Shown one piece after another: positions 1 to 64,000 of a stretch of 64,000 bases of DNA. Source of the DNA: Methanoregula boonei 6A8 (GTDB lineage: Archaea; Halobacteriota; Methanomicrobia; Methanomicrobiales; Methanospirillaceae); assembly GCF_000017625.1 (NCBI RefSeq), contig NC_009712.1:806001-870000 (forward strand), read 5' to 3'. A model generated the notes under the pieces. It ran no database searches. It was not told the DNA's origin and saw only the letters and a list, made by a program, of their open reading frames with translations. Position numbers and translations under genes: made by a program. Numbering within the stretch: position 1 is the stretch's first letter; each line of letters opens with the position of its first letter.

Positions 1-95
1 TCACAGAAAAATCGGTCAGTCCGTACCTTTCCTCCTCCATCCACCGTGATGAAGTGGTGATCTATGGATGAGACCGGAAGATCCTGATATCCCCT

Positions 96-440
96 CCAAA
101 ATACGCCCGTAAAACCGTCTGTTTTGGTTCGTGTGGAAAAGAAGCTATTAAATCGATTTATTTGCGAAAATACGCCCAATTTATACCCCATATAATGCCC
201 ATTAGCAGGCCATAGCGGCCTTTTTTCGGCCTCTTTTTCCGGGAATGAACAAATGCCCGTTTGAGATGAGATCAGGGCTGGAAAGGGCCTTTATGAGGCT
301 CATTAAAATCGTCCGTTTGCCGAAATACGGCCAATATGAGCTTATTTTTGGCTGGCCGGAAACGGGGCGCGTATAGGGCTCCGATTGGATCCGATTGGGT
401 ACGGAAAAGGGTAATCCGGGCTCAATCTGGGCCCGGATTG
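96..440 (+). repeat. Dispersed ~340-bp non-coding element, copy A
   Basis: This stretch aligns along its whole length with 24174-24500 and 53781-54112, all in the same orientation. Shared blocks include AAAATACGCCCGTAAAACC near the left end, CCCCATATAATGCCC, a GGCC-rich inverted repeat around a T-run (GGCCTTTTTTCGGCC), GAGATCAGGGC, TTTATGAGG and a right end GGGCTCAAT...GGGCCCGGAT. The block AAAATACGCC recurs inside the element (near 98, 167 and, altered, 327). No protein is convincingly encoded. I do not recognise the family. Alignment was by eye. Confidence 0.85.
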
Positions 441-525
441 GGGTAAGTGATTCAGGATGATTTGGGGGGGTGGGGGTATACCCTGCTCATGGTCAAGGCG
501 ATAAATTCCGGGAAGGACTGGTTTT

Positions 526-713
526 GGGGCCGGGCTTTTTTCAGGAATCTTTGGCAGCGGAGGTGCATATTTTTAGGGATTTTCAGCTGCTGAGTTGCTC
601 TTTTTTTGAAAATCTTTCACTGAGCAATAGATTTTTTTTTCAAAATCTTCAGCTCATGTGCGACACTTTTTTGAAAATCAGCGGCTCACGACCCACACTT
701 TTCCGGAAATCTG
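526..713. repeat. Degenerate tandem array, ~32-bp T-rich unit (locus 1)
   Basis: About six units of 32-33 bp follow one another. Each has a variable GC-containing half (for example CAGCTGCTGAGTTGCT), then a run of 5-10 T, then a conserved GGAAATCTT or GAAAATCTT-like block. Units begin near 526, 552, 584, 617, 650 and 682. A second array with the same unit lies at 56793-57075. Units are too diverged for a CRISPR and there are no conserved repeats separated by unique spacers. The repeated T-runs could act as a series of archaeal transcription terminators (inference). Confidence 0.7.
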
Positions 714-739
714 CGGTTCGGTTTGATCTGGAGAATGTT

Positions 740-822
740 GTGGGGATATCGTGGGGGCTGTCGCCCCCACACCCCCACGAGCGAGGAGTGCCGCCGCCCC
801 CGACGGGGCGCCCCCGCGGCGG
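740..822. repeat. GC-rich hairpin repeat, copy 1
   Basis: An 83-bp element nearly identical to 25012-25093; the only clear difference is around 785-790. It holds two mutually exclusive stems: GTGGGGGC pairing with GCCCCCAC across a 4-nt loop, or TCGTGGGGG pairing with CCCCCACGA. A second palindromic part (GCCCCCGACGGGGC) follows. The flank to about 880 (CCCGCCGTGCCCCG...) keeps weaker similarity to the flank of copy 2 and, inverted, to 42181-42216. Six-frame reading gives only proline/arginine-rich nonsense. Confidence 0.8.
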
Positions 823-1135
823 ATCAGGGAGGAATAACTTGCACTTGTCCCGCCGTGCCCCGTGAGGGGCCCTGAGGCGGGGAGACCTCCGATAAGATCT
901 CGCTACTTCAAATCCCTGAGCCGAACGATTTTGCAAAACGTTGATCGCTCCGAACATAAGTATGTGGGCAAAGAGGGATTGTTGACTCGTAAGAGGATCA
1001 ATGTTGATGGGATATTGATCATAAGGAAGGAAGCCAACAAAATCGAGAAGCAATCACTGCTTGTTACAGATGATTTTTAGAAAAAGCGGATACACAGATA
1101 TCTTCATTATAGGTAATTTTCAATTTAATATTATC

Positions 1136-2497
1136 ATGTTTGAATTTGGATACTCTCCATTTACAGACAATAATGGCAATAAAAAAAATATATTTAATCT
1201 AAATTTTACTGATTTAGAGCAATTGCAGACAAAAGAAATAGAAGAGGGCGAACACATTGAATATAAAGTTGAATTTAATTCATCAGTTAAGAAGAAAATT
1301 CCGAAAATTATCTCTTCGTTTGCAAATGAGTCTGGCGGTTGGATATTTGTAGGAATCGAAAATAAAACCAGAAAATTTTGTTATATTGAAAATAACGGCA
1401 TTGAGGAAATAATTCAACAGTTGTTAAAAGAACATACGAGTCCAATACCCAAAATTGAAATAAAATTTTTGAAATCAGATTCTTCAAGAGAAACTGGAAT
1501 TTTAGTTATTTGGGTTCCTGAAGGGATCGAACCACCCTATATAGCTAATGGTAATATTTTTGTTAGAGTTGGAAGTACATCAACTCCCCTAAAAAATGAT
1601 GAAGATTTATTTGTCGCAATAAAAGACAGATTTTATTTGGATCGTCTATACCAAAAATCCAAAGCTCGTAAACAGGAGATTGCTGATTTCTGTAATAAAA
1701 AAATATCAATTTCCAATGATATTCCGACTAACTTGGGTATTCCGGATAAAGGGGGAATTTGCAATATCTACATAATTCCAGTGTATAATCTAAATTTATT
1801 TGAACATTTAGAAACTGAAGAGGACATTATCTCCCTCTTTTTAGCCGAATCAAAAATACCAAAACCATATTTTTCAGGTAATGATCTTTTTTGTGAAATG
1901 AATATTGAGTTTAAGAAAGCGACTCAATCCTATATGTCTATTATTTTTCGTTCAAGCGATGTTTTAGATTATTTTCAAAATACAGTGGCTTGGGAGCAAT
2001 TTTTTAACGGCAGCGCAAAATTTCACATTCCTATATCATATTATCCCAACCAAAAATCCATTATAGGGACAATCAAACAAAACGATTTAAAATATGAAAA
2101 TTCCGAAATATTTTCAAAATTTCAATATTACGATGGAGAGACGTTTATAAAGACTATAATCTTATGCTTGGGCAGTTATTTCAAAATATTAAAAAAAGTA
2201 ATCCCGGATTTTAGTGAAGTTTTTATTATTATTGAACTCGAAAATATTAAACGACTTGTTTTGTTTTTTGATTTGGAAGAATATCGGCAGGTAATCAAAG
2301 AAAAAGGTCTGATATTCTCTGATAAACAGAGTATAAAAATTGATCTTTACAATTTGAACGCCGTTAAAATTGAAGAGAATAATTTAATGTTTTACCTGCT
2401 GTTAATTAATCAAGTTTTTAGATCATTTGGATATACAAATAACGAATTTGCTAAATTTTTCACTGGTACCATGAGAAAACATGAAAAAAAATCATAA
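1136..2497 (+). CDS. AlbA_2 (Schlafen-type) putative DNA-binding domain protein
   Basis: The N-terminal ~150 residues match the AlbA_2 / 'divergent AAA-4' pattern: an E-x-x-x-x-E-Y-K-V-E-F start, then IPKIISSFANESGGWIFVGI and later GNIFVRVGSTSTPL. Proteins with this domain are usually predicted nucleic-acid-binding regulators or helicase-associated proteins and are common in defence and mobile regions. The remaining ~300 residues are not recognised. The frame is open upstream to 1061, but the ATG at 1136 (MFEFGYSP) gives a sensible N-terminus; no strong ribosome site decides it. The gene is very AT-rich with A/T-ending codons, unlike all its right-hand neighbours except the 41000 gene, which suggests horizontal transfer. 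Confidence 0.75.
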   Translation: MFEFGYSPFTDNNGNKKNIFNLNFTDLEQLQTKEIEEGEHIEYKVEFNSSVKKKIPKIISSFANESGGWIFVGIENKTRKFCYIENNGIEEIIQQLLKEHTSPIPKIEIKFLKSDSSRETGILVIWVPEGIEPPYIANGNIFVRVGSTSTPLKNDEDLFVAIKDRFYLDRLYQKSKARKQEIADFCNKKISISNDIPTNLGIPDKGGICNIYIIPVYNLNLFEHLETEEDIISLFLAESKIPKPYFSGNDLFCEMNIEFKKATQSYMSIIFRSSDVLDYFQNTVAWEQFFNGSAKFHIPISYYPNQKSIIGTIKQNDLKYENSEIFSKFQYYDGETFIKTIILCLGSYFKILKKVIPDFSEVFIIIELENIKRLVLFFDLEEYRQVIKEKGLIFSDKQSIKIDLYNLNAVKIEENNLMFYLLLINQVFRSFGYTNNEFAKFFTGTMRKHEKKS

Positions 2498-2733
2498 TTT
2501 ATTAAACTTGTTAATTCTTCAAAAGATCGAAAAAATACCTCAGCAGCCGCAACCGCCTTGCCTAAATCAGTGTGCGAGCCCAAGATCTGCTTTTCAGAAA
2601 CGTGATATCAAAATAGATGCCGCATGTGATAGGTTGCAAAAACTGAGATACCTATAACCCAAAAGAAAAGTGCGAGTGAGTAGATTCAAACATAAGAAAA
2701 CCTACCCGTCCGGGTCAGATCCTTTAAAAAATT
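2498..2733. other. Intergenic stretch, no gene seen
   Basis: AT-rich sequence continues to about 2700 from the upstream gene, then composition changes to the normal GC-rich background just before the convergent FTR gene ends. Short open frames here have no ribosome sites or recognisable protein. The compositional edge near 2700 may mark the right limit of the acquired AT-rich segment (inference). Confidence 0.4.
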
Positions 2734-3249
2734 TCACACAAACCTCTCAAACCTCTCCTTCGTGGCCTTACAGATCGGACATACCCCCGGTGGCTGCTCG
2801 CGTGCGCAGAGATACCCGCAGACCTTGCAGCGCCAGACCGGCAGGGGAAAGATCGGCATCGCTGTGGTTGAAGCGATTTTGACCGATGCGGCTTTGCCCC
2901 GCTGGGACCGGGGAGGGCGGCGCTCGGGTACCGGTGCGACCTGCTTCTTTCCCTGGGCAATTGCCTCGTTCACGTACAGGGCGCAGTAACAGGCCCCGTA
3001 TTCCTCCAGGTCGGCGTCCCGGTAATCGCAGGGGCAGACGATGTCAAGGTCTTCGTCTTTTTTGCCGGAGGCAAGACGGCAGGGACAGGAACGGTACCCG
3101 TACCGCTGCTCGTTCTTTAAGAGGCCCCTGACCAGGTTTTTGGTGAACTCAGTATCCGGGTTCAGCCGGTACCCGTTCTTTTCGGCATCGGTTTTAAGTG
3201 CAAGGTATGCGGGTTCGACAGAGTTTTCCAGAATTTCGGGGACGTTCAT
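2734..3249 (-). CDS. Ferredoxin:thioredoxin-reductase-like catalytic protein with C-terminal rubredoxin domain
   Basis: Residues ~1-95 are an FTR beta-type catalytic domain with the expected three cysteine motifs CPC(R), CPC and CYC that hold a [4Fe-4S] cluster beside a redox-active disulfide. After a linker, residues ~130-170 are a rubredoxin-like domain (CKVCGY...[11 protein letters not shown]). Ferredoxin:disulfide reductases of this FTR-rubredoxin type are known from methanogens and reduce disulfides with electrons from ferredoxin. The start overlaps the upstream glutaredoxin stop by 4 nt, so the two are co-translated and probably work in the same cytoplasmic thiol-redox path. Family call is firm; the physiological partner is inferred. 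Confidence 0.9.
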
Positions 3250-3485
3250 ACCGCGAGGGCCTCCCGGATCTCATGCTCGCGGAAACCGACAACGGCGCGT
3301 TTATTGTCGATTACGAGCGTGGGAAACGATCCGCTGGGGTTCCAGTGCTCCACCGCGTTCATCACCCTGTCCTGCTCCCCGCCTTCGAGCAGATCAACGT
3401 ACTCGTAATCAAAGGCAATGCCCAGTTCCTCCAGCAGGACCTTGGTCTTGTGGCACCACTGGCAGGTCGAGAGGGCATACAGCAT
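3246..3485 (-). CDS. Glutaredoxin/thioredoxin-like small redox protein
   Basis: An ~80-residue thioredoxin-fold protein with the active-site motif CQWC near the N-terminus ([17 protein letters not shown]), a cis-proline segment ([10 protein letters not shown]) and the C-terminal VVGFREHEI typical of glutaredoxin family proteins. I start it at the ATG at 3485 because CxxC proteins of this family begin just before the first strand; the frame is open to 3524. A strong TATA-like sequence on this strand (TTTTTATATAG, near 3559-3569) lies upstream. It is the first gene of a two-gene unit with the FTR-rubredoxin protein, its likely reductant. Confidence 0.88.
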
Positions 3486-3763
3486 GACAGATCCCCGGTT
3501 TTTACCGTTTACGTGCGTCGGCAAAAGAACTCACTTCCAGAGAAAAAATAGCGGTCGTTACTATATAAAAATGGGTATACGGGCGATTTTCATCCGGCGG
3601 GTGTACGCTGCCCCGTTTTTTGGATCATTCCCGGGAAACGGGGAGCCCGGGGATAGCATTCCTGCCGGAGAATTTCTCACTCGCTCTAGTGCGGAAAGAG
3701 ACACAGTCGGCCAGTTCTGTCCCTCTTTGCATCAGCGTTAATAACTATTCCGGCACATAAGAT

Positions 3764-4828
3764 ATGGACATCATGAAGGCGGTTCTGGGATTCGAGGACG
3801 GGGATTTTGTTGTCGGGGAAGGATTCGGGGTAAAGGGTGAATGTGCCGGCGAGCTGGTCTTTAACACCCAGATGACCGGTTACATGGAATCCCTCACCGA
3901 TCCGAGCTATTTCGGGCAGATCCTGATGTTTACCTTCCCCCAGATCGGCAATTACGGGGTTGATACCCGGAATTTCCAGAACCCCCGTGTCTGTGCGCTC
4001 GGGTGTATCGCAAAAGAGATCTGCGAGAAACCCGAACACGGACCCACCCTCAGAACCTTTTTTGAAGAACATTCCCTTCTTGGCATGACCGGCGTCGACA
4101 CCCGCGCCCTGACGATCAAGGCCCGTGTCCACGGCACCATGCGCGCAGCCCTTGTTGTGGGAAGCGACGACAGCGCTTACGCGGTTTCGCTGGCACAGAA
4201 ATCTCCCACCATCTGCGATATCATTCCCATTCCGGAAGTGTCGTGCAAAGAGCCCTACCACATCCCCGGCAGCGGAAAACGCATCGCGGTTATCGATCTC
4301 GGGATCAAGAAAAATATGCTCACGAGCCTTTCCAAAAGGAACGGGGATCTCTATGTCTTCCCGTACAATGCCACCGCCGACCAGGTCCGGGCCTGCAAAC
4401 CTGACGCCCTCTTTGTGAGCAACGGCCCGGGCGATCCCAAGCAGGCACCCGACGCGATCCGCTGCATCCAGAATCTACTCGGGGAGCTTCCCATCTTTGG
4501 GATCTGCATGGGTAACCAGGTCTCGGCACTTGCCCTTGGCGGAGACACCTACAAGCTTAAGTTCGGCCACCGCGGGGCAAACCAGCCGGTACGGTTTACT
4601 GACGGGCGGATCTTCATCACTACCCAGAACCACGGTTTTGCCGTGGATGCAGAATCCCTGCCGGAGGGCTGCCGCGTGACCTACACCAATGTCAATGATG
4701 GCACGGTGGAAGGTTTCGAGAACCGGGACATGCGCCTCACCACGGTGCAGTTCCATCCCGAGGCGCATGGCGGGCCGCGGGACACAGAAGCCCATTTCTT
4801 CGATGACCTTTTCAGGAGGCTCGCATAA
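3764..4828 (+). CDS. carA: Carbamoyl-phosphate synthase small (glutaminase) subunit
   Basis: Supplies ammonia from glutamine to CarB for carbamoyl phosphate, the shared precursor of arginine and pyrimidines. The N-terminal half has the CarA-specific domain (FNTQMTGYMESLTDPSY). The C-terminal class-I amidotransferase carries the nucleophile region GICMGNQ, the HRGANQPV segment and the catalytic HPE (VQFHPEAHGGP). The protein has 354 residues, the normal size. Start is uncertain between 3764 and the in-frame ATG at 3773 (MKAVLGFEDG), which matches the usual CarA beginning. AGGAGG lies at its 3' end for the overlapping carB start. Confidence 0.96.
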   Translation: MDIMKAVLGFEDGDFVVGEGFGVKGECAGELVFNTQMTGYMESLTDPSYFGQILMFTFPQIGNYGVDTRNFQNPRVCALGCIAKEICEKPEHGPTLRTFFEEHSLLGMTGVDTRALTIKARVHGTMRAALVVGSDDSAYAVSLAQKSPTICDIIPIPEVSCKEPYHIPGSGKRIAVIDLGIKKNMLTSLSKRNGDLYVFPYNATADQVRACKPDALFVSNGPGDPKQAPDAIRCIQNLLGELPIFGICMGNQVSALALGGDTYKLKFGHRGANQPVRFTDGRIFITTQNHGFAVDAESLPEGCRVTYTNVNDGTVEGFENRDMRLTTVQFHPEAHGGPRDTEAHFFDDLFRRLA

Positions 4829-7800
4829 TGCCCAAACGCACAGATATCAAAAAAGTCCTCCTCATCGGGTCCGGCCCCATCCAGATCGGCCAGGCTGCAG
4901 AGTTCGATTTCTCCGGCTCACAGGCATGCCGCTCCCTTAAGGAAGAGGGAATTGAGGTCGTGCTGGTCAACTCGAACCCTGCTACGATCATGACCGACCC
5001 GGACATGGCCGACCAGATCTACATCGAGCCGCTCCGGGCAAATATCATCGCAAAGATTATTGAGAAAGAACGGCCGGACGGGATCCTCTCCGGCATGGGC
5101 GGCCAGACCGGCCTCAACCTTACCGCGGAGCTTGCGGAGATGGGGGCGCTCAAAGGGGTCGAGATCCTCGGTACTCCCCTTGAGGCAATCTACAAGGGAG
5201 AAGACCGGGAAAAATTCCGGGATCTCATGAACGAGATCGGCGAGCCGGTCCCAAAGAGCATCGTGCTTAACACCTTGAGCCAGATCGATGACGCGATTGC
5301 AAAGATCGGCCTGCCTGCGGTTGTCCGCCCCGCATATACCCTGGGTGGAGCCGGGGGCGGCATCGGCAGGACCCGGGAAGAGCTGACCCGCATCGTGGAA
5401 CTGGGGCTTTCCCGCTCCCGCATCCACCAGGTGCTCATCGAAGAGAGCGTGATGGGCTGGAAGGAACTGGAATTCGAGGTCATGCGGGACTCGACTGACA
5501 CCTGCATTATCGTGTGCAGCATGGAAAATGTTGATCCCATGGGCATCCACACCGGGGAGAGCGTGGTTGTTGCCCCCATCCTGACGCTGCGTGACGATGA
5601 GTTCCAGATGATGCGCAGCGCTGCGATCCATATCATCCGTGCGCTCGATGTCCAGGGCGGCTGCAATATCCAGTTCGCGTTTAAAGATGGAGACTACCGG
5701 GTTATCGAGGTCAACCCGCGTGTCTCCCGGTCCTCGGCACTTGCCTCCAAGGCCACCGGTTATCCCATTGCCCGGGTCGCAGCAAAGATCGCCATCGGCC
5801 TGCGCCTTGACGAGATCAAAAACTCGGTGACCGGATGCACTGCAGCGTCGTTTGAACCGACCATCGATTATATCGTAGTCAAGGTCCCGCGCTGGCCCTT
5901 TGACAAGTTCAAGGGTGCGGACCGGACGCTTACTACCTCGATGAAGAGTACCGGTGAGGTCATGGCCATCGGAAGGACTCTTGAAGAATCCTTCATGAAG
6001 GCGAAAAGGTCGATCGATACCGATGTCCGGACCCACACGAGCCCAAGCGAAATCCGGATGATCCTCTCCCGCCCGACCGATGAGCGGTTCCACTGTCTCT
6101 TTGATGCATTCCGTCAGGGTTTTACCCTTGATGAGATCGCCGGCCTTACCTCCATTGTACCGTTTTTCCTGGAAAAGATCAAAAACATCGTGGACCTGGA
6201 AAAACGCCTTGCTGCGGGGTGCACGGATGAGGATATCTTCCTTGCAAAACGGTACGGGTTTGCCAACACCGAGATTGCCGCACTCACCGGCAGGGGTGCG
6301 GATACCATCGAGGCTCTGGTGGGTGCCCCGGCCTACAAGATGGTGGATACCTGCGCAGCCGAATTTCCGGCAAGCACCCCCTATTTCTACTCGACCCGGG
6401 AAGGTACGAGCGAGATTGTCAGGGACAAAAAACAAAAAATCCTCATCCTTGGTTCCGGCCCGATACGGATCGGGCAGGGAATCGAGTTCGATTACTGCAC
6501 GGTCCATGCGGTAAAAGCACTGCGGGAGGAGGGTGTTGAAGTCCATATCGTGAACAACAACCCGGAGACGGTCTCCACCGATTTCGACACCTCCGACCGC
6601 CTGTTCTTTGAGCCCATGCTGCTTGAGGATGTCACAAACATCCTTATGACCGATGAGTATTACGGGGTGATGGTGCAGTTTGGCGGCCAGAATGCGGTAA
6701 ACCTTGCAGTTCCCCTGGAAAAAGAGCTGAAACGGCGGGGGATGTGCACACGGATCCTCGGTACCTCCCCGGATGCCATGGATATTGCCGAGGACCGTGA
6801 CCGGTTCAGCGTTCTCCTCACTACCCTGCAAATCCCAAGCCCCGCGAACAGCTCTGCGTATTCGGAGGCAGAAGCCCGGGAGAAGGCCGAGCGGATTGGC
6901 TACCCGGTCCTTGTCCGGCCCTCGTATGTGCTGGGCGGCCGGGCAATGGAGATCGTCCACAATACTGCCGAACTTGAAACGTACATGAAGGAGGCGGTCC
7001 GGGTGAGCCAGCACCACCCGGTGCTGATTGACTCCTACCTGAGGAATGCCATAGAACTCGATGTCGATGCAGTCTGCGATGGCAAAGAGGTCCTTATCGG
7101 GGGGATCATGGAGCACATCGAACAGGCCGGCATCCATTCCGGGGATTCTGCCTGTGTCATCCCCACGCAATCGCTTTCCCCTGAAGTTATCGCCACGGTC
7201 CGGGAATACACCAAAAAGATCGCACTTGGCCTTGGGGTTGTGGGCCTGGTCAACATCCAGATGGCGGTTAAGGACAATGTCGTGTATATCCTCGAAGCAA
7301 ACCCCCGGGCGAGCCGGACCGTTCCCTTTGTCTCAAAAGCCACCGGTCTCCCCATTGCAAAGATCGCGGCAAAAGTGATGATCGGAAAGAAACTGTGTGA
7401 CCTTGGTTTCCACGAAGCAAAGATCAGGCATGTGGCAGTAAAAGAGGTGCTCCTTCCCTTTAACAAGCTGGCCGGTGTTGATACCATCCTTGGGCCCGAG
7501 ATGAAGAGCACCGGGGAAGTCATGGGAATCGATTACGATTTCGGGCTTGCCTTTTACAAAGCCTGCATCTCGGCCGACAACGAGCTGCCGCTCAAGGGAA
7601 ATGTCTTTGTCTCGGTTAATATCGGCCAGAAAGACGAGGTTATCCCCATTGCCCGGCGTCTCCGTGATCTCGGCCTCACCCTGTACGGGACGGAAGGGAC
7701 GGTCGATTACCTGCATGAAGCGGGCGTAGAGGCGCACCTGGTACGGAAAGTCCAGGAAGGCTCCCCCAATGTGCTGGACATGATGCACCACGGCGAGATC

Positions 7801-7989
7801 CGGCTGATCATCAACACGCCCCAGGACCGGCAGTCGCGCCAGGATCATTACCAGATCATGCGTGCGGCAGTGGATTTCCAAATCCCCTATATTACGACCC
7901 TTCAGGCAGCGCGGGCCGCAGCGCTTGCGATCGATGCAATCAAGCGCGAAAAAATAACGCTCGAACCGCTGAGCCATTATCTCCGCTGA
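4828..7989 (+). CDS. carB: Carbamoyl-phosphate synthase large subunit
   Basis: Full-length 1053-residue CarB with two homologous ATP-grasp halves: SGPIQIGQAAEFDFSG near residue 14 and SGPIRIGQGIEFDYC near 544. Each half has an ATP-grasp core (GGAGGGIGRTREEL; GGRAMEIVHNTAEL) and metal-binding ENxNPRxSRSS-type motifs. The C-terminal MGS-like allosteric domain (about 920-1053) includes GTEGTVDYLHEAGVEAHLV. The ATG overlaps the last base of carA and is preceded by AGGAGG, so the subunits are translationally coupled. Carbamoyl phosphate made here feeds ArgF (11.9 kb) and the pyrimidine path (pyrE, pyrC in this window). Confidence 0.97.
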   Translation: MPKRTDIKKVLLIGSGPIQIGQAAEFDFSGSQACRSLKEEGIEVVLVNSNPATIMTDPDMADQIYIEPLRANIIAKIIEKERPDGILSGMGGQTGLNLTAELAEMGALKGVEILGTPLEAIYKGEDREKFRDLMNEIGEPVPKSIVLNTLSQIDDAIAKIGLPAVVRPAYTLGGAGGGIGRTREELTRIVELGLSRSRIHQVLIEESVMGWKELEFEVMRDSTDTCIIVCSMENVDPMGIHTGESVVVAPILTLRDDEFQMMRSAAIHIIRALDVQGGCNIQFAFKDGDYRVIEVNPRVSRSSALASKATGYPIARVAAKIAIGLRLDEIKNSVTGCTAASFEPTIDYIVVKVPRWPFDKFKGADRTLTTSMKSTGEVMAIGRTLEESFMKAKRSIDTDVRTHTSPSEIRMILSRPTDERFHCLFDAFRQGFTLDEIAGLTSIVPFFLEKIKNIVDLEKRLAAGCTDEDIFLAKRYGFANTEIAALTGRGADTIEALVGAPAYKMVDTCAAEFPASTPYFYSTREGTSEIVRDKKQKILILGSGPIRIGQGIEFDYCTVHAVKALREEGVEVHIVNNNPETVSTDFDTSDRLFFEPMLLEDVTNILMTDEYYGVMVQFGGQNAVNLAVPLEKELKRRGMCTRILGTSPDAMDIAEDRDRFSVLLTTLQIPSPANSSAYSEAEAREKAERIGYPVLVRPSYVLGGRAMEIVHNTAELETYMKEAVRVSQHHPVLIDSYLRNAIELDVDAVCDGKEVLIGGIMEHIEQAGIHSGDSACVIPTQSLSPEVIATVREYTKKIALGLGVVGLVNIQMAVKDNVVYILEANPRASRTVPFVSKATGLPIAKIAAKVMIGKKLCDLGFHEAKIRHVAVKEVLLPFNKLAGVDTILGPEMKSTGEVMGIDYDFGLAFYKACISADNELPLKGNVFVSVNIGQKDEVIPIARRLRDLGLTLYGTEGTVDYLHEAGVEAHLVRKVQEGSPNVLDMMHHGEIRLIINTPQDRQSRQDHYQIMRAAVDFQIPYITTLQAARAAALAIDAIKREKITLEPLSHYLR

Positions 7990-8087
7990 TACCGACGGTC
8001 TTGTCCGTTTTTTCCCCTTTTTTTGTCCGGATAGCAGGAAACTCCCGTTGTTTGAAGGGGTTTCTGATCGGGTATTGTAATTGAATA

Positions 8088-8099
8088 CCCTTATATACC
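8088..8099 (+). promoter_or_regulatory. TATA box for the 8121 lipoprotein gene
   Basis: CCTTATATACC sits about 25-30 nt before the ATG at 8121, so the transcript should start almost at the start codon. The spacing fits archaeal TBP/TFB promoters and a nearly leaderless mRNA. No Shine-Dalgarno sequence is present in between, which agrees. Confidence 0.6.
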
Positions 8100-8120
8100 G
8101 AGATAACAAAAAAAACATGC

Positions 8121-8627
8121 ATGAAGAAAGTATTTGTTGTTCTTGTGGTCCTGTTCATCGGGATCCTGTTTGCGGGATGCACATCCCAGCCGTCCACCCC
8201 GGCAGCCACCCCGACACCTACTCCGGCACCGACCATGATGGCCACCCCGGTTCCCACGGCTATCCCGACCACGATTGCCACCCCCAATGTTACCTCTAAC
8301 GTAACGGCGAATGTGACGGCAAATGTGACCGCAGTGCCCACCGCAGTCCCCACCCCGAATGTGGTAACATTGGCCTTTAACAAAGATCTGACTATTTCCC
8401 CGGTCGGAACAATTTATGTGCCGGTGGGAACCGTGGTTTCATGGGTTAACAATGATCCCTACAAGCCTCACGGTGTCAAGTCCCTTGGTACCAACAGCGG
8501 GTACAATTTCGGTACCGTGAAGATCCCCTACCAGTCGGCATATAACGTCACCTTCAGTACCAAGGGAGCTTACGATTATGTCACGGTATTCCAGCCTTAT
8601 AAGGCATGGAAGATTGTGGTAAGTTAA
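8121..8627 (+). CDS. Secreted lipoprotein with Thr/Pro-rich linker and degenerate cupredoxin-like domain
   Basis: A signal peptide (MKKVFVVLVVLFIGILFAGC) ends in a lipobox-like FAGC, so Cys20 is probably lipid-anchored outside the membrane. Residues ~22-80 are a Thr/Pro/Ala-rich stalk with repeated NVTA sequons likely to be N-glycosylated. Residues ~85-168 follow the plastocyanin fold pattern (ITVPVGTVVSWVNNDP-like strand, then a PHGV loop and a final KIVVS strand). A family copper site needs His, Cys, His and Met; only the first His (KPHGV) is visible, and the usual C-x-x-H-P-x-M stretch is replaced by VTVFQPYKA. It is therefore probably not a blue-copper protein. Function unknown. Confidence 0.8.
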   Translation: MKKVFVVLVVLFIGILFAGCTSQPSTPAATPTPTPAPTMMATPVPTAIPTTIATPNVTSNVTANVTANVTAVPTAVPTPNVVTLAFNKDLTISPVGTIYVPVGTVVSWVNNDPYKPHGVKSLGTNSGYNFGTVKIPYQSAYNVTFSTKGAYDYVTVFQPYKAWKIVVS

Positions 8628-8779
8628 ATCGATCGATACCCCGCGTTCAGGCCCGTTCCTGAACGTTATCCTTTTTCGTTCCCGGTTTTATTTTTAGTAT
8701 CTCGCCTGTTCTCTGATGATCCTTTGCAAATATATGGTGTCAGATCAAACATGATGATCTGATAACGGAAGTGTCCATA

Positions 8780-9991
8780 ATGGGAAAAGGAACTATCGTT
8801 CTTGCCTATTCCGGGGGTCTTGATACCTCCATCTGCATCCCGCTGTTAAAAGAGCGGTACGATTACGATCGTGTCGTAACGGTTGCAGTCAATGTCGGAC
8901 AAAGGGACGAGGAGATCGATGTTGCCACAAAGAAAGGCAAAAAACTTGCCGACCGGCACTATACCATCGATGTCCGGGAACGCTTTGTCGCAGAACACAT
9001 CTTCCCGGCTATCAGGGCAAACGGGTCGTACGAGGGATACCCTATGGGCACCTCGCTTGCTCGGCCTTTAATCGCACAGGAAGTAGTAAAGATCGCACAA
9101 AAGGAGAAGGCAACAGCGATCGCCCACGGGTGCACGGGGAAAGGAAATGATCAGCTGCGCTTTGATTTCATCATCCGTGCCGCCGGTTTTGAAGTCGTTG
9201 CCCCCATCCGTGAGCAGAACCTGACCCGCGACTGGGAGATCGGATATGCAAAAGAGCACAATATCCCGGTCCCCGTGAAAAAGGACAAGCCCTGGAGCAT
9301 GGACGAGAACTGCTGGAGCAGGAGCATCGAGGGCGGAAGGCTCGAAGAGCCGGACTTCCACCCGCCAGAAGAGATCTTCCTCTGGACCGTCTCCCCTGAA
9401 AAGGCACCGGCGAAACCCGAGAAGATCACCCTCACATTTGCAAAGGGCGTCCCGGTGGCAATCAACGGGAAGAAGATGCCCGGCTATGACCTGATCCAGA
9501 AACTCAATGTCCTTGCCGGTAAGCACGGGATTGGCAGGAACGATATGATCGAGGACCGGATCCTTGGCCTCAAGGCCCGGGAGAACTACGAGCACCCGGC
9601 AGCGACTGTGATCCTGTTTGCCCACCGCGACCTTGAAGGGCTGGTCCTTACCCGGTCCGAGCTCGCATTCAAGCGCATGGTCGACGACAAGTGGTCGGAG
9701 CTTGCCTACGAGGGTCTCGTGTACGAGCCTCTCTACGCGGCGCTGAACGCATTTATCGACACCACCCAGGAGCGGGTGAACGGCTCTGTTGACCTTGAGC
9801 TCTACAAAGGTGCAGTCCGGGTGCTGGGCCGCAGCTCCCCGCAGGCGATCTACTCGGGCGATCTTGTCTCCTTTGACAGCTCGTCCATTGACCAGTGCGA
9901 TGCGATCGGCGTCTCCCGGTACTTCGGTCTCCAGGCCCGCATTGTCCACGCGATGGGCGGGAAGAAGCCTGAAAAGGCCGGCAGGAAATAA
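8780..9991 (+). CDS. argG: Argininosuccinate synthase
   Basis: Joins citrulline and aspartate with ATP hydrolysis, the step after ArgF. The N-terminal PP-loop is AYSGGLDTS; further ArgG signatures are [33 protein letters not shown] and [19 protein letters not shown]. At 403 residues it has the family length. I choose the ATG at 8780 ([13 protein letters not shown]) over the GTG at 8771 because GGAAGTG lies just before it and the family starts a few residues before the first strand. A TATA-like AAATATATGG lies near 8727-8736. Confidence 0.96.
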
Positions 9992-10050
9992 TTTTTTTTA
10001 CTCCCGGAAACCGTCGGGCCCGCCATCCGGGCCGGCATGCTTTTTTTTAT
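9992..10050 (+). terminator. Probable transcription terminator after argG
   Basis: The argG stop is followed at once by eight T residues, then by a GC-rich inverted region (GTCGGGCCCGCCATCCGGGCC) and a second run of eight T near 10039. Archaeal transcription commonly stops at such T-runs. Confidence 0.5.
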
Positions 10051-10113
10051 TACAATCCTCCGGGTTCACGAAAAAAAAGAAACATATATCCTATGACAGT
10101 CAGATCGGATCAT

Positions 10114-11613
10114 ATGTGTGCCGGTTTTCTCTCCCGATTCTCCAAACCCAGGCCTCATATCGTTGAAAGTCCCGAACCGCCCTCTATTGCGCATGGCGCC
10201 GGGATGAATGTGCCGGAGTACAAGAACAAACCCTATTTTATCGTTGCCTCCGTTGAGATGGGAAACACTACCACCAAATGTATCCTTACCGGGGTGAGTC
10301 TTGAGACCGGCAAATCCTATGTGATCAACAAGACCGTGAGCATGAGTCGGGACATACGGCCTCCCGCCCCCGGAGAAGAGACATTTGGCGAGACCCTTGA
10401 CGGGACAAAACTGTCGCGCCAGGCCGTGACCGAACTTGTCCGGGACACGCTTGTCCAGTGCCACAAGGAAGCACGTCTTGATATCGAAAAGGACCTGGAT
10501 TTTGTGGTCCGCAGTACCGGTGTTGTGGCAGAGATGGAGTCCCCGGACCAAGTAGGGGACTTTGTAATTGCCCTTGCAAACGGCTGCCTTGCCGCAGGAG
10601 TGCCCCCGCGGAAGATGACGCCTCCCATGGCAAAGGCAAACCAGCCCGAAAAACTCCAGCCGTTCAGTTTTGCCGACAAGGTTGTCTTTGTCGGTGCTGT
10701 GGCCGGTGTGATCCCGCCGGTGGGTTCAACCGGCGTCGAGATGGTTGCAAACGAGATGGAAGGAGAACTGGCCATGGCCGGGATCAAGGAAGGGGCAAAG
10801 TGGACCCCGGTCGATTTCCGGAACCCCTGCATCTCTATGGATTTCGGGACAACGCTTGACGGGAGGATCACAAGCGATGTGCCGGCCGATGCACTCAATC
10901 CCTTTGCAAAGACCATCGGGAACTTCTGCGGCCTTGCCGGGGCAATCCCCGATGCCATTGTGAGGGGCACGGGCCTTGTACAGGAACGGACCGGTACAGC
11001 CCTTGATATCTTTGGCGAACACAGCGTGACCGGGGGCTTCTTCTCGGGGGGCAACCGGAAGGTTATCGACGATTTTGTGGACCGCTGCCACGAGCATATC
11101 GATATCCGGATCGTGCCGCCGGACCGGGACCGGTTCGGGAGAGTGCCGGTCAACGCGAAAATGGCAATCGAATCCCGTGTCGCCATGATCGGGTGCGACT
11201 GCGGCGAAAACAGCAGCGATCTCGACAAGCTCTCCGCGATTGGTGCCGAGATCCATAAAAATTACAACCTTTCGACCTTAAACGAAGTGGTAGACCGGGT
11301 CTGCGCGAAGATGGCCCTGCGGATGATCGATGTTGCTGCTCTCCAAAATCTTGTCCCGAAGAATGCGTCCATAGGCTTTACCGGACGGGCGGCGATCTCC
11401 GGGAGGAAACCCGAGTACATCCTTGACGGGATCATTGAGCGCAAACTCTTTGATGATCCAAACGATCACCTCGTCTTCGTGGATGACGGGCTTGCCCGCG
11501 GCGCCTCCCTGATGGGCCGGTGCATGAACTCCCTTGGAAAACCAAAAAACCCCATCGGGGGAGTACGGGGCGGGCCCTGTATTATGAGCCGGCGGATCAA
11601 AATAGGTAAGTGA
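10114..11613 (+). CDS. Methanogenesis marker protein 14 (ASKHA-fold)
   Basis: Long conserved protein found only in methanogens and relatives, with phosphate-loop motifs of the actin/Hsp70/sugar-kinase fold: VASVEMGNTTTKC near the N-terminus, GSTGVEMVANEMEGELAMAGIKEGAKWTPVDFRNPCISMDFGTT in the centre and GFTGRAAISG near the end. Its biochemical role is not established. The frame opens at 10093, but a TATA-like ACATATATCC at 10082-10090 places transcription start near the in-frame ATG at 10114, so I use that; the conserved core begins later (MNVPEYKNK, 10204). It shares a unit with the small gene at 11629. Confidence 0.85.
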   Translation: MCAGFLSRFSKPRPHIVESPEPPSIAHGAGMNVPEYKNKPYFIVASVEMGNTTTKCILTGVSLETGKSYVINKTVSMSRDIRPPAPGEETFGETLDGTKLSRQAVTELVRDTLVQCHKEARLDIEKDLDFVVRSTGVVAEMESPDQVGDFVIALANGCLAAGVPPRKMTPPMAKANQPEKLQPFSFADKVVFVGAVAGVIPPVGSTGVEMVANEMEGELAMAGIKEGAKWTPVDFRNPCISMDFGTTLDGRITSDVPADALNPFAKTIGNFCGLAGAIPDAIVRGTGLVQERTGTALDIFGEHSVTGGFFSGGNRKVIDDFVDRCHEHIDIRIVPPDRDRFGRVPVNAKMAIESRVAMIGCDCGENSSDLDKLSAIGAEIHKNYNLSTLNEVVDRVCAKMALRMIDVAALQNLVPKNASIGFTGRAAISGRKPEYILDGIIERKLFDDPNDHLVFVDDGLARGASLMGRCMNSLGKPKNPIGGVRGGPCIMSRRIKIGK

Positions 11614-11628
11614 AGAGTGGTTATACAC

Positions 11629-11901
11629 ATGGCAGATGAGACAGGCAATGCAAAGACACAAAACAGTGCCGTAGAGGAAGAACTCTTTGACGTGGTTATT
11701 CCGCCCGGCGTGCCCCGCAAGATCATTATAGATATTGCCCGGAAGTTCGACGTCGACGTGGTCGAATGCAGGCAGAAACTCTATTTTGCCAATATGGATG
11801 GCGATGAGCGCGATCTCCTGGCGTTCCGGGCAAAGCGCGATGTTGCAGAAAAAGTTGAAAAATGTCTGGTGGAAGAAGTCCGGAAATTTATTGGCTCGTA
11901 A
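11629..11901 (+). CDS. Small conserved protein in the methanogenesis-marker-14 operon
   Basis: A 90-residue soluble protein, rich in charged residues, with an ordered segment ELFDVVIPPGVPRKIIIDIARKFDVDVVECRQKLYFANMD (residues ~20-60). I do not recognise a named domain. It begins 15 nt after the upstream stop; the ATG at 11629 (MADETGNA) is preferred to the GTG at 11617. Co-transcription with the marker-14 gene suggests a methanogenesis-linked job (inference). It runs convergently toward argF across T-rich sequence at 11930-11945. Confidence 0.75.
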   Translation: MADETGNAKTQNSAVEEELFDVVIPPGVPRKIIIDIARKFDVDVVECRQKLYFANMDGDERDLLAFRAKRDVAEKVEKCLVEEVRKFIGS

Positions 11902-11946
11902 ATCCCGTTTTCCAATCTTTTATTCTTTTTTTTAGTAATTTCCCTG
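11902..11946. terminator. T-rich convergent terminator between the 11629 gene and argF
   Basis: The 45-bp gap between two convergent genes holds TCTTTTATTCTTTTTTTT on the plus strand, enough for oligo-T termination of the rightward unit. The leftward argF unit has only short T-runs on its own strand. Confidence 0.35.
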
Positions 11947-12858
11947 CTATCGTTTGAGAAGTTTGACTAAGAGCGCCTTTTGGGCGTGCAGCCGGTTTTC
12001 CGCCTCATCCCAGACAAGGCTTTTTGGCCCGTCAAGGACATCTCCGGTGATCTCCTCGCCACGATGGGCCGGCAGGCAGTGGAGCACCCGGGCATCCGGC
12101 GATGCGTGACGGAGCAGCGCATCGTTCACGGTAAATCCCTTAAAAGCCGCACGCCGCTTTTCCTGTTCTGCTTCGTCGCCCATCGAGATCCACGTATCGG
12201 TGACGATCACGTGTGCGTCCTTTACTGCATCCTGTGGGGTCTTTACCCGGGTGACCCGGCCCCCGAGGGCCTGTGCTTTTTCCACCAGCTCGGGTGCAAT
12301 CTCGTAGCCTTTCGGGCCTGCCACTGCTATCTCCATCCCGGTCAGGGCCGAGGAGAGCACAAGCGAGTTGCAGACATTGTTCCCGTCTCCCACCCAGGCA
12401 ACTTTGAGTCCACGAACCTTTCCGAAGTGTTCCTTTATAGTCAGGATATCGGCGAGGAGCTGGCAGGGGTGCTCAATGTCAGAAAGGCCGTTAATCACCG
12501 GGACGGTTGCGTTCTCTGCAAGATCCACGACGGTGCTGTGCCGGTAGGCGCGGATCATGATCGCCGAGACGTACCGGGATGCGACCCGGGCCGTGTCCCG
12601 GATCTCTTCGCCTCTCCCGATCTGGAGATCTTTTGCGTTCAAAAAGAGTGCATGGCCGCCAAGCTCGTGCATCCCGACTTCAAACGAGATGTGGGTACGG
12701 GTTGACGACTTTTCGAAGATCATGGCAAGGGACATGCCCCGCAGGAGCTCATGGGGGACCCCGGCCTTTTTCTGGCGCTTGAGCCGTTCGGCGTCTATGA
12801 GGATCTCATCAAGCTCGGTTTTTGTGATATCGAGGATCGAGAGGAAATCTTTCTTCAT
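11947..12858 (-). CDS. argF: Ornithine carbamoyltransferase
   Basis: Makes citrulline from ornithine and carbamoyl phosphate. Visible signatures are the carbamoyl-phosphate loop [18 protein letters not shown] (near residue 52), HPCQ ([10 protein letters not shown]) and the ornithine-binding [15 protein letters not shown]. Length 303 is typical. Its ATG follows the purD stop with no gap (TAAATG), so it is the distal gene of a purD-argF pair. Together with carAB and argG nearby this gives three consecutive steps of arginine synthesis in 9 kb. Confidence 0.96.
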
Positions 12859-14142
12859 TTAGAGCTCCTTCATGTGCGCAATGCGGCGGTCAAGAAGCGC
12901 CTGCGTCCCGATGTCGCGGCGGTGGAAAACCTCCCCCGTGACCGAAGATGCCGCATTCTCTGCGATCTGTTCTGCTTCTGCAAGGGTCGGGGCCTTTCCC
13001 ACAAAGGCAAGCGTACGCGAGGAGAGCGTCTGCAGGGTGCCGTTCTTCTCTTCCACGTTTGCATAGTACGTGATGGCGCTGCCGGTCTCCCCGATCGAAA
13101 TCGGGCTGTTGGTTTTCGGCGCAGACGGGTAGCCTTCGGGCACGAGGTACTTGCAGACCGTGGCAGCCTTCTCAAACGAGACGTTTGAGGCAGAGAGCGT
13201 GCCCTCCGTAATCCCGGTAACCACTTCAGCCAGGTCAGAAGAAAGGAGGGTCAGGACATTCATGGCCTCGGGGTCGCCGAACCGGGCATTGAACTCTATT
13301 ACTTTTGGTCCCTGTGCGGTATTCATGAACTGGCCGTACAGGATCCCTTTATAGGGATATCCCTTGTGTGCCATTGCAGCCACCACCGAGACCATGATGG
13401 AGAGGGCAGCGGTGAGATCTTTTTTTGTCACAAAAGGGAGCATGTGGTCCGGCATGGTGTACGACCCCATCCCCCCGGTGTTTGGCCCGGTATCTCCTTC
13501 AAACGCCCGCTTGTGATCCTGCACAAGCGGCATGGGAACAATATGGGTGCCGTCAACAAATGCCTGGAGGGTAAACTCCTCGCCTGTCAGCCGCTCTTCG
13601 AGAACCACACCGCCATTGATCTCCCGGATGTATTCTATGGCCCCGGCGCGATCCACCTGCTCTCCCATGATCCGGACACCCTTTCCGCCGGTAAGGCCAA
13701 TGGGTTTTACTGCCAGATCCCCGTCATGGTCCCGGACAAACGCGATCGCTTCTTTTGGGTCAAAAAAAACCCGGTAGGCCGGGTTCCCTTCAATCTTATA
13801 CTCCGCCATGAGGTTGCGGCAGAATGCCTTGTCCGTCTCGATGCGGGCTGCGGCTTTTGTGGGGCCTGCACAGGCAACACCGGCAGCAGAGAGCCGATCC
13901 ACTACACCTGCTTCAAGCGGGGCCTCGGGACCGATAAACGCGTGGGTCACACCGGTCTTTTGCGCAAATGCCGCGATTCGATCCAGGTTGGTCTCCGGTG
14001 TAAGGCAGATCTCCTTTGCAAGCCGGGCAATACCGGGATTCTTCCGTGCCATCGCGGCATAGATTTCGGTCCCGGTGGTCCGGGAAAGGGCGGCTGCAAT
14101 CGCATGCTCCCGACCCCCGCCACCGACAACGAGAATTTTCAT
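12859..14142 (-). CDS. purD: Phosphoribosylamine-glycine ligase
   Basis: Second step of purine synthesis, an ATP-grasp ligase. It opens with [16 protein letters not shown], followed by [11 protein letters not shown], the ATP-grasp [15 protein letters not shown] (near residue 170) and [14 protein letters not shown] (near 290) as in PurD. Its 427 residues match the family. The stop abuts the argF ATG directly. About 60 nt separate it from pyrE upstream on the same strand. Confidence 0.96.
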
Positions 14143-14201
14143 TATCCATCACATGGGTTGTCTTGCGTAAAAATGGTTTACTCTTTCCCTTTGCCCTCTC
14201 G

Positions 14202-14705
14202 TCAGAGGATCTCGCTGACCCGTACAAGGGCCATGAGATGAGCGTCCTGCTCTTTTAACAAGGACTCTGCACCCTGCTCACGGTCCACTACGGTAACCAC
14301 ACGGTCTGCCCGCGCACCCGCGGTACGCAGCATGGCAATCCCGTACAGGGCCGATCCCCCCGATGTGGTGACGTCCTCGACGAGAAGGACATTTTTTCCC
14401 GACACTTCCCCGATGATCGGGTTCTTCTTGCCGTGATCCTTCTCCTCTGCCCTGATTATGGCAAAGGGCTTTTTTGCGGCAAGAGCCGTTGCAACCGCGA
14501 GCGGTACTCCCCCGACAGCTACCCCCGCAACCACATCGAATTCATAGCGTTTGGCAATCTCCTGTGCGATTGCGGCGAGGAATTCAGGATGCGTGACCGC
14601 GGTCTTTACATCCACGTAGTAACGGCTCTTTGCACCGGAAGCAAGGGTAAAGTCACCAAATTCGATGGCTTTGTACCTGACAAGAAGATCTGCTATCGCA
14701 TTCAT
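14202..14705 (-). CDS. pyrE: Orotate phosphoribosyltransferase
   Basis: Converts orotate and PRPP to OMP in pyrimidine synthesis. The N-terminus has FGDFTLASGAKSRYYVDVK and the centre has the PRPP-binding motif VLLVEDVTTSGGSAL. Also seen is GVPLAVATALAAKKPFAIIRAEEKDHG with the catalytic-loop Lys/Asp/His. The 167-residue length is normal for archaea. It starts 6 nt after the carS stop and lies in the same leftward unit. Confidence 0.95.
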   Translation of the reverse strand: MNAIADLLVRYKAIEFGDFTLASGAKSRYYVDVKTAVTHPEFLAAIAQEIAKRYEFDVVAGVAVGGVPLAVATALAAKKPFAIIRAEEKDHGKKNPIIGEVSGKNVLLVEDVTTSGGSALYGIAMLRTAGARADRVVTVVDREQGAESLLKEQDAHLMALVRVSEIL

Positions 14706-14711
14706 CAGTAT

Positions 14712-15254
14712 TCACCAGGGTTCTTTCTTGACTTTGATCCAGTACCCGAGGATATTGACCGAGCGGTGCAGTACCGGGGTGATGACGAGGATCGCAATAA
14801 GGACCGGCAGGGTCACAACCGCAAAGAACCACGCCGGATCAAAGATGATCGTCAAGAGGAATGCCCCGACGACCAGATCGTACTGGTCTGCCACCGGCCA
14901 CGCTTCTCCCCGTTCCTTCCCAAGGCGCCTTTTGATAAAACTCTTGCCCATATCCCCGAGAAGCGCACCGAGGGCAAGAAGGGTGACCGAGAGTATGGTT
15001 TGCCGGGGGAGGTCCCAGTGGTACGTGCCCACAAGCCAGATCTGGACAAGTCCTATAAGGACACCGGCAAGGACCCCGCAGATAAGTCCCCGGTAGGTTT
15101 TACCGTTCCCGAGGATCCTGCGCCCGTCCGTATAGTTCCGGCAAAAATCGATCGGTGTCCCGCCACCACAGAGTGCTGCGACGGGATTGGGGATATACGC
15201 GGGCACCATGATCCAGAATGCGGCGAGCAGTGCAGTGAGCAGTGTCGAGAGCAA
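14712..15254 (-). CDS. carS: CDP-archaeol synthase
   Basis: Integral membrane CTP:unsaturated-archaetidic-acid cytidylyltransferase that activates the archaeal lipid core for head-group attachment. Seen: YIPNPVAALCGGGTPIDFCRN, GRRILGNGKTYRGLICGVLAG (the conserved G-DGKTxRG-like stretch), LGALLGDMGKSFIKRRLG and AWPVADQYDLVVGAF, with about five hydrophobic helices. No ATG lies at the expected N-terminus; I choose the TTG at 15254, giving ~180 residues, the family size. The frame stays open to 15506, but that part overlaps the divergent tes gene. Divergent neighbour tes works on the same lipids. Confidence 0.85.
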   Translation of the reverse strand: MLSTLLTALLAAFWIMVPAYIPNPVAALCGGGTPIDFCRNYTDGRRILGNGKTYRGLICGVLAGVLIGLVQIWLVGTYHWDLPRQTILSVTLLALGALLGDMGKSFIKRRLGKERGEAWPVADQYDLVVGAFLLTIIFDPAWFFAVVTLPVLIAILVITPVLHRSVNILGYWIKVKKEPW

Positions 15255-15380
15255 TGGTATTATGAATGACCCAGCACTAATAATGTAGCACTCCAATACC
15301 TCTAATAAAGAGCAGCAAAAAAGATTAAGGTTACTCCAAATGCCAATGAGTATCCTGTCCTTGGTGCATCGGGTGGAAAA

Positions 15381-16844
15381 ATGGCAATAAAGAAAACACG
15401 CAGCCTTTGCCCAGTCTGTGGGTCGGTTCTCGAAGCAGAGATCGTAGAGGAAGAGGGAAAGATCTGGCTTGTGCGGACCTGCCCTGAACACGGAACATTC
15501 CGGCACCTTTACTGGTCAGATGCGGAGATGTACCACCGGTTCGAGCATTACGATGCAGTCGGACGAGGTGTGACCAATCCGCAGAACCCTGTGGCGTCCG
15601 ATACCTGCCCGACAGCATGCGGCCTGTGCAGCAACCACCATTCCGGTACGCTGCTTGCAAATATCGACCTGACCAACCGGTGCAACCTGGATTGCGACTT
15701 CTGCTTTGCCAATGCCCGTGCATGCGGGTTTGTGTATGAACCTTCATTTGACGAAATCGTCGGCATGATGCAGGTGCTCCGGAGCGAAAAACCGGTACCT
15801 GCTCCTGCCGTACAGTTCTCCGGCGGGGAGCCGACCATGCGGGACGATCTCGTGGAGATTGTCAAAAAAGCAAAGGAACTGGGATTCCCGCAGGTCCAGA
15901 TCGCCACAAACGGTGTAAAACTGGCCAATAACCCGGTGCTTGCCCAGCAGCTCAAGGATGCCGGGCTGTCTACCGTGTATCTCCATTTCGACGGGGTCAC
16001 ACCGGCCACGAACCCGTTTTTGAAGATCCACCTCAAGGCGCTGGAGAACCTTAACAAGGCCGGCCTCGGGGTAGTGCTCGTCCCGACCATCATCAAGGGG
16101 AGAAACGATAAAGAGGTTGGCGAGATCCTCAAATTTGCCGCCGACCATATCTCGATTGTGCGGGGTGTCAACTTCCAGCCGGTATCCTTTACCGGGGCAA
16201 AAAATGATGAGGATATCGATAAGGAAAGAATCACGATCCCCGAGCTTATCGACGATATCGAGGCACAGACAAATGGCGTCCTGAATAAGAGCGATTTTTA
16301 CCCGGTGCCCTGTGTCCTGCCATTCTCTGATCTCGTTGAGGCCTACACGGGCCGGCCCCAGGTCCGCTTCACCGCCCACGAACACTGCGGTGCGGCAACG
16401 TATGTCTTTGTCACCAAAGACGGCATGACCCCGGTGACCCGGATGGTCGACGTGGAAAGCCTCTTTTCCGCGATCGAGCAGATGGCAAACAAACTCAAAA
16501 AAGGCGGGACGATCAACAAGTACGCCACCCTGCTTGAAGGCGTAAAAGAGCTCCATGCCTCGTTCAAGAAAGGTGAGAAGGGGAGCACAGCGGAGTTCTG
16601 GAAACTGATTGGAAAGACCCTGATCGGCCAGAACTTCGATGCACTGCGGGAGTTCCACTGGAATGCGCTTTTTATCGGGACCATGCATTTCATGGACAAG
16701 TACAATTACGATATCGAGCGCGTACAGCGCTGCTGCATCCATTACGCCACGCCGGATGGCAAACTGATTCCTTTCTGTACCTACAACAGCGGCCCGGTGT
16801 ACCGCGAGCAGGTCTGGAAGAAACATGCAAAAAAGCAGCAGTAA
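15381..16844 (+). CDS. tes: Radical SAM tetraether lipid synthase-type enzyme (Tes/MJ0619 family)
   Basis: A 487-residue radical SAM protein. The N-terminal LCPVCGS...CPEHGTF pair looks like a rubredoxin-type metal site, followed by DTCPTACGLCSNH, the radical SAM triad CNLDCDFC (near residue 101) and FSGGEPTMRDDL. C-terminal cysteines (VQRCCIHYATP, FCTYNSG) probably hold further clusters. Members of this family (MJ0619, MA_1486) join lipid tails through sp3 C-C bonds to make tetraether or macrocyclic archaeol. Divergence from carS supports the lipid role. The ATG at 15381 has GGTGG 5 nt upstream. Whether the product here is tetraether or macrocyclic diether cannot be told from sequence. Confidence 0.83.
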   Translation: MAIKKTRSLCPVCGSVLEAEIVEEEGKIWLVRTCPEHGTFRHLYWSDAEMYHRFEHYDAVGRGVTNPQNPVASDTCPTACGLCSNHHSGTLLANIDLTNRCNLDCDFCFANARACGFVYEPSFDEIVGMMQVLRSEKPVPAPAVQFSGGEPTMRDDLVEIVKKAKELGFPQVQIATNGVKLANNPVLAQQLKDAGLSTVYLHFDGVTPATNPFLKIHLKALENLNKAGLGVVLVPTIIKGRNDKEVGEILKFAADHISIVRGVNFQPVSFTGAKNDEDIDKERITIPELIDDIEAQTNGVLNKSDFYPVPCVLPFSDLVEAYTGRPQVRFTAHEHCGAATYVFVTKDGMTPVTRMVDVESLFSAIEQMANKLKKGGTINKYATLLEGVKELHASFKKGEKGSTAEFWKLIGKTLIGQNFDALREFHWNALFIGTMHFMDKYNYDIERVQRCCIHYATPDGKLIPFCTYNSGPVYREQVWKKHAKKQQ

Positions 16845-16915
16845 TTCCTTTTTTTTCCGCCCTGCTAAGGAGACCTCGTAAGAGGTATCAAAATCCCGGC
16901 GTCAGAATCCGTCTT

Positions 16916-17851
16916 TTACGGGAATGGCAACTCTGTACCGGTTGCCTGGCGCATGGCAAGCGATGCGATTGCAAGGTCCTGGATGGCAAGACCTGTGGAG
17001 TCAAAGACCGTAATCTCTTCTGCGCTCTCACGCTTTTTTTCTCCTATCACCACTTCTCCCAAAGTACCGGCAATCATCCCCGGCTGGTACAGCCCGGTGC
17101 TGATCGGGACATTGATCTCGCCCGAGTGGAATGCCTGCGCAGGATCGTCCACAAAGACCCGGGCCCGGGAAAGGATCTTTGGATCGAGTTCCTCTTTACC
17201 GGGCGCATCGGCACCGATCGCATTGATATGCGTACCCGGGTGTATCCATTCGCTTTTGACAAAGGGAGTCCGGGAAGGCGTTGTGGTAACCAGGATATCG
17301 CAGTCGCAGGCCCGTTCTAAGGAGACACTCTCTGCAGGCAGCGGGGCCAGTCGTGCGGCAAACGCCGCTGCATGGGTGCTGTCCCGGCTCCATACCCGGA
17401 TCCCGGACAGGGATACCTCAAGCGCGGTCGCCAGTACCTGCGCTTCAGCCTGCCGGCCGGTACCGATAACACCGAGCACGCACTCCTTTTTTGGAGCCAG
17501 GTACCTGGCCGCGATTGCCCCGGCAGCCCCGGTACGCAGATCCGTAAGCCGGGTTGCATTCAGGATTGCCGTGGGTCTGCCGGTGGCGACATCCAGGATG
17601 ATCGTGAGTGCCATTACCGTAGGGAGGCCGGCCTTTGGGTTATCCGGGTGGACATTAACGATTTTTACTCCTGCAATCCCCAGCGTTGGGAGGAACCCGG
17701 GCATGGTGCGGAAGTCCCCGGCCGGCAGGGTGATGTAGACCTTGGGGGGCATCTGCACCAGGCCTCTCCCGTGATCGGCAAATGCAGCTTCAACAACCCG
17801 GTTTATATCGCCAGGATCGAGATTCCGGTCCGGATCAGGGAAATACCTCAT
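16916..17851 (-). CDS. Ornithine cyclodeaminase / archaeal alanine dehydrogenase family protein
   Basis: NAD(P)-dependent enzyme of the OCD/mu-crystallin family. Visible: substrate-binding region LVQMPPKVYITLP, Rossmann motif LGVIGTGRQAEAQVLA, and NAIGADAPGKEELDP, which bears the family aspartate. Members act as ornithine cyclodeaminase, alanine dehydrogenase or imine reductase; which one is undecided. The frame opens at 17959, but the usual family beginning aligns at MRYFPDPDRN (17851), so I start there; a GTG nine codons upstream is also possible. It is a stand-alone gene convergent with tes. Confidence 0.85.
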   Translation of the reverse strand: MRYFPDPDRNLDPGDINRVVEAAFADHGRGLVQMPPKVYITLPAGDFRTMPGFLPTLGIAGVKIVNVHPDNPKAGLPTVMALTIILDVATGRPTAILNATRLTDLRTGAAGAIAARYLAPKKECVLGVIGTGRQAEAQVLATALEVSLSGIRVWSRDSTHAAAFAARLAPLPAESVSLERACDCDILVTTTPSRTPFVKSEWIHPGTHINAIGADAPGKEELDPKILSRARVFVDDPAQAFHSGEINVPISTGLYQPGMIAGTLGEVVIGEKKRESAEEITVFDSTGLAIQDLAIASLAMRQATGTELPFP

Positions 17852-17997
17852 ACCGAAGTGATTCACCTGATCCGATTTAGGGTTATGCCCGCGGTGCAAA
17901 GTCCGGTTATACGTGACCATCATTACGGGAGTACAAGGCTCTGCCTCGCAATCCCGCATCCAGCGTATTATGGGAGTAAAAAAAGGCTGCCTGAGGA

Positions 17998-18288
17998 TCA
18001 GGCGTATTCCATTTCCTTAAGGGTCTTTTCTGCAAGATCCTTCATGCGTGCCGATATCCGGGAGGACGAGCTATAGTCCACTTCCTTCATGGCATTTGCG
18101 ATCTCGTTTCCCAGCACGAATATGGCGTACTTGTGCTCGAGTTTGCTCTTGTGCAGCTGGGACGGAGTGATCTTCAGGGCACCGTACTGGGAAAACTTCA
18201 GATCCGGGTTTGCCTCTTCAAAATAATCCTTGACCTCGTAGAGAATCTTGTGAAGGCTGATAAGTTCTTCCTTATGCAAAAGTACCAC
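17998..18288 (-). CDS. UPF0058 family small protein
   Basis: A 96-residue, mostly helical, charged soluble protein beginning MVLLHKEELISLHKILYEVKDYFE and including a polar SSSSRISARMKDLAEKTL end. The pattern matches the archaeal UPF0058 family, whose function is unknown. It sits alone between the OCD-family gene and dnaG with a short gap on both sides and is well separated from any operon partner. Confidence 0.8.
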   Translation of the reverse strand: MVLLHKEELISLHKILYEVKDYFEEANPDLKFSQYGALKITPSQLHKSKLEHKYAIFVLGNEIANAMKEVDYSSSSRISARMKDLAEKTLKEMEYA

Positions 18289-18343
18289 ACCAAAGTGTTA
18301 CATGGGGTGCATCCTGCATAAATATATTTGTCCGGGCCCGGTT

Positions 18344-19591
18344 TTACGAGCTCATTTTCATTAATCTGATGTTTAAAGGCCTTTTTATAATGCCTTTAAA
18401 ATCTTTTGCTGCTACGTATTCGAGCCCTTTCCAGACAAGCCGGTCAAGCAGTTTCTGGTCTACCGTGCGATCCACCACAACACCTGCAGCAGGCTCCTCC
18501 AGTGTCTCGACGGCCTTTTCCACTTCTTCTGATCGGCTCTCCCGGATAACCACCATATCCTGGTTGAGGAACCGGGCCACGTTTTTTCCCTTCACGTCAT
18601 CCATGTGGTCGCGGAGTGTTGTCGGGACCTTGGATGTACCGTCCCGGATCCGCTTCTGGCTGACCGCCTGTTTTCCTGTCGTGTCGCTGTTTCCCCCCTC
18701 GTCATGAGCCGGGGCAGTACGGGCCGGGCGGCCGCCGAGGTCCCCGGGCAGCTCTGCGGAATCCTCAAAATACTGGTCCCGCACATACTCGACCGGAACC
18801 TTATTCCTGAGTGTCTTAATGACCTCTTTTTTCGACATGTCCTCTACGCTTTTTCCGCGGGGAGAAAATGCCACAAAATCGATATCTGCTACCTGCAGCA
18901 GTTCCCGGAGGATCAGCTCGCCGCCCCGGTCGCCGTCAAAGAACGCGGTAGTGGTCTTCTTTTCCGTCAGCTCCACGATGGATTTGGGGATGTTGGTCCC
19001 TTCCACGGCAACGGTGTTCTTGATGCCGTACCGCAGCAGGTTGATCACATCTGCCCGTCCCTCGACAATAATAATTGCGTCCGACTCAAGGACATTGGGG
19101 CCGGCCGGCAGCTTCTCTTCCCCTATCGTTCCGATCTTCTCTACCCGGAGTGTCTGGCGGACATCATCGAGCAGCTCATCGCTGTCGATCGTCCCGTCAT
19201 CGAATCGTTCAACCAGAATCTCTTTTGCCCGTTCAACGATCTTTTTTCTCTTGCTGACCCTGATGTCCTCGACCATCTTTACCGAGACATGGGCCACGCA
19301 GGGGCCCACGCGGTCTATGGTCTCAAGCGATGCGGCAAGGATGGCCGTTTCTGCCCGGTCAAGGGAAGTGGAGATCAGGATCTCCCCGCTGGTTTCGCCT
19401 TTCTTGCTTGCTATCTGGACATCGATCCTGCCGACCCGCCCGGTTCTCTGGAGATCCCGCAGGTCAAGGTCTTCGCCGAGTAACCCTTCAGTCTGCCCGA
19501 AAATGGCACCGACTACGTCAGGTTTCTCGACCACCCCCTCTGCAGTGAGGCTGATGTGAATAAGGTACTTGGTAGTATCCGGTGAATACAC
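18344..19591 (-). CDS. dnaG: DnaG-type primase, archaeal
   Basis: Toprim-domain protein of the archaeal DnaG family, associated with RNA priming and the archaeal exosome. The N-terminal ~160 residues ([39 protein letters not shown]) are the archaeal-specific part. The Toprim core has [26 protein letters not shown] with the catalytic Glu, and [15 protein letters not shown] with the DxD-like metal site. The C-terminal [21 protein letters not shown] is the usual end. Length 415. A TATA-like AGTATATATAATTT on this strand lies near 19645-19660. Confidence 0.94.
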
Positions 19592-19773
19592 GTAAACGCA
19601 CCCCCATGTATCATGCGATGGATGAAATGCCTGATCATAGGTATAAATTATATATACTGTGTTGAATTACTTAAAGTGTAGGTTCAGGGATACCTTTTTA
19701 TCTGTATCGCCCGGGTGGCGGCAGCAGGGTATTATCCCGGTCTTTTCAGCAGGAAACCCGTGGCTCTTATCTG

Positions 19774-20088
19774 CTAATCTTTTGAAAAGAGGAGCCCGGA
19801 CAACCGTTCTTTTGTGATGCCGGCAATCCTCACCTTCTTCTGGGACGAGGTAAGTCCGGCAACAATAGTGACCGAAGCAGCAGGTACACCGGTACCTGCA
19901 CTGATAATTCCGATAACCGCTTTATTTGCCTTACCGTTTACCGCAGGCGCGGCAACCCGGCAGCCGATAGCCTTGCGCCATTCATTGTAGCCTGCAGGAA
20001 AGAGATCTGATTTTGCACCGGCGGTGACTTCGATACTGACAAGAACACCATCGCGATCTTCAAGGACTGCATCCGCGATCGTGGACAT
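19774..20088 (-). CDS. DUF167 (YggU/UPF0235) family protein
   Basis: About 105 residues with the DUF167 pattern: VSIEVTAGAKSDLFPAGYNEWRKAIGCRVAAPAVNGKANKAVI followed by the strand VTIVAGLTSSQKKVRI. The family is a small alpha/beta fold of unknown function. The frame opens at 20127, but the ATG at 20088 (MSTIADAVLE) has GAGG 7 nt upstream and fits the family start. It follows dihydroorotase on the same strand after 300 nt, so it is not clearly in its operon. Confidence 0.85.
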   Translation of the reverse strand: MSTIADAVLEDRDGVLVSIEVTAGAKSDLFPAGYNEWRKAIGCRVAAPAVNGKANKAVIGIISAGTGVPAASVTIVAGLTSSQKKVRIAGITKERLSGLLFSKD

Positions 20089-20390
20089 TTTTGCCTCGGG
20101 AAAGGAAGTGTCGCCCGGCGTAAACACACGCGGATCACCAGTGGCTGTTACCGTTCTTCACCGGTGGAAATAACCCTTGCGCCGGGCGATGCCTGTCGCG
20201 CACCCGGGTTGTCCCATGGATCACATCCAGGCACTTGCCAATCGATCACCCGGGGACCTATGGGTGCGCTGTGTCGGCACCCTGTTTCATCTGTTGCACA
20301 GGGTATTTAGCATTTCTGCGAGCCCGATCGGGGATTTGTCTCCCTTTCACCTCTTCCTGCTCCCCAAAATCCTCCGTTTTACTCGTCTCA
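20089..20390. other. Gap with no gene seen
   Basis: Between the DUF167 start and the pyrC stop there are only frames that lack recognisable protein or a ribosome site. No tRNA, strong hairpin or repeat from the other loci was seen by eye. Confidence 0.4.
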
Positions 20391-21656
20391 TCACGGTGAC
20401 GGGAGATACCCTTTGCCGGGATACCAGGCCGGATGTGTGTCGAAAAACTCCCCGTCACAAAATGCGATCTCCCCGCCAAGTATCACTGTCCGGGGAAAGA
20501 TGGCCGGCAGCCCTTCAAACGGTGTCCATCCGCACCTGCTGTGCAGGAATTCCGGCTCTACGGTACTGGAAGACCGGGGATACAGGGCAAAATCCGCACG
20601 GTCGCCCGGGGAAAAACCGGCCGGGGGAATACCGATAAGCGCTGCGGGTGCTGTTGAAGTCTTTCGGATTACATCCGCAAGGGAGATCTGTTTATCCAGC
20701 ACCTTTGCCATGAGCAGGGGAACGAGCGTCCCAACACCCGGAACTCCTGAGGGCGCATCCGGGAAGGGGAGTGCCTTTTCTGCTGCGGTGTGAGGTGCAT
20801 GATCGGATGCGATCACATCGATGCGATCCCATCTCTCCCAGAGGCTCTTCCTCTCGCGTTCAGTTCTCACGGGAGGATTTACCTTGAACCGGCAGTCTGC
20901 ATCACCGGTCATCTCCCGGGAGAGGAAGAGGTGGTGGGGAGTAACCTCCACGGATCCCTGTGCGGCATCTATCGATCCTGCCGTGCTCATGTGGCAGAAA
21001 TGGAGCCGGCACCCGCAGGTGTTGCATTCCCGGACTGCGATCACGGCTTCTTTTTCCTGCACTCCAGAGCGCAGGGCATCGTGGGCGGCAAGACCCGTAT
21101 CTTCACCGGGAGTGATCCCTTCTGCATGGACCGTGGCAAGACCCCCCAAAGCCTGGATGCGATTAAGCGCGCGGGAGAACACGGCTTTATCCACGGCTTC
21201 ACCGTAACTTGACGGGGCAAAGAAGATCTCCCCAAATGCCATGGCCCCGGCCATCCACATTGCTTCTATCGGAGTGCCCGGCGTAATCCCGCTGTTGACG
21301 GCAAAGCTGCAGGATGAATGTGCCTGAGCATCACGGACCCGGTTAAGAAATAATTCCGGCGATGTAAGGGGCGGGATCGTGTTTGGCTGGTCCACAACGA
21401 CCGTTACTCCGCCGGCAAGCGCGCTCCTGCTCCCGGTCTCCCAGTCCTCTTTTGCCGACTGGCTCCCTCCCCGCATGTGGACGTGGATATCCACGGCAGC
21501 CGGCAGGACAAAAAGGCTGGTGCAGTCAATTTTCTTATCTCCTGCCGCCACTCCGGCGCCGGCGTGGACGACCCGGCCGTTGCGAATCGTGATATCTGTC
21601 CTGCGCCCATCGGGAAGCTGGACATTGACAAGGACAAGACCGGGAGCGCTCTCCAT
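20391..21656 (-). CDS. pyrC: Dihydroorotase
   Basis: Metal-dependent amidohydrolase that closes carbamoyl-aspartate to dihydroorotate. Visible: LFVLPAAVDIHVHMRGG (HxH metal site), DQPNTIPPLTSPELF, the His region LHFCHMSTAGSIDAAQ, VEVTPHHLFL and ASDHAPHTAAEKA with the catalytic Asp, then PSGVPGVGTLVPLLM. The lysine that is usually carbamylated is not obvious at the standard place, as is common in type I enzymes of diverse archaea. Length 421. It lies ~12 kb from carAB and 6 kb from pyrE, in the same pyrimidine/arginine-rich segment. Confidence 0.92.
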   Translation of the reverse strand: MESAPGLVLVNVQLPDGRRTDITIRNGRVVHAGAGVAAGDKKIDCTSLFVLPAAVDIHVHMRGGSQSAKEDWETGSRSALAGGVTVVVDQPNTIPPLTSPELFLNRVRDAQAHSSCSFAVNSGITPGTPIEAMWMAGAMAFGEIFFAPSSYGEAVDKAVFSRALNRIQALGGLATVHAEGITPGEDTGLAAHDALRSGVQEKEAVIAVRECNTCGCRLHFCHMSTAGSIDAAQGSVEVTPHHLFLSREMTGDADCRFKVNPPVRTERERKSLWERWDRIDVIASDHAPHTAAEKALPFPDAPSGVPGVGTLVPLLMAKVLDKQISLADVIRKTSTAPAALIGIPPAGFSPGDRADFALYPRSSSTVEPEFLHSRCGWTPFEGLPAIFPRTVILGGEIAFCDGEFFDTHPAWYPGKGYLPSP

Positions 21657-21838
21657 GCAATACGATCGGTACCGGAATCATATAGTAATGCTGTTTTGCA
21701 AAAAGCCGGTGCAGGACTTTTCAGGAATCAATCCAATCCTTTTTCAACTGTGTCCCGGAATAAAGATCTAGTGGCCGGAACCGGGGAGAAAAAAATCCCC
21801 GAATCCTCTGCAAGAGGTCCGGCGCTATGGGGGAGTTT

Positions 21839-22579
21839 ATGGATAAGGTAATCAAAGTCGCGCTCGGGCTCTTTATTGTTATTCTGGTCGTGTTTGTTTC
21901 TATTGTCTCGTACATGATCTATGTGGATACGATGTACCGGGATTCTCTTTCCAGCAATTACGAGTACTCCTGCACCATCTCGACTGAGGGCGTCCTGTCC
22001 AATGTCACGCTTTTCCTGCCGGTTCCCGCGGACATTCAGGGAAATTCGCCGGTGATTGCACAGATCAGCAGCCAGGATATCTCCGGGGTTCCTGCGAACT
22101 GGAACCTGACGCTCTTTGATACCGGCAAGGGAACGCTCCTGCAGGTGGCAGCGCCGGTGATCGGGCAATCCCCGGCTAACGGGAATGCGCAGCCAGTTAC
22201 GGTATCCCTTACGGTGAATGTGTCATCACCGGCTCTTATTGATACTGCATCGCCGGTTGCACATGCTGCGGTGTTCCGCCCGGTCCAGAATATCCAGACG
22301 GTTTCCTGTCCTGCCGATGCAGCAGCGTTCGCCGGTAATTTGTCCTGTTACCAGTACCAGACAAGTATCTACGCGGATTATACGGCCGCACCAACGGCAT
22401 CGCTTGCCATCAGTGCAGGTGTCACCGGGACAAATTCCTGGAAGATCTTCTCGCCGGCCTCAAACGGGTACCGGAATACGATTAGCGTGCCAACCCTGCA
22501 CGGGGAGAATCACGGGTGGGTGAACGCAGTTGGCGGAATAGTGGCGGGCATCGGGTCGTACGATGTCCCCTCAATCTGA
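21839..22579 (+). CDS. Membrane-anchored extracellular protein of unknown function
   Basis: One N-terminal membrane helix (residues ~5-30, KVIKVALGLFIVILVVFVSI) followed by ~215 residues predicted outside, rich in Ser/Thr/Val strands with several N-glycosylation sequons (SNVT, WNLT, VNVS, GNLS). I do not recognise a domain. Two cysteines (VSCPAD, LSCYQY) near residues 160-175 could form a disulfide. I use the ATG at 21839, which has GGGGGAG 5 nt upstream, over the ATG at 21827. It begins a rightward pair with ywbE-like 22613 after 33 nt. Confidence 0.75.
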   Translation: MDKVIKVALGLFIVILVVFVSIVSYMIYVDTMYRDSLSSNYEYSCTISTEGVLSNVTLFLPVPADIQGNSPVIAQISSQDISGVPANWNLTLFDTGKGTLLQVAAPVIGQSPANGNAQPVTVSLTVNVSSPALIDTASPVAHAAVFRPVQNIQTVSCPADAAAFAGNLSCYQYQTSIYADYTAAPTASLAISAGVTGTNSWKIFSPASNGYRNTISVPTLHGENHGWVNAVGGIVAGIGSYDVPSI

Positions 22580-22612
22580 TCCTTTTTTTCTCACACTCAG
22601 GAACTGATTCCC

Positions 22613-22858
22613 ATGGATAAACGATCCGATACCCGGGCAAACGGAACGCGCCGTGACGCCATCCGTCCCGGCTGCATAGTGGATATCGTTCTCAAGGAGG
22701 ACCAGCGGAGCGGAAAAGTGACCCGGGGCATAGTCCAGGATCTCCTGACCAACTCCGCGACGCACCCGCACGGCATCAAGGTTCGGCTCCGGGACGGGCG
22801 AGTCGGGCGGGTAGCCTGTGTCATCGGGACTGAAGAGTCCTCCGGCACCGGGCACTGA
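22613..22858 (+). CDS. YwbE family protein
   Basis: An 81-residue protein with the YwbE pattern: IRPGCIVDIVLKEDQRSGKVTRGIVQDLLTNSATHPHGIKVRL followed by DGRVGRVACVI. The family is a small, basic, KOW/SH3-like protein of unknown role found in bacteria and methanogens. The ATG has GGAACTGATTCCC upstream, with no clear ribosome site. Its distal position to the membrane protein suggests a shared transcript but not a shared function. Confidence 0.85.
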   Translation: MDKRSDTRANGTRRDAIRPGCIVDIVLKEDQRSGKVTRGIVQDLLTNSATHPHGIKVRLRDGRVGRVACVIGTEESSGTGH

Positions 22859-22903
22859 TCGACGCCGCAGGGGCCGGCCGCAACCGTTAAAAAAAGATTC
22901 TCC

Positions 22904-23158
22904 TTATTTCCAGTCCCGTGAGACGATAGTACTGCCCTCTTCTTTTTTGCGCTCAATCTCCGCTTTGAGGGAGGCAAGCATCTCCGGGCTTACCAGGCTC
23001 CCGCTCATGATATAGAGGGAGCGCTTCTTTGTCTCCGGGTCGGTCTCGTACGTCACGATGAAATCCTCGTGATTGGCCAGAGCCGCAAGGAGCATCTCTG
23101 GCAGGGTATCTACCAGGGTCTTCTTTGTCCGTACCCGATGCTTTTTGATCAATGTCAT
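22904..23158 (-). CDS. Small hypothetical protein
   Basis: An 84-residue charged protein, starting MTLIKKHRVRTKKTLVDTLPEMLL and ending with a helical LASLKAEIERKKEEGSTIVSRDWK. No family recognised. Coding potential is supported by normal codon use and an ATG with an orderly helix-strand-helix pattern (FIVTYETDPETKKRSLYIMSG). It is convergent with the YwbE gene and separated by only 45 nt. Real gene likely, function unknown. Confidence 0.6.
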   Translation of the reverse strand: MTLIKKHRVRTKKTLVDTLPEMLLAALANHEDFIVTYETDPETKKRSLYIMSGSLVSPEMLASLKAEIERKKEEGSTIVSRDWK

Positions 23159-23510
23159 GCCGGTGTATTTTCCCTCTGATCCAATAAGGACTCTCCGGTT
23201 TTCTCTCCGGGTGGGAATGGCCGGATGCGAAATGCGCTTTGAGGGAGCCTGGCCCCCTCGGTCGGGCAGAGTCTTTTTTTTCCGGAAGCTTCGGAGATCG
23301 TGATGCGATCTTTTTTTTAGAAAACCTCATCTGCCGGGTTGATGAATTGAAGAGATTGGATCCCGCCTTCAGGGTGCTGGGATGGCATGCATCACGCGGG
23401 TAAAAAAAATTCAGGGTGTCTTTTGCACGCCATATATTTTGCATTGCTGCTTTTTCTATAGCAAAGATATTTTGGGGCTTCCGGGATCATCGTTCCACCG
23501 CATACCTCAT
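23159..23510. other. Intergenic region with hairpin-T-run signals
   Basis: No gene seen. At 23265-23330 there are two T-runs of eight, the second directly after the perfect stem AGATCG/CGATCT (about 23298-23314), which would work as a terminator. The block CTTTTTTTTCCGGAAGCTT resembles one unit of the T-rich arrays at 526 and 56793, so this may be a decayed third instance. A TATA-like CCATATATTTTGC lies near 23430. Confidence 0.4.
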
Positions 23511-23511
23511 T

Positions 23512-23533
23512 ACCCGGTAAAGATATACCGGTA
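23512..23533. promoter_or_regulatory. Inverted repeat overlapping the hicB promoter
   Basis: CCGGTA (23514-23519) and TACCGG (23526-23531) form a perfect 6-bp inverted repeat around AGATA, which itself is part of the TATA-like AAGATATACC. It ends 19 nt before the hicB ATG. Toxin-antitoxin units are commonly autoregulated at such sites, so this is a candidate operator; the regulator is not identified. Confidence 0.45.
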
Positions 23534-23549
23534 TTTGGAGAGATGGTGT

Positions 23550-23828
23550 ATGCGGGATCTCATCACTACTGCTGAAATCTGGAAGGAAGGCAGCATGTAC
23601 ACATCCTACTGCCCGGAACTTGATATTGCCAGTTGCGGTCACACTCAGGAAGAGGCGCGTAAGAACTTACGGGAAGTCATCGCCATCCAGCTGGAAGAAA
23701 CGGAAAAACTGGGAACTCTCGATGATCTCCTCAATGAATCCGGGTATACCCGGGAGGGGAATGTCATAAAGACCGGCAAAAAAATTGTTTGCTTTGAAGA
23801 GATCAGGATCCCGGTTTCAATACAGTAA
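23550..23828 (+). CDS. hicB: HicB-like antitoxin (short form)
   Basis: Partner of the HicA toxin. Residues ~15-50 carry the HicB partial RNase-H-like core: MYTSYCPELDIASCGHTQEEARKNLREVI. Most HicB antitoxins add a C-terminal DNA-binding domain; here only ~40 residues follow the core and show no helix-turn-helix or ribbon-helix-helix pattern, so DNA binding is doubtful. The ATG at 23550 follows GGAG at 23537-23540. The gene precedes hicA by 78 nt, an antitoxin-first order. Confidence 0.82.
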   Translation: MRDLITTAEIWKEGSMYTSYCPELDIASCGHTQEEARKNLREVIAIQLEETEKLGTLDDLLNESGYTREGNVIKTGKKIVCFEEIRIPVSIQ

Positions 23829-23906
23829 TATGAAAAACCGCTCAAAAGTACGAGAGCATCTGCTTTCGATCTCTTTTCTAAAACAACCTGTCTTGGGTGA
23901 TGCCCG

Positions 23907-24134
23907 GTGAAAAAAATTTCCCCCACGGATTGGAAGACGCAGGTGAGGATATTTGAAAAAGCGGGATGTACATTCATCCGCCAGAGTGGCGATCATCTTA
24001 TCTTCCATCACCCTTCTGCAAAACGGGCTGTCGTGATTCCCCGGTATGATGAAGTCCCGGTTACAATCATCCTCAACAATATGAAAACTATTGGCATGAC
24101 GCGGGAAGATTACCTGCGACAGATCCACGAATAA
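23907..24134 (+). CDS. hicA: HicA-like mRNA interferase toxin
   Basis: A 75-residue dsRBD-fold toxin of the HicA/YcfA family: WKTQVRIFEKAGCTFIRQSGDHLIFHHP has the conserved G-x-H catalytic region, then AVVIPRYDEVPVTIILNNMKTIGMTREDYL is the usual C-terminal half. HicA proteins cleave mRNA in the cytoplasm unless bound by HicB. The start is a GTG at 23907. The toxin appears intact. Copy B of the dispersed repeat begins 40 nt after its stop. Confidence 0.85.
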   Translation: MKKISPTDWKTQVRIFEKAGCTFIRQSGDHLIFHHPSAKRAVVIPRYDEVPVTIILNNMKTIGMTREDYLRQIHE

Positions 24135-24173
24135 CCGGAACCTGATCCGGTACCGGTTCTTCCTCATCCCGCC

Positions 24174-24500
24174 CCCAAAATACTCCCATAAAACGCTTCT
24201 TTTCGGTTCTCGTGGAAATAAGGGCAGTAAATCGGCTTATTTGGCAAAATACGCCAAAATTGAGCCCCATATAATGCCCATAATCGGCCTGTAATGGCCT
24301 TTTTTCGGCACTTTTTTCCCGGAAAGGGACAAATGCCCGTTTGAGGTGAGATCAGGGCAGGAAAGGGCCTTTATGAGGTTCATTAAAATCGTCAGATTGC
24401 AAAAATACGGCTTATTTGGGCTTGGATTAAAACGGAGCCCAAATTGGGCTCCGATGGTACCCCAAAAAAGGGTCATCCGGGCTCAATTTGGGGCCGGATG
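24174..24500 (+). repeat. Dispersed ~340-bp non-coding element, copy B
   Basis: Aligned by eye with 96-440 and 53781-54112. It keeps CCCCATATAATGCCC, GGCCTTTTTTCGGC, GAGATCAGGGCAGGAAAGG, TTTATGAGGTTCATTAAAAT, and the hairpin GGAGCCC/GGGCTCC near 24431-24452. In copy C the same stem is kept although the loop differs (AAATT here, GATAC there), which suggests selection for structure. The element lies between the hicA stop and the MNT gene. Confidence 0.85.
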
Positions 24501-24630
24501 GGATGAGGTCCGCAGGGAGCACGCGGGGAGGAGAGGAGTGCTCAAAAGGGTGCAAAAACCCGGGTCAGGGTACTAGGAATTAATATCCTCTTTTGCTAAT
24601 CTATTCTGTGAGAGCAACGAGGCGGCCGGC
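24501..24630. other. Leader region of the MNT/HEPN fragment
   Basis: Follows the repeat directly. TTAATATCCTCTTTTGC near 24579-24595 is the only TATA-like sequence. No gene seen. Confidence 0.3.
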
Positions 24631-24921
24631 ATGGACATCTACGAGCTTATCGCACAAAAAAGACCGGACATTCTTGCACTCGCAGATCGGTTTGCCATAA
24701 AAAACATCCGGATCTTCGGCTCGGTTGCCCGCAAGGAAGCAACAGAAAAAAGCGATATCGATTTTTTAGTGGAGTTTCCTCCGGGCACATCGCTCATCAC
24801 CCATGCTGCATTCCAGCAGGAACTCTCGGAACTGCTCGGGCGAAGTGTTGATGTTGCATCGGCAAACGGGATCAACGAACATTTCCGCAGGATCGTGCTA
24901 CAGGAAGCCGTGCCGCTATGA
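24631..24921 (+). CDS. MNT-type minimal nucleotidyltransferase (HEPN/MNT system)
   Basis: A 96-residue protein with the pol-beta nucleotidyltransferase motif IRIFGSVARKEATEKSDIDFLVEF, that is GS followed by DxD (residues ~30-50). In HEPN/MNT modules this protein AMPylates and silences the HEPN RNase toxin. Its TGA overlaps the ATG of the following HEPN fragment by 4 nt, the standard arrangement. It looks intact, whereas its partner is broken. Confidence 0.88.
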   Translation: MDIYELIAQKRPDILALADRFAIKNIRIFGSVARKEATEKSDIDFLVEFPPGTSLITHAAFQQELSELLGRSVDVASANGINEHFRRIVLQEAVPL

Positions 24922-24992
24922 GAACTGATCGTGATCGTCTCCGCGATATTCTTGAAGCAGTCAGTAAGATCGAAAGGAAACTTCCGGACTAA
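24918..24992 (+). pseudogene. Truncated HEPN partner of the MNT gene
   Basis: The ATG overlaps the MNT stop (ATGA). The 24 codons read MRTDRDRLRDILEAVSKIER and a few more residues, which is the conserved beginning of HEPN (DUF86) proteins, then a TAA. A full HEPN protein has about 110 residues and a catalytic R-x4-6-H that is absent here. The GC-rich hairpin repeat starts only 20 nt after the stop, so the rest of the gene was probably lost with arrival of that element (inference). Confidence 0.72.
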
Positions 24993-25011
24993 ACCCTCCC
25001 ATTTTGCATCA

Positions 25012-25093
25012 GTGGGGATATCGTGGGGGCTGTCGCCCCCACACCCCCACGAGCGAGAGAGCCGCCGCCCCCGACGGGGCGCCCCCGCGGCGG
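25012..25093. repeat. GC-rich hairpin repeat, copy 2
   Basis: Almost identical to 740-822, same orientation, with the same two competing stems. High identity in a non-coding element points to recent duplication. Beyond 25093 similarity to the first locus weakens but persists in patches (GCACTTG, GAGGGCCC, TGAGGCG) to about 25150. Confidence 0.8.
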
Positions 25094-25226
25094 CATTGAA
25101 ATAGAATCATCCACCGCACTTGCCCAAGCAGAGGGCCCGATGAGGCGCCCGAGCGACTATGAGCAAAAGCGAGGAGGGGAAGGAATCGCAATAAAATATT
25201 TCTGGGGTTTTGAAAAGAGATTGATG

Positions 25227-25260
25227 CCCGACGCGCAAAACGCCTCGTCGGGTTTTGCGC
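25227..25260. other. Two mutually exclusive perfect stems
   Basis: CCCGACG (25227-25233) can pair with CGTCGGG (25246-25252), or GCGCAAAA (25233-25240) with TTTTGCGC (25253-25260). The strands interleave, and there is no connecting loop long enough for both at once, so this is an either/or switch rather than a pseudoknot. It lies 65 nt before the small membrane gene. Function unknown. Confidence 0.45.
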
Positions 25261-25324
25261 TACGCACTTACCGGGATCCCAGTGCCTCTAAAAATCCATA
25301 AAGTGGGACGTCTCAAATGGGATC

Positions 25325-25534
25325 ATGTCAGAATCTGTAGGAAAAAGGACTCACCAAGAAAGATGGATGGAATTTCTGGCTTGGGTTGTGGCTATTGCAG
25401 CATTTGCTTCAATAACTCTGCAAGTAATCGCTTTAACAGACCCATTACGAATCGTAGAAGGAGTACTCACGGATATATTTCTTCTCGTGGCTGTCAGTAT
25501 TTCGTACATCACCGTTGTTAAAGGAAAGGATTAA
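25325..25534 (+). CDS. Small two-helix membrane protein
   Basis: A 69-residue protein with a charged N-terminus (MSESVGKRTHQERWMEF) and two hydrophobic helices (about residues 15-38 and 43-64), ending VVKGKD. No family recognised. The surrounding context is repeats and a broken toxin-antitoxin pair, so it may be accessory. No strong ribosome site precedes the ATG; coding status is likely but not certain. Confidence 0.5.
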   Translation: MSESVGKRTHQERWMEFLAWVVAIAAFASITLQVIALTDPLRIVEGVLTDIFLLVAVSISYITVVKGKD

Positions 25535-25624
25535 CTTTTTTAGAATCCGCAGTTTCCGGAACCCATAAAAAAGAAAATGCTACCTTAAAAAAAGAAGATT
25601 CTGCAAGTAAAACTTCAGAAAAAG

Positions 25625-25707
25625 TGCGAGGGATGGGAGTCGAACCCATGAATCCCTGCGGAACTGGATCTTAAGTCCAGCCGAGTTGGCCACTTTCGTA
25701 CCCTCGC
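25625..25707 (-). tRNA. tRNA-Leu (UAA anticodon)
   Basis: The minus strand gives GCGAGGG paired with CCCTCGC as acceptor stem, a D-arm with GTGGCCAACTCGGC, anticodon loop ACTTAAGAT with anticodon TAA, a long class-II variable arm and T-arm ATGGGTTCGACTCCCAT. CCA is not encoded, since CTTT follows the discriminator A. A TATA-like AAATACTATAG on this strand lies just upstream. Confidence 0.95.
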
Positions 25708-25910
25708 GCCCTATAGTATTTGCCTGTAGGATAAAAAGAATCGTGGCGTTTGCGGGTCCGGCAAAAAGAGAACCTGCCCTGCCGGGATACATCACATCCG
25801 GAGTCCCCGAGGATATCCTTTGAGCCGGTGGCCGGGTTTACCCGCAGGGGTTGGTGCCAGCGCGAACGCATTATATCATTTGCCGTATCCATACTGTATC
25901 CGGCGAGTGC

Positions 25911-26915
25911 ATGACATCCTTTACCTGTACCGGCTGGGTTGAACGGGACGGTACCCGGCTTTCCCCGGCAGAGATCGAGAAGGTGGTGCGGGCCGATCCG
26001 GCAGGGGTCCGGACGTTCGGCGGCGAATTCTTCCTCTCATGGGATACGTGTCATGCACGCGATCATTTTGGCATCATCCCGGGCCCGGGCCCGAAGGGTG
26101 CGCTTGTCTGCAATGGCGAGGTGCTGAGTCTGATCGAGCCGGACCCGGCACCGTGCACCCTTGAGGAAGCGATTGTGACCGCGGTCCGGCTCCGCAGCGA
26201 TGAGGGTGTTACCGCACTCTCGGGCGGCGTGGACTCGGGTCTTGTGGCTGCGCTTGCACAGCGCGAATGCGTGGCTGTCGGTATGAAGGGTTCCCATGAT
26301 CTTGCCCGTGCGCGGCGTGCGGCAGACCTTCTTGGCCTTACCTGTACTGAGGTTGAGATCACTTCCCCTGAGATCGAGACAGCCCTCCCGAAGGTAATTG
26401 CGGCTATACCAAAAAAAGACCCGGTCAATACCGGTATCGCCCTCACCATGTATTTTGTTGCCCGGTGGGCAGGAGAGCACGGGTACCGCCGCATCCTTGC
26501 CGGGCAGGGGGCAGACGAGCTCTTCGGCGGCTATGCCCGGTATCTCACCTCTCCTACCCTTGAAGAAGATCTCGCACGGGATGTTGCAGGGCTGGAATTC
26601 CAGGCCGCACGCGACCAGGCAGTTGCCGCCCTGTTTGGGACATATCTCTCCATGCCCTACCTGGATATCCGGGTTGTGCGCGCTGCACGCGCCATCCCGG
26701 CCTGCGAAAAAGTACGGGACGGGCAGCGTAAAATCCCCCTGCGGGAAATTGCAGCGCACCACATCCCGCAGGAACTGGCCGGCTATGAGAAGAAAGCCAT
26801 GCAGTACGGGAGCGGGGTTTGGGGAGAGCTAAAGAAGCTTGCCCGTAAAAATGGTTATAAAACGTCCGTGCAAGATTACATAGACCACATCGGACGGGTG
26901 GAACATGGTCACTGA
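25911..26915 (+). CDS. Asparagine-synthetase-like PP-loop ATPase lacking a functional glutaminase domain
   Basis: The synthetase domain is clear: TALSGGVDSGLVAALAQRE (PP-loop, near residue 104), GMKGSHDLARARRAADLLG, then GQGADELFGGYARY and SMPYLDIRVVRAARAIP. An AsnB glutaminase needs Cys as residue 2; here the protein begins MTSFTCTG and only ~95 residues precede the PP-loop, a third to half of a normal amidotransferase domain. It may use ammonia directly or act on another carboxylate. Start chosen at ATG 25911. The end overlaps gatC by 11 nt, so it leads the gatCAB transcript. Confidence 0.85.
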   Translation: MTSFTCTGWVERDGTRLSPAEIEKVVRADPAGVRTFGGEFFLSWDTCHARDHFGIIPGPGPKGALVCNGEVLSLIEPDPAPCTLEEAIVTAVRLRSDEGVTALSGGVDSGLVAALAQRECVAVGMKGSHDLARARRAADLLGLTCTEVEITSPEIETALPKVIAAIPKKDPVNTGIALTMYFVARWAGEHGYRRILAGQGADELFGGYARYLTSPTLEEDLARDVAGLEFQAARDQAVAALFGTYLSMPYLDIRVVRAARAIPACEKVRDGQRKIPLREIAAHHIPQELAGYEKKAMQYGSGVWGELKKLARKNGYKTSVQDYIDHIGRVEHGH

Positions 26916-27174
26916 AAAAGACGTAGAGCATATCGGTGAACTTGCCGATATCGGCATCGATACCCATGAACTTGCCACTTTTACCGGCCAGTTCAATGCA
27001 ATTGTGGAATATTTTGACGTGCTTGACCGGGTGAAGGGAGACGGAGCGGTCAGCCGGGATCTCTATAATATCCTCCGGGATGACGAGATCGAACCGTCGC
27101 TCCCGCAGGAAGAAGCGTTAAAGAATGCCGGGGCACAGGAAGACGGGTTTATCAAGGCCCCACGGGTGATGTAG
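26905..27174 (+). CDS. gatC: Asp-tRNA(Asn)/Glu-tRNA(Gln) amidotransferase subunit C
   Basis: An 89-residue GatC (VTEKDVEHIGELADIGIDTHELATFTGQFNAIVEYFDVLD), which wraps around GatA and stabilises the GatCAB complex. The C-terminal half has the usual LRDDEIEPSLPQEEALKNAGAQEDGFIKAPRV. Overlaps the end of the AsnB-like gene and shares one base with the gatA GTG, so translation is coupled. Confidence 0.93.
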   Translation: MVTEKDVEHIGELADIGIDTHELATFTGQFNAIVEYFDVLDRVKGDGAVSRDLYNILRDDEIEPSLPQEEALKNAGAQEDGFIKAPRVM

Positions 27175-28478
27175 TGGCAGAGCATACGATCCGTTTTGAA
27201 CCAGACGACCGGTACAACGCGTTCCTGACCGTCTGCCCGCACCCGGACCATGGCAAAGGAGATCTCTCCGGCATCGCAGTTGCCGTCAAGGACAATATCT
27301 CAACCCTGGGCATCGAGACTACCTGCGCATCAAAGATCCTCAAAGGCTATGTTCCGCCCTACGATGCGCACGCGGTGACCCTGCTCAAAAATGCCGGCGC
27401 AGCGGTGGCCGGCAAGACCAACATGGACGAGTTCGGGATGGGCACAAGCACCGAGAACTCGGCGTTTGGTCCCACCTTAAATCCCCGTGACACCGGAAGG
27501 GTTCCCGGCGGATCTTCCGGGGGAAGTGCTGCCGCGGTTGCAGCGGGCATGGTGCGGATGGCGCTTGGCACTGACACCGGGGGTTCAATCCGCTGCCCCG
27601 CTGCGTTCTGCGGGATCGTGGGCCTGAAGCCTACGTACGGCCGGGTCTCCCGGTACGGCCTGATCGCGTACGCAAATTCGCTGGAGACGATCGGTCCGAT
27701 GGCAGCAAACGTGTCCGATGTCTCGCTGCTGATGTCGGTGATTGCCGGGCACGACCGGCGGGACACCACCTCGTACGACCGGCCGTACCAGCACACCCCG
27801 TCCGCTGAGATAAAAAGGCTGAGGATCGGTATCCCGGAGGAGTACTTCGGGGCAGGGGTTGACCCGGAGGTTGCATCCGTAGTCAAGAGGGCGATAGGCC
27901 GGCTTGAAGAGCTCGGCGCCGTCACCGTCCCGTGCAGCATCCCGTCGATGGAATATGCACTCGCCGCTTACTATGTGATCTGCACCAGCGAGGCCAGTTC
28001 CAACCTTGCGCGGTTCGACGGGGTCCGGTACGGCCCGGCTGCCGATACCAAAAAGTCGTGGCATGCGGCGTACCAGGACGTGCGGAAGCAGGGGTTCGGC
28101 CCCGAGGTCCGGCGCCGGATCATGCTCGGGACGTTTGCCCTTTCCTCGGGATATTACGGGAAGTATTATGCAAAAGCGCAGGTGGCCCGGGAGAATGTCA
28201 GGAAGGACTTTGCCCGGCTCTTAACTGACGTGGACGTGCTCTGTGGTCCCACGATGCCAACCATCGCGTTTAAGCTGGGCGAAAAGAGCGACCCGCTCTC
28301 CATGTACCTTTCCGATATCCTGACCGTGCCGGTGAACCTTGCCGGTATACCGGCGATCTCGGTGCCCTGCGGGAAGGTGCAGGGGATGCCGGTCGGGCTC
28401 CAGGTGATGGGCAGGCCGTTTGAAGACGAGCGCGTGGTGGACGTTGCCTATGCGTACGAGCAGGCGGTGAAGGCATGA
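27174..28478 (+). CDS. gatA: Asp-tRNA(Asn)/Glu-tRNA(Gln) amidotransferase subunit A
   Basis: Amidase-signature protein that releases ammonia from glutamine for GatB. The catalytic Ser-cisSer-Lys set is visible: AVKDNI (Lys), the glycine/serine-rich GGSSGGSAAAVAAG and GTDTGGSIRCPAAFCG. A second conserved stretch is GLKPTYGRVSRYGL. Starts with GTG at 27174, overlapping gatC; 434 residues, slightly short but complete. Ends in ATGA overlap with gatB. Confidence 0.95.
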   Translation: MAEHTIRFEPDDRYNAFLTVCPHPDHGKGDLSGIAVAVKDNISTLGIETTCASKILKGYVPPYDAHAVTLLKNAGAAVAGKTNMDEFGMGTSTENSAFGPTLNPRDTGRVPGGSSGGSAAAVAAGMVRMALGTDTGGSIRCPAAFCGIVGLKPTYGRVSRYGLIAYANSLETIGPMAANVSDVSLLMSVIAGHDRRDTTSYDRPYQHTPSAEIKRLRIGIPEEYFGAGVDPEVASVVKRAIGRLEELGAVTVPCSIPSMEYALAAYYVICTSEASSNLARFDGVRYGPAADTKKSWHAAYQDVRKQGFGPEVRRRIMLGTFALSSGYYGKYYAKAQVARENVRKDFARLLTDVDVLCGPTMPTIAFKLGEKSDPLSMYLSDILTVPVNLAGIPAISVPCGKVQGMPVGLQVMGRPFEDERVVDVAYAYEQAVKA

Positions 28479-29923
28479 TCGATGCAGATGTGATCGTTGG
28501 CCTTGAGGTCCACTGCCAGCTGGATACAAAGAGCAAGCTCTTCTGCGGCTGCTCCACGGATTACCGGGACGATGGCCCCAACACCCATGTCTGCCCGATC
28601 TGCCTTGGCCTCCCGGGCACGATGCCGGCCTTAAACAAGCGTGCAATCGAATACGCCATGAAAGTGGCAAAAGCGCTCAACTGCACGATTGTCCCTGAGT
28701 CCGAGTTCTCGCGGAAGAACTACTTCTACCCAGACCTTGACAAAGCTTACCAGATTACGCAGTACGACAAGCCGCTTGCACAGGGCGGATATGTCGAGAT
28801 CGAGGGCGACGACGGGAAGGAGCGGAAGATCCAGCTCACCCGCATCCACGTGGAGGAGGACCCGGGCCGGCTCGTGCACATGGGAAATGCCGAACGCGGG
28901 CGGTACTCCCTTGTGGATTACAACCGTGCCGGCATCCCGCTCATCGAGATTGTCTCCGAGCCGGACATGCGCTCGCCAAAGGAGGCAAGGAAATTCCTCA
29001 ACAAGCTCCGCGCCACGCTCGAATACCTTGGCGTCTTTGATTCGGAAAAGGAGGGATCGCTGCGTGTCGATGCAAACATCTCTCTGCGGGGAAACGAGCG
29101 CGTGGAAGTCAAGAACATCACCTCCTATAAAGGAGTGGAAAAGGCGCTCACCTTCGAAGTGACCCGGCAAAAGAACCTGATCCGGCGCGGCCTTCCCGTG
29201 GAACGCGAGACCCGGCACTACCTTGAGGCCCGGGGGATCACCCAGTCGGCCCGCTCCAAGGAGACGGAGAACGATTACCGGTACTTCCCCGAGCCCGACC
29301 TCCGGCCCCTCCGGGTCCAGTCATGGGTAAAGGATATCGCGCTCCCCGAGCTTCCGGATGCCCGGCGCGAACGGTTCGTTACCCAGTACAGCTGCTCGCT
29401 GAACCATGCCCGGACCCTGACCGGCGAACTCAAAATGGCCAACTTCTTTGAGGGCGTGGTTTCCGGCGACCGGGCGGGGCTGTGCAGCCTTGCGGCCACG
29501 TGGATTGCCGACACTCTTGCCGGGGAACTTAACTACCGGAACATGGGGATCGACTGTGTAGACCCGCACCGCTTCGGCAGCCTGCTTGCCATTCTCAGGG
29601 CCGGAACCATCACGGATAAAAGCGGTGTCGAAGTCCTCCGGGTCATGCTCGATGAGCAGCTCAAAGGAGAGACCGTGGAGACGCCCGAAGCGATCGTAGC
29701 ACGGCTCAACCTTGCAAAGACTGCCGGGGATGACGGGGCCCTTGCCGCTGCGGTAAAAGAAGTAATAAGCGAAAATCCAAAAGCAATCGAGGATTACAAG
29801 GCCGGAAAGAACGGGGCGATAAACTTCCTTGTCGGCCAGGTAATGAAAAAGACCCGGGGCCGCGCCGATCCCGGAGAACTCAACCGTCTGGTAGTCGCGG
29901 CCCTGAAGGATGGGGGACAGTGA
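28475..29923 (+). CDS. gatB: Asp-tRNA(Asn)/Glu-tRNA(Gln) amidotransferase subunit B
   Basis: Kinase-transamidase subunit that activates misacylated tRNA. Motifs: VIVGLEVHCQLDTKSKLFCGC and HVCPICLGLPGTMPALN (zinc-binding cysteines), FYPDLDKAYQITQYD, LVDYNRAGIPLIEIVSEPD and DANISLRG. The C-terminal YqeY/GatB domain ends in NFLVGQVMKKTRGRADP. 482 residues, normal. Since gatCAB is present, Asn-tRNA and possibly Gln-tRNA may be made indirectly (archaea normally use GatDE for Gln). Confidence 0.96.
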   Translation: MIDADVIVGLEVHCQLDTKSKLFCGCSTDYRDDGPNTHVCPICLGLPGTMPALNKRAIEYAMKVAKALNCTIVPESEFSRKNYFYPDLDKAYQITQYDKPLAQGGYVEIEGDDGKERKIQLTRIHVEEDPGRLVHMGNAERGRYSLVDYNRAGIPLIEIVSEPDMRSPKEARKFLNKLRATLEYLGVFDSEKEGSLRVDANISLRGNERVEVKNITSYKGVEKALTFEVTRQKNLIRRGLPVERETRHYLEARGITQSARSKETENDYRYFPEPDLRPLRVQSWVKDIALPELPDARRERFVTQYSCSLNHARTLTGELKMANFFEGVVSGDRAGLCSLAATWIADTLAGELNYRNMGIDCVDPHRFGSLLAILRAGTITDKSGVEVLRVMLDEQLKGETVETPEAIVARLNLAKTAGDDGALAAAVKEVISENPKAIEDYKAGKNGAINFLVGQVMKKTRGRADPGELNRLVVAALKDGGQ

Positions 29924-29929
29924 TCTGAC

Positions 29930-32758
29930 GTGCACCTGATCGTTGCTGAAAAGAACATCTCGGCCCACCGGATTGCCCAGATCCTGGCCGGAGGTACCAG
30001 GGTTATCGAGAAAAAGGATGCCGGGGTATCCACCTACAGTTTTGGGGATACTATCACGGTGGGGCTGCGCGGCCACGTGGTGGAAGTGGATTTCGAGCCC
30101 GGCTATGAGAACTGGCGCAGCGAAAAGTACACACCCCGCAGCCTGATCGATGCAAAAACCATCAAGGTGCCTACCGAAAAAAGGATCGTTTCCCTTGTCC
30201 AGAAACTTGCCCGCCATGCAGACCGGGTTACCATTGCCACTGATTTTGATACCGAGGGGGAACTGATCGGGAAAGAGGCCTATGAATTGGTGCGTGCGGT
30301 CAATAAGAACGTAAAGATCGACCGGGCCCGGTTCTCCGCGATCACAGCGCAGGAGATTGGTTCTGCCTTTGCAAACACAACTGACCTTGATTTTGCTCTT
30401 GCCGCTGCCGGCGAAGCCCGCCAGTCCATCGATCTCATGTGGGGCGCATCGCTCACCCGGTTTATATCGCTTGCCGCAAAGAGGGGAGGCAACAATATCT
30501 TATCCGTGGGCCGGGTCCAGAGCCCCACGCTCTCCATGATCGTTGACCGGGAAAAAGAGATCGAGAAGTTTGTCCCGGAGAAGTACTGGCAGCTGGGCCT
30601 TCTTACGGAAAAGGCGGGCGAGCAGATCGAGGCCCGGCACACAAACGGCCGCTTCAAGGACCAGAAGGCAGCAGAACTTGCCCGTGACCGGACAAAAGAA
30701 CCGCTCGTGGTAACCGAGGTCAGGGAAGGTACAAAACAGGACCGGTCCCCGTCCCCGTTCGACACCACCACCTACATTGTTGCAGCAGCCCGGCTGGGTT
30801 TTTCTGCTGCAAATGCGATGCGGATTGCCGAAGAACTGTACATGAACGGGTACATCTCGTACCCCAGAACGGACAATACCGTATACCCGGCATCCCTTGA
30901 CCTCAATGGCGTGCTTGCCACGATAAGGAACTCGCCCTTTACAAAAGACGTTGACTGGATCATTTCCCACCGGCGGGCCGAGCCTACACGAGGGAAGAAA
31001 TCCTCTACCGATCACCCGCCGATCTATCCCACCGGTGTTGCCACCCGGGAAGGGATCGGGGATGACGCATTCCGGATCTACGAACTGGTGCTGCGCCGGT
31101 TTTTGGCAACGCTTGCCCCGGATGCACTCTGGAAGACCCTCAAGGTGAACTTTGAGGCCGGTGGCGAAACCTACACCGTGACCGGAGGGCTCCTGCTCGA
31201 ACCGGGCTGGCATGCGGTGTACCCGTTCTCCGAAGCAAAGGAGACGATCCTCCCGGCATTTGTTACCGGAGAGAAACTACCGATACGAAAAGTCAACCTT
31301 GAGGAAAAGGAGACCCTTCCCCCTGCCCGGTACACGCAGAGCAAGCTCATCCAGAGGATGGAAGAGCTTGGCCTTGGCACCAAGAGTACGCGCCATGAGG
31401 TGATAGCACGGCTTGTCTCCCGCAAATATATCGAAGGTAATCCCCTTCGTCCGACCCTTGTGGGCCGGGTAGTGACCGAGGCGCTGGAGCAGAACGCCGA
31501 TACGATCACCAAACCCGAGATGACCCAGACAATCGAATCGCACATGCAGCAGATAAAGGAGAGCAAGCGGACCCGCGACGATGTGATTGCGGAATCGCGC
31601 AGCATGCTGCATAAGGCATTTGACCAGCTCGAGGCAAACGAGCAGGTGATAGGAAACGATATCCGGGACCGCACCGCAGAGGAACTCAACCTGGGCCGCT
31701 GCCCGGCCTGCGGCGGGACGCTTGCGATCAAGCACATGCGGGGATCGACCCAGTTCATTGGCTGTTCGCGGTACCCTGAGTGTACATTCAATATCGGTCT
31801 CCCGGTCACCCAGTGGGGCTGGGCAGTCCGCACCGACGATATCTGCGACAAGCACCACCTCCACTTCGTGCGCCTTGTCAGGAAGGGCGCCCGTCCCTGG
31901 GATATCGGCTGCCCGCTCTGCCACCATATCAGCTCCAATGCAGAGTCCCTCACCGAGATCCCCTCCATGGATGAGGCCCTTCTCGAAAAGGCGCGATCAA
32001 AGCATATCTACACAGTCGCGGAGATCGCACGGAGCGAGCCGGATGCCCTTGCAAAGTCCCTTGACCTGCCCTTAGAGAAAGCAGGGAAACTAAAAAGTGA
32101 AGCCGGGATTGTCCTTGAAAAGCTGCGGCGGCGCTCCGAGTGCCGCAAGTTTTTGCGCAACCACCTGATCCCGCGCAAGGGGCGCAGCTATGCAAAGATC
32201 ATGGAAGCCCTCGGTCAGTCCGGGGTAACAGATCTCGCAAGCCTTGCCCATGCAACCCCGGCAACACTCCAGCAGGCCGGTATTGGCGAAACCGAGGCCC
32301 GTGACCTTCTTACTGAGGCCCGGCTCACCCATAACAGCCAGCTCTTAAAAGGGACCGGTATCCCGGCCGTGAGCCTGAAAAAGTACCTGGAAGCCGGCGT
32401 TTCCGGTCCTGAAGATTTTGTCTCCACCGGGGCAGAGAAACTTGCGACCTTAACCGGGATGAGCACCGGCACGATAAACCGGCACCTGGCCCTTGTCTGC
32501 GAGTACCTGCACCGCCCCGTGCCGTTAGCCGTTCCCAAGGCAAAACTTGCGAAAGGGAGAAAGGAACTGCTCTCGGTTAAGGGCCTTGCCGCAACCACGG
32601 CAGACAAGCTTATCGGGGCAGGGGTCATAAGTGGGGATCTCCTGCTTGCAGCGGATACCAAAAAACTTGCAGCCTCAACCGGGATTGATGAGGAAAAGCT
32701 CCGGGGTTACCAGGCACTGATGAAGAAAAAAAAGGAAAACGCGATCATACGGATCTGA
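29930..32758 (+). CDS. topA: DNA topoisomerase I with extended C-terminal zinc and helix-hairpin-helix region
   Basis: Type IA topoisomerase that relaxes negative supercoils. The Toprim domain starts HLIVAEKNISAHRIAQIL and has FDTEGELIG; the active-site Tyr is in NGYISYPRTDNT. After residue ~590 a zinc ribbon (CPACGGTLAIKHMRGSTQFIGCSRYPEC) and a second CxxC part follow, then ~250 residues with several helix-hairpin-helix-like repeats (GVTDLASLAHATPATLQQAGI; LLSVKGLAATTADKLIGAGV). Starts GTG, 6 nt after gatB. At 942 residues it is at the long end of archaeal TopA. Confidence 0.94.
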   Translation: MHLIVAEKNISAHRIAQILAGGTRVIEKKDAGVSTYSFGDTITVGLRGHVVEVDFEPGYENWRSEKYTPRSLIDAKTIKVPTEKRIVSLVQKLARHADRVTIATDFDTEGELIGKEAYELVRAVNKNVKIDRARFSAITAQEIGSAFANTTDLDFALAAAGEARQSIDLMWGASLTRFISLAAKRGGNNILSVGRVQSPTLSMIVDREKEIEKFVPEKYWQLGLLTEKAGEQIEARHTNGRFKDQKAAELARDRTKEPLVVTEVREGTKQDRSPSPFDTTTYIVAAARLGFSAANAMRIAEELYMNGYISYPRTDNTVYPASLDLNGVLATIRNSPFTKDVDWIISHRRAEPTRGKKSSTDHPPIYPTGVATREGIGDDAFRIYELVLRRFLATLAPDALWKTLKVNFEAGGETYTVTGGLLLEPGWHAVYPFSEAKETILPAFVTGEKLPIRKVNLEEKETLPPARYTQSKLIQRMEELGLGTKSTRHEVIARLVSRKYIEGNPLRPTLVGRVVTEALEQNADTITKPEMTQTIESHMQQIKESKRTRDDVIAESRSMLHKAFDQLEANEQVIGNDIRDRTAEELNLGRCPACGGTLAIKHMRGSTQFIGCSRYPECTFNIGLPVTQWGWAVRTDDICDKHHLHFVRLVRKGARPWDIGCPLCHHISSNAESLTEIPSMDEALLEKARSKHIYTVAEIARSEPDALAKSLDLPLEKAGKLKSEAGIVLEKLRRRSECRKFLRNHLIPRKGRSYAKIMEALGQSGVTDLASLAHATPATLQQAGIGETEARDLLTEARLTHNSQLLKGTGIPAVSLKKYLEAGVSGPEDFVSTGAEKLATLTGMSTGTINRHLALVCEYLHRPVPLAVPKAKLAKGRKELLSVKGLAATTADKLIGAGVISGDLLLAADTKKLAASTGIDEEKLRGYQALMKKKKENAIIRI

Positions 32759-32972
32759 AGGATTTTTTTTCCGGGGAATCACGGTTGCCACCCGGGGCGC
32801 ATTATAGCCGGGAATTCTGCTTACATCCCTGAGACCGGTAACAAATTCTTATGTTTTATTTCCCGAATCCCGGTCCCCGCGAGGGTCATCCGGACGAACC
32901 GATGACCGTCTTTTCCAGAACCCCCGGAGCACCGGTTTATTGGGATCGACAACCAATCTGTTCCTGATACTG
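32759..32972. other. Gap between topA and GGGP synthase
   Basis: Begins with GATTTTTTTTCC, a likely oligo-T terminator for the gat-topA unit. CTTATGTTTTATTTCC near 32850-32865 is a weak promoter candidate. No gene seen. Confidence 0.35.
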
Positions 32973-33659
32973 ATGAAGTGGAAAGACTGGGTGCATGTGA
33001 CCAAACTCGATCCGGATAAACAGCTTGGGCCCGGCGACATCGATGCAATAGCCGCAAGCGGGACCGATGCACTGATGCTCTCGGGTACCTTAAACGTGAC
33101 CAAAGAGAACCTGCTCGCCCTCCAGAAGATGATCGCGCAGTACGACTTGCCGCTCGTCATGGAGCCGGCGGGGCCCGAGGCAGTACTTATGGAAGGGATC
33201 GAGTATGTCTTTGTACCAAGTGTCCTCAACACGACCGACGTGCAGTGGATCGTAGGCAAGCACCGGTCCTGGGTACAGCAGCAGGACGGGAAGATCCCCT
33301 GGGACATGGTGGTCCCCGAGGCATATATTGTCCTTAACCCTGCATCGTCGGTGGGCCGGGTGACAAAGGCGGTCTGCGATCTCAAGCCTGCCGAGGTGGC
33401 TGCGTACACCGAAGTTGCCGACCGGTACTTCCATTTTCCCATCGTCTATATCGAATATTCCGGGACCTATGGGGCTCCCGCAGTGGTAAAGGCGGCTGCC
33501 GAAGCGATCGATCACGCGATCCTCTACTATGGCGGCGGAATCAATTCGGCCGAAAAGGCAGCCGAGATGGGGAAGTACGCAGATACGATCGTTGTCGGAA
33601 ATGCCGTGTACGATCAGGGCGCCTCTGTCCTGAAAGCAACCGTGGACGCTGTCCAGTAA
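32973..33659 (+). CDS. Geranylgeranylglyceryl phosphate synthase
   Basis: Forms the first ether bond of archaeal lipids, joining sn-glycerol-1-phosphate and geranylgeranyl diphosphate. Start chosen at ATG 32973 (MKWKDWVHVTKLDPDKQ), the usual group II beginning; the frame is open from a TTG at 32940. TIM-barrel phosphate-binding motifs are GTDALMLSGTLNVT near the N-terminus, YIEYSGTYG in the centre, and YYGGGINSAEKA and IVVGNAVYD near the end. 228 residues, normal. The third archaeal lipid gene in the window after carS and tes. Confidence 0.94.
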   Translation: MKWKDWVHVTKLDPDKQLGPGDIDAIAASGTDALMLSGTLNVTKENLLALQKMIAQYDLPLVMEPAGPEAVLMEGIEYVFVPSVLNTTDVQWIVGKHRSWVQQQDGKIPWDMVVPEAYIVLNPASSVGRVTKAVCDLKPAEVAAYTEVADRYFHFPIVYIEYSGTYGAPAVVKAAAEAIDHAILYYGGGINSAEKAAEMGKYADTIVVGNAVYDQGASVLKATVDAVQ

Positions 33660-33671
33660 CTTTCTTTTTTT

Positions 33672-34457
33672 ATGCCTGAGATCGACATCGTGCTTGTGGC
33701 CCCCCTCTACGAGGGAAACGTGGGGTTTGCCGCACGGGTGATGAAGAATTTCGGGTTTACCCGCCTGGTACTGGTTGATCCCTGCCCGCTTGGCGAGGAG
33801 GCCAAGGGCCGGGCATCCCATGCGCAGGACGTGTTGGGAAATGCCGAGATCTGCACCATCGAGGACGTTTTTGCAAGAAGCAGCATTGTTGTCGCGACCA
33901 CCGGCCAGGTGAGCAAATCGGTCTGCAATCCGATGAGGATGCCGTTTTATTCACCCCGGGAATTGCGTGAGCGGATCGGCATTGCGGAGGGGAGGGTGTC
34001 CATTCTTTTTGGCCGGGAGAACTGGGGGCTCAACAACGATGAGGTAAAACGCAGCGATATGATCTGCACCATCCCGACGTCTGATGAATACCCCATCATG
34101 AACCTCTCCCATGCGGTAGGGATTGTCTGTTACGAGCTCGCAAACCTCCCCTCCGCCCCGTACCGGCTTGCCACACCGTACGAGATGGGGCACCTGTACC
34201 GGCACATAGACCGGTTCCTGGACTCGGTGCACCACCCGGCCTTCAAGCGCGAGAATACGATGATCATGATCCGGCGTATTCTGGGGAGAGCCTGCCTGAC
34301 CTCCCGGGAGGCAAGCACGGTCCACGGCCTTTTGCGCCGGACCGAGTGGCATGTGGATCCCGATGCACTTGACCGGGAAAAAGAGGCACAGCGCCGGCAC
34401 AAGAACCAGCATTGCGAGCTTGATGATCATCAGGATGCGGATGAGGGGAATGCTTAG
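33672..34457 (+). CDS. TrmJ-like tRNA 2'-O-methyltransferase (SPOUT family)
   Basis: SPOUT-fold methyltransferase with the trefoil-knot motifs of TrmJ: VLVAPLYEGNVGFAARVMKNFG (N-terminal), VSILFGRENWGLNNDEV and CTIPTSDEYPIMNLSHAVGIVCYEL. TrmJ proteins 2'-O-methylate nucleotide 32 of tRNAs. After residue ~165 a helical extension (HLYRHIDRFLDSVHHPAFKRENTMIMIRRILGRA) is the typical C-terminal dimer/tRNA domain. Begins 12 nt after the GGGP synthase stop, likely co-transcribed. Confidence 0.9.
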   Translation: MPEIDIVLVAPLYEGNVGFAARVMKNFGFTRLVLVDPCPLGEEAKGRASHAQDVLGNAEICTIEDVFARSSIVVATTGQVSKSVCNPMRMPFYSPRELRERIGIAEGRVSILFGRENWGLNNDEVKRSDMICTIPTSDEYPIMNLSHAVGIVCYELANLPSAPYRLATPYEMGHLYRHIDRFLDSVHHPAFKRENTMIMIRRILGRACLTSREASTVHGLLRRTEWHVDPDALDREKEAQRRHKNQHCELDDHQDADEGNA

Positions 34458-34811
34458 GTAAAATCCCTCAAGAGTCTCCTCACGGTACGGGTAATTATCA
34501 CCTCCCCTTTTTCGGGGAATGGGGATTACGATTTTTTAAGAGATGGACCTCTGACTCTCCTCTCTCTGTCTGGCAGGTAAGGGTAAATCCTGAGTTTTCG
34601 GCGCCGGATTTTTTTCACATTGCAGGAAAAGCCGGGAGGTGATCCCCGTGGGCCGAAACGCCTGCCTCCATTTGCCGTTCAGGGATCCTGCCCGGTCTTT
34701 CCCGTTCCGGTTGTTGTTCTGCCGGAAAGAACAGGTCATTTTTACCACAAGTCAAATATAGGCACTCTCATTATTGATGTATTTACTAAAAATTTTTAAC
34801 CTATTTTACCC
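34458..34811. other. Intergenic region upstream of the OsmC operon
   Basis: No gene seen. The first half is low-information sequence with some CT-rich runs (CTCTCCTCTCTCTG). The last 70 nt are AT-rich and contain ACTAAAAATTTTTAACC (34786-34801), a plausible BRE/TATA region placing transcription start near 34815-34825. Confidence 0.4.
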
Positions 34812-34828
34812 AACACTCAATGGGTGTT
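34812..34828. promoter_or_regulatory. 17-bp palindrome at the OsmC transcription start
   Basis: AACACTCAATGGGTGTT is a near-perfect palindrome around one central A, with one mismatched pair, ending 5 nt before the ATG. It overlaps the predicted transcription start, so a bound repressor would block this operon. It would also fold over the start region in RNA. No regulator gene is adjacent. Confidence 0.5.
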
Positions 34829-34833
34829 AACTT

Positions 34834-35355
34834 ATGGGTCTCAACAACATCGACACCAAACAGGTTATAGAATACAAAAAGGAGATCGAAAAGAAACCTG
34901 CGGATGCAAAGTTCACCGCAAAGATCGAAGGCAGCTGGCTCTTTGAAGACGGCGGGCCCCAGTTCCGATCGGTGGTCAAGGTTAAGGATGGCACCTACAC
35001 AATGGAGGCCTGTCACCCGAACTTTGCCGGTCCGGCAAGCCGCCCCGGTCCCATGGCCTTTGGTCTTTTCTGGTTTGCAGCCTGTTTTTCGAGCACCCTT
35101 GTTACTGAAGCCTCATTGCGAAAGATCCAGCTCGCGGAGGTAAAGACCCGTGTCGAGGCAGATCTCGATTACACCGCGCAGTTCGATCTCGGGAAACAGC
35201 CCCTTGTAAACGGGTTCCGGGTCTTCATGGATGTCAAGGGCGATGTTACCGAGGCCGAGCTTAAGGATCTTAAGGAGTACGCCCTTACGCACTGCATGGG
35301 CATGTTCACCATCCAGCATGCAATTTCCCTCAAGGCAGAAGTGAAAAAAGTCTAA
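34834..35355 (+). CDS. OsmC-like redox protein
   Basis: 173 residues with the OsmC fold pattern: ACHPNFAGPASRPGPMAFGLFWFAACFSSTLVTEASLRKIQLAEVKTRVEADLDY. The Cys in AACFSSTL is where OsmC/Ohr have the reactive peroxidatic cysteine; a further Cys (THCMGMFTI) lies in the C-terminal helix where the second conserved cysteine is expected. OsmC proteins reduce organic peroxides or carry thiol/persulfide groups. First gene of a five-gene unit with double-cubane-type reductase proteins, so a redox role tied to them is likely (inference). Confidence 0.8.
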   Translation: MGLNNIDTKQVIEYKKEIEKKPADAKFTAKIEGSWLFEDGGPQFRSVVKVKDGTYTMEACHPNFAGPASRPGPMAFGLFWFAACFSSTLVTEASLRKIQLAEVKTRVEADLDYTAQFDLGKQPLVNGFRVFMDVKGDVTEAELKDLKEYALTHCMGMFTIQHAISLKAEVKKV

Positions 35356-35380
35356 AAGAGTAAAAGGCAGGTCATACACC

Positions 35381-36661
35381 ATGGCAGATTATACAAAAAT
35401 GTGGAAATCACTGGGCATCGATATAGAGAACCACAATGCCCTTCTTGCAGGCCTGGGACAGGCATATACGGACATCTTCCTCTCCCAGAAGAACCGGCCC
35501 GAAGGGATGAAGTACTTCGATTTTGTGATGAGCGAGGTCCACGGGCTCCGGATCAAGGAGATTGTGGATGCAAAGGCCGAGGGCCGGAAAGTTATCGGAT
35601 CGTACTGCGTTTTTGTCCCGGAAGAACTCGTCCTTGCAGTCGACGGTGTTGCAATTGGCCTGTGCGCCGGTGCTGAACTGGGCTTTGAAGCGGCTGAGGC
35701 GCTGCTTCCCCGGAACACCTGCTCGCTTATCAAGTCCATGTTCGGGTTCAAGCTCGGGAAACTCTGCCCCTATGTGGAATCCTGCGATGTCATTGTGGGA
35801 GAGAATACCTGCGACGGCAAGAAAAAGGCGTACGAGATCTTCAGGCCGCTTGTTAAGGACCTCTACGTTATGGATCTCCCGCAGACAAAGAGCGAGACTG
35901 GCAGGATGGTACTCAAAGAGGAGTACCGTAAATTCATTGCAAAACTCGAAAAGGAGAGCGGGAAGAAGATCACCGTCCAGTCGCTCAGGAAAGGCATTGA
36001 GATTGTCAATGCAAAGCGCAAGGCAATGATCCGGCTTGCCGCAGTCCGTGCCGCCGATCCGGCCCCGATCTCGGGACTTGATGCCCTCCTTATCAACCAG
36101 GTCTTCTTCCACGATGACCCGGTCCGGTTTACCGACTCGGTCAACAAGCTCTGCGACGAGCTGGAACAGCGGGTAAAAGATCACAAGGGTGTCTTCCCCA
36201 AGGGAACAACCCGTGTTATTGTCTCGGGCTGCCCGATGGCTGTCCCGAACTGGAAGCTCCCGATGATCATTGAGACGAGTAATGCCGTTATTGTGGGCGA
36301 AGAGTCCTGCGTGGGAGAACGCGGTACCCGGTGGCTGACTGATATCAAGGGCAACACCGTAGAAGAACTGCTCGATGCCATTACCGACCGGTATTTCAAT
36401 GTAGACTGTGCAGTATTCACACCCAATCCCTCACGGGTCAGCCATGTAAAAGATATGGTAAAGAAACTCCATGCTGACGGTGTCATCCACTACAGCCTCC
36501 AGTTCTGCCAGCCCTACATCATTGAGAGCGGCCCGGTAGAGAAGGAACTGGAAAAATCACACATCCCGACCCTGCGCCTGGAGACCGATTACAGCCAGGA
36601 AGATGCCGGCCAGCTCAAAACAAGGATTGAGGCTTTCAACGAACGCCTGAAGAAGAAATGA
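35381..36661 (+). CDS. 2-hydroxyacyl-CoA-dehydratase-D / double-cubane-cluster-like protein, first copy
   Basis: HgdB-family protein (426 residues). Cluster-binding cysteines are likely in LLPRNTCSLIKSMFGF, KLCPYVESCD and GENTCDGKKKAYEI (residues ~105-150) and LQFCQPYIIESGPVEKE (~370). The C-terminal ETDYSQEDAGQLKTRIEAF is the family end. Relatives include hydroxyacyl-CoA dehydratase subunits and the double-cubane cluster protein, an ATP-driven small-molecule reductase. No CoA-transferase or acyl-CoA gene is nearby, so the DCCP-like alternative is favoured (inference). Overlaps the activator gene by ATGA. Confidence 0.82.
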   Translation: MADYTKMWKSLGIDIENHNALLAGLGQAYTDIFLSQKNRPEGMKYFDFVMSEVHGLRIKEIVDAKAEGRKVIGSYCVFVPEELVLAVDGVAIGLCAGAELGFEAAEALLPRNTCSLIKSMFGFKLGKLCPYVESCDVIVGENTCDGKKKAYEIFRPLVKDLYVMDLPQTKSETGRMVLKEEYRKFIAKLEKESGKKITVQSLRKGIEIVNAKRKAMIRLAAVRAADPAPISGLDALLINQVFFHDDPVRFTDSVNKLCDELEQRVKDHKGVFPKGTTRVIVSGCPMAVPNWKLPMIIETSNAVIVGEESCVGERGTRWLTDIKGNTVEELLDAITDRYFNVDCAVFTPNPSRVSHVKDMVKKLHADGVIHYSLQFCQPYIIESGPVEKELEKSHIPTLRLETDYSQEDAGQLKTRIEAFNERLKKK

Positions 36662-37407
36662 GATACGCGGGAATTGATATCGGATCAAGGACGGTAAAAC
36701 TTGCCGTAATCGAAGACGGCAGGCTGGTCCTTTCCCGCAAGTCGGCAACCTCGCACAACCCTCTGGGGATCGCACACGAACTCATGGAGGGAGTGGACTA
36801 TGACCGGCTCACTGCCACCGGATACGGCCGTCACCTGATCAAAGGGCATCTCGACTGCCCGGTGGTAAGCGAGATCACGGCGTTTGTCCGGGGTTCCCGC
36901 TTTTTTTCAAACGATTGCGAATCGATCCTTGATATCGGTGGCCAGGACACTAAGGCCATCTCCCTTGACAAAGACGGTAACCTGTGCAAGTTCGAGATGA
37001 ACGACCGGTGTGCGGCCGGGACCGGCCGGTTCCTTGAGGTCATGGCGACCGTGCTTGGGTTTACCCTGGAAGAGTTCTCTCTTGCCGCCCTTTCCGCAAA
37101 AAGGGCAGAGAAGATCAACAGCATGTGCACGGTCTTTGCCGAGTCAGAGGTAGTATCCCTTGTTACCCAGGGTGCGGACCGAAACGAGGTTGCCCTTGGG
37201 ATCCACAAGGCAATTATCAGCCGTGCTGCGGGGCTCTTGAAACGTGTTGCTCCCTCAGGAAAGATCTTTTTTGCCGGGGGCGTTGCATTAAACGGCTGTG
37301 CACGTTCACTCCTCGAACAGGAGACGGATAGACCGGTCTTTGTCCCACCCGATCCCCAGATTGTCGGGGCGGTTGGTGCGGCACTGGTCGCATCGGAAAA
37401 CAGTTAA
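36658..37407 (+). CDS. Activator ATPase of HgdC/BadF/BcrA family
   Basis: A 249-residue ASKHA ATPase that injects low-potential electrons into HgdB-type partners at the cost of ATP. Signatures: GIDIGSRTVKLAVIEDG (phosphate 1), CESILDIGGQDTKAISLDKDG (phosphate 2), the two cluster cysteines in MNDRCAAGTGRFLEVMA and NSMCTVFAESEVVSLV, and FFAGGVALNGCARSLLEQE. A homodimer would hold one [4Fe-4S] cluster through four cysteines. It lies between the two HgdB-like genes and could serve both. Confidence 0.93.
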   Translation: MRYAGIDIGSRTVKLAVIEDGRLVLSRKSATSHNPLGIAHELMEGVDYDRLTATGYGRHLIKGHLDCPVVSEITAFVRGSRFFSNDCESILDIGGQDTKAISLDKDGNLCKFEMNDRCAAGTGRFLEVMATVLGFTLEEFSLAALSAKRAEKINSMCTVFAESEVVSLVTQGADRNEVALGIHKAIISRAAGLLKRVAPSGKIFFAGGVALNGCARSLLEQETDRPVFVPPDPQIVGAVGAALVASENS

Positions 37408-37432
37408 TTCCCTTAAAGGATTGTGTAGTACG

Positions 37433-37981
37433 ATGGAGACAGACCTTCATCCGTGCAGGGATCGTGTGGGAATATCCCCCGGGAAGCAACCCGATCCTGC
37501 AGGAATCCGGAAGATCGCAGAGGAGTACTACCGCTCCGGGCAGTTCTACTGCTCCGAGGCAATCGTAAAGACCTTCAATGAAGAGCTCGGGCTTGGCTAC
37601 CCCGAAGAAATCATCCGTCTCGCTTCCGGTTTTCCTCTTGGGATCGGCGGCGCCGGCTGTTCCTGTGGCGCCGTGACCGGCGGGGTCATGGTAATTGGGA
37701 TGGTCTTTGGCCGGACCAATCCCCGGGACCCCTGTGTTGAACGCTGTCTTTTGTTCTCCCGGGAGCTCCACGACCGGTTTGTGAACCGGCATGGGTGTGC
37801 CTGCTGCCGTTCGCTTATCCGGGGCATGATCCTGAAGTCTCCCGAACACATGCAGCAGTGTGTTGCCCTGACCGGTGAAGTTGCCGAGGAAACTGCGAGG
37901 ATCATTATACGTGAAACGGGCATCCCCGCCGAAACAGTGAGGTACGGACACGATCACGATAGAGGAAATGGGGCATTATGA
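37433..37981 (+). CDS. C_GCAxxG_C_C family redox protein
   Basis: About 182 residues with the family's cysteine signature: FYCSEAIVKTF, then GGAGCSCGAVTGGVMVIGMVFGR and later DPCVERCLLFSREL and HGCACCRSLIRG. Such proteins are often encoded beside redox enzymes and may bind metal or clusters; a precise function is not known. The frame is open upstream to 37298, but ATG 37433 (METDLHPCRD) lies just after the activator stop, so I start there. The stop overlaps the next ATG (ATGA). Confidence 0.8.
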   Translation: METDLHPCRDRVGISPGKQPDPAGIRKIAEEYYRSGQFYCSEAIVKTFNEELGLGYPEEIIRLASGFPLGIGGAGCSCGAVTGGVMVIGMVFGRTNPRDPCVERCLLFSRELHDRFVNRHGCACCRSLIRGMILKSPEHMQQCVALTGEVAEETARIIIRETGIPAETVRYGHDHDRGNGAL

Positions 37982-39129
37982 GAGCAGAAAAGATGAATTA
38001 CTTTGATTCGGTGATCCCGAATGCATCGGCGGCGATAAAAAGCGTACGCGAACAGGGAAAGAAGTTCGTGGGGTTCTACTGTATTTTTGCCCCGCAGGAA
38101 CTCATCGTTGCCGCAGATGCGGTACCGGTGACTCTTTGTTCCACCAAAGAAGAGCCCATTGCCGACGGCGAGAAATATCTCCCGCGGAATTTCTGCCCGC
38201 TCCTTAAATCCTCCTACGGGTTTGCCATCACCGGGAAATGTGCGTTTTTTAACAACGCGGAATTTATCATCGGCGAGACCACCTGCGATGGCAAGAAAAA
38301 GATGTTTGAGATGATGGGCGCCTTCAAACCGCTGGTTGTGCTCGAACTCCCGCAGAGTGCAAAAGGAGAGATCCAGCAACAGTACTGGCGCTCGGAAGTG
38401 GCCCGGTGCAAAGAGGAGATCGAAAAGCGCCTCCATGTCACCATCACAGACGAAAAGATGAGGGCTGCAATCAGCGACATGAACGAGCAGCGGGGCCTGA
38501 TGCGGGAGCTCGCCCTCCTAAACACAGCGGTTCCCGCGCCTCTTGCCGCCACAGACATGCTCAAAGTGATGTGGGCCCGCAACTTCACCTTTGACCGCCC
38601 CACCTTCAATAAGCAATTAAAAAGTCTCATTGCCGAACTTAAGGGCATGGCCGCAAAAGGCGAAGGTCCTGCGCCAAAGACCGCAAAGCGGATCATCGTT
38701 ACCGGTGTTCCCACGGGTGTCGGCTCCGAGAAGGTCATCCGGATTCTTGAGGAATCGGGCGCTGCAGTTGTGTATATCGAGAACTGTGCCGGCATGAAAC
38801 AGTACCTGGACGATGTTTCCACACGCGGGTCGCCCCTCGAAGCAATTGCCGACAAGTACCTCGCCACTCCCTGCTCCTGCATGAGCCCGAACACCGGCCG
38901 GCTCGAACTTCTGGAAAAGCTCGTACCTGAGTACCATGCAGATGGCGTTGTGGATATCACCTGGACCGGCTGCCACACCTACAACGTCGAGTCCCGGATT
39001 CTCGGGGACTATCTTTCCCTTCACGGGAATGTCCCGTTCATCCAGATCGAGACCGATTATTCGCAGGGCGATATCGGGCAGATCAGGACCCGGATCGAGG
39101 CATTCCTCGAAATGATTGCAAAGAAATAA
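37978..39129 (+). CDS. 2-hydroxyacyl-CoA-dehydratase-D / double-cubane-cluster-like protein, second copy
   Basis: A 383-residue paralogue of the 35381 protein, sharing the order FYCIFAPQELIVAADAVPVTLC, YLPRNFCPLLKSSYGF, GETTCDGKKKMFEM, then AGMKQYLDD and the end QIETDYSQGDIGQIRTRIEAF. Cysteines differ: ITGKCAFFNNAE here against KLCPYVESCD in the first copy, and WTGCHTYNVES against LQFCQPYIIES. The two could form a heterodimer as HgdA/HgdB do, or two separate homodimers with different substrates. Last gene of the operon; T-run GCTCTTTTTTTTGG follows. Confidence 0.83.
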   Translation: MRAEKMNYFDSVIPNASAAIKSVREQGKKFVGFYCIFAPQELIVAADAVPVTLCSTKEEPIADGEKYLPRNFCPLLKSSYGFAITGKCAFFNNAEFIIGETTCDGKKKMFEMMGAFKPLVVLELPQSAKGEIQQQYWRSEVARCKEEIEKRLHVTITDEKMRAAISDMNEQRGLMRELALLNTAVPAPLAATDMLKVMWARNFTFDRPTFNKQLKSLIAELKGMAAKGEGPAPKTAKRIIVTGVPTGVGSEKVIRILEESGAAVVYIENCAGMKQYLDDVSTRGSPLEAIADKYLATPCSCMSPNTGRLELLEKLVPEYHADGVVDITWTGCHTYNVESRILGDYLSLHGNVPFIQIETDYSQGDIGQIRTRIEAFLEMIAKK

Positions 39130-39287
39130 CGCTCTTTTTTTTGGTCTTCCGGTTATCCCGTGCAGGGAAGTGACTTTGGAGGGGTCCCGAAAAAATGCTG
39201 ATTCCCCGGTTTGCTTTGGCAGGGTTTGACTTCAGAGATCACAGCCGGCTGCACCGGATCGCAAAACGGCTTATGGGAGGGCACGTA

Positions 39288-40533
39288 TCAGAAAAACAGG
39301 ACCCTCTGGTGGTTTGCCACGATACCCGTGGGAGGGAAGAAGAGGAGCGTCCCCAGTTCAGAAGGTCCCACCGGGATCACGCCGGTCAACTTGGGGTTCT
39401 TACTCATATTCCGCGCCTGGAGCGAGGGGGTATAGGAAAAGAACTGCAGGTTTTCACTCCCCGAGGCTGCATCAACTGCCTCCTGCAGGTTGAAACAGTC
39501 CTTTTTGTTATTGCAGGAATGAACGCCTGACAGGGCATAGACGCCATCCTCTATGAAAATGACACGCGTCTGGATCTCCTTTTTGGTACATGCCAGGGCA
39601 AAGTTGAGTGCGCCGGTGGCATATTCCGATCCATACGGATGCCGGGTAACAAGGATATTGACCGGGGGGACTCTCCATTTCTCATCGAAACTCAGTCCCC
39701 GGCTTGATCGTCTCCTTTTTCATGGAGACTGAGGCACTGTTTTCGCCAAGGATGATATGGTTGCTGCGGAACTGGGCAGCGATCTCAGGCAAGGTGCGGA
39801 TCCTGACCGGCCTGATCATACAGGCAGGCACAAGGCCCTCTTTCTCCCCTTCATGGGTGCAGTATCCCCGTGCAGCCGCACAGCGGGCGCTTGCCATAAT
39901 CTGTCCGTGAAGGCCCCGTTTTCCGGCCCGCTCTTCCAGATCATCGAGGCCTTCCCCGACGTTTTCCGCATCCAGGGGGATTTGGCCCTGGTGCCCGACA
40001 TGGATCCCGTCAAGATAGCAGTAGAGATCCCATGACGCATGGGTTTCGAGTGCCGCGCCCAGCCCCTGCATCAGTTTTTCTGAAGACTGATACATGTACG
40101 GGGAGGTCATGTGGAAAAAGCCGATGGTGCTTGGTATGGGCTGATCGTGCTGGCGGGCATCTTTCATCACATCTTTCCAGAACGAGGTTCTCCCGTTGAG
40201 CGCCAGGCTGTTGTGGGTGATCACCAGATCCGGGTTCTTCATCTTCAGGCGTTCCACGGTAATGCCACGGAGGGCGAGTTCCTCCTGATCGCAGACAATT
40301 TTTATCGAGGGCAGGGAAAAGAGACTCTCCCAGAGGCCGGCAGTTTCCGGGTTCTGGAGACTGTACAGGGCATCCCCGGTTAAATAAAAGGTGAAGGCAG
40401 CTTCCCGGTAATGAGTGGTATGGCGGAAGCTCTGCGGATTGAGTTTTAAGAAATAAAATTTCAGCAGTTCATCGATCCAGCCGATCCGCTCCTGACTGAG
40501 GCTGTCCCTTAAGAGAAAAAAATGTGCGGTCAT
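39288..40533 (-). pseudogene. Three-domain DsrE-like protein with a frameshift
   Basis: Paralogue of the intact 52116-53348 protein. From 40533 to 39682 it reads 283 residues with two DsrE-like domains (MTAHFFLLRD..., LTGDALYSLQ, KIVCDQEELALRGI with Cys81 at the same position as in the paralogue; then GFFHMTSPYMYQSSEKLMQ...ARCAAARGYC). It ends TIKPGTEFR-stop. Shifting +1 at GAGTTTCGATGAG reopens the frame as FDEKWRVPPVNILVTRHPYG and continues the third domain (RVIFIEDGVYALSG, FFSYTPSLQARN) to VLFF-stop at 39288, matching the paralogue to its last residues. The second part has no ATG, GTG or TTG of its own at its start. Mutation, sequencing error or programmed +1 shift are all possible. Confidence 0.8.
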
Positions 40534-40999
40534 GCGGATGAAGATAAAATTTCGTTAGCTGTCTACGACACACGAATCCACCGTGTGATATTCATCGGAC
40601 GTTTCCTTTTACTGGTATACAATGATGTCCTGTTTGTAATGAACGTTTGTTGAGGGGGTATATGGTAATAACGTACTCTCTTTCCTACTTCACAATGTGA
40701 AATAAATGAAAGTGTTTCGACGCTCATCTTGCGACTTTTTTTGTAGCTTAACTCGTCTCTGAAAATCTTAAATTTTGTTGCGATACTGCATATCTTAAAG
40801 GTTTGTGAAAATTCTGAAAGTGCTAGTTTAAAAAAAAATAATACATTGTTAACTGTGAATTGATGGAAAGGGGAAAACACGAAGAAATTTCGGCCCTGAT
40901 GTCGCAGAATTTATTTAGTTAAGTTTCGCATTTTATTAATTGAAGCAGAACTTCATTTAATGAACAAAAAATTTAATATAAGCATATAAAATATTTAAT
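40534..40999. other. AT-rich intergenic region with leaderless promoter for 41000
   Basis: Base composition turns AT-rich at ~40540 and stays so through the next gene. TTTAATATAAGC (40970-40981) lies about 25 nt before the ATG at 41000, so transcription would start at or near the codon. A frame on the minus strand at 40563-40880 has no ribosome site or family resemblance and is not called. Confidence 0.5.
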
Positions 41000-41482
41000 A
41001 TGACTTCTGATGAGGAGAAATTAATCCTAACCTATTTTAGTGATAGACAAACTCAAATCGATGCTTATTATGATACACAAAATTCAAAAATTGCTCAAAT
41101 TATGGCAATTAACGGAGTTTTATTTGGCATCGTTGCATTAGCTGCTCCTAGTTTAAGCGGAAAAAACATTATAGGAATCGGTCTTTTGGTAATCGGGACA
41201 TTATCAATTCTTGCTAGCACGATTATAGCGATCATTGGATATAAATCGTTTAATTACAGTTTTGGAGTGCCAAAAACTGAAAATGAAATCTCCAATTTGG
41301 TTTTAGGACATGCATCAACGATTGAGGAGAGATTAGACGGGACCAGAGCATTAATTGTCAAGAGTTTAAGTCAAAATATAAAAGCAGTTGAAGATAAAAT
41401 GTGGTATTTCAATATAGCTATCTACTCACAATATTTGGGGATATGGTTTCTAGCTGTAGGATTTTTACAGATATACCTTTGA
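41000..41482 (+). CDS. AT-rich three-helix membrane protein, SLATT-like topology
   Basis: 160 residues: a short charged N-terminus (residues 1-30), helices ~31-50 and ~56-79 as a hairpin, a soluble part (~80-130) containing FGVPKTENEISNLVL, and a last helix ~136-158. The two-helix hairpin with soluble C-terminal part resembles SLATT-type predicted pore effectors of nucleotide-signalling defence systems, but no sequence motif proves it and no cyclase is adjacent. Strong A/T codon bias is like the 1136 gene and unlike its neighbours, suggesting transfer. It may be a simple membrane protein. Confidence 0.6.
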   Translation: MTSDEEKLILTYFSDRQTQIDAYYDTQNSKIAQIMAINGVLFGIVALAAPSLSGKNIIGIGLLVIGTLSILASTIIAIIGYKSFNYSFGVPKTENEISNLVLGHASTIEERLDGTRALIVKSLSQNIKAVEDKMWYFNIAIYSQYLGIWFLAVGFLQIYL

Positions 41483-42180
41483 GTTATTGATGAGTTCATG
41501 CCACAAACCGAGAATTTTCTTTCATTTTTGTCGCTATGACTTATTCTATATGATATAAGATATCACGTGGGAGTCGGCCAAAGCGATCCTGTCCCACACC
41601 ACGACCGCCGCCCTTTTCGAGGCCGCACCGCTATCCCACTTTCGGCAGAATCGGGTGTGTGTTGTGTTTTGAGGTTCCCCCTCCAATGGGGGGAGGGGGG
41701 TTTCCCTGCACCTGCAACCGCCCGGATCTGGTACCCCCTTTTATAAAGGGGGTCTTTGAGCCGGACTTAGGCTTTATGGGGATCTGTTCTCCGACGGAGA
41801 TTTTTTGGGCAGGATCCGGGTCCGGGTAGTTCCCGGGGAAAGGGTGCCAACCCATTTAACGATTTGCCTTTTAAATTGTTTTTTTGTCAAATGGGCCGTT
41901 TTAAACAAAAATTAACCGTGCAAATTAGCGGCGTTTTTTTCGAGGCCCACAAAGGGGACGATGAACTGGTCATCGGGAGGATTTTCGGCCAGAAGAACTC
42001 GTCTGTTGCCTGAAGATAACGGGCTTTTTTGGGGGGTAATATGAGGCCGGTTTTTTTTGGGAAAATACCCGGATCCGCTGACCGGGCCCTCCGGTAAGGC
42101 CGCGAGGGGCTCCCGGGTGAAGAGATTCCCCTGTTGATACCAAAAACCTTTGAAAAAAAAAGCGAGTCCTCCCCGCATCG
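41483..42180. other. Long non-coding stretch with inverted repeats
   Basis: About 700 nt without a convincing gene. It contains ACCCCCTTTTATAAAGGGGGT (about 41732-41752), a nearly perfect inverted repeat whose centre is TATA-like, and CCCCCTCCAATGGGGGGAGG before it. Several T-runs (41876-41886, 41934-41940, 42048-42056) sit beside AAACGG/GGCC-type sequence. Composition switches back from AT- to GC-rich near 41570. Confidence 0.45.
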
Positions 42181-42216
42181 GGGCCCCTCTCGGGGCCCCT
42201 CTCGGGGCACGGCGGG
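42181..42216 (-). repeat. Diverged inverted relative of the GC-rich flank at 848-885
   Basis: Read on the minus strand it gives CCCGCCGTGCCCCGAGAG followed by GGGCCCCGAGAGGGGCCC; the plus-strand 849-875 reads CCCGCCGTGCCCCGTGAG followed by GGGCCCTGAGGCGGGG. The shared block exceeds 15 identical bases. On the plus strand here GGGGCCCCTCTC is repeated twice in tandem. It suggests that the element family also exists in inverted orientation. Confidence 0.55.
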
Positions 42217-42382
42217 GAGAAATAAGTGTCCGGTTGTTCCCTATTTCTTATGATATCCGTCGCATGTCATTTTTTATTGACAATCCGTAATCTTAATTGA
42301 AAACAGTTGACCGCCTCAAAAAAACCCCGGAGTCCGGTTCGGATGCGGCTCGCCGCTCCCGACCTGCAAAGAAAAGAAACCG

Positions 42383-42955
42383 TTACGCGTTCGAATTGCT
42401 GTCCATCTGCTCGCGTACTTCATCGATATGGAGAACCATATCAAACGCCGGGCCGGTCAGGCAGTATCCCTGCCGGTCAAGGGCATAGACCGGGAACTTT
42501 ACCAGTTCCGGGGGAACCGGCTGCGAGGTCAGTTTCTTGAAGTTGAGAAGATCCCGGATGTTAAGCCCTATCTTGTCGCAGATCTCCCTGAGATCAACAA
42601 TCCATCGCCGCAGATCCCGGACATCCGCTCCGTCCCACTTGAAGATCTGGTAAATTTTCATGTAGGCATCCCGTTCAAGGATAATATGGGTAGAGGTCTT
42701 GTCGGATTTAAGATAAAAATCAAGGAACGTGCGCACATCTTTTATCACCTGTGCATTCTCGTACGCAACGGCCCGGCATTCCTTGACGGATTCACTGAGT
42801 TCCTCGGCCTCTTTTGTCTCACCCAGCTTTGCGATCTCATGGGACAGCTCTTTTAAGTTCTCCTCAACTTCCCTGAGTTCGTTTATCGTATCCTCGAACT
42901 TCTGGTTCAGCTCCACCCCAAAAAATGCCTCCATGTATTCGGAATGCTTCACCAT
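42383..42955 (-). CDS. Conserved-looking helical protein of unknown function
   Basis: About 190 residues; residues ~15-75 form a predicted coiled coil (NQKFEDTINELREVEENLKEL, then SESVKECRAVAYENAQVIKD). The second half has WIVDLREICDKIGLNIRDLLNFK and the end LDRQGYCLTGPAFDMVLHIDE, which reads like a small globular domain. No family recognised. The frame is open to 43030; a TATA-like AACAAATACTTA at ~42983-42994 on this strand predicts transcription start near the ATG at 42955 (MVKHSEYMEA), so I use it. Divergent from the sulfite-reductase-like gene. Confidence 0.65.
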   Translation of the reverse strand: MVKHSEYMEAFFGVELNQKFEDTINELREVEENLKELSHEIAKLGETKEAEELSESVKECRAVAYENAQVIKDVRTFLDFYLKSDKTSTHIILERDAYMKIYQIFKWDGADVRDLRRWIVDLREICDKIGLNIRDLLNFKKLTSQPVPPELVKFPVYALDRQGYCLTGPAFDMVLHIDEVREQMDSNSNA

Positions 42956-43055
42956 GGTACATACTTCGCTTCGGGGTGTCATAAGTATTTGTTCCTTACC
43001 ACTCGTGGTACATCCGTAACCTCTATCCATTGCAGCATCGAAGCACTAGTCAGCT

Positions 43056-43931
43056 ATGTCTCAGTTGCACTCTCCGGTCAATCAGACGCTCTACTCCCGG
43101 GGTGGGATCATTACGGAAGGTGATCCCAATTTCTGTATTGTCCGCCTCCGCATGCCGGCCGGTATGATCACCCCGGCACAGATGCAGGGTCTGGGGGAAA
43201 TTGCGAGCCGTTACGGGATAAACGATCTTCACTTCACGACACGCCAGACCGTGGAGTTGCCGCACGTGGACCCAAGCCGGCTTGAGGATCTTGTCCGGGA
43301 CCTGGAACGAAACGGGACACCTCTTGGTGCGGAGCGGGAAGAGGTTGTCAACGTGACCGCGTGCCTGGGTACCCGGCACTGCAAATTCGGCATTATCGAC
43401 AGTGTTGCTCTCGCGCAGGAGATCGACCGGAAATTTTTTGGCCGGGAACTTCCGGTCAAAGTCCGGATTGCCATTTCATCCTGCCCGAACGGTTGCGAAA
43501 GCGAGCGCCTCAATGAGATCGGCATTACCGGGACCCGGCGCCCGGTCCGGGATCCCGGACTCTGCACCGGCTGCGGGACCTGCACCCATTACTGCCGGGA
43601 AAAAGCCATCGAGGTAACCGACGGCGTCGTGGTTCTCCACAAGGATCTCTGCATGGAATGCGGGTTCTGCATCCTTCCCTGCCCGTTCAGGCTCATCTCT
43701 GCCGAGGATCCTGAGTACCGGATCACAATCGGGGGACGCAGGGGCCGGCATCCGAAAGTTGGCAGGCACCTCATCACGGTAAAGACGCAGGAAGATGTAA
43801 TCCGGGTGGTTGACCGGATCATCTACTGGATCTACCGGCAGGCCTCAAGCGGCCAGATGCTCCCCGAACAGCTCGATGAACTTGAATTCGACGAATTCAA
43901 GAAGTCAATTGTAAAAATGATCGAAGGCTAG
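43056..43931 (+). CDS. Small siroheme sulfite-reductase-like protein with ferredoxin domain
   Basis: 291 residues. The N-terminal nitrite/sulfite reductase half-domain (GGIITEGDPNFCIVRLRMPAGMITPAQMQGL; FTTRQTVELPHV) precedes the siroheme-[4Fe-4S] cysteines VTACLGTRHCKFG (C-x5-C) and SSCPNGCE (C-x3-C). A ferredoxin insert follows (DPGLCTGCGTCTHYCREKAIEV; LCMECGFCILPCPFRLI), giving two more [4Fe-4S] clusters. This is the short Dsr-like protein class of methanogens; some relatives reduce sulfite, others have no known substrate. Stand-alone, followed by a small unknown gene. Confidence 0.88.
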   Translation: MSQLHSPVNQTLYSRGGIITEGDPNFCIVRLRMPAGMITPAQMQGLGEIASRYGINDLHFTTRQTVELPHVDPSRLEDLVRDLERNGTPLGAEREEVVNVTACLGTRHCKFGIIDSVALAQEIDRKFFGRELPVKVRIAISSCPNGCESERLNEIGITGTRRPVRDPGLCTGCGTCTHYCREKAIEVTDGVVVLHKDLCMECGFCILPCPFRLISAEDPEYRITIGGRRGRHPKVGRHLITVKTQEDVIRVVDRIIYWIYRQASSGQMLPEQLDELEFDEFKKSIVKMIEG

Positions 43932-44041
43932 GACCTGGCGATCCGGTTCTTTTTTTTTGGAACGTGAGGCAACCTTTATCATTCCCCGTGCGGAGCTTCA
44001 GGCATTCACAACAGTAAAAAGTTGTGAACCGGAGGATGTGC

Positions 44042-44269
44042 ATGAGTATTGTATGGGACAGACATTTCTCGAACGGTATCAGGGAATTGGGATATGATAT
44101 TATGACCGAACGGCTGATTGTCGTGGTTCCCGGTGGCGAACGGAGGTATTATGCCCCGGTTTCCTATGCCCAGTATGCCGCGATCAGCGGGGCAATGTTC
44201 CCCGAGCGTATATACCGGGAGACAATCGAAGGAAAGATCCCCCGTATAGAAGTCGCAGGGTATGAGTGA
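44042..44269 (+). CDS. Small hypothetical protein downstream of the Dsr-like gene
   Basis: About 75 residues: MSIVWDRHFSNGIRELGYDI, then a basic middle ERLIVVVPGGERRYYAPVSY and a helical end. No domain recognised. The ATG at 44042 has GGAGG at 44030-44034, a good ribosome site, so I prefer it to the ATG at 44024. It follows the sulfite-reductase-like gene by ~110 nt and could be its partner. Confidence 0.65.
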   Translation: MSIVWDRHFSNGIRELGYDIMTERLIVVVPGGERRYYAPVSYAQYAAISGAMFPERIYRETIEGKIPRIEVAGYE

Positions 44270-44406
44270 GACCTGCAAACGGGACAAAGGGAAACTTTTT
44301 TTTAGATTTTTTTAATCCGACAAAAGATCCGGGCCAGCATCACCGGCAAGGAAAAACCCGGGAATCCTTCTCTGTGAACCGTTAAAAAAGAGTACAATTT
44401 TTTTGA

Positions 44407-44676
44407 TTAGTAGCTGATCGTCCGCATGGCGTGAAGGGTGTCGACTTCCTTCTTGCGGTAGTAGGATTTCGGGTGTCCGCAGGATGGGCATTTCCAGTCC
44501 GCAGGGAGATCTGCAAAAGCAGTCCCCGGCTTGATTGGCTCTGCTGCCATGACTTTACCCTCATACTCTTCCATCCGGTCAGTGTTGACGAGGATGGTGT
44601 TATTGAATGCCTTGGTTTCTCCTATTGCCGGGTCGTAGATATGACCACACATTGTGCACACATACTTGTCCATCAT
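44407..44676 (-). CDS. Rubredoxin-like protein with ~23-residue insertion
   Basis: 89 residues with both rubredoxin knuckles, [16 protein letters not shown] (Cys7, Cys10) and [13 protein letters not shown] (Cys63, Cys66), and the usual [12 protein letters not shown]. Between the first knuckle and PGT there are about 23 extra residues (roughly residues 21-45), so the cysteine pairs lie 53 apart instead of ~30. A C-terminal tail of ~15 residues follows. Iron electron carrier by family; the insert may be a partner-binding loop. The start ATG has GAGG 6 nt upstream on its strand. Confidence 0.85.
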
Positions 44677-45052
44677 AATAACCTCGTGCTCGTCCTGATT
44701 TCAGGTAGATATTCTATTGTCGTTTGCCCCTTATTAGAGTATTGAAATTATCAGGTGAATCCCTCTCCTCAAATTCCCTGATCCATCAGGTCAAACGAAG
44801 AGTTGTCCTGCCCGGGAACAGGATACGGGGCAAAATTTGCCGATATCTTTTTGTTTATCCGTTCTATTTTCAAAACTCTGCATACAAGCATCCGACACTT
44901 CCCGTTAAACTGTTCCGCTGGTCTCGTGCATTGGCGCTTTGCATGGGGCCGTGCAGAACCGTCTGGTGTTTGTCTCCCCGTGGTTTCTTGCAGAAGACCG
45001 CAATTCCTCCAACCATATCGACAAAAAAAGTAAAATCGATCAGGTGATTACG
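44677..45052. other. Promoter gap between rubredoxin and DsrE genes
   Basis: Divergent spacing of 376 nt. The right-hand gene has AGGTGA at 45042-45047 before its GTG. GAATATCTACC on the minus strand near 44705-44715 may be the rubredoxin TATA box. No further gene is convincing; a frame across it has no support. Confidence 0.35.
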
Positions 45053-45376
45053 GTGAAGATTGGCATCATCCTTGGAACAAAGGATCCCGAAGTGGTATTT
45101 AACGCGTTCCGGCTGGGTACCCTTGCATTGAGGAACGGGCATCGTGTATGGATCTTCCTGGTAAACCACGGCGTGGAGATTGAGGATATCGAAACAACGG
45201 CATTCAATATCCGCGAACAGATTTTTCTTTTTACCAAAAAAGAAGGAGAGATTTACACCTGCGTGACCAGCATGAAGGCACATAACCGGAAAGAGACCGG
45301 GGTGTGCAAGCCCCACTCGCAGGATGATCTGCTGGCTCTGGTCACGTCATCAGAAAAAGTGCTCTCCTTTGGGTAA
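45053..45376 (+). CDS. Small DsrE-family protein
   Basis: 107 residues: MKIGIILGTKDPEVVFNAFRLGTLALRNGHRVWIFLVNHGVEIEDI is the classical first half of a DsrE-like domain. The Cys in IYTCVTSMKAHNRKETGVC, together with the RKETG turn, is where family members hold the sulfur-accepting cysteine. DsrE/TusD proteins relay persulfide sulfur. Start is GTG at 45053 with AGGTGA 5 nt upstream; the longer frame from 44939 has no such signal. It is the one single-domain DsrE protein in a window that also has two three-domain ones. Confidence 0.85.
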   Translation: MKIGIILGTKDPEVVFNAFRLGTLALRNGHRVWIFLVNHGVEIEDIETTAFNIREQIFLFTKKEGEIYTCVTSMKAHNRKETGVCKPHSQDDLLALVTSSEKVLSFG

Positions 45377-45530
45377 ACTATACCCTCTCCTCTTTTGGCA
45401 GGGGGGCGGGTCATCCCCGGGCGTCTTCTTATTACGGGAAACACCTAATCATTATTTATGGGAGCAAAAGGGCGAAGGGGATCCCTGTCCCGCCGGCAAA
45501 CCCTCTGTAAGATTTGGGGGGTGACAGCGG

Positions 45531-45899
45531 TTGCGAATCGTTAAATCGACCCAGTCCAAGGTATGTGTCGATGGTTCCCTGATGAAAGAGTTTGTCCTTG
45601 ACGAACCGCTCACCCCGGATTTCCTCTCCTTTCTTGAGGTGTTTGGCACCGTAAAAAAATATGTTCACCTGAAGCGTCCTTACTTCTCCTTCGAGCAGGA
45701 ATATTTTATCTCCATCAGGGGATTTGTCGGTGAGAGCTGCGTTGAAGTACGATACAAAAAAGGATTTTTCGATCTGACCTCGGATTATTTCCACCTGCTG
45801 CTCTTCTATTACGGTGAGGGCAACGCCGGTATCCCGAAGATGCAGGGTATCGAAGGATCGATCCGGGAAAAGATGAAGGTCCGGCTCCCCCGGGGATGA
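45531..45899 (+). CDS. Conserved-looking protein of unknown function, TTG start
   Basis: 122 residues with aromatic-rich strands (KKYVHLKRPYFSFEQEYFISI, VRYKKGFFDLTSDYFHLLLFYY) and a basic C-terminus. No family recognised. Starts with TTG at 45531, preceded by GGGGGGTGA with good spacing. It ends just before a perfect 8-bp hairpin (GGACAACC/GGTTGTCC, 45903-45925), which may stabilise or end the mRNA. Confidence 0.65.
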   Translation: MRIVKSTQSKVCVDGSLMKEFVLDEPLTPDFLSFLEVFGTVKKYVHLKRPYFSFEQEYFISIRGFVGESCVEVRYKKGFFDLTSDYFHLLLFYYGEGNAGIPKMQGIEGSIREKMKVRLPRG

Positions 45900-45902
45900 G
45901 AT

Positions 45903-45925
45903 GGACAACCCGGACGTGGTTGTCC
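45903..45925 (+). terminator. Hairpin after the 45531 gene
   Basis: GGACAACC and GGTTGTCC form a perfect 8-bp stem with a 7-nt loop starting 4 nt after the stop codon. No T-run follows directly, so it may protect the 3' end rather than terminate. Confidence 0.35.
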
Positions 45926-46125
45926 GGAAATGCAAGTGACAGTATCCTGTTTTATCCCGGATACCGGTATTTTCTGTAACGGGAAACTGCAAGTGCAGTA
46001 TACTTCGCTCCTAAAAAAAACGCGGGCAACTACTGGCTGAACAATTGCCCCTTAAAAAAAACTCTCCAAAACCTTGTGTGGGATGTGGGGATACCATTTC
46101 CCCGCAAAAATATTGGTAAAAAAAA

Positions 46126-46926
46126 TTAGTTTTTCGTGTAGAGATGACCGTAGACGGTCTCTCCCTTCTTCTTGGGGTGGCGCTCGCCAAGATCACCGAT
46201 GTAATCGGTAAACTTTGCCTTGGTGCCGTCAACCTCGAGCTCGACTACGCCGACTGGCTTGTAGCCGGGCATCATGACGTTCATCGTGCCAAAGACGTAG
46301 ATCTCGCCCTTGACCAGCTGGCCACCGACACGGCGGTTTGCATTGCCCTTGAGGATGATCTTGCCGCCCTCCATGTGGGTGCCAAGGTGGATATCCACGT
46401 CGCCCTCCACAATCAGCGTGCCGCCGGTCATCCAGCTGGCAACGTCGGAGCCTGCATTTCCTTTCACCCGCAGGACGCCGCCGCTCATGCCTCTCCAGTC
46501 CCCACGGTAGGCTGCACCGAGGTAGTTTCCGGCATTGCCGTTAATGGTGAATTCGCCGCCCTTCATTGCAAGCCCGCAGAATGAGTGGACGTCGCCGTTG
46601 ACGGTGAGTTTCCCGCCCTTCATCCAGCTGCCGGTGTACATATCGCAGGACGAGTTGACGAGCATCTCACCGGCGGTCATCTTGGCGCCGATGTATTTCA
46701 TCTTCGTGCAGTCGCCGTTGATAACAATCTTTGTTTCCGCCGCTGTTGCCCCGGTGCTGCCTGAAACAGTGAAATACTCTCCAACGGTAGACATCTCTTT
46801 ACCCTGGTATACCGGCATATTTGCGATCTGTTCGGCAGTCTTACCGGCAAAGGCGTCCGGGTTAAAGTTTTCACATTCGAGATAGAGCTCCGGAGCTTTC
46901 TTTACGGTCAGTGTAATTGTTTCCAT
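46126..46926 (-). CDS. fwdC: Formylmethanofuran dehydrogenase subunit C
   Basis: 266 residues. The C-terminal two thirds have the GxGxG parallel-beta repeats of the glutamate-synthase-alpha-C-like fold: LVNSSCDMYTGSWMKGGKLTVNGDV, AMKGGEFTINGNAGNYLG, SGGVLRVKGNAGSDVASWM, TLIVEGDVDIHLGTHM. FwdC is the structural beta-helix subunit of the first enzyme of methanogenesis from CO2. Last gene of fwdGDBAC, 11 nt after fwdA. Its stop lies just left of A-rich sequence that reads as a T-run on this strand. Confidence 0.95.
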   Translation of the reverse strand: METITLTVKKAPELYLECENFNPDAFAGKTAEQIANMPVYQGKEMSTVGEYFTVSGSTGATAAETKIVINGDCTKMKYIGAKMTAGEMLVNSSCDMYTGSWMKGGKLTVNGDVHSFCGLAMKGGEFTINGNAGNYLGAAYRGDWRGMSGGVLRVKGNAGSDVASWMTGGTLIVEGDVDIHLGTHMEGGKIILKGNANRRVGGQLVKGEIYVFGTMNVMMPGYKPVGVVELEVDGTKAKFTDYIGDLGERHPKKKGETVYGHLYTKN

Positions 46927-46937
46927 TCCTTGTCACC

Positions 46938-48644
46938 TCACTGAACTGCATCCACAGCGATGATGTGCTGGTGCGGTGCGTAGCTTTCGGGGACGGGATA
47001 GTTGCCCTCATTGAGGCTGTAATACTTGAGGAACTTCTCCCGTATGTCATGAATGACCTGCTTGTTCTCCGGGACCTTGACATCCACCCAGAACGTGTGC
47101 TTGTGGCCCATATCCACGACCTTGCCCTCCTCAACACAAATCTTGCCGTCCTTGAAGAAGTAGGCAACGTTTGCGAATGCCTTCTCGATCTCAGGGCCGG
47201 TTGAGGGGAACTTGTCCGGGTCGATGTTGTAGATCGCGATATCGGCGTTCATGCCGGGTGCAAGACCGCCGTAGTCCTTCCTGAGGCCAAGCGCCATTGC
47301 GGGACCGGCACGGGTCATCTGGGCAAGCTCGTAGAGCGAAAGCTCGCGGTCGATCTCTGCGATATAGGTCGCATCAATAACCTTGTCTGCAGTCTTGAAC
47401 GAGTGCAGGAACTCGTCACGGACTTTCTTGCTCATGAGCCAGGAGTACACACGCGGGTAGCGGGTGAACGGGCCGGCGTTCGGGTGGTCGGTGGTGATAT
47501 AGCAGCGCATCGGGTCCTTTGAAAAGAGTGCAAGCTCAAGGCCGATGGCCCACTGGATACAGTTGACCGTGACGTTCGGGCTGTAGATGTAAGGCACTAC
47601 GCCGGCGCCGGTCTCGAGTTCGACATCCACGTTGAACCACTTGAGGTGGTTTAAGGCATGGAGGTGGTGCTCGAACGGACCATCGGCGGTCATGGTTGTA
47701 GTCTCGTCCATGGTGACGTTACCCGTATCCATGGTGAGGTTCTTGTTCTTGTTGAAGTAGTCCATGACCTCCTTTGACTTTGAACAGATGTTGGCGAAAC
47801 TGTCTCCGCCATAGGAGTGGAACTGGAGATGGGTCGAGTGCAGGACCTGCTCGCGGCCAAAGTTATTCTTTGGCTTCATGCCCTCGGCAAGCTTGAGCGT
47901 GTCGAGCGTTACCGTGTAGTTGCCGGGGTTGCCGAGGTCATTCTGGTGGACATGCATCGAGTGCGGGAGACCCAGGTACTCGTTTGCCTTAATCAGGCCG
48001 GTCACGATCTCTGCCGGGGTGATATCGAAGTACGGCACCGGGTCGTGGATGGTCAGGCAGTTAAGCCCCCATGCCCATGCTTCCGTGCCGCCGGGGTTGA
48101 CGCACTTGATACCGTAACCTTTGGTCTGCCGGAGGATCCAGGCAATGTACGCAGCCGCGTTCTCGATCTCCTGGTTTTTCAGGTATTCAAGGATGAACCA
48201 GTTGTTCCCGAAGACCGGGAGTGCTGCCTCATCGATGATGGGGGTGTCATGGATCTCTTCGTGGACATGGCGGGCGTACATCGGGGGCATTGCTGCCTCC
48301 ATGACAAAGCCAAATCCCATCCGTGCGTATTCGTACCCGGTCTTAAAGACCGTCGGGATCGATTTGCCTCCCTCAATGCGGGTGATACCCGGTTTCTTGT
48401 GGGAGTCGAAATGTTTGTCTTCCGGGCGGTACCAGCGGCCGGCATTGACTTTGGGGCCGGCAACATGGGAGTGGATATCGAGCGCCCCTGCCATGACGGT
48501 CTTGCCCTTGGCATCGATGGTCTTTGCCGAGGATCCGACTTTTTCCACGATCTTGCCGTCTTTTACGGCAATATCCTTTTTATCGCCTTTGATCCCCTGG
48601 ACCGGGTCAAAGACATGACCGTTCTTGATAATATACTCAGACAT
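46938..48644 (-). CDS. fwdA: Formylmethanofuran dehydrogenase subunit A
   Basis: A 568-residue amidohydrolase that transfers the formyl group onto methanofuran at a binuclear zinc site. It opens MSEYIIKNGHVFDPVQGIKG; metal ligands are in GALDIHSHVAGPKVNAGRW (HxH), GLPHSMHVHQNDLGNPGNY and HSTHLQFHSYGGD, with YITTDHPNAGPFTRYP carrying the late Asp/His. Its ATG directly follows the fwdB stop. Family length. Confidence 0.96.
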   Translation of the reverse strand: MSEYIIKNGHVFDPVQGIKGDKKDIAVKDGKIVEKVGSSAKTIDAKGKTVMAGALDIHSHVAGPKVNAGRWYRPEDKHFDSHKKPGITRIEGGKSIPTVFKTGYEYARMGFGFVMEAAMPPMYARHVHEEIHDTPIIDEAALPVFGNNWFILEYLKNQEIENAAAYIAWILRQTKGYGIKCVNPGGTEAWAWGLNCLTIHDPVPYFDITPAEIVTGLIKANEYLGLPHSMHVHQNDLGNPGNYTVTLDTLKLAEGMKPKNNFGREQVLHSTHLQFHSYGGDSFANICSKSKEVMDYFNKNKNLTMDTGNVTMDETTTMTADGPFEHHLHALNHLKWFNVDVELETGAGVVPYIYSPNVTVNCIQWAIGLELALFSKDPMRCYITTDHPNAGPFTRYPRVYSWLMSKKVRDEFLHSFKTADKVIDATYIAEIDRELSLYELAQMTRAGPAMALGLRKDYGGLAPGMNADIAIYNIDPDKFPSTGPEIEKAFANVAYFFKDGKICVEEGKVVDMGHKHTFWVDVKVPENKQVIHDIREKFLKYYSLNEGNYPVPESYAPHQHIIAVDAVQ

Positions 48645-50030
48645 TTACGCCCCTCCCTTGGCCATGGCTTTGTCCGCATGCTGCTCGATCTTGGCTCCTT
48701 TGCTCGCCGCACTTTCGGCGGCAATGAGCTCATCGACGCGCTGGTTGATCCTGGTCAGGAGCTCAACGTCTGTCAGCATACCCTCTGGCGGATCAACCAC
48801 TTTACGGGTTTCGATCGGGACATTGTCCATACGATAGGCACAACCCTCTACTTCGACGCCGACCATGGCGACCGGGATGTGGAGATCGGAGATCTCAGTC
48901 GTACAGTTAATGTGCGGATCCACGGTGACGGTGGGTTTCTTGGAACTGCTGATCATTGCATCCACCGGGAAGTGAGCGCCCGGATCGGTTGCGATATAGA
49001 AACAGGCCTCTACCTCGTTCCGGTTGAGAAGATCGACTGATGTCGTCTCGCCGGTCTGGTGGCGTGCCTGGTCCCTGCGTGAGAGATCAACTGCATACGG
49101 GAACCCGTACTGCCAGCCGAGAACCTGCCCGGAGCCGGTAACGTTCCAGTGGCCCCGCATTGCCATGATCGCGGCTTTCGTGAAGTCGTTTAAGTCACGG
49201 GTCAGGTTGATGGCGATATCGATGTTGTGGTTCCTTCCCATGGAGTGGGTGAGTCCCATGCCAAAGAAGATGATAATGAACCTGCCCTGCTTTAAGTCCC
49301 CGATTATTTCCTGGATCTTCTCTTTTGGGACCCCGCCTACCGTATCCGGTATCGTTTCGCCGCGGGCCGCAGCCCTGAATGCGTTCAAGAGCTCGTAATC
49401 GAATCCCTGCGCAACCTGGATGAACTCATCTGCACATTTTGCCGTGTCGGTATACCGGCAGTCAACGCAGTAGATCTTCCGGCCCTTGTGGCCCTTGACG
49501 GTGAAAAACCCGCGGGGGAAGATTGAGTACCTGGACATATGCCGGGGGTGGGCGTGTGCCGGGTTGCAGCCCCAGAAAATAACGCGGTCCGCACGGTTCT
49601 TGACCTCACCGAGGGTACAGCTTGGGACACCTACATCTTCGATGGCGATAAGGGACGATCCGTGGCAGACCGTTGCACAGTTGTCGACAATCGCTCCGGT
49701 TTTTTCTGCGATCTCATGACCAACGCTCATGGCCTGGCAGCTGGTGGATGCCCAGCCGTACATCAGGGTCTTTCGGGACTTCACGAGCATCTTTGCAGTC
49801 CAGTCGATAGCTTCATCGTACGAAACCTCCTTAAAGGTCCCGTCGGCCTGTCGCATCCGCGGGCGCTTGACCCGGCCCGGGAGGCGCTGGTGGTTGAACT
49901 TTTCAGCGCCGATAGCGCATGCATTCTTGACACCAAGGATTGTCTTGTTGTCATCGGATACCGTGATGACGATATCATCACACAGGGTTCCGCAGAACGG
50001 ACAGATAACATCAGTAACTTCTTTTGGCAT
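48645..50030 (-). CDS. fwdB: Formylmethanofuran dehydrogenase subunit B
   Basis: The pterin/metal and [4Fe-4S] subunit that reduces CO2 to formate. An N-terminal cluster motif is DVICPFCGTLCDDIVI with NACAIGAEKF; the metal-ligand region is IVDNCATVCHGSSLIAIEDVG, where the ligand is Cys and not selenocysteine (no in-frame TGA). Later VIFWGCNPAHAHPRHMSRYS is typical. 461 residues. Cys with Fwd-type neighbours suits the tungsten isoform, but metal choice cannot be proven here. Confidence 0.95.
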   Translation of the reverse strand: MPKEVTDVICPFCGTLCDDIVITVSDDNKTILGVKNACAIGAEKFNHQRLPGRVKRPRMRQADGTFKEVSYDEAIDWTAKMLVKSRKTLMYGWASTSCQAMSVGHEIAEKTGAIVDNCATVCHGSSLIAIEDVGVPSCTLGEVKNRADRVIFWGCNPAHAHPRHMSRYSIFPRGFFTVKGHKGRKIYCVDCRYTDTAKCADEFIQVAQGFDYELLNAFRAAARGETIPDTVGGVPKEKIQEIIGDLKQGRFIIIFFGMGLTHSMGRNHNIDIAINLTRDLNDFTKAAIMAMRGHWNVTGSGQVLGWQYGFPYAVDLSRRDQARHQTGETTSVDLLNRNEVEACFYIATDPGAHFPVDAMISSSKKPTVTVDPHINCTTEISDLHIPVAMVGVEVEGCAYRMDNVPIETRKVVDPPEGMLTDVELLTRINQRVDELIAAESAASKGAKIEQHADKAMAKGGA

Positions 50031-50037
50031 CGCTCAA

Positions 50038-50448
50038 TCACTTCCTGATAAGTCCGCAGGCATCCTGCAGTACTTCGACTGCTCCCATGATCCGCTCGTT
50101 TGCTGCAATCTCTATATCCGCCGGGAATCCCTTGAAGCAGGGTTCTCCCGTGGAGAAGGTATATCCCGGGACAATCCGGTTTGCCCAGGGGCCCATGGGT
50201 ATGTGGGCAAGGCCCGGCACAAGGTCCTCACGGGTCTCGACAGCCTTTAAAATAACGCTCCCGACCGAGCTTGTGACCTTGACATTCGTGTTCCTCCATG
50301 CACCCAGTCTCTTGAAATCCTCGGGGTGCATCTGGATGATCGTGCAGGCATCAAAGTACTTCTGGGAAGTCTTGCCTGCTTCCATGCCTACGCCCTGCTG
50401 GATCGTGCGGCATGTAATGATGTTGACCGTAATTTTCTTATTCGCCAT
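50038..50448 (-). CDS. fwdD: Formylmethanofuran dehydrogenase subunit D
   Basis: 136-residue molybdopterin-dinucleotide-binding-like beta-barrel subunit (KITVNIITCRTIQQGVGMEAGKTSQKYFDACTIIQMHPEDFKRLGA; later VPGLAHIPMGPWANRIVPG). Completes the pterin pocket of FwdB. Begins 26 nt after fwdG and ends 7 nt before fwdB. Confidence 0.95.
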   Translation of the reverse strand: MANKKITVNIITCRTIQQGVGMEAGKTSQKYFDACTIIQMHPEDFKRLGAWRNTNVKVTSSVGSVILKAVETREDLVPGLAHIPMGPWANRIVPGYTFSTGEPCFKGFPADIEIAANERIMGAVEVLQDACGLIRK

Positions 50449-50474
50449 TATTATCGCCTCAATCTGTAGCCGGC

Positions 50475-50741
50475 TTAACTTTTTACCGGTGCCGGGGTCC
50501 TTAGCTCAGTCCCGCAGAGCTGGATGACATCGTAGGGGCAGGCCTCCACACAGACACCACACCCTGCACACAGTTCTTTCTTGACATCGAGATGAACTGA
50601 AACGCCGTCCTGTACCTGGTAGATCTTCTCATTGGTAACAGGATCCAGCGTCCACAGTTCCAATGCATCCACCGGACATGCAGTAACACAGTTCCCGCAT
50701 CCGGTGCACCGGCTCATGTTGACATGTACTGAAAACGCCAT
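50475..50741 (-). CDS. fwdG: Ferredoxin subunit of formylmethanofuran dehydrogenase (FwdG-like)
   Basis: 88 residues with two [4Fe-4S] motifs, CTGCGNCVTACPVDAL and CAGCGVCVEACPYDVI, separated by ~30 residues with an extra strand. It passes electrons to the FwdB active site. First gene of the operon as seen. No fwdF or fwdE lies beside it, so the polyferredoxin subunit must be elsewhere or replaced. Confidence 0.9.
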   Translation of the reverse strand: MAFSVHVNMSRCTGCGNCVTACPVDALELWTLDPVTNEKIYQVQDGVSVHLDVKKELCAGCGVCVEACPYDVIQLCGTELRTPAPVKS

Positions 50742-51112
50742 ATGAAATCACACACAAACAATTCGTGGAAGCAAGTTCCTAATCCAGACGTTACCTTGAA
50801 ACAGTAATTAAACATTGTTATGTTTACAGATGGTAGATCTAAATCTCTTAACCGATTTTTATTTTTTTTTTAAATGATTAACTCACGTCATAATTTTACT
50901 CTCGGTATTGACCTTCGGTGAAGACAGGTTCGGGTATTTTCTGATCCGGTTCCTTGAATTGTTTCAAAATATTTTTCCTGTAAAATATTTTGCACTCTTT
51001 GGGTTGTGCCCGCAAGGTCAAATGGCGACCAACGCGCGAATCGGGTTCAAAAAACAGGATTTGGGCGGATTGATCCCTTCGTAATATGCCGCAGGTTAAC
51101 CAGATAAAATAG
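50742..51112 (-). promoter_or_regulatory. Promoter region of the fwd operon
   Basis: 370 nt without genes. On the minus strand, two AT-rich candidates occur: AATGTTTAATTACTG near 50803-50817 (leader ~40 nt) and the A-rich block TTTAAAAAAAAAATAAAAAT near 50853-50872 (leader ~90 nt). Between them lies the palindrome TAGATCTA (50834-50841). A second AT-rich block at 50945-50990 may belong to the same region. No regulator site is recognised. Confidence 0.4.
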
Positions 51113-52051
51113 TTAAAAACAATATGTTGTTCCCACGGTATTGAGGATGCATCTCTCCGGCATTTCGCGGGAGAGCCGGTTTATGGCATCCCATCCGGTG
51201 CAGTGCATGGGTATGACGTAATCCGGATTGATCTCTTTTAAGGCTTCAACCGTTGGGACAATGACCGGTGCAAAGAGTGGCCCGGTCAGGTGGAACCCGC
51301 CCATTACCGCGTGTATATGACTGACTCCGGTCATTTTCTGTGCACACCGGATCGTATTGATAATTCCGGCATGGGCACAACCGCTGATCACAACCAGTCC
51401 TTTTCCTTTGACCTTGATCACGAGGCCCTGATCATCTGCTATCCGATCGGGGACCCACTGGTCTCCCATCCATGCTTCCATGCCGGGAAATCCTTTCTCG
51501 AAGGGTACCGTTCTTTCGATCTCACCGGTAACCAGCAGGTGGCCGGAAGCAAGAAGGGATGGCCCGGGACGGGCAAGGATATCCGCGCCAGCCTGTTTAA
51601 GGGTAATTGGATCGAGCCCGGGGAGCTCGATCGGCTCTTTTCCCGGGCTTTTGAGACGGCGGCGGAGGAATGCATCCGGGTGAAGGACAACCGGCACCTG
51701 GTGCCCTGCCCTCTGAAGCAGGGAAATAAGGCCCCCGATGTGATCGAAGTGCCCATGGCTGATCACCACCGCCTCAATCCCCTCAAGATTGATCTTCTGC
51801 TGCACGGCGTTATGGAGCATACAGCCGCGGGAAAGGCCGGTGTCGAGCAGGATTCTGTGTTCTTTCCCGTTTGCGTGTATCGTGAGGTAACAGGAAAGGC
51901 CATGCTCGGCGAGAAGCGGCCGGTCAAGTGCAAACGGGGGCCTTACGTCAACTGACTTTTGGGAAGGGACAAAGATGTCCGTGTAATTGTCAACCAATAC
52001 GGTAATCTCTGCACGATCCGCCTCCAGGAGCCGGGGAATATCCTGTGTCAT
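51113..52051 (-). CDS. Metallo-beta-lactamase-fold hydrolase
   Basis: ~312 residues with the MBL metal motif AVVISHGHFDHIGGLISLL (HxHxDH), LLDTGLSRGCMLHNAV before it, and VVISGCAHAGIINTIR and YVIPMHCTGWDAINRL later. The overall pattern matches the COG1237 group, members of which are annotated as dihydropterin-ribofuranosylaminobenzene phosphate synthases, but activity is not established for most. I start at ATG 52051, preceded by GAGATGATC. Upstream neighbour is the three-domain DsrE gene on the same strand, 64 nt away. Confidence 0.85.
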   Translation of the reverse strand: MTQDIPRLLEADRAEITVLVDNYTDIFVPSQKSVDVRPPFALDRPLLAEHGLSCYLTIHANGKEHRILLDTGLSRGCMLHNAVQQKINLEGIEAVVISHGHFDHIGGLISLLQRAGHQVPVVLHPDAFLRRRLKSPGKEPIELPGLDPITLKQAGADILARPGPSLLASGHLLVTGEIERTVPFEKGFPGMEAWMGDQWVPDRIADDQGLVIKVKGKGLVVISGCAHAGIINTIRCAQKMTGVSHIHAVMGGFHLTGPLFAPVIVPTVEALKEINPDYVIPMHCTGWDAINRLSREMPERCILNTVGTTYCF

Positions 52052-52115
52052 GATCATCTCTTTTTTTCCGGGATGGCACAATAGGTTTTCCCGGAAGATA
52101 CCCCCTCCCCCGGCT

Positions 52116-53348
52116 CTAGAAGAAGAGGATCCTCTCGTGGCCGGTACCGTTCTCCGCCCGCCGGGGAAACAGGAGCGCGCTTAATTCCTCAAAGCCAATT
52201 TCCCGCACTGCGGCAAGTGTTCCGTTCTTTAAAACTCCCCGCATGTGAAGGGAAGGTGACAGGGTAAAGAACTGCAGGCCGGTATTTCCGGACAGATGCC
52301 GGATCAGCTCCGGCAGGGTAACGGCCTCATCTCCACCCGGTGCCCGGTGCTCCCCGGTGAGTGCATAGACTCCGTCTTCGAGAAAAATGACGCGGCTCCG
52401 GATCCCCTGGTGTGCACAGGCAACGGCAAACGCGATCCCTCCAAAGGCATATTCTGTGCTGTACGGGCTGTGGGTAACAAGGATAGTTACCGGAGCTGTG
52501 GCGGGGAAATTCTTCTCCGGTTGTTGCGCGGTGCCGATCCGGCTGTAACCGGCATTCTCTGAAAACAGGACCGGAATGTTTCCTGTTTTGTGGATCATCA
52601 TTCCCGCATCCCGGATGTGGGCAGGTTTTATGAGAAAAGATGAACCTACTGTCCCAAGGCCATCGTCCCATGACTGGTATCCCCGGGCGGCGGCCGAGTA
52701 CCGGTGAATCATAAGTGAACAGGGCAGCTGGTTTTCCGCTGCGAGTTTTGCCAGCTGTTCCAGGGACTCCCCGATATTCTCCCGGTCACCGGTAATCTGG
52801 CCGGTATGGCAGGAATGCGTGCCATCAAGGTAGCCGTACAGCCCGATACCGTATCCAAGAGTGAGTGCTGCCGAAAGACACTGGATTGCATCTCCCGCAG
52901 AAGGGAACATGTACGGCGATGAAAGCAGGAGCCATCCGATTTCGCGTGGGGAATTAGGGTGCCGGTCCGGCATCGCTGAGAGGATCTCACTCCAGAATGA
53001 AGTACTCCCCCCGGTTTTCCCGGCAGGAAGAGTAATTACCTGATCCGGAAACCGTTCCACCAGCGGATCAAGAGAAATACCCCGGTGGGCCAGTGCATCC
53101 CCATTGCATACGATCCTGACTCCGGGCATCGACAGCAGAGATGCCCAGATGTGCCGGGACTCGGCCTCATTGAGGCTGTAGAGTGCATCCCCGGTAAGAA
53201 AGATCGAGATACCCGGCACTCCCTGTTCGGAGGCAACCGGGGAGTCGGCGCTTTTTCTCGGTTGGGTATAATACTTAAGAGCCTGATCGATCCACGATAA
53301 CCGCTCCTGCGTAAGCACCGTACTGAAAAGAAAAACATTTGCGGTCAT
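52116..53348 (-). CDS. Three-domain DsrE/TusBCD-like fusion protein
   Basis: 410 residues made of three DsrE-like domains. Domain 1 (~1-110): ISIFLTGDALYSL, then VRIVCNGDALAHRGI with Cys81 at the usual DsrE position. Domain 2 (~135-230): IGWLLLSSPYMFPSAGDAIQC...GLYGYLDGTHSC and QLPCSLMIHRYSAAARGY with Cys210, as in TusD. Domain 3 (~286-405): VTILVTHSPYSTEYAFGGIAFAVACAHQG, RVIFLEDGVYALTG, FFTLSPSLHMRGV, with no Cys at the equivalent place. Separate DsrE, DsrF, DsrH or TusB, C, D normally form a complex; here all three are in one chain. A sulfur-relay or sensing role is inferred. Paralogue at 39288-40533. Confidence 0.83.
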   Translation of the reverse strand: MTANVFLFSTVLTQERLSWIDQALKYYTQPRKSADSPVASEQGVPGISIFLTGDALYSLNEAESRHIWASLLSMPGVRIVCNGDALAHRGISLDPLVERFPDQVITLPAGKTGGSTSFWSEILSAMPDRHPNSPREIGWLLLSSPYMFPSAGDAIQCLSAALTLGYGIGLYGYLDGTHSCHTGQITGDRENIGESLEQLAKLAAENQLPCSLMIHRYSAAARGYQSWDDGLGTVGSSFLIKPAHIRDAGMMIHKTGNIPVLFSENAGYSRIGTAQQPEKNFPATAPVTILVTHSPYSTEYAFGGIAFAVACAHQGIRSRVIFLEDGVYALTGEHRAPGGDEAVTLPELIRHLSGNTGLQFFTLSPSLHMRGVLKNGTLAAVREIGFEELSALLFPRRAENGTGHERILFF

Positions 53349-53780
53349 CGGTGGATGGTTCCCGTATATGTATATCTGTCAGGGATATTGTCCCAATTTC
53401 CTTATAAATCCCGACCATCTTTGAGATGTAGGGACATTTGGACTCCTAAAAATAGACCGTCCCAAAAAAGGTGGCAACACAAGATCTGCTGCCGCTCTCA
53501 AAGACAAGGATATATTTCGTGAAGATCCCAAAACGGGCCGGCTGTTTTTAAGACAGATCCGGATGTAGATGCTGTTGCCGTATCCGTTTATTTTCTGAAC
53601 CAGTCTTAGTCCCGTTACGCCCGGGTCATCAGTCCGCCGGAATTTCTTAAGAAAGTCCATGCGTATGTGCAGGATGGCAGCAGCGCACAGCCCGCCCGGG
53701 TGGGAACACTTATGGAAATCCGCCCTGGAATCAACAGGGTGCCAGGAGAGATCCCGCAGGCACTTTTCACTGAAGATCCG
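53349..53780. other. Intergenic region before repeat copy C
   Basis: No convincing gene. TATATGTATATCTG near 53364-53378 may be the promoter of the leftward DsrE gene. A frame on the minus strand (53379-53876) overlaps the repeat and has no family resemblance. Confidence 0.35.
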
Positions 53781-54112
53781 GGGAAAATACGCCCGTAAAA
53801 CCGTCCGATTCTGTTCGCATAAAATAAAGCTCATATACCGGCTTATTTGGCAAAATAAGCCCAAATTGAGCCCCATATAATGCCCAATAGCGGCCCATAG
53901 AGGCCTTTTTTTGGCCTCTTTTTCCGGGATCCACGAAAAGCCCGTTTGAGCTGAGATCAGGGCAGGAAAGGGTCTTTATGAGGTTCGTTAAAATCGTCCG
54001 ATTGCAAAAATAAGGCAGAATTGGGCTTATTTTGGAACGCGGGGAAACGGAGCCCGATACGGGCTCCGATGGGATCCAAAAAGGGTCATCCGGGCTCAAT
54101 CCGGGCCCGGAT
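53781..54112 (+). repeat. Dispersed ~340-bp non-coding element, copy C
   Basis: Third copy, same orientation as 96-440 and 24174-24500. It retains AAAATACGCCCGTAAAACC, CCCCATATAATGCCC, GGCCTTTTTTTGGCCTCTTT, GAGATCAGGGCAGGAAAGG, TTTATGAGGTT and the hairpin GGAGCCC/GGGCTCC (54050-54068). Comparing B and C in the best minus-strand frame, most differences hit first and second codon positions, so it is not protein-coding. No insertion-sequence ends or target duplications were recognised. Confidence 0.85.
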
Positions 54113-54240
54113 CAGGGCAGGTCGTAATTGAGGTTCAAAAGGGGTGTATAGATAACCCGGTTTAAAAGGTGTCCCTCTCCCCGGGATAGTGAGGATTGCC
54201 CGGCAGCACTTATGACCAATCAACGCGAACGTAGTATCCC
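54113..54240. other. Leader region of dcd
   Basis: GTGTATAGATAACCC near 54144 is the only TATA-like sequence. No gene seen. Confidence 0.3.
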
Positions 54241-54792
54241 ATGATTCTCGTGGACTGGCAGCTCCGTGACCGCATTGCCCGGGGTCATATACGGATCGAT
54301 CCGTTCGATCCTGCCCTCGTGCAGCCCAATTCGATCGATATCCGGCTGGGGAACCATTTTGTCTGGTACGCGCCGGGCAAACAGGTTATCGACCCGTACG
54401 ACAAAACGACCGTAACCTCTGGCGTGGAAGGAAAGCATGCGGATTTTTTTGATCTTCTGCCCGGGCAGTTTGTGCTTGCCGAGACGCTGGAATGCATCAG
54501 CCTTCCTGATAATATTGTTGCCACAATAGAAGGGAAATCAAGCATTGCACGGCTTGGGGTCACCCTCCACCAGACCGGTGGCTGGATCGATGCCGGTTTC
54601 CGGGGATCGATCACGCTTGAAATGGCCAACGTGAACGCACGGCCGGTCCGGGTGTACGCGGGCATGCCTATCGGCCAGCTCGTGTTCTACACCACCGAAC
54701 GGGCCGAGAACCCGTACGACAAAAAAGCGGATGCCAAGTACCTTGACCAGCGCCAGGCAACACTTTCCAAGTACCACGAGAACAGGAAATAA
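54241..54792 (+). CDS. dcd: dCTP deaminase
   Basis: 183 residues of the dUTPase-like trimer fold: [36 protein letters not shown] at the start, [32 protein letters not shown] with the catalytic Glu/Arg region and [10 protein letters not shown]. Converts dCTP to dUTP on the way to dTTP; some archaeal members also have dUTPase activity, undecided here. Starts at ATG 54241. It is a single-gene unit following repeat copy C. Confidence 0.94.
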
Positions 54793-54908
54793 TGCAAGGG
54801 AAATGAAAAAATCCTCATCCCTGCCAGCGGGCAGGGGGCAATGAGGGTATATATCTTAAGAACTCATTTTATACGGATAACCGTTCCGGAAAAAGAGGAG
54901 ATGAAGTA
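54793..54908 (+). promoter_or_regulatory. Promoter region of thrS
   Basis: GGGTATATATCTTAAG at 54845-54860 is a good TATA box. AAAAGAGGAGATGAAGTA follows, with AGGAG ~7 nt before the ATG at 54909. Confidence 0.5.
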
Positions 54909-56753
54909 ATGCGACTTCTTCTGATACATTCAGATTACATCGAATACGAAGCCAAAAAGAAGACAAAGATGGCAGAGGAGGGCGCCGTCCTCTCGGATCG
55001 TGAGGAAGACGCGCTCACGGTCTTTACCGCTGTAGAGTCAGTCGACGAAGAAGATACGGAAGGCGTCATCCTCCAGGCCATCGAAGAGGTAAAAAAGACC
55101 GCCGGCCAGGTCCACGCGGAAAAGATTGTTATCTACCCGTATGCGCACCTCTCAAGCGATCTCGCCCGGCCCGAACTGGCAGTCCCGGCGCTCAATGCCC
55201 TGAGGGACGGCCTTGCCGCGGAAGGTTTTGCAGTCAAGCGTGCGCCGTTTGGCTGGTACAAATCCTTCAAGATCTCCTGCAAGGGCCACCCGCTCTCCGA
55301 ACTCTCCAAGACGATTGTGCCCGGTGAGGAAGGGGAAGTGGTCTCAAAGAAGCTGGGTAAGAAAGAGGCAACCCACGACTGGTTTGTCATGACGCCGGAC
55401 GGGAAGACCCACGATTACCACAAGTATCTCGATAACACCCCGTTTGGCTGCCTGGTCAAAAAGGAGCTTGGCGTTGCCGAGCCGACCGGCGGCGAGCCGG
55501 CCCATGTTGACCTGATGCGTTCCAAGGAGCTTGTCGATTACGAGCCGGCCAGCGATGTCGGGTGCATGCGCTGGATGCCCAAGGGCAAGCTCATCCGCGA
55601 CCTCATGGCCGATTACGTGCTTGCCCTCCTGCTGCCGTACGGCGCAACCCCGGTCGAGACCCCGGTCATGTACGACCTTGGGGACAAGGCGATCTACGAG
55701 CATGCAGACAAGTTCGGCGAGCGGCAGTACCGGTTCAAGAGCAACAACCGGGACATGATGCTCCGGTTTGCCGCCTGCTTTGGCATGTTCTCGATCATGC
55801 GGGACATGCACATCTCCAAAAACACCCTCCCCATGAAGATGTACGAGCTCTCTACCTATTCCTTCCGGCACGAGCAGAAGGGTGAAGTGATCGGGTTAAA
55901 GCGCCTGCGCTGTTTCACGATGCCCGACATGCACTCGCTCTGTACCGACATGCCCGAGGCAATGAAGTGCTTTGAAGAGCAGCTGGCAATAGGCTGGCAG
56001 ACCGGGCGGGACTTTGAGACCAAGCTTGTTGCGGCATTCCGGTGCACCAAGAAATTCTACGATGAGAACGAGGCATGGGTAAAGAAGATCGTGAAAGAAT
56101 CCGACTGCCCGATGCTCATCGAGATCCTTTCCGAACGCGTCCACTACTGGGAGGCCAAGATTGACCTTGCAGCAATCGACGGCCAGAACCGCCCGATCGA
56201 GAACCCGACCGTCCAGATCGATGTCGAGAGCTCGACCCGGTTCAACATCAAGTACTTCAAGGATGATGGCACGCCGGTGTATCCCCCCATCCTCCACTGC
56301 TCCCCGACCGGCAGTGTCGAGCGCGTAATCTGTGCGATCCTCGAGAACATCTCCACCCAGAAAGTCCCGGCCCTGCCGACATGGCTCTCACCGGTCCAGG
56401 CCCGGGTCGTGCCGGTTGCCGAGCGTCACACGGCCTATGCACAGGAGATCTGTGACGCCCTCAACGCACAGGGCATCCGGTGCGATCTTGATGAACGTGA
56501 CGAGAGCGTGGGCAAGAAAGTCCGGGAAGCCGGTATGGACTGGGTACCTTACGTGATTGTTATTGGTGATGAAGAGATGGCAAGCAAGAAGCTCACCGTT
56601 ACCATCCGCAGGAAATCCGAGCCCAACAAGCCCTTCAAGGAACAGATGACCACAGACGCCCTTGCCGCCACCATAAAGAACGAGACCGCAGGCAAGCCCT
56701 TCCGCCCGCTGTATACTCCGCGCAAGCTTTCCTTAAAGGCGCGGTACATCTGA
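54909..56753 (+). CDS. thrS: Threonyl-tRNA synthetase, archaeal type
   Basis: 614 residues. The N-terminal ~140 residues are the archaeal D-Tyr-deacylase-like editing domain ([21 protein letters not shown]). The class-II core has motif 2-like [33 protein letters not shown] with zinc ligand Cys in RFAACFGM, and motif 3 around [18 protein letters not shown]. The C-terminal anticodon domain starts [21 protein letters not shown]. Free Thr attachment and editing of mischarged Ser are expected. The start ATG has GGAG upstream. Confidence 0.96.
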
Positions 56754-56792
56754 ACTTTTTTTTTTAAAATACCGCCGGCTTCTGGGAGGAAC

Positions 56793-57075
56793 GCCCGGCT
56801 TGTTTTTCCGGAATCCTCGGCCCTGGACCCGAGCATTTTTTTTAAATCTTCTGCTGCGGAGCGACACATTTTACGGAATCTTCAGCTCGTGCCCCATTCT
56901 TTTTTGGAAATCATCAGTGGCGTGCTCGAACATTTTTGAAAATCCTCAAGCAGCTGAGTCGCATATTTTTCGGAATCGCCCCCGGTCCCTGCGAATATTT
57001 CAGGGAATGTGCGGAGGCTTGCGGGACTTTTTTTGGACGGTCAGCCGCGTGGCCGGAAGTTTTCGGGCACTATTT
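56793..57075. repeat. Degenerate tandem array, ~32-bp T-rich unit (locus 2)
   Basis: About eight or nine units of 31-34 bp, beginning near 56793, 56817, 56850, 56882, 56914, 56946, 56978, 57010 and 57041. Each has a GC-rich half such as CAGCTCGTGCCCCATTC, then a T-run and GGAAATCNTC. The unit and period match the array at 526-713. It separates thrS from cooS; the repeated T-runs could give very strong termination, or the array is an inert expanded repeat. Confidence 0.72.
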
Positions 57076-57252
57076 CCCTTTGCCTTGCTGCCAGAGCCAC
57101 TGTGGTCCCGGGGTAATTCCTCAGCCGTATCTCCCCCACCGTTTTTTCGTTTCTCCCGGGGATTTCATCTGAAAAAGACAATGCCCTATTCCAAAAGGGT
57201 TTATACCGCTCTGGAAGATTAGCAGTTACCGGAAATACCGCTGGTGTGTGAA

Positions 57253-59214
57253 ATGGCAGAACAGGAACCCAAACCCGTACTGGTCCGGGAACGGATCGAT
57301 GTCTGTGAGCTGGACAGGGCCCGGATGTCTCTGATGAACCCTGCGCTCATCGAGCAGAAAAAAAAGGAGCGCACGATCGATGAGAACGCCAAGCCCCTGA
57401 TCGAAATGGCGCTGCGGGAAGGTTTCGAGACGGTCTGGGACCGGTACGAGATGCAGCAGCCGTCCTGCAAGTACTGTGAGGCCGGGCTCTCCTGCGCCCG
57501 GTGCACTATGGGACCGTGCCGGATCATCCCGCCCCACCGGATCCGGGGCGTCTGCGGGGCCGATGCGGACCTGATCGTATCCCGCAACCTCCTGGATATG
57601 ATCGCCACCGGTTCTGCAGCCCATTCCGACCACGGTCGCGACATCGTCGAAACACTCTATCTCGTGGGAATGGGAACGGCCACGGATTACGGCATCGCTG
57701 ACGAAGATAAGCTGCGCCTCCTTGCACAGGAGTTCGGTATCGCTAATGATAAGAAATCCGCAAAAGAGATCGCAGCCCTGCTCGGGCGTGCCATGCTCGA
57801 AGAGTACGGCATGACCAGGAACACACTCCAGTGCCTCAGCCGGGCCCCAAAAGCCACGCAGGAGATCTGGGATGCAGCCGGCATCACACCCCGGGGCATC
57901 GACCGCGAGGTCGTGGACAGCATGCACCGGGTCCAGATGGGGGTGGGTGCGGATTATACCAATATCCTGTTACAGGGCCTGCGCTGCAGCCTCTCTGACG
58001 GCTGGGGCGGCTCGATGCTGGGGACCGATGTCTCGGATGTTCTCTTTGGGACCCCGTCCATCCGGGAATCGAAGGTCAACCTTGCAGTGCTCAAAAAGGA
58101 TCATGTCAACATCGCCGTCCACGGCCATAACCCGGTCCTCTCCGAGATGGTGGTAAAGGCTGTCACCGATCCCGAACTTGTGGCGCTTGCAAAGAAAAAC
58201 GGCGCGGCGGGCATCAACCTTGTGGGGCTCTGCTGCACGGGAAGCGAGCTCCTGATGCGCAAGGGCGTTCCCATGTCCGGCAACCATCTCAACCAGGAAC
58301 TGGTTATCATGACCGGGGCGCTCGAAGCAATGATCGTAGATTACCAGTGCATCTTTCCCTCCCTGCCACGGACGGCAAGCTGCTTCCACACGCTTATTGT
58401 CTCCACCAGTCCCAAGGCAAAAATCCCGGGCTCGTATTTCTTTGACTTTTCCCCGGACAAGGGCCTGGTGACCGCAAAGGCGATTGTCCGCATGGCCGTT
58501 GAGAATTTCAAAAACCGGAACCCGGCACGGGTCAACATCCCGGGAAGCCCCGTACCGCTCATGACCGGTTTCTCCAACGAGGCGATAAAAAAAGCCCTGG
58601 GCGGCTCTTTCAAGCCCCTCATCAATCTCATTGCGGCCGGGAAGATCCGGGGGGCAGTCGGGATCGTGGGCTGCAACAACCCGCATGTGAAGCATGATTA
58701 CGGCCACGTGGAGCTCACAAAAGCGCTGATCAAAAAGAACATCCTCTGTGTCGAGACCGGCTGTGCTGCGATCGCTTCAGGAAAGGCCGGCCTCCTCATG
58801 CCCTCTGCTGCCGCCATGGCCGGGGATGACCTGAGGGCAGTTTGTGAGTCCCTGAAAATCCCGCCCGTGCTCCACATGGGTTCCTGTGTGGACAACTCGC
58901 GTATCCTCGTGCTTGCCGCAGAGCTGGGTAATGCCCTCAATGTCCCGATCCACAAGCTGCCGATTGCCGGGGCGGCACCGGAGTGGTACTCGCAGAAAGC
59001 CGTCTCCATCGGCGCATACTTTGTTGCCTCCGGGGTCTATACCGTGCTTGGCGTCATGCCGCATATCTCGGGAAGTCCGGCGGTGGTGTCGCTCCTGACC
59101 GATGGCCTTAAGGGTGCGGTAAACGCAAACTTTGCCGTGGAGCCAGACCCGGTAAAGGCAGCAGACCTCATCGCGGACCATATCGAGAAGAAACGCACCG
59201 GGCTGGGGATCTGA
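57253..59214 (+). CDS. cooS: Carbon monoxide dehydrogenase catalytic subunit (CooS type)
   Basis: ~653 residues. Cluster B and D cysteines: PSCKYCEAGLSCARCTMGPCRI near residue ~75. C-cluster and its surroundings: VAVHGHNPVLSEM-like IAVHGHNPVLSEMVV (His ligand), GLCCTGSELLMRKG, VGIVGCNNPHVKH, CVETGCAAIASGKAG and HMGSCVDNSRI. It oxidises CO to CO2 at a Ni-Fe-S cluster in the cytoplasm. I start at ATG 57253, 9 nt after an in-frame GTG. No CooF ferredoxin or acetyl-CoA synthase subunits are next to it, so this is the monofunctional type. Confidence 0.95.
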   Translation: MAEQEPKPVLVRERIDVCELDRARMSLMNPALIEQKKKERTIDENAKPLIEMALREGFETVWDRYEMQQPSCKYCEAGLSCARCTMGPCRIIPPHRIRGVCGADADLIVSRNLLDMIATGSAAHSDHGRDIVETLYLVGMGTATDYGIADEDKLRLLAQEFGIANDKKSAKEIAALLGRAMLEEYGMTRNTLQCLSRAPKATQEIWDAAGITPRGIDREVVDSMHRVQMGVGADYTNILLQGLRCSLSDGWGGSMLGTDVSDVLFGTPSIRESKVNLAVLKKDHVNIAVHGHNPVLSEMVVKAVTDPELVALAKKNGAAGINLVGLCCTGSELLMRKGVPMSGNHLNQELVIMTGALEAMIVDYQCIFPSLPRTASCFHTLIVSTSPKAKIPGSYFFDFSPDKGLVTAKAIVRMAVENFKNRNPARVNIPGSPVPLMTGFSNEAIKKALGGSFKPLINLIAAGKIRGAVGIVGCNNPHVKHDYGHVELTKALIKKNILCVETGCAAIASGKAGLLMPSAAAMAGDDLRAVCESLKIPPVLHMGSCVDNSRILVLAAELGNALNVPIHKLPIAGAAPEWYSQKAVSIGAYFVASGVYTVLGVMPHISGSPAVVSLLTDGLKGAVNANFAVEPDPVKAADLIADHIEKKRTGLGI

Positions 59215-59217
59215 AAA

Positions 59218-60063
59218 ATGCCTGAAGATGCCCGGCATAAGGAAAGGGGAATCCGGGTAGTCATCACCGGGAAAGGCGGTGTGGGAAAGACCACGCTTGC
59301 GGCGCTCCTCTCCCATCTTTTTGCACAGGATGGAAAACGGGTCCTTGCCATAGACAGCGACCCCCAGCAGAACCTTGCGGCAACGCTTGGGATCCCAAAA
59401 GCCCGGGCAGAAGGGATTATTCCGGTCTCTGAAAGCCCTTCATATCTCCGCGAGAAGATGGGGGCCGGCCCGGATCTCTCCTTGGGCGGGCTGTTTTCCC
59501 TCAATCCCGATATCAGCGATGTGATCGATCGTTTCTCCGTGCCTGCGGGAGAAAATGTCAGGTTGCTGGTCATGGGTGGGGTAAAAGAGGCCGGGGGCGG
59601 ATGCCTCTGCCCCGAGTATACGCTGCTTGCCGCGATACTGCGACAGATGCAGGTATTCGACGACGATGTGGTTATTCTCGATACCTCAGCGGGCCTCGAA
59701 CATTTCGGGCGGGCGATAGCCGAAGGGTTCACGAGCGCCGTGGTGGTGACTGACCCCACCTATAATGCGGTCTCCGTTGCCCGGAAATCCGCAGTGCTCG
59801 CACACCAGCTCGGAATCGAAAACGTGATCCTGGTCATCAACCGGTCAGAGGATAACACCACAATCCGCAATGTCTGCGGTGGTGAGGGGGGTTTTGCTGA
59901 ATTCACGCAGACGGTTGTCCTGCCCTTCGATCCCGTGGTGCGCCGGACCGAACCTTCGGTTATCTCCCTTGCCGGCAGTGATTCGGCATTTGTCAGCAAT
60001 GTCCGGATACTTCTTGCAGCCATTGCAGGCCGGTGCGAGAAATGGTCGCCACCTGCACGATAA
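59218..60063 (+). CDS. cooC: CooC-type nickel-insertion ATPase
   Basis: 281 residues; MinD/ParA-like P-loop protein with the deviant Walker A VVITGKGGVGKTTLAALLSHLF near residue 13, Asp in AIDSDPQQNLAATLG, and the dimer-interface CxC in GGCLCPEYTLL that binds nickel in CooC proteins. VVILDTSAGLEHFGRAIA is the switch II-like part. It matures the neighbouring CooS, from whose stop it begins only 3 nt away. Typical length. Confidence 0.94.
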   Translation: MPEDARHKERGIRVVITGKGGVGKTTLAALLSHLFAQDGKRVLAIDSDPQQNLAATLGIPKARAEGIIPVSESPSYLREKMGAGPDLSLGGLFSLNPDISDVIDRFSVPAGENVRLLVMGGVKEAGGGCLCPEYTLLAAILRQMQVFDDDVVILDTSAGLEHFGRAIAEGFTSAVVVTDPTYNAVSVARKSAVLAHQLGIENVILVINRSEDNTTIRNVCGGEGGFAEFTQTVVLPFDPVVRRTEPSVISLAGSDSAFVSNVRILLAAIAGRCEKWSPPAR

Positions 60064-60223
60064 AGAGAATAAAACCGGAGAGCTGACAGGGCATGATCCG
60101 CGTCCGGTCTTTGCAGATCCGGGAAATTCCCTGGAGCAATGTCCGGATCGTTCCCGAGAGGAAACTACCGGTTTATCGTGAACCAGATCAAATACCGGTG
60201 CCGGAATAACCGGGTTGTACCTG

Positions 60224-61099
60224 ATGAACGCCACCATCTCACACCAGCATTTTACGCATCACGCGGTCTTTGCGGCTCATGCGCTCTCTGCCCGCTTCCC
60301 AATCCCTTTGGAAATCCCGCCCGGGGCGCTCTTTGTTCTTGTTTTCGGGCATGGGATCGTACTGCCCGAAGGGAGAGATCAGCGCATCTTCTGGGAAAAA
60401 AGCGCCTTACCCGGGGCCTGCGCTGCAGGACAAACAGAATACCTTGGTCACCGGGGGGATATTCCGTGGTATGCAGTCACTCTCCCGGATGGCACGGTTG
60501 TCCCGGGCGGGCGGATCGTTTCCAACATCCGCGAGCTTTACGGGCAGGTTCCTGATGAGGATCTTGCCATTGCCTCATATGCAGTCAGGATTTCGTGCTC
60601 TGCTGCGGCAAGCCGGTTCTGCGGCAGGTGCGGCCATACCACCGAACCGGCCCGAACGGAACGGGCGTGGCGCTGCCCGGCCTGCGGCCTTGTGGTCTAT
60701 CCCCGCATCTCTCCGGCCATCATTGTCCTTATTATGCGGGGAGAGGAGATCCTGCTTGCCCGCTCCCCCCGGTTTCCGCCTGAAAGGTATTCCGTGATTG
60801 CCGGCTTTGCAGAACCCGGGGAAACACTTGAGCATGCGGTCTGCCGCGAAGTACAGGAAGAAGTGGGAATATCAGTAAAAAATATACGCTATTTTGCCAG
60901 TGAACCCTGGCCCTTTCCGGATTCACTCATGATTGGCTTTACCGCCGAGTACGATGCCGGGGAAGTTACTATAGATAATAACGAGATCGTTTCCGCGGGA
61001 TGGTACAGGCGCGAAAATCTCCCGGATCTCCCTGCCCCAATGAGTATCTCGCGGGCGCTTATCGACGGATGGATACAGCGCAAGGGACTTGGCCGCTGA
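60224..61099 (+). CDS. nudC: NudC-type NAD(H)/RNA-cap Nudix hydrolase
   Basis: ~291 residues. N-terminal domain (residues ~1-120), zinc ribbon CGRCGHTTEP...RCPACG (about 130-155), Nudix box GFAEPGETLEHAVCREVQEEVGI with the REVQEE metal site, and the NudC family motif SEPWPFPDSLMIGFTAEY, which replaces the usual SQPWPFP. Hydrolyses NADH to NMNH and AMP, and possibly deNADs RNA. I start at ATG 60224; the frame is open from a TTG at 60215. It follows cooC by 160 nt and may be a separate unit. Confidence 0.92.
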   Translation: MNATISHQHFTHHAVFAAHALSARFPIPLEIPPGALFVLVFGHGIVLPEGRDQRIFWEKSALPGACAAGQTEYLGHRGDIPWYAVTLPDGTVVPGGRIVSNIRELYGQVPDEDLAIASYAVRISCSAAASRFCGRCGHTTEPARTERAWRCPACGLVVYPRISPAIIVLIMRGEEILLARSPRFPPERYSVIAGFAEPGETLEHAVCREVQEEVGISVKNIRYFASEPWPFPDSLMIGFTAEYDAGEVTIDNNEIVSAGWYRRENLPDLPAPMSISRALIDGWIQRKGLGR

Positions 61100-61210
61100 A
61101 CAAAAGACCCGGTTCGGAGGACAGTTGCGTCCCCTCTTTTTTTGATAGGGAGAACCTCTGGCGATATAAACATACATATAATATAAAGCCTTTAAATTTG
61201 GTAGAGAGCA
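61100..61210 (+). promoter_or_regulatory. Promoter of the receiver/coiled-coil gene
   Basis: ACATATAATATAAAGCC (about 61172-61188) is a strong BRE/TATA region 25-35 nt upstream of the ATG at 61211, giving a nearly leaderless transcript. A T-run at 61138-61143 after the nudC stop is a likely terminator. Confidence 0.55.
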
Positions 61211-64000
61211 ATGGAGATGAATTCTGAACCATCAGGTACAGATGCGGACATTCCTGGCGGGGAGAGCGCCACAGATGTCTACATTCTCTGCAAAGATGAC
61301 CGGGATTCCCAGGAACTTTGCGGGCAGCTTGCACCGCAGGGATACCGGGTCACCCTCTTTTCCGACAACACAGATCTTCAGGAGGCCCTGCGCGAAGGAA
61401 AACCCAATCTCCTCATCTGTGATGCTTCCGGCAAAGACCGGGACGGCAGCGAATTCTGTCGCGAGATTAAATCTGATTCGGATCTCTGGCGGATCCCGGT
61501 GCTTTTGATCACCGGTGTTGCAAGCCTTTCCGATCTGCTCTCAGTCCTTGACAGCAATGCGGATAATTTCCTTGCCCGCCCGTACGATCCCGAGTACCTT
61601 CTCTCCCTGATCGAGACCCTGCTTGCCTCCCCGGTGGAAAAGCCGGATCCCGACAAGGTCCGGACCCAGTTTAAGATCCGGCACGATGATCACGATTACG
61701 TGATCATGGCAGACCGCAGGAAACTGCTGGAATTCCTGCTCTCCTCTTTTGAGATTGCCGTAGACCGGTCCGGCGAGCTTGTACGGATCCGCCAGGCGCT
61801 CGATAACCTCACTGCAACACTGGAACGCCGTGTAGCCGAACGCACCAATGAACTCTCTACCGAGACCGCCCGGCTCCAGATGCTCGTAAACGGGAAGGTT
61901 CACGAGATTGAGAGTGCGGCAAAAGCCCTTGAGGTGGAGAAAAAAGAAGAGGTTGCTCTGCGTTCCCGGCTTGAAGAGCACGAAAAAACGATTGCAGCGC
62001 TCAGGGAAGAGAACACCCGGTCCACACAGGAGCTTGAGGCGACTCGGGCCCGGCTTGCGGAATCAGAGGACACGGTCCGTACGCTTGGGACTGAGAAAAA
62101 CGAACTTGAGCAGGCCCTCCGTGGCGATGCCGAATCGTTGAACCGTGACCTTGCCCAGACACGCAAAGAGCTTGAGGATGCCAGGAAAGATCTCACGGAT
62201 ATTTCCGGGGAAAAGGATGCGCTTGCGACACAGGTTTCCGGCCTCTGTCATGGCCGGGACGAGGACAAGAAAGCCCTCGATGCATTTTCTGTCGAGATCG
62301 GGCAGCTCAGAAGCTCCCTTGCCGGTGAGAAGAACCGGGCAGAATCGGCTGAGGTGGAAGTAAAATCCATCCTCCAGGAGAAGGCAAAATCCGAGCAGGA
62401 ACTCCGCCAGATGATTGAGGATATTACGGGAAGGGCTGCGCAGCAGTCCCAGGAATGCATGCGCCTTTCCGATGTCCTTGCTGAGGAAAAAGAAGCGCGG
62501 ACCGCTGCTGAAGAAAAGTGTGTAGCACTTGCCCAGGAAGCATCAAAGAAAGAAGCTGCATCTGCTGCAGAAAAGAACGCGCTTGCAGAGCACCTTGCAA
62601 CATTCCAGCAGAAGTACGATACACTGACAGAATCGTTAGGGGCCGAACGCCAGAAAAGCCAGTCGCTGGAGGCAGAAATTGCCCGCGTTTCCGGGGAAAA
62701 GGAGGAGGCCGGGCGCAGCCTTGTGGATCTGCAGGACAAGCTCCGCGAAGCGGTTGCCCTTGGGGAGGAGGAGCGGCGGCTCCGTGCAGAGGCACAGGCA
62801 GATGCGGCTGAGGCTGCCGCAACAAAGGAAGCGGAGAACCAGGCGCTCAAAGCCGACAATGCCAAAGCCCAGAACGAACTGGAAAAAGCACAGGCCGATC
62901 TGGCAGCTGCCCGGCAGGATCTGGACGCTGCGCTGGATACGCACAAGGCCATTAAGGAGGAACTGTCGGCCGCAGCCCTTGCCGGTGCACAGTCCGATAA
63001 GCTTGCCCGTTCGGCCGCATCCGAATCGGAGCAGATTAAGGCGGAACTTGCAACCGAGCGGCGGCTGCACCGTGCCACGGAAGAAAAATATGCTGACCTG
63101 GCCCGGTCAGCAGAGCAGATCGGACGTGAACGGGATGCTGCAAAGGAGCAGGCCGCGCTACTGGAACAGGAACTGCATGCACAGATCCAGGAGCTTACCG
63201 ACGCACTCGAATCCGAAAAAGGTGCACGCGCCCGGGCGGAAGAGGCACTCAGCCAGGTCACGCCTGTCCTGGAATCGGCCGATCGCAGGCTTAAGGAAGC
63301 AGAAGAGGAAAAGGCCGCGGCACGGGTTACCGGTGAACAGTTCACTGCACGCGAGAGCGAGTTGCGTGCACGGATCCAGGATCTCTCCGCAGCGCTTGAT
63401 GCAGAGAAAGAGGCCCATGATCAGGTAAAGGACGAACTTGCAGAGATCTCCCGGCAGCGTAATGTGGCTGACCAGCAGACAAAAACGGCAACAGACAAGT
63501 GGAATGCGGACGTTGCCCGCCTCACCGGCCAGATCGCAGAGCTTGAAACAGAACTCCGGACCGGCCTCGAGCGGCAGCGCTCGCTTGAGGAACAACTCCG
63601 TGCAGCAGAGAGGGAGCAGGCAGAAAAAGAGGCGGCCCTTCAGGCTCTCTCGCAGGAGATCGAGCGGGCCAGGTCAGCGCTCGATGCAGAAAAAGAGGAG
63701 CGCCATGCTGCCGAGGAAGCATATGCCGAGACCCGGGAAGCCCTTGCCGAGATCAGGAAAAAGCCTCATGTCCCCTCAACTGCAATCGAAGAAATCCCTG
63801 TGGGAGGTCATGCCCTTGTTGTCCAGTCCCCGGATCTCCCTGCTCCGATCCGGGAGGTTTCCCATGCCCTGGTACGAAAGGAGATAGACCGTATTGTTCC
63901 GGTTCAGCCGCAGGTGCCGAAGGATCCGGAAAACCCGGATGTGGAAATCCCGCATGTTCAGATCCGGACGGTAGAGGATCTCTTTGAAGAGCCCCGGGAG
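61211..64000 (+). CDS. Receiver-domain protein with very long coiled coil (runs off the window)
   Basis: Open without a stop from ATG 61211 to the window end, at least 930 residues. Residues ~20-140 are a CheY-like receiver: acidic pair KDD (29-30), phospho-acceptor Asp71 in LLICDAS, Thr101 in LLITG, but the conserved Lys is Arg123 (LARPYDP). After a linker with VIMADRRKLLEFLLSSFEIAVDRSGELV come ~650 residues of nearly uninterrupted heptad, Ala/Glu/Lys-rich coiled coil (about 200-860). The last part (about 870-930) is proline-rich and polar. It probably senses a kinase signal and acts as a cytoplasmic scaffold or rod; an effector domain may lie beyond the window. Confidence 0.8.
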   Translation, partial: MEMNSEPSGTDADIPGGESATDVYILCKDDRDSQELCGQLAPQGYRVTLFSDNTDLQEALREGKPNLLICDASGKDRDGSEFCREIKSDSDLWRIPVLLITGVASLSDLLSVLDSNADNFLARPYDPEYLLSLIETLLASPVEKPDPDKVRTQFKIRHDDHDYVIMADRRKLLEFLLSSFEIAVDRSGELVRIRQALDNLTATLERRVAERTNELSTETARLQMLVNGKVHEIESAAKALEVEKKEEVALRSRLEEHEKTIAALREENTRSTQELEATRARLAESEDTVRTLGTEKNELEQALRGDAESLNRDLAQTRKELEDARKDLTDISGEKDALATQVSGLCHGRDEDKKALDAFSVEIGQLRSSLAGEKNRAESAEVEVKSILQEKAKSEQELRQMIEDITGRAAQQSQECMRLSDVLAEEKEARTAAEEKCVALAQEASKKEAASAAEKNALAEHLATFQQKYDTLTESLGAERQKSQSLEAEIARVSGEKEEAGRSLVDLQDKLREAVALGEEERRLRAEAQADAAEAAATKEAENQALKADNAKAQNELEKAQADLAAARQDLDAALDTHKAIKEELSAAALAGAQSDKLARSAASESEQIKAELATERRLHRATEEKYADLARSAEQIGRERDAAKEQAALLEQELHAQIQELTDALESEKGARARAEEALSQVTPVLESADRRLKEAEEEKAAARVTGEQFTARESELRARIQDLSAALDAEKEAHDQVKDELAEISRQRNVADQQTKTATDKWNADVARLTGQIAELETELRTGLERQRSLEEQLRAAEREQAEKEAALQALSQEIERARSALDAEKEERHAAEEAYAETREALAEIRKKPHVPSTAIEEIPVGGHALVVQSPDLPAPIREVSHALVRKEIDRIVPVQPQVPKDPENPDVEIPHVQIRTVEDLFEEPRE

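Follow-up and report, generated by a model that had tools for sequence, protein, structure and literature searches.

Methanoregula boonei 6A8 carries a five-gene operon that we suggest encodes an ATP-driven double-cubane reductase, in which two paralogous double-cubane-cluster proteins (DCCP1 and DCCP2) are served by one activase and which may act on a sulfur species within a sulfur-handling island; as a whole, this reading is given slightly less than an even chance, and it is the genomic context that points to sulfur as the substrate. The analysis covered a window of 64,000 nt (NC_009712.1, positions 806,001-870,000 of the forward strand), and all coordinates are positions in this window unless stated otherwise. 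The five genes occupy 34834-39129 on the same strand:

34834..35355, + strand: OsmC-family protein, first gene of the operon, 173 aa (PF02566)
35381..36661, + strand: DCCP1, long characterised type, 426 aa (NF040772, match to PDB 6eno/7yyl, tree)
36658..37407, + strand: activator (DCCP reductase / activase), 249 aa (TIGR00241, match to PDB 7yyl_E)
37433..37981, + strand: C_GCAxxG_C_C protein, 182 aa, ATG start (TIGR01909, AlphaFold2 model)
37978..39129, + strand: DCCP2, short uncharacterised type, 383 aa (NF040772, AlphaFold2 model)

All five genes are intact and closely packed, with intergenic spacings of +25, -4, +25 and -4 nt in order. The genes and their arrangement agree with the operon claimed in the preliminary description, the families pass curated cut-offs, and the two ATGA overlaps noted there, one in which the activator start overlaps the DCCP1 stop by 4 nt and one joining the C_GCAxxG_C_C gene to DCCP2, are both exact. 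A promoter and terminator scan, made with a bacterial model that is ill-suited to archaea, gave chance-level results.

The HGD-D profile PF06050 matched DCCP1 and DCCP2 at 389 and 385 bits (cut-off 28.4), and the genome encodes no other PF06050 protein. Both are also members of the double_cubane family NF040772, with 455.6 bits for DCCP1 and 485 bits for DCCP2 against a cut-off of 350, which was likewise passed by the control homologues from E. coli and M. jannaschii that we take to be YjiM/YjiL and MJ0007/MJ0004. DCCP1 is ~50% identical to the Carboxydothermus DCCP and scored 463 bits against PDB 6eno/7yyl in a sequence search, and DCCP2 is 36% identical to the Carboxydothermus DCCP and 80-84% identical to the copies in congeners. 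Supportively, the AlphaFold2 model of DCCP2 (pLDDT 92.6) had 6eno as its best PDB match, with a TM of 0.95. In the tree, DCCP1 and DCCP2 split from HadC and MbdN with support values of 100/99, and DCCP2 forms a clade separate from the characterised DCCP type. Judged by their sequences, both are double-cubane-cluster proteins rather than dehydratases, and from the family they are predicted to contain an [8Fe-9S] cluster and to reduce small molecules in an ATP-dependent manner.

Eight invariant cysteines were found in DCCP1 (C76, 95, 114, 129, 144, 310, 343 and 376) and at the equivalent positions in DCCP2 (C35, 54, 73, 88, 103, 270, 299 and 332), and they are common to these two, 80 DCCP2-like and 11 DCCP1-like proteins in an alignment in which one DCCP1-like row is incomplete. 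These eight suffice for two cubanes ligated by three cysteines each, for which the family expects six ligands. The two copies had been described as differing in cysteine positions; this applies to the peripheral cysteines alone. The idea that the cysteine differences reflect distinct kinds of cluster was rejected, since all eight invariant residues occur in both DCCPs.

The activator scored 226.5 bits with TIGR00241 (cut-off 125.4), its translation carries the cysteine motifs CAAGTGRF and MCTVFAESE, and its best PDB match is the activase chain 7yyl_E from the Carboxydothermus complex with DCCP. Score and motifs are consistent with an ATP-dependent activase providing two cysteine ligands per subunit, as is characteristic of the DCCP family. 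It is the one DCCP-type activase left in the genome; the other TIGR00241 match is a 422-aa frame at genome position 2517295, which we take to be methanogenesis marker 15. Because the older activator of DCCP2 has been lost, both DCCPs must share this single activator. The system therefore resembles the Carboxydothermus hydrogenoformans DCCP and DCCP reductase (PDB 6eno, 7yyl, 7yzm, 7yzq) in fold, in the eight cysteines and in the adjacent ASKHA-type activase, and differs from it in having two paralogues on one activase and in the presence of OsmC and the C_GCAxxG_C_C protein in the operon. With nitrogenase-like ATP-driven reductases the likeness is in mechanism only.

OsmC matched PF02566 at 50.5 bits (cut-off 27.5), seven orthologues share its two redox cysteines, C84 and C154, and at ≥42% identity this OsmC type was found only within the same order. 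The C_GCAxxG_C_C protein (family TIGR01909/PF09719) scored 109.2 bits with TIGR01909 (cut-off 47.4), and the cysteines of its GCxCGA and CCR motifs are conserved in the alignment. AlphaFold2 predicted it to be all-helical (pLDDT 71, pTM 0.75), and the modelled fold, which Foldseek matched to 1h21 (probability 1.00, TMq 0.59, E 0.11), appears to resemble that of split-Soret cytochrome c, which holds an iron centre. A profile search of this protein against PDB sequences and a search against viral contigs returned nothing.

In other Methanoregula genomes, OsmC and the C_GCAxxG_C_C protein form a pair within a sulfur island that adjoins the formylmethanofuran dehydrogenase (fwd) genes and encodes a split YedE-type transporter, TusA, a DsrE-like protein and a sulfite-reductase-like protein; one family of island loci (f3) additionally has FdhD-like and SufS-like genes. 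The pair is also present in islands without any DCCP. In some congeners, DCCP2 and a convergent activator occur as a ~2-kb insertion at one island site, where the gap is -36 to 85 nt without the insertion and ~2000 nt with it. DCCP1 and its activator, which groups in a Desulfobacterota-type clade, are additionally present in this genome only (1 of 39 Methanoregula). The conserved units are OsmC with the C_GCAxxG_C_C protein and DCCP2 with a different activator, to which DCCP1 with its activator is added here, and comparison of these loci shows that the operon is a composite built by two separate insertions next to the sulfur island. Repeats flanking the inserted pair were chance-level ones, apart from the expected similarity between DCCP1 and DCCP2. 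The five-gene set, put forward for survey in other archaea, was not found in the 38 other Methanoregula genomes, and its status as a conserved archaeal unit was rejected, as it is seen in one genome only. Because the insertions lie next to a sulfur-handling island, the reductases are suggested to act on a sulfur compound.

The following island and flanking features were recognised downstream of the operon:

39291..40533, - strand: DsrE/DsrF-like sulfur-relay gene with a frameshift near 39.68 kb (tblastn of an intact 414-aa homologue)
42383..43030, - strand: p190, conserved island protein (79% identical to the copy in island locus L013)
43056..43931, + strand: sulfite-reductase-like protein with a ferredoxin domain, island member (TIGR02912 127.9 bits, under the cut-off of 324)
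46126..50741, - strand: formylmethanofuran dehydrogenase genes (C, A, B, D, ferredoxin), flanking the island (TIGR03122, TIGR03121, TIGR03129)
52116..53348, - strand: second, intact DsrE-like copy, 410 aa (40% identical over 414 aa)

Residues 1-290 and 282-414 of the intact homologue, which carries PF02635 DsrE, matched the first DsrE-like gene in different frames. p190 occurs in nearly all island loci and the sulfite-reductase-like protein has homologues in them; among the fwd genes, TIGR03122, TIGR03121 and TIGR03129 were matched over cut-off and FwdD under it. The island is eroded in this genome, because YedE is absent from the genome, no TusA, p82 or p117 homologues were found within the window and the nearby DsrE-like gene is frameshifted. 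At 39.0-42.4 kb, searches for relics of the lost activator, p117, p82, TusA and YedE gave chance-level matches only. The operon may have outlived an original sulfur role.

Under the sulfur reading, the activase, with one [4Fe-4S] at its dimer interface, would hydrolyse ATP and send low-potential electrons one by one to the [8Fe-9S] cluster in each of the two DCCPs, which would then reduce oxidised or catenated sulfur, for example a persulfide, a polysulfide, thiosulfate or a compound at the sulfite level. OsmC and the C_GCAxxG_C_C protein would probably be redox accessory proteins of the island, the latter binding iron or persulfide as an electron or sulfur carrier and the two cysteines of the former holding sulfur in a transferable thiol/persulfide state. 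As product, sulfur may pass from the DCCPs into a relay of the TusA/DsrE type; its most plausible recipient would be the adjacent formylmethanofuran dehydrogenase, for the sulfur in the W/Mo cofactor, although the position of fwd next to the island might be accidental. DCCP1 and DCCP2 may assemble as a heterodimer or as two homodimers. The preliminary description had proposed an ATP-dependent reductase for a small substrate in a methanogen; the reductase stands, as a double-cubane type, and the generic small substrate with peroxide clean-up gives way to the sulfur-handling island favoured by the context. Within the DCCP superfamily, the desulfidase TudS is a sulfur-transferring enzyme (PMC11971306), which, unlike the DCCPs, is single-domain with one small iron-sulfur cluster.

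Bacterial loci, at least nine in number, likewise combine a DCCP1-type protein, a DCCP2-type protein and one activator; such operons recur in Bacillota and Desulfobacterota, and the order of the genes varies among them. A division of labour between DCCP1 and DCCP2 is plausible because this combination recurs in bacteria; the same idea had earlier been derived from cysteine positions, a reason that was not borne out. DCCPs carry out nitrogenase-like ATP-driven chemistry, and the literature describes their biological function as unknown (PMC11971306). The conserved sulfur-island setting in methanogens without SelD, together with the recurring two-DCCP/one-activase operons, makes both the class of substrate, sulfur species, and the architecture, DCCP1 with DCCP2, concrete and testable. 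More broadly, DCCPs might be ATP-driven chalcogen-supply reductases, handling selenium in selenium users and sulfane or oxidised sulfur in SelD-less methanogens, delivered via OsmC, the C_GCAxxG_C_C protein, TusA and DsrE to W/Mo enzymes, with DCCP1 and DCCP2 sharing one activase as the two parts of a single machine, either as a heterodimer or in two steps; this generalisation is unlikely.

Rather unlikely as well is that the DCCPs reduce small non-sulfur molecules, namely acetylene, azide, hydrazine and, by an extension that we assume ourselves, cyanide, for detoxification or nitrogen scavenging, with the island serving as a landing site. Acetylene, azide and hydrazine are the known in vitro DCCP substrates, as determined for the Carboxydothermus enzyme (PMC11971306, PMC7306483), and the lineage from which DCCP1 and its activator were acquired is of bacterial type. 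However, DCCP2 lies repeatedly in sulfur- or selenium-handling neighbourhoods in archaea and bacteria. The DCCP2-clade loci read in Methanoregulaceae are in or beside the sulfur island or fwd.

Alternatively, though this is quite unlikely, the low-potential electrons could go to another protein instead of a small molecule, with DCCP2 and the activase reductively activating a neighbouring metalloenzyme, either the sulfite-reductase-like protein or Fwd at its W cofactor. Related activases activate metalloenzymes such as methyl-coenzyme M reductase, and several Methanoregulaceae have DCCP2 next to fwd or to the gene for the sulfite-reductase-like protein; yet formylmethanofuran dehydrogenase is essential in methanogens of the class and a DCCP match was found in 27 of its 199 genomes.

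It is similarly improbable, and if anything more so, that in this species the operon is redundant or in decay, a relic in which DCCP1 and its activator came to lie beside DCCP2 by chance and do not cooperate with it. The erosion of the island and the restriction of the five-gene set to one genome would fit such a relic, but the intactness and tight packing of the five genes, the bacterial recurrence of the two-DCCP/one-activator arrangement and the loss of the older activator, which left one for both DCCPs, all argue against it.

Bacterial DCCPs have been linked to selenium metabolism (PMC10418091, PMC5322559), and the neighbours of bacterial DCCP2 relatives (79 loci) include YedF (12), cysteine desulfurase (7), SelD (5) and also SaoX, some loci having corrinoid methyltransferases or ABC transporters instead. 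The bacterial selenium-linked clusters (YedF, SelD, Sec lyase, DUF3343, type I MGCs) likewise place DCCP2 and an activase near chalcogen-handling genes, whereas the partners in Methanoregula are the split YedE, TusA, OsmC, the C_GCAxxG_C_C protein, the sulfite-reductase-like protein and fwd. SelD over cut-off was found in 0 of 39 Methanoregula genomes, two control genomes passing in the same search, and M. boonei is without the selenium-type YedE. Since Methanoregula is without SelD, sulfur is favoured over selenium, and a part for this operon in selenium metabolism is very unlikely.

That DCCP1 and DCCP2 are classical 2-hydroxyacyl-CoA dehydratases or benzoyl-CoA reductases has next to no probability, for they share the Pfam family PF06050 with these enzymes but score far under the equivalog cut-offs (at best 128.7, 74.8 and 75.5 bits for HadC, BzdN and BcrC, against 700, 453.8 and 421), lie outside those lineages in the tree and carry cysteines that HadC is without, and the CoA-transferase families PF02515 and PF01144 have no match anywhere in the genome. 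Scores, tree and missing CoA-transferase families ruled out this assignment at the sequence level; the preliminary description's non-dehydratase reading thus held, neither protein falling inside the true dehydratases by NF040772 or the tree, as did, for the two CoA-transferase families, its remark that no CoA-transferase or acyl-CoA enzyme is present. The benzoyl-CoA reductase subunit BzdN (8s02) belongs to the same superfamily and holds an [8Fe-9S] cluster and, unlike the proteins here, works in a heterodimer on a CoA substrate.

The five genes noticed in the preliminary description were confirmed; they lie on the same strand with intergenic spacings of +25, -4, +25 and -4 nt, and all five exceed curated family cut-offs. 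The operon is real and intact, a known kind of enzyme in a new arrangement and a new setting:

34834-39129, all on one strand: OsmC, DCCP1, ATP-driven activator (activase), C_GCAxxG_C_C protein, DCCP2, in this order

The two HgdB-like proteins, DCCP1 and DCCP2, are double-cubane-cluster proteins (DCCPs), scoring 455.6 and 485 bits against NCBIfam NF040772 (cut-off 350) and far under the respective cut-offs of the dehydratase and benzoyl-CoA reductase models. They are the only PF06050 proteins in the genome (one contig of 2,542,943 bases), in which no match to the CoA-transferase families PF02515 and PF01144 was found anywhere. The family scores and the lack of matches to these two CoA-transferase families uphold the core of the earlier proposal, an ATP-dependent reductase working without acyl-CoA chemistry. 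Besides the operon activator, the genome has one further TIGR00241 activase, a 422-aa frame at 2517295; as this one is probably methanogenesis marker 15, judging by its length, DCCP1 and DCCP2 most likely share a single activase.

In a tree of 51 DCCPs with HadC and MbdN as outgroup, all DCCPs split from the outgroup at 100/99 support. DCCP1 was placed among the Carboxydothermus-type proteins (49.6% identity), whereas DCCP2 (36% identity to the Carboxydothermus type) belongs to a clade of its own with 34 rows and 100/100 support, which contains no studied member among the sequences of the tree set. The AlphaFold2 model of DCCP2 (pLDDT 92.6) best matched the Carboxydothermus hydrogenoformans DCCP structure 6eno (TM 0.95), with lower values for BzdN (0.89) and HadC (0.85-0.88). 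Differing cysteine positions had been offered as an argument for division of labour between the two copies, and this argument fails: eight cysteines are invariant in an alignment of 80 DCCP2-like and 15 methanogen proteins and are kept in 91-100% of 11 DCCP1-like rows, one of them incomplete, so the remark is limited to peripheral positions (C135, C258 and C284 in DCCP1 vs C144 and C301 in DCCP2). The type-separating residues partly adjoin the conserved cysteines (A/M after CDGKKK; CA-F vs CSCM), a modest hint that the two types may differ in specificity.

The best evidence for cooperation of DCCP1 and DCCP2 is the recurrence of operons with two DCCPs and one activator. Among 79 bacterial loci retrieved with DCCP2, nine encode both types together with a single activator, all in the same orientation, in varying gene orders and in Bacillota and Desulfobacterota hosts:

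L053, L060, L074, L075, L080, L086, L087, L090, L111: same strand, DCCP1-type, DCCP2-type and one activator

L060 and L080 show the order DCCP1-activator-DCCP2, which is that of the window minus the C_GCAxxG_C_C gene, with the L060 DCCP1 frame being a 139-aa C-terminal piece only. At L066 and L106 the two types lie on opposite strands, and the L106 DCCP1 frame is split. Because the DCCP2 of the window belongs to an archaeal lineage, the DCCP1-activator-DCCP2 arrangement arose more than once.

Comparison with congeners indicated how the operon was assembled. Six congeners carry the cassette OsmC - C_GCAxxG_C_C - DCCP2 with a different activator, ~40% identical to that of the window, on the opposite strand behind DCCP2; at L018 this activator lies some kilobases further from DCCP2. 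In congeners lacking a DCCP, the small protein p117 directly abuts the OsmC - C_GCAxxG_C_C pair with a gap of -36 to 85 nt, vs ~2.0 kb where DCCP2 and the opposite-strand activator are present; therefore, these two are one insertion. Among 39 Methanoregula genomes, only this one has DCCP1 and the present activator between OsmC and C_GCAxxG_C_C, and no DCCP1-type match was found in the others, the best being DCCP2 copies at 39-40%. The window activator falls in a 12-row clade dominated by Desulfobacterota (SH-aLRT 100), and DCCP1 forms a 99/99-supported group with Desulfotignum, a Desulfobacteraceae bin and an uncultured bacterium. The sister group of DCCP2 in the tree is Bacillota (Heliorestis, Sporomusa). 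Given these placements, and with DCCP2 native to Methanoregulaceae, DCCP1 and the present activator were probably acquired together. The older activator, p117, p82, TusA and YedE were probably lost in this genome; YedE and a second DCCP-type activase were not found genome-wide, nor p117, p82 and TusA in the window.

The genes around the operon point to sulfur handling. Of 393 genomes searched across the phylum, 16 have an OsmC of the window type at E 1e-15, 12 of them from the same order (identity at least 44%). OsmC and C_GCAxxG_C_C are accompanied by a split YedE-type transporter (PF04143), TusA (PF01206), a DsrE-domain protein (PF02635), a sulfite-reductase-like protein and the protein p190, mostly beside the formylmethanofuran dehydrogenase genes (fwd). 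One island family, f3, adds a SufS-like cysteine desulfurase and an FdhD-like sulfurtransferase; the FdhD-like (76.7/269 bits) and sulfite-reductase-like (118-128/324 bits) assignments are resemblances below cut-off. The other DCCP2-clade genomes examined in the family (L019-L022) have DCCP2 next to fwd or to genes of the island. This archaeal island resembles a route by which W/Mo enzymes would be supplied with sulfur. The window retains the sulfite-reductase-like gene, p190, fwd and a second, intact DsrE-like gene (52116-53348); the DsrE-like gene nearest DCCP2 (39291-40533) has a frameshift near 39.68 kb, its intact congener homologue being 414 aa. The conserved island was seen at L121-L125 and L131-L140, including p82/p117 small proteins alongside split YedE, TusA, OsmC and C_GCAxxG_C_C, and at L123 with MoeA and an FrhB-like gene (possibly formate dehydrogenase).

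Sequence and profile searches found no PDB relative of the C_GCAxxG_C_C protein. Its all-helical model (pLDDT 71), built from a thin alignment, had as top fold match 1h21, a split-Soret cytochrome c that contains a novel iron centre; the probability was 1.00 and TMq 0.59, though with E 0.11. The NCBIfam search independently listed split-Soret cytochrome (E 0.008, under cut-off). These two matches provide a lead that this protein may bind iron. In Methanoregula sp. SKADARSKE-2 (L018 6251-6743, = L035), its gene appears to be in two frames, with OsmC and DCCP2 intact.

Published work links DCCPs to selenium by gene context (PMC10418091, PMC5322559). In agreement with this, near bacterial DCCP2, YedF was found at 12, cysteine desulfurase/Sec-lyase-like genes at 7 and SelD at 5 of the 79 loci, each gene cluster being identified through a profile match of one member; SelD above cut-off was found in none of the 39 Methanoregula genomes. 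A common theme of chalcogen handling, with sulfur the likely element in Methanoregula, fits both the bacterial selenium-gene neighbours and the SelD-less Methanoregula. From gene context, the substrate class of the operon's DCCPs is best guessed to be sulfur.

Two more DCCP groups, distinct from Methanoregula DCCP2 and with the activator directly after the DCCP, occur in other Methanomicrobia (L023-L026 and L028; L027 and L029-L032). Relatives also carry paired HGD-D-like proteins of ~395 aa and 470-510 aa under the DCCP cut-off, possibly heterodimeric dehydratase/benzoyl-CoA-reductase-like enzymes in methanogens:

G034:C1:1164784-1178271, HGD-D-like pair
G109:C1:1492366-1494872, HGD-D-like pair
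G109:C1:3664390-3666923, HGD-D-like pair
G101:C8:50802-53335, HGD-D-like pair

Near bacterial DCCP2, SaoX-type ABC transporter genes form an 11-locus cluster (L053, L066, L077, L085 and others; 516.8 bits for the single member tested), and 12 loci carry corrinoid methyltransferase-like genes.
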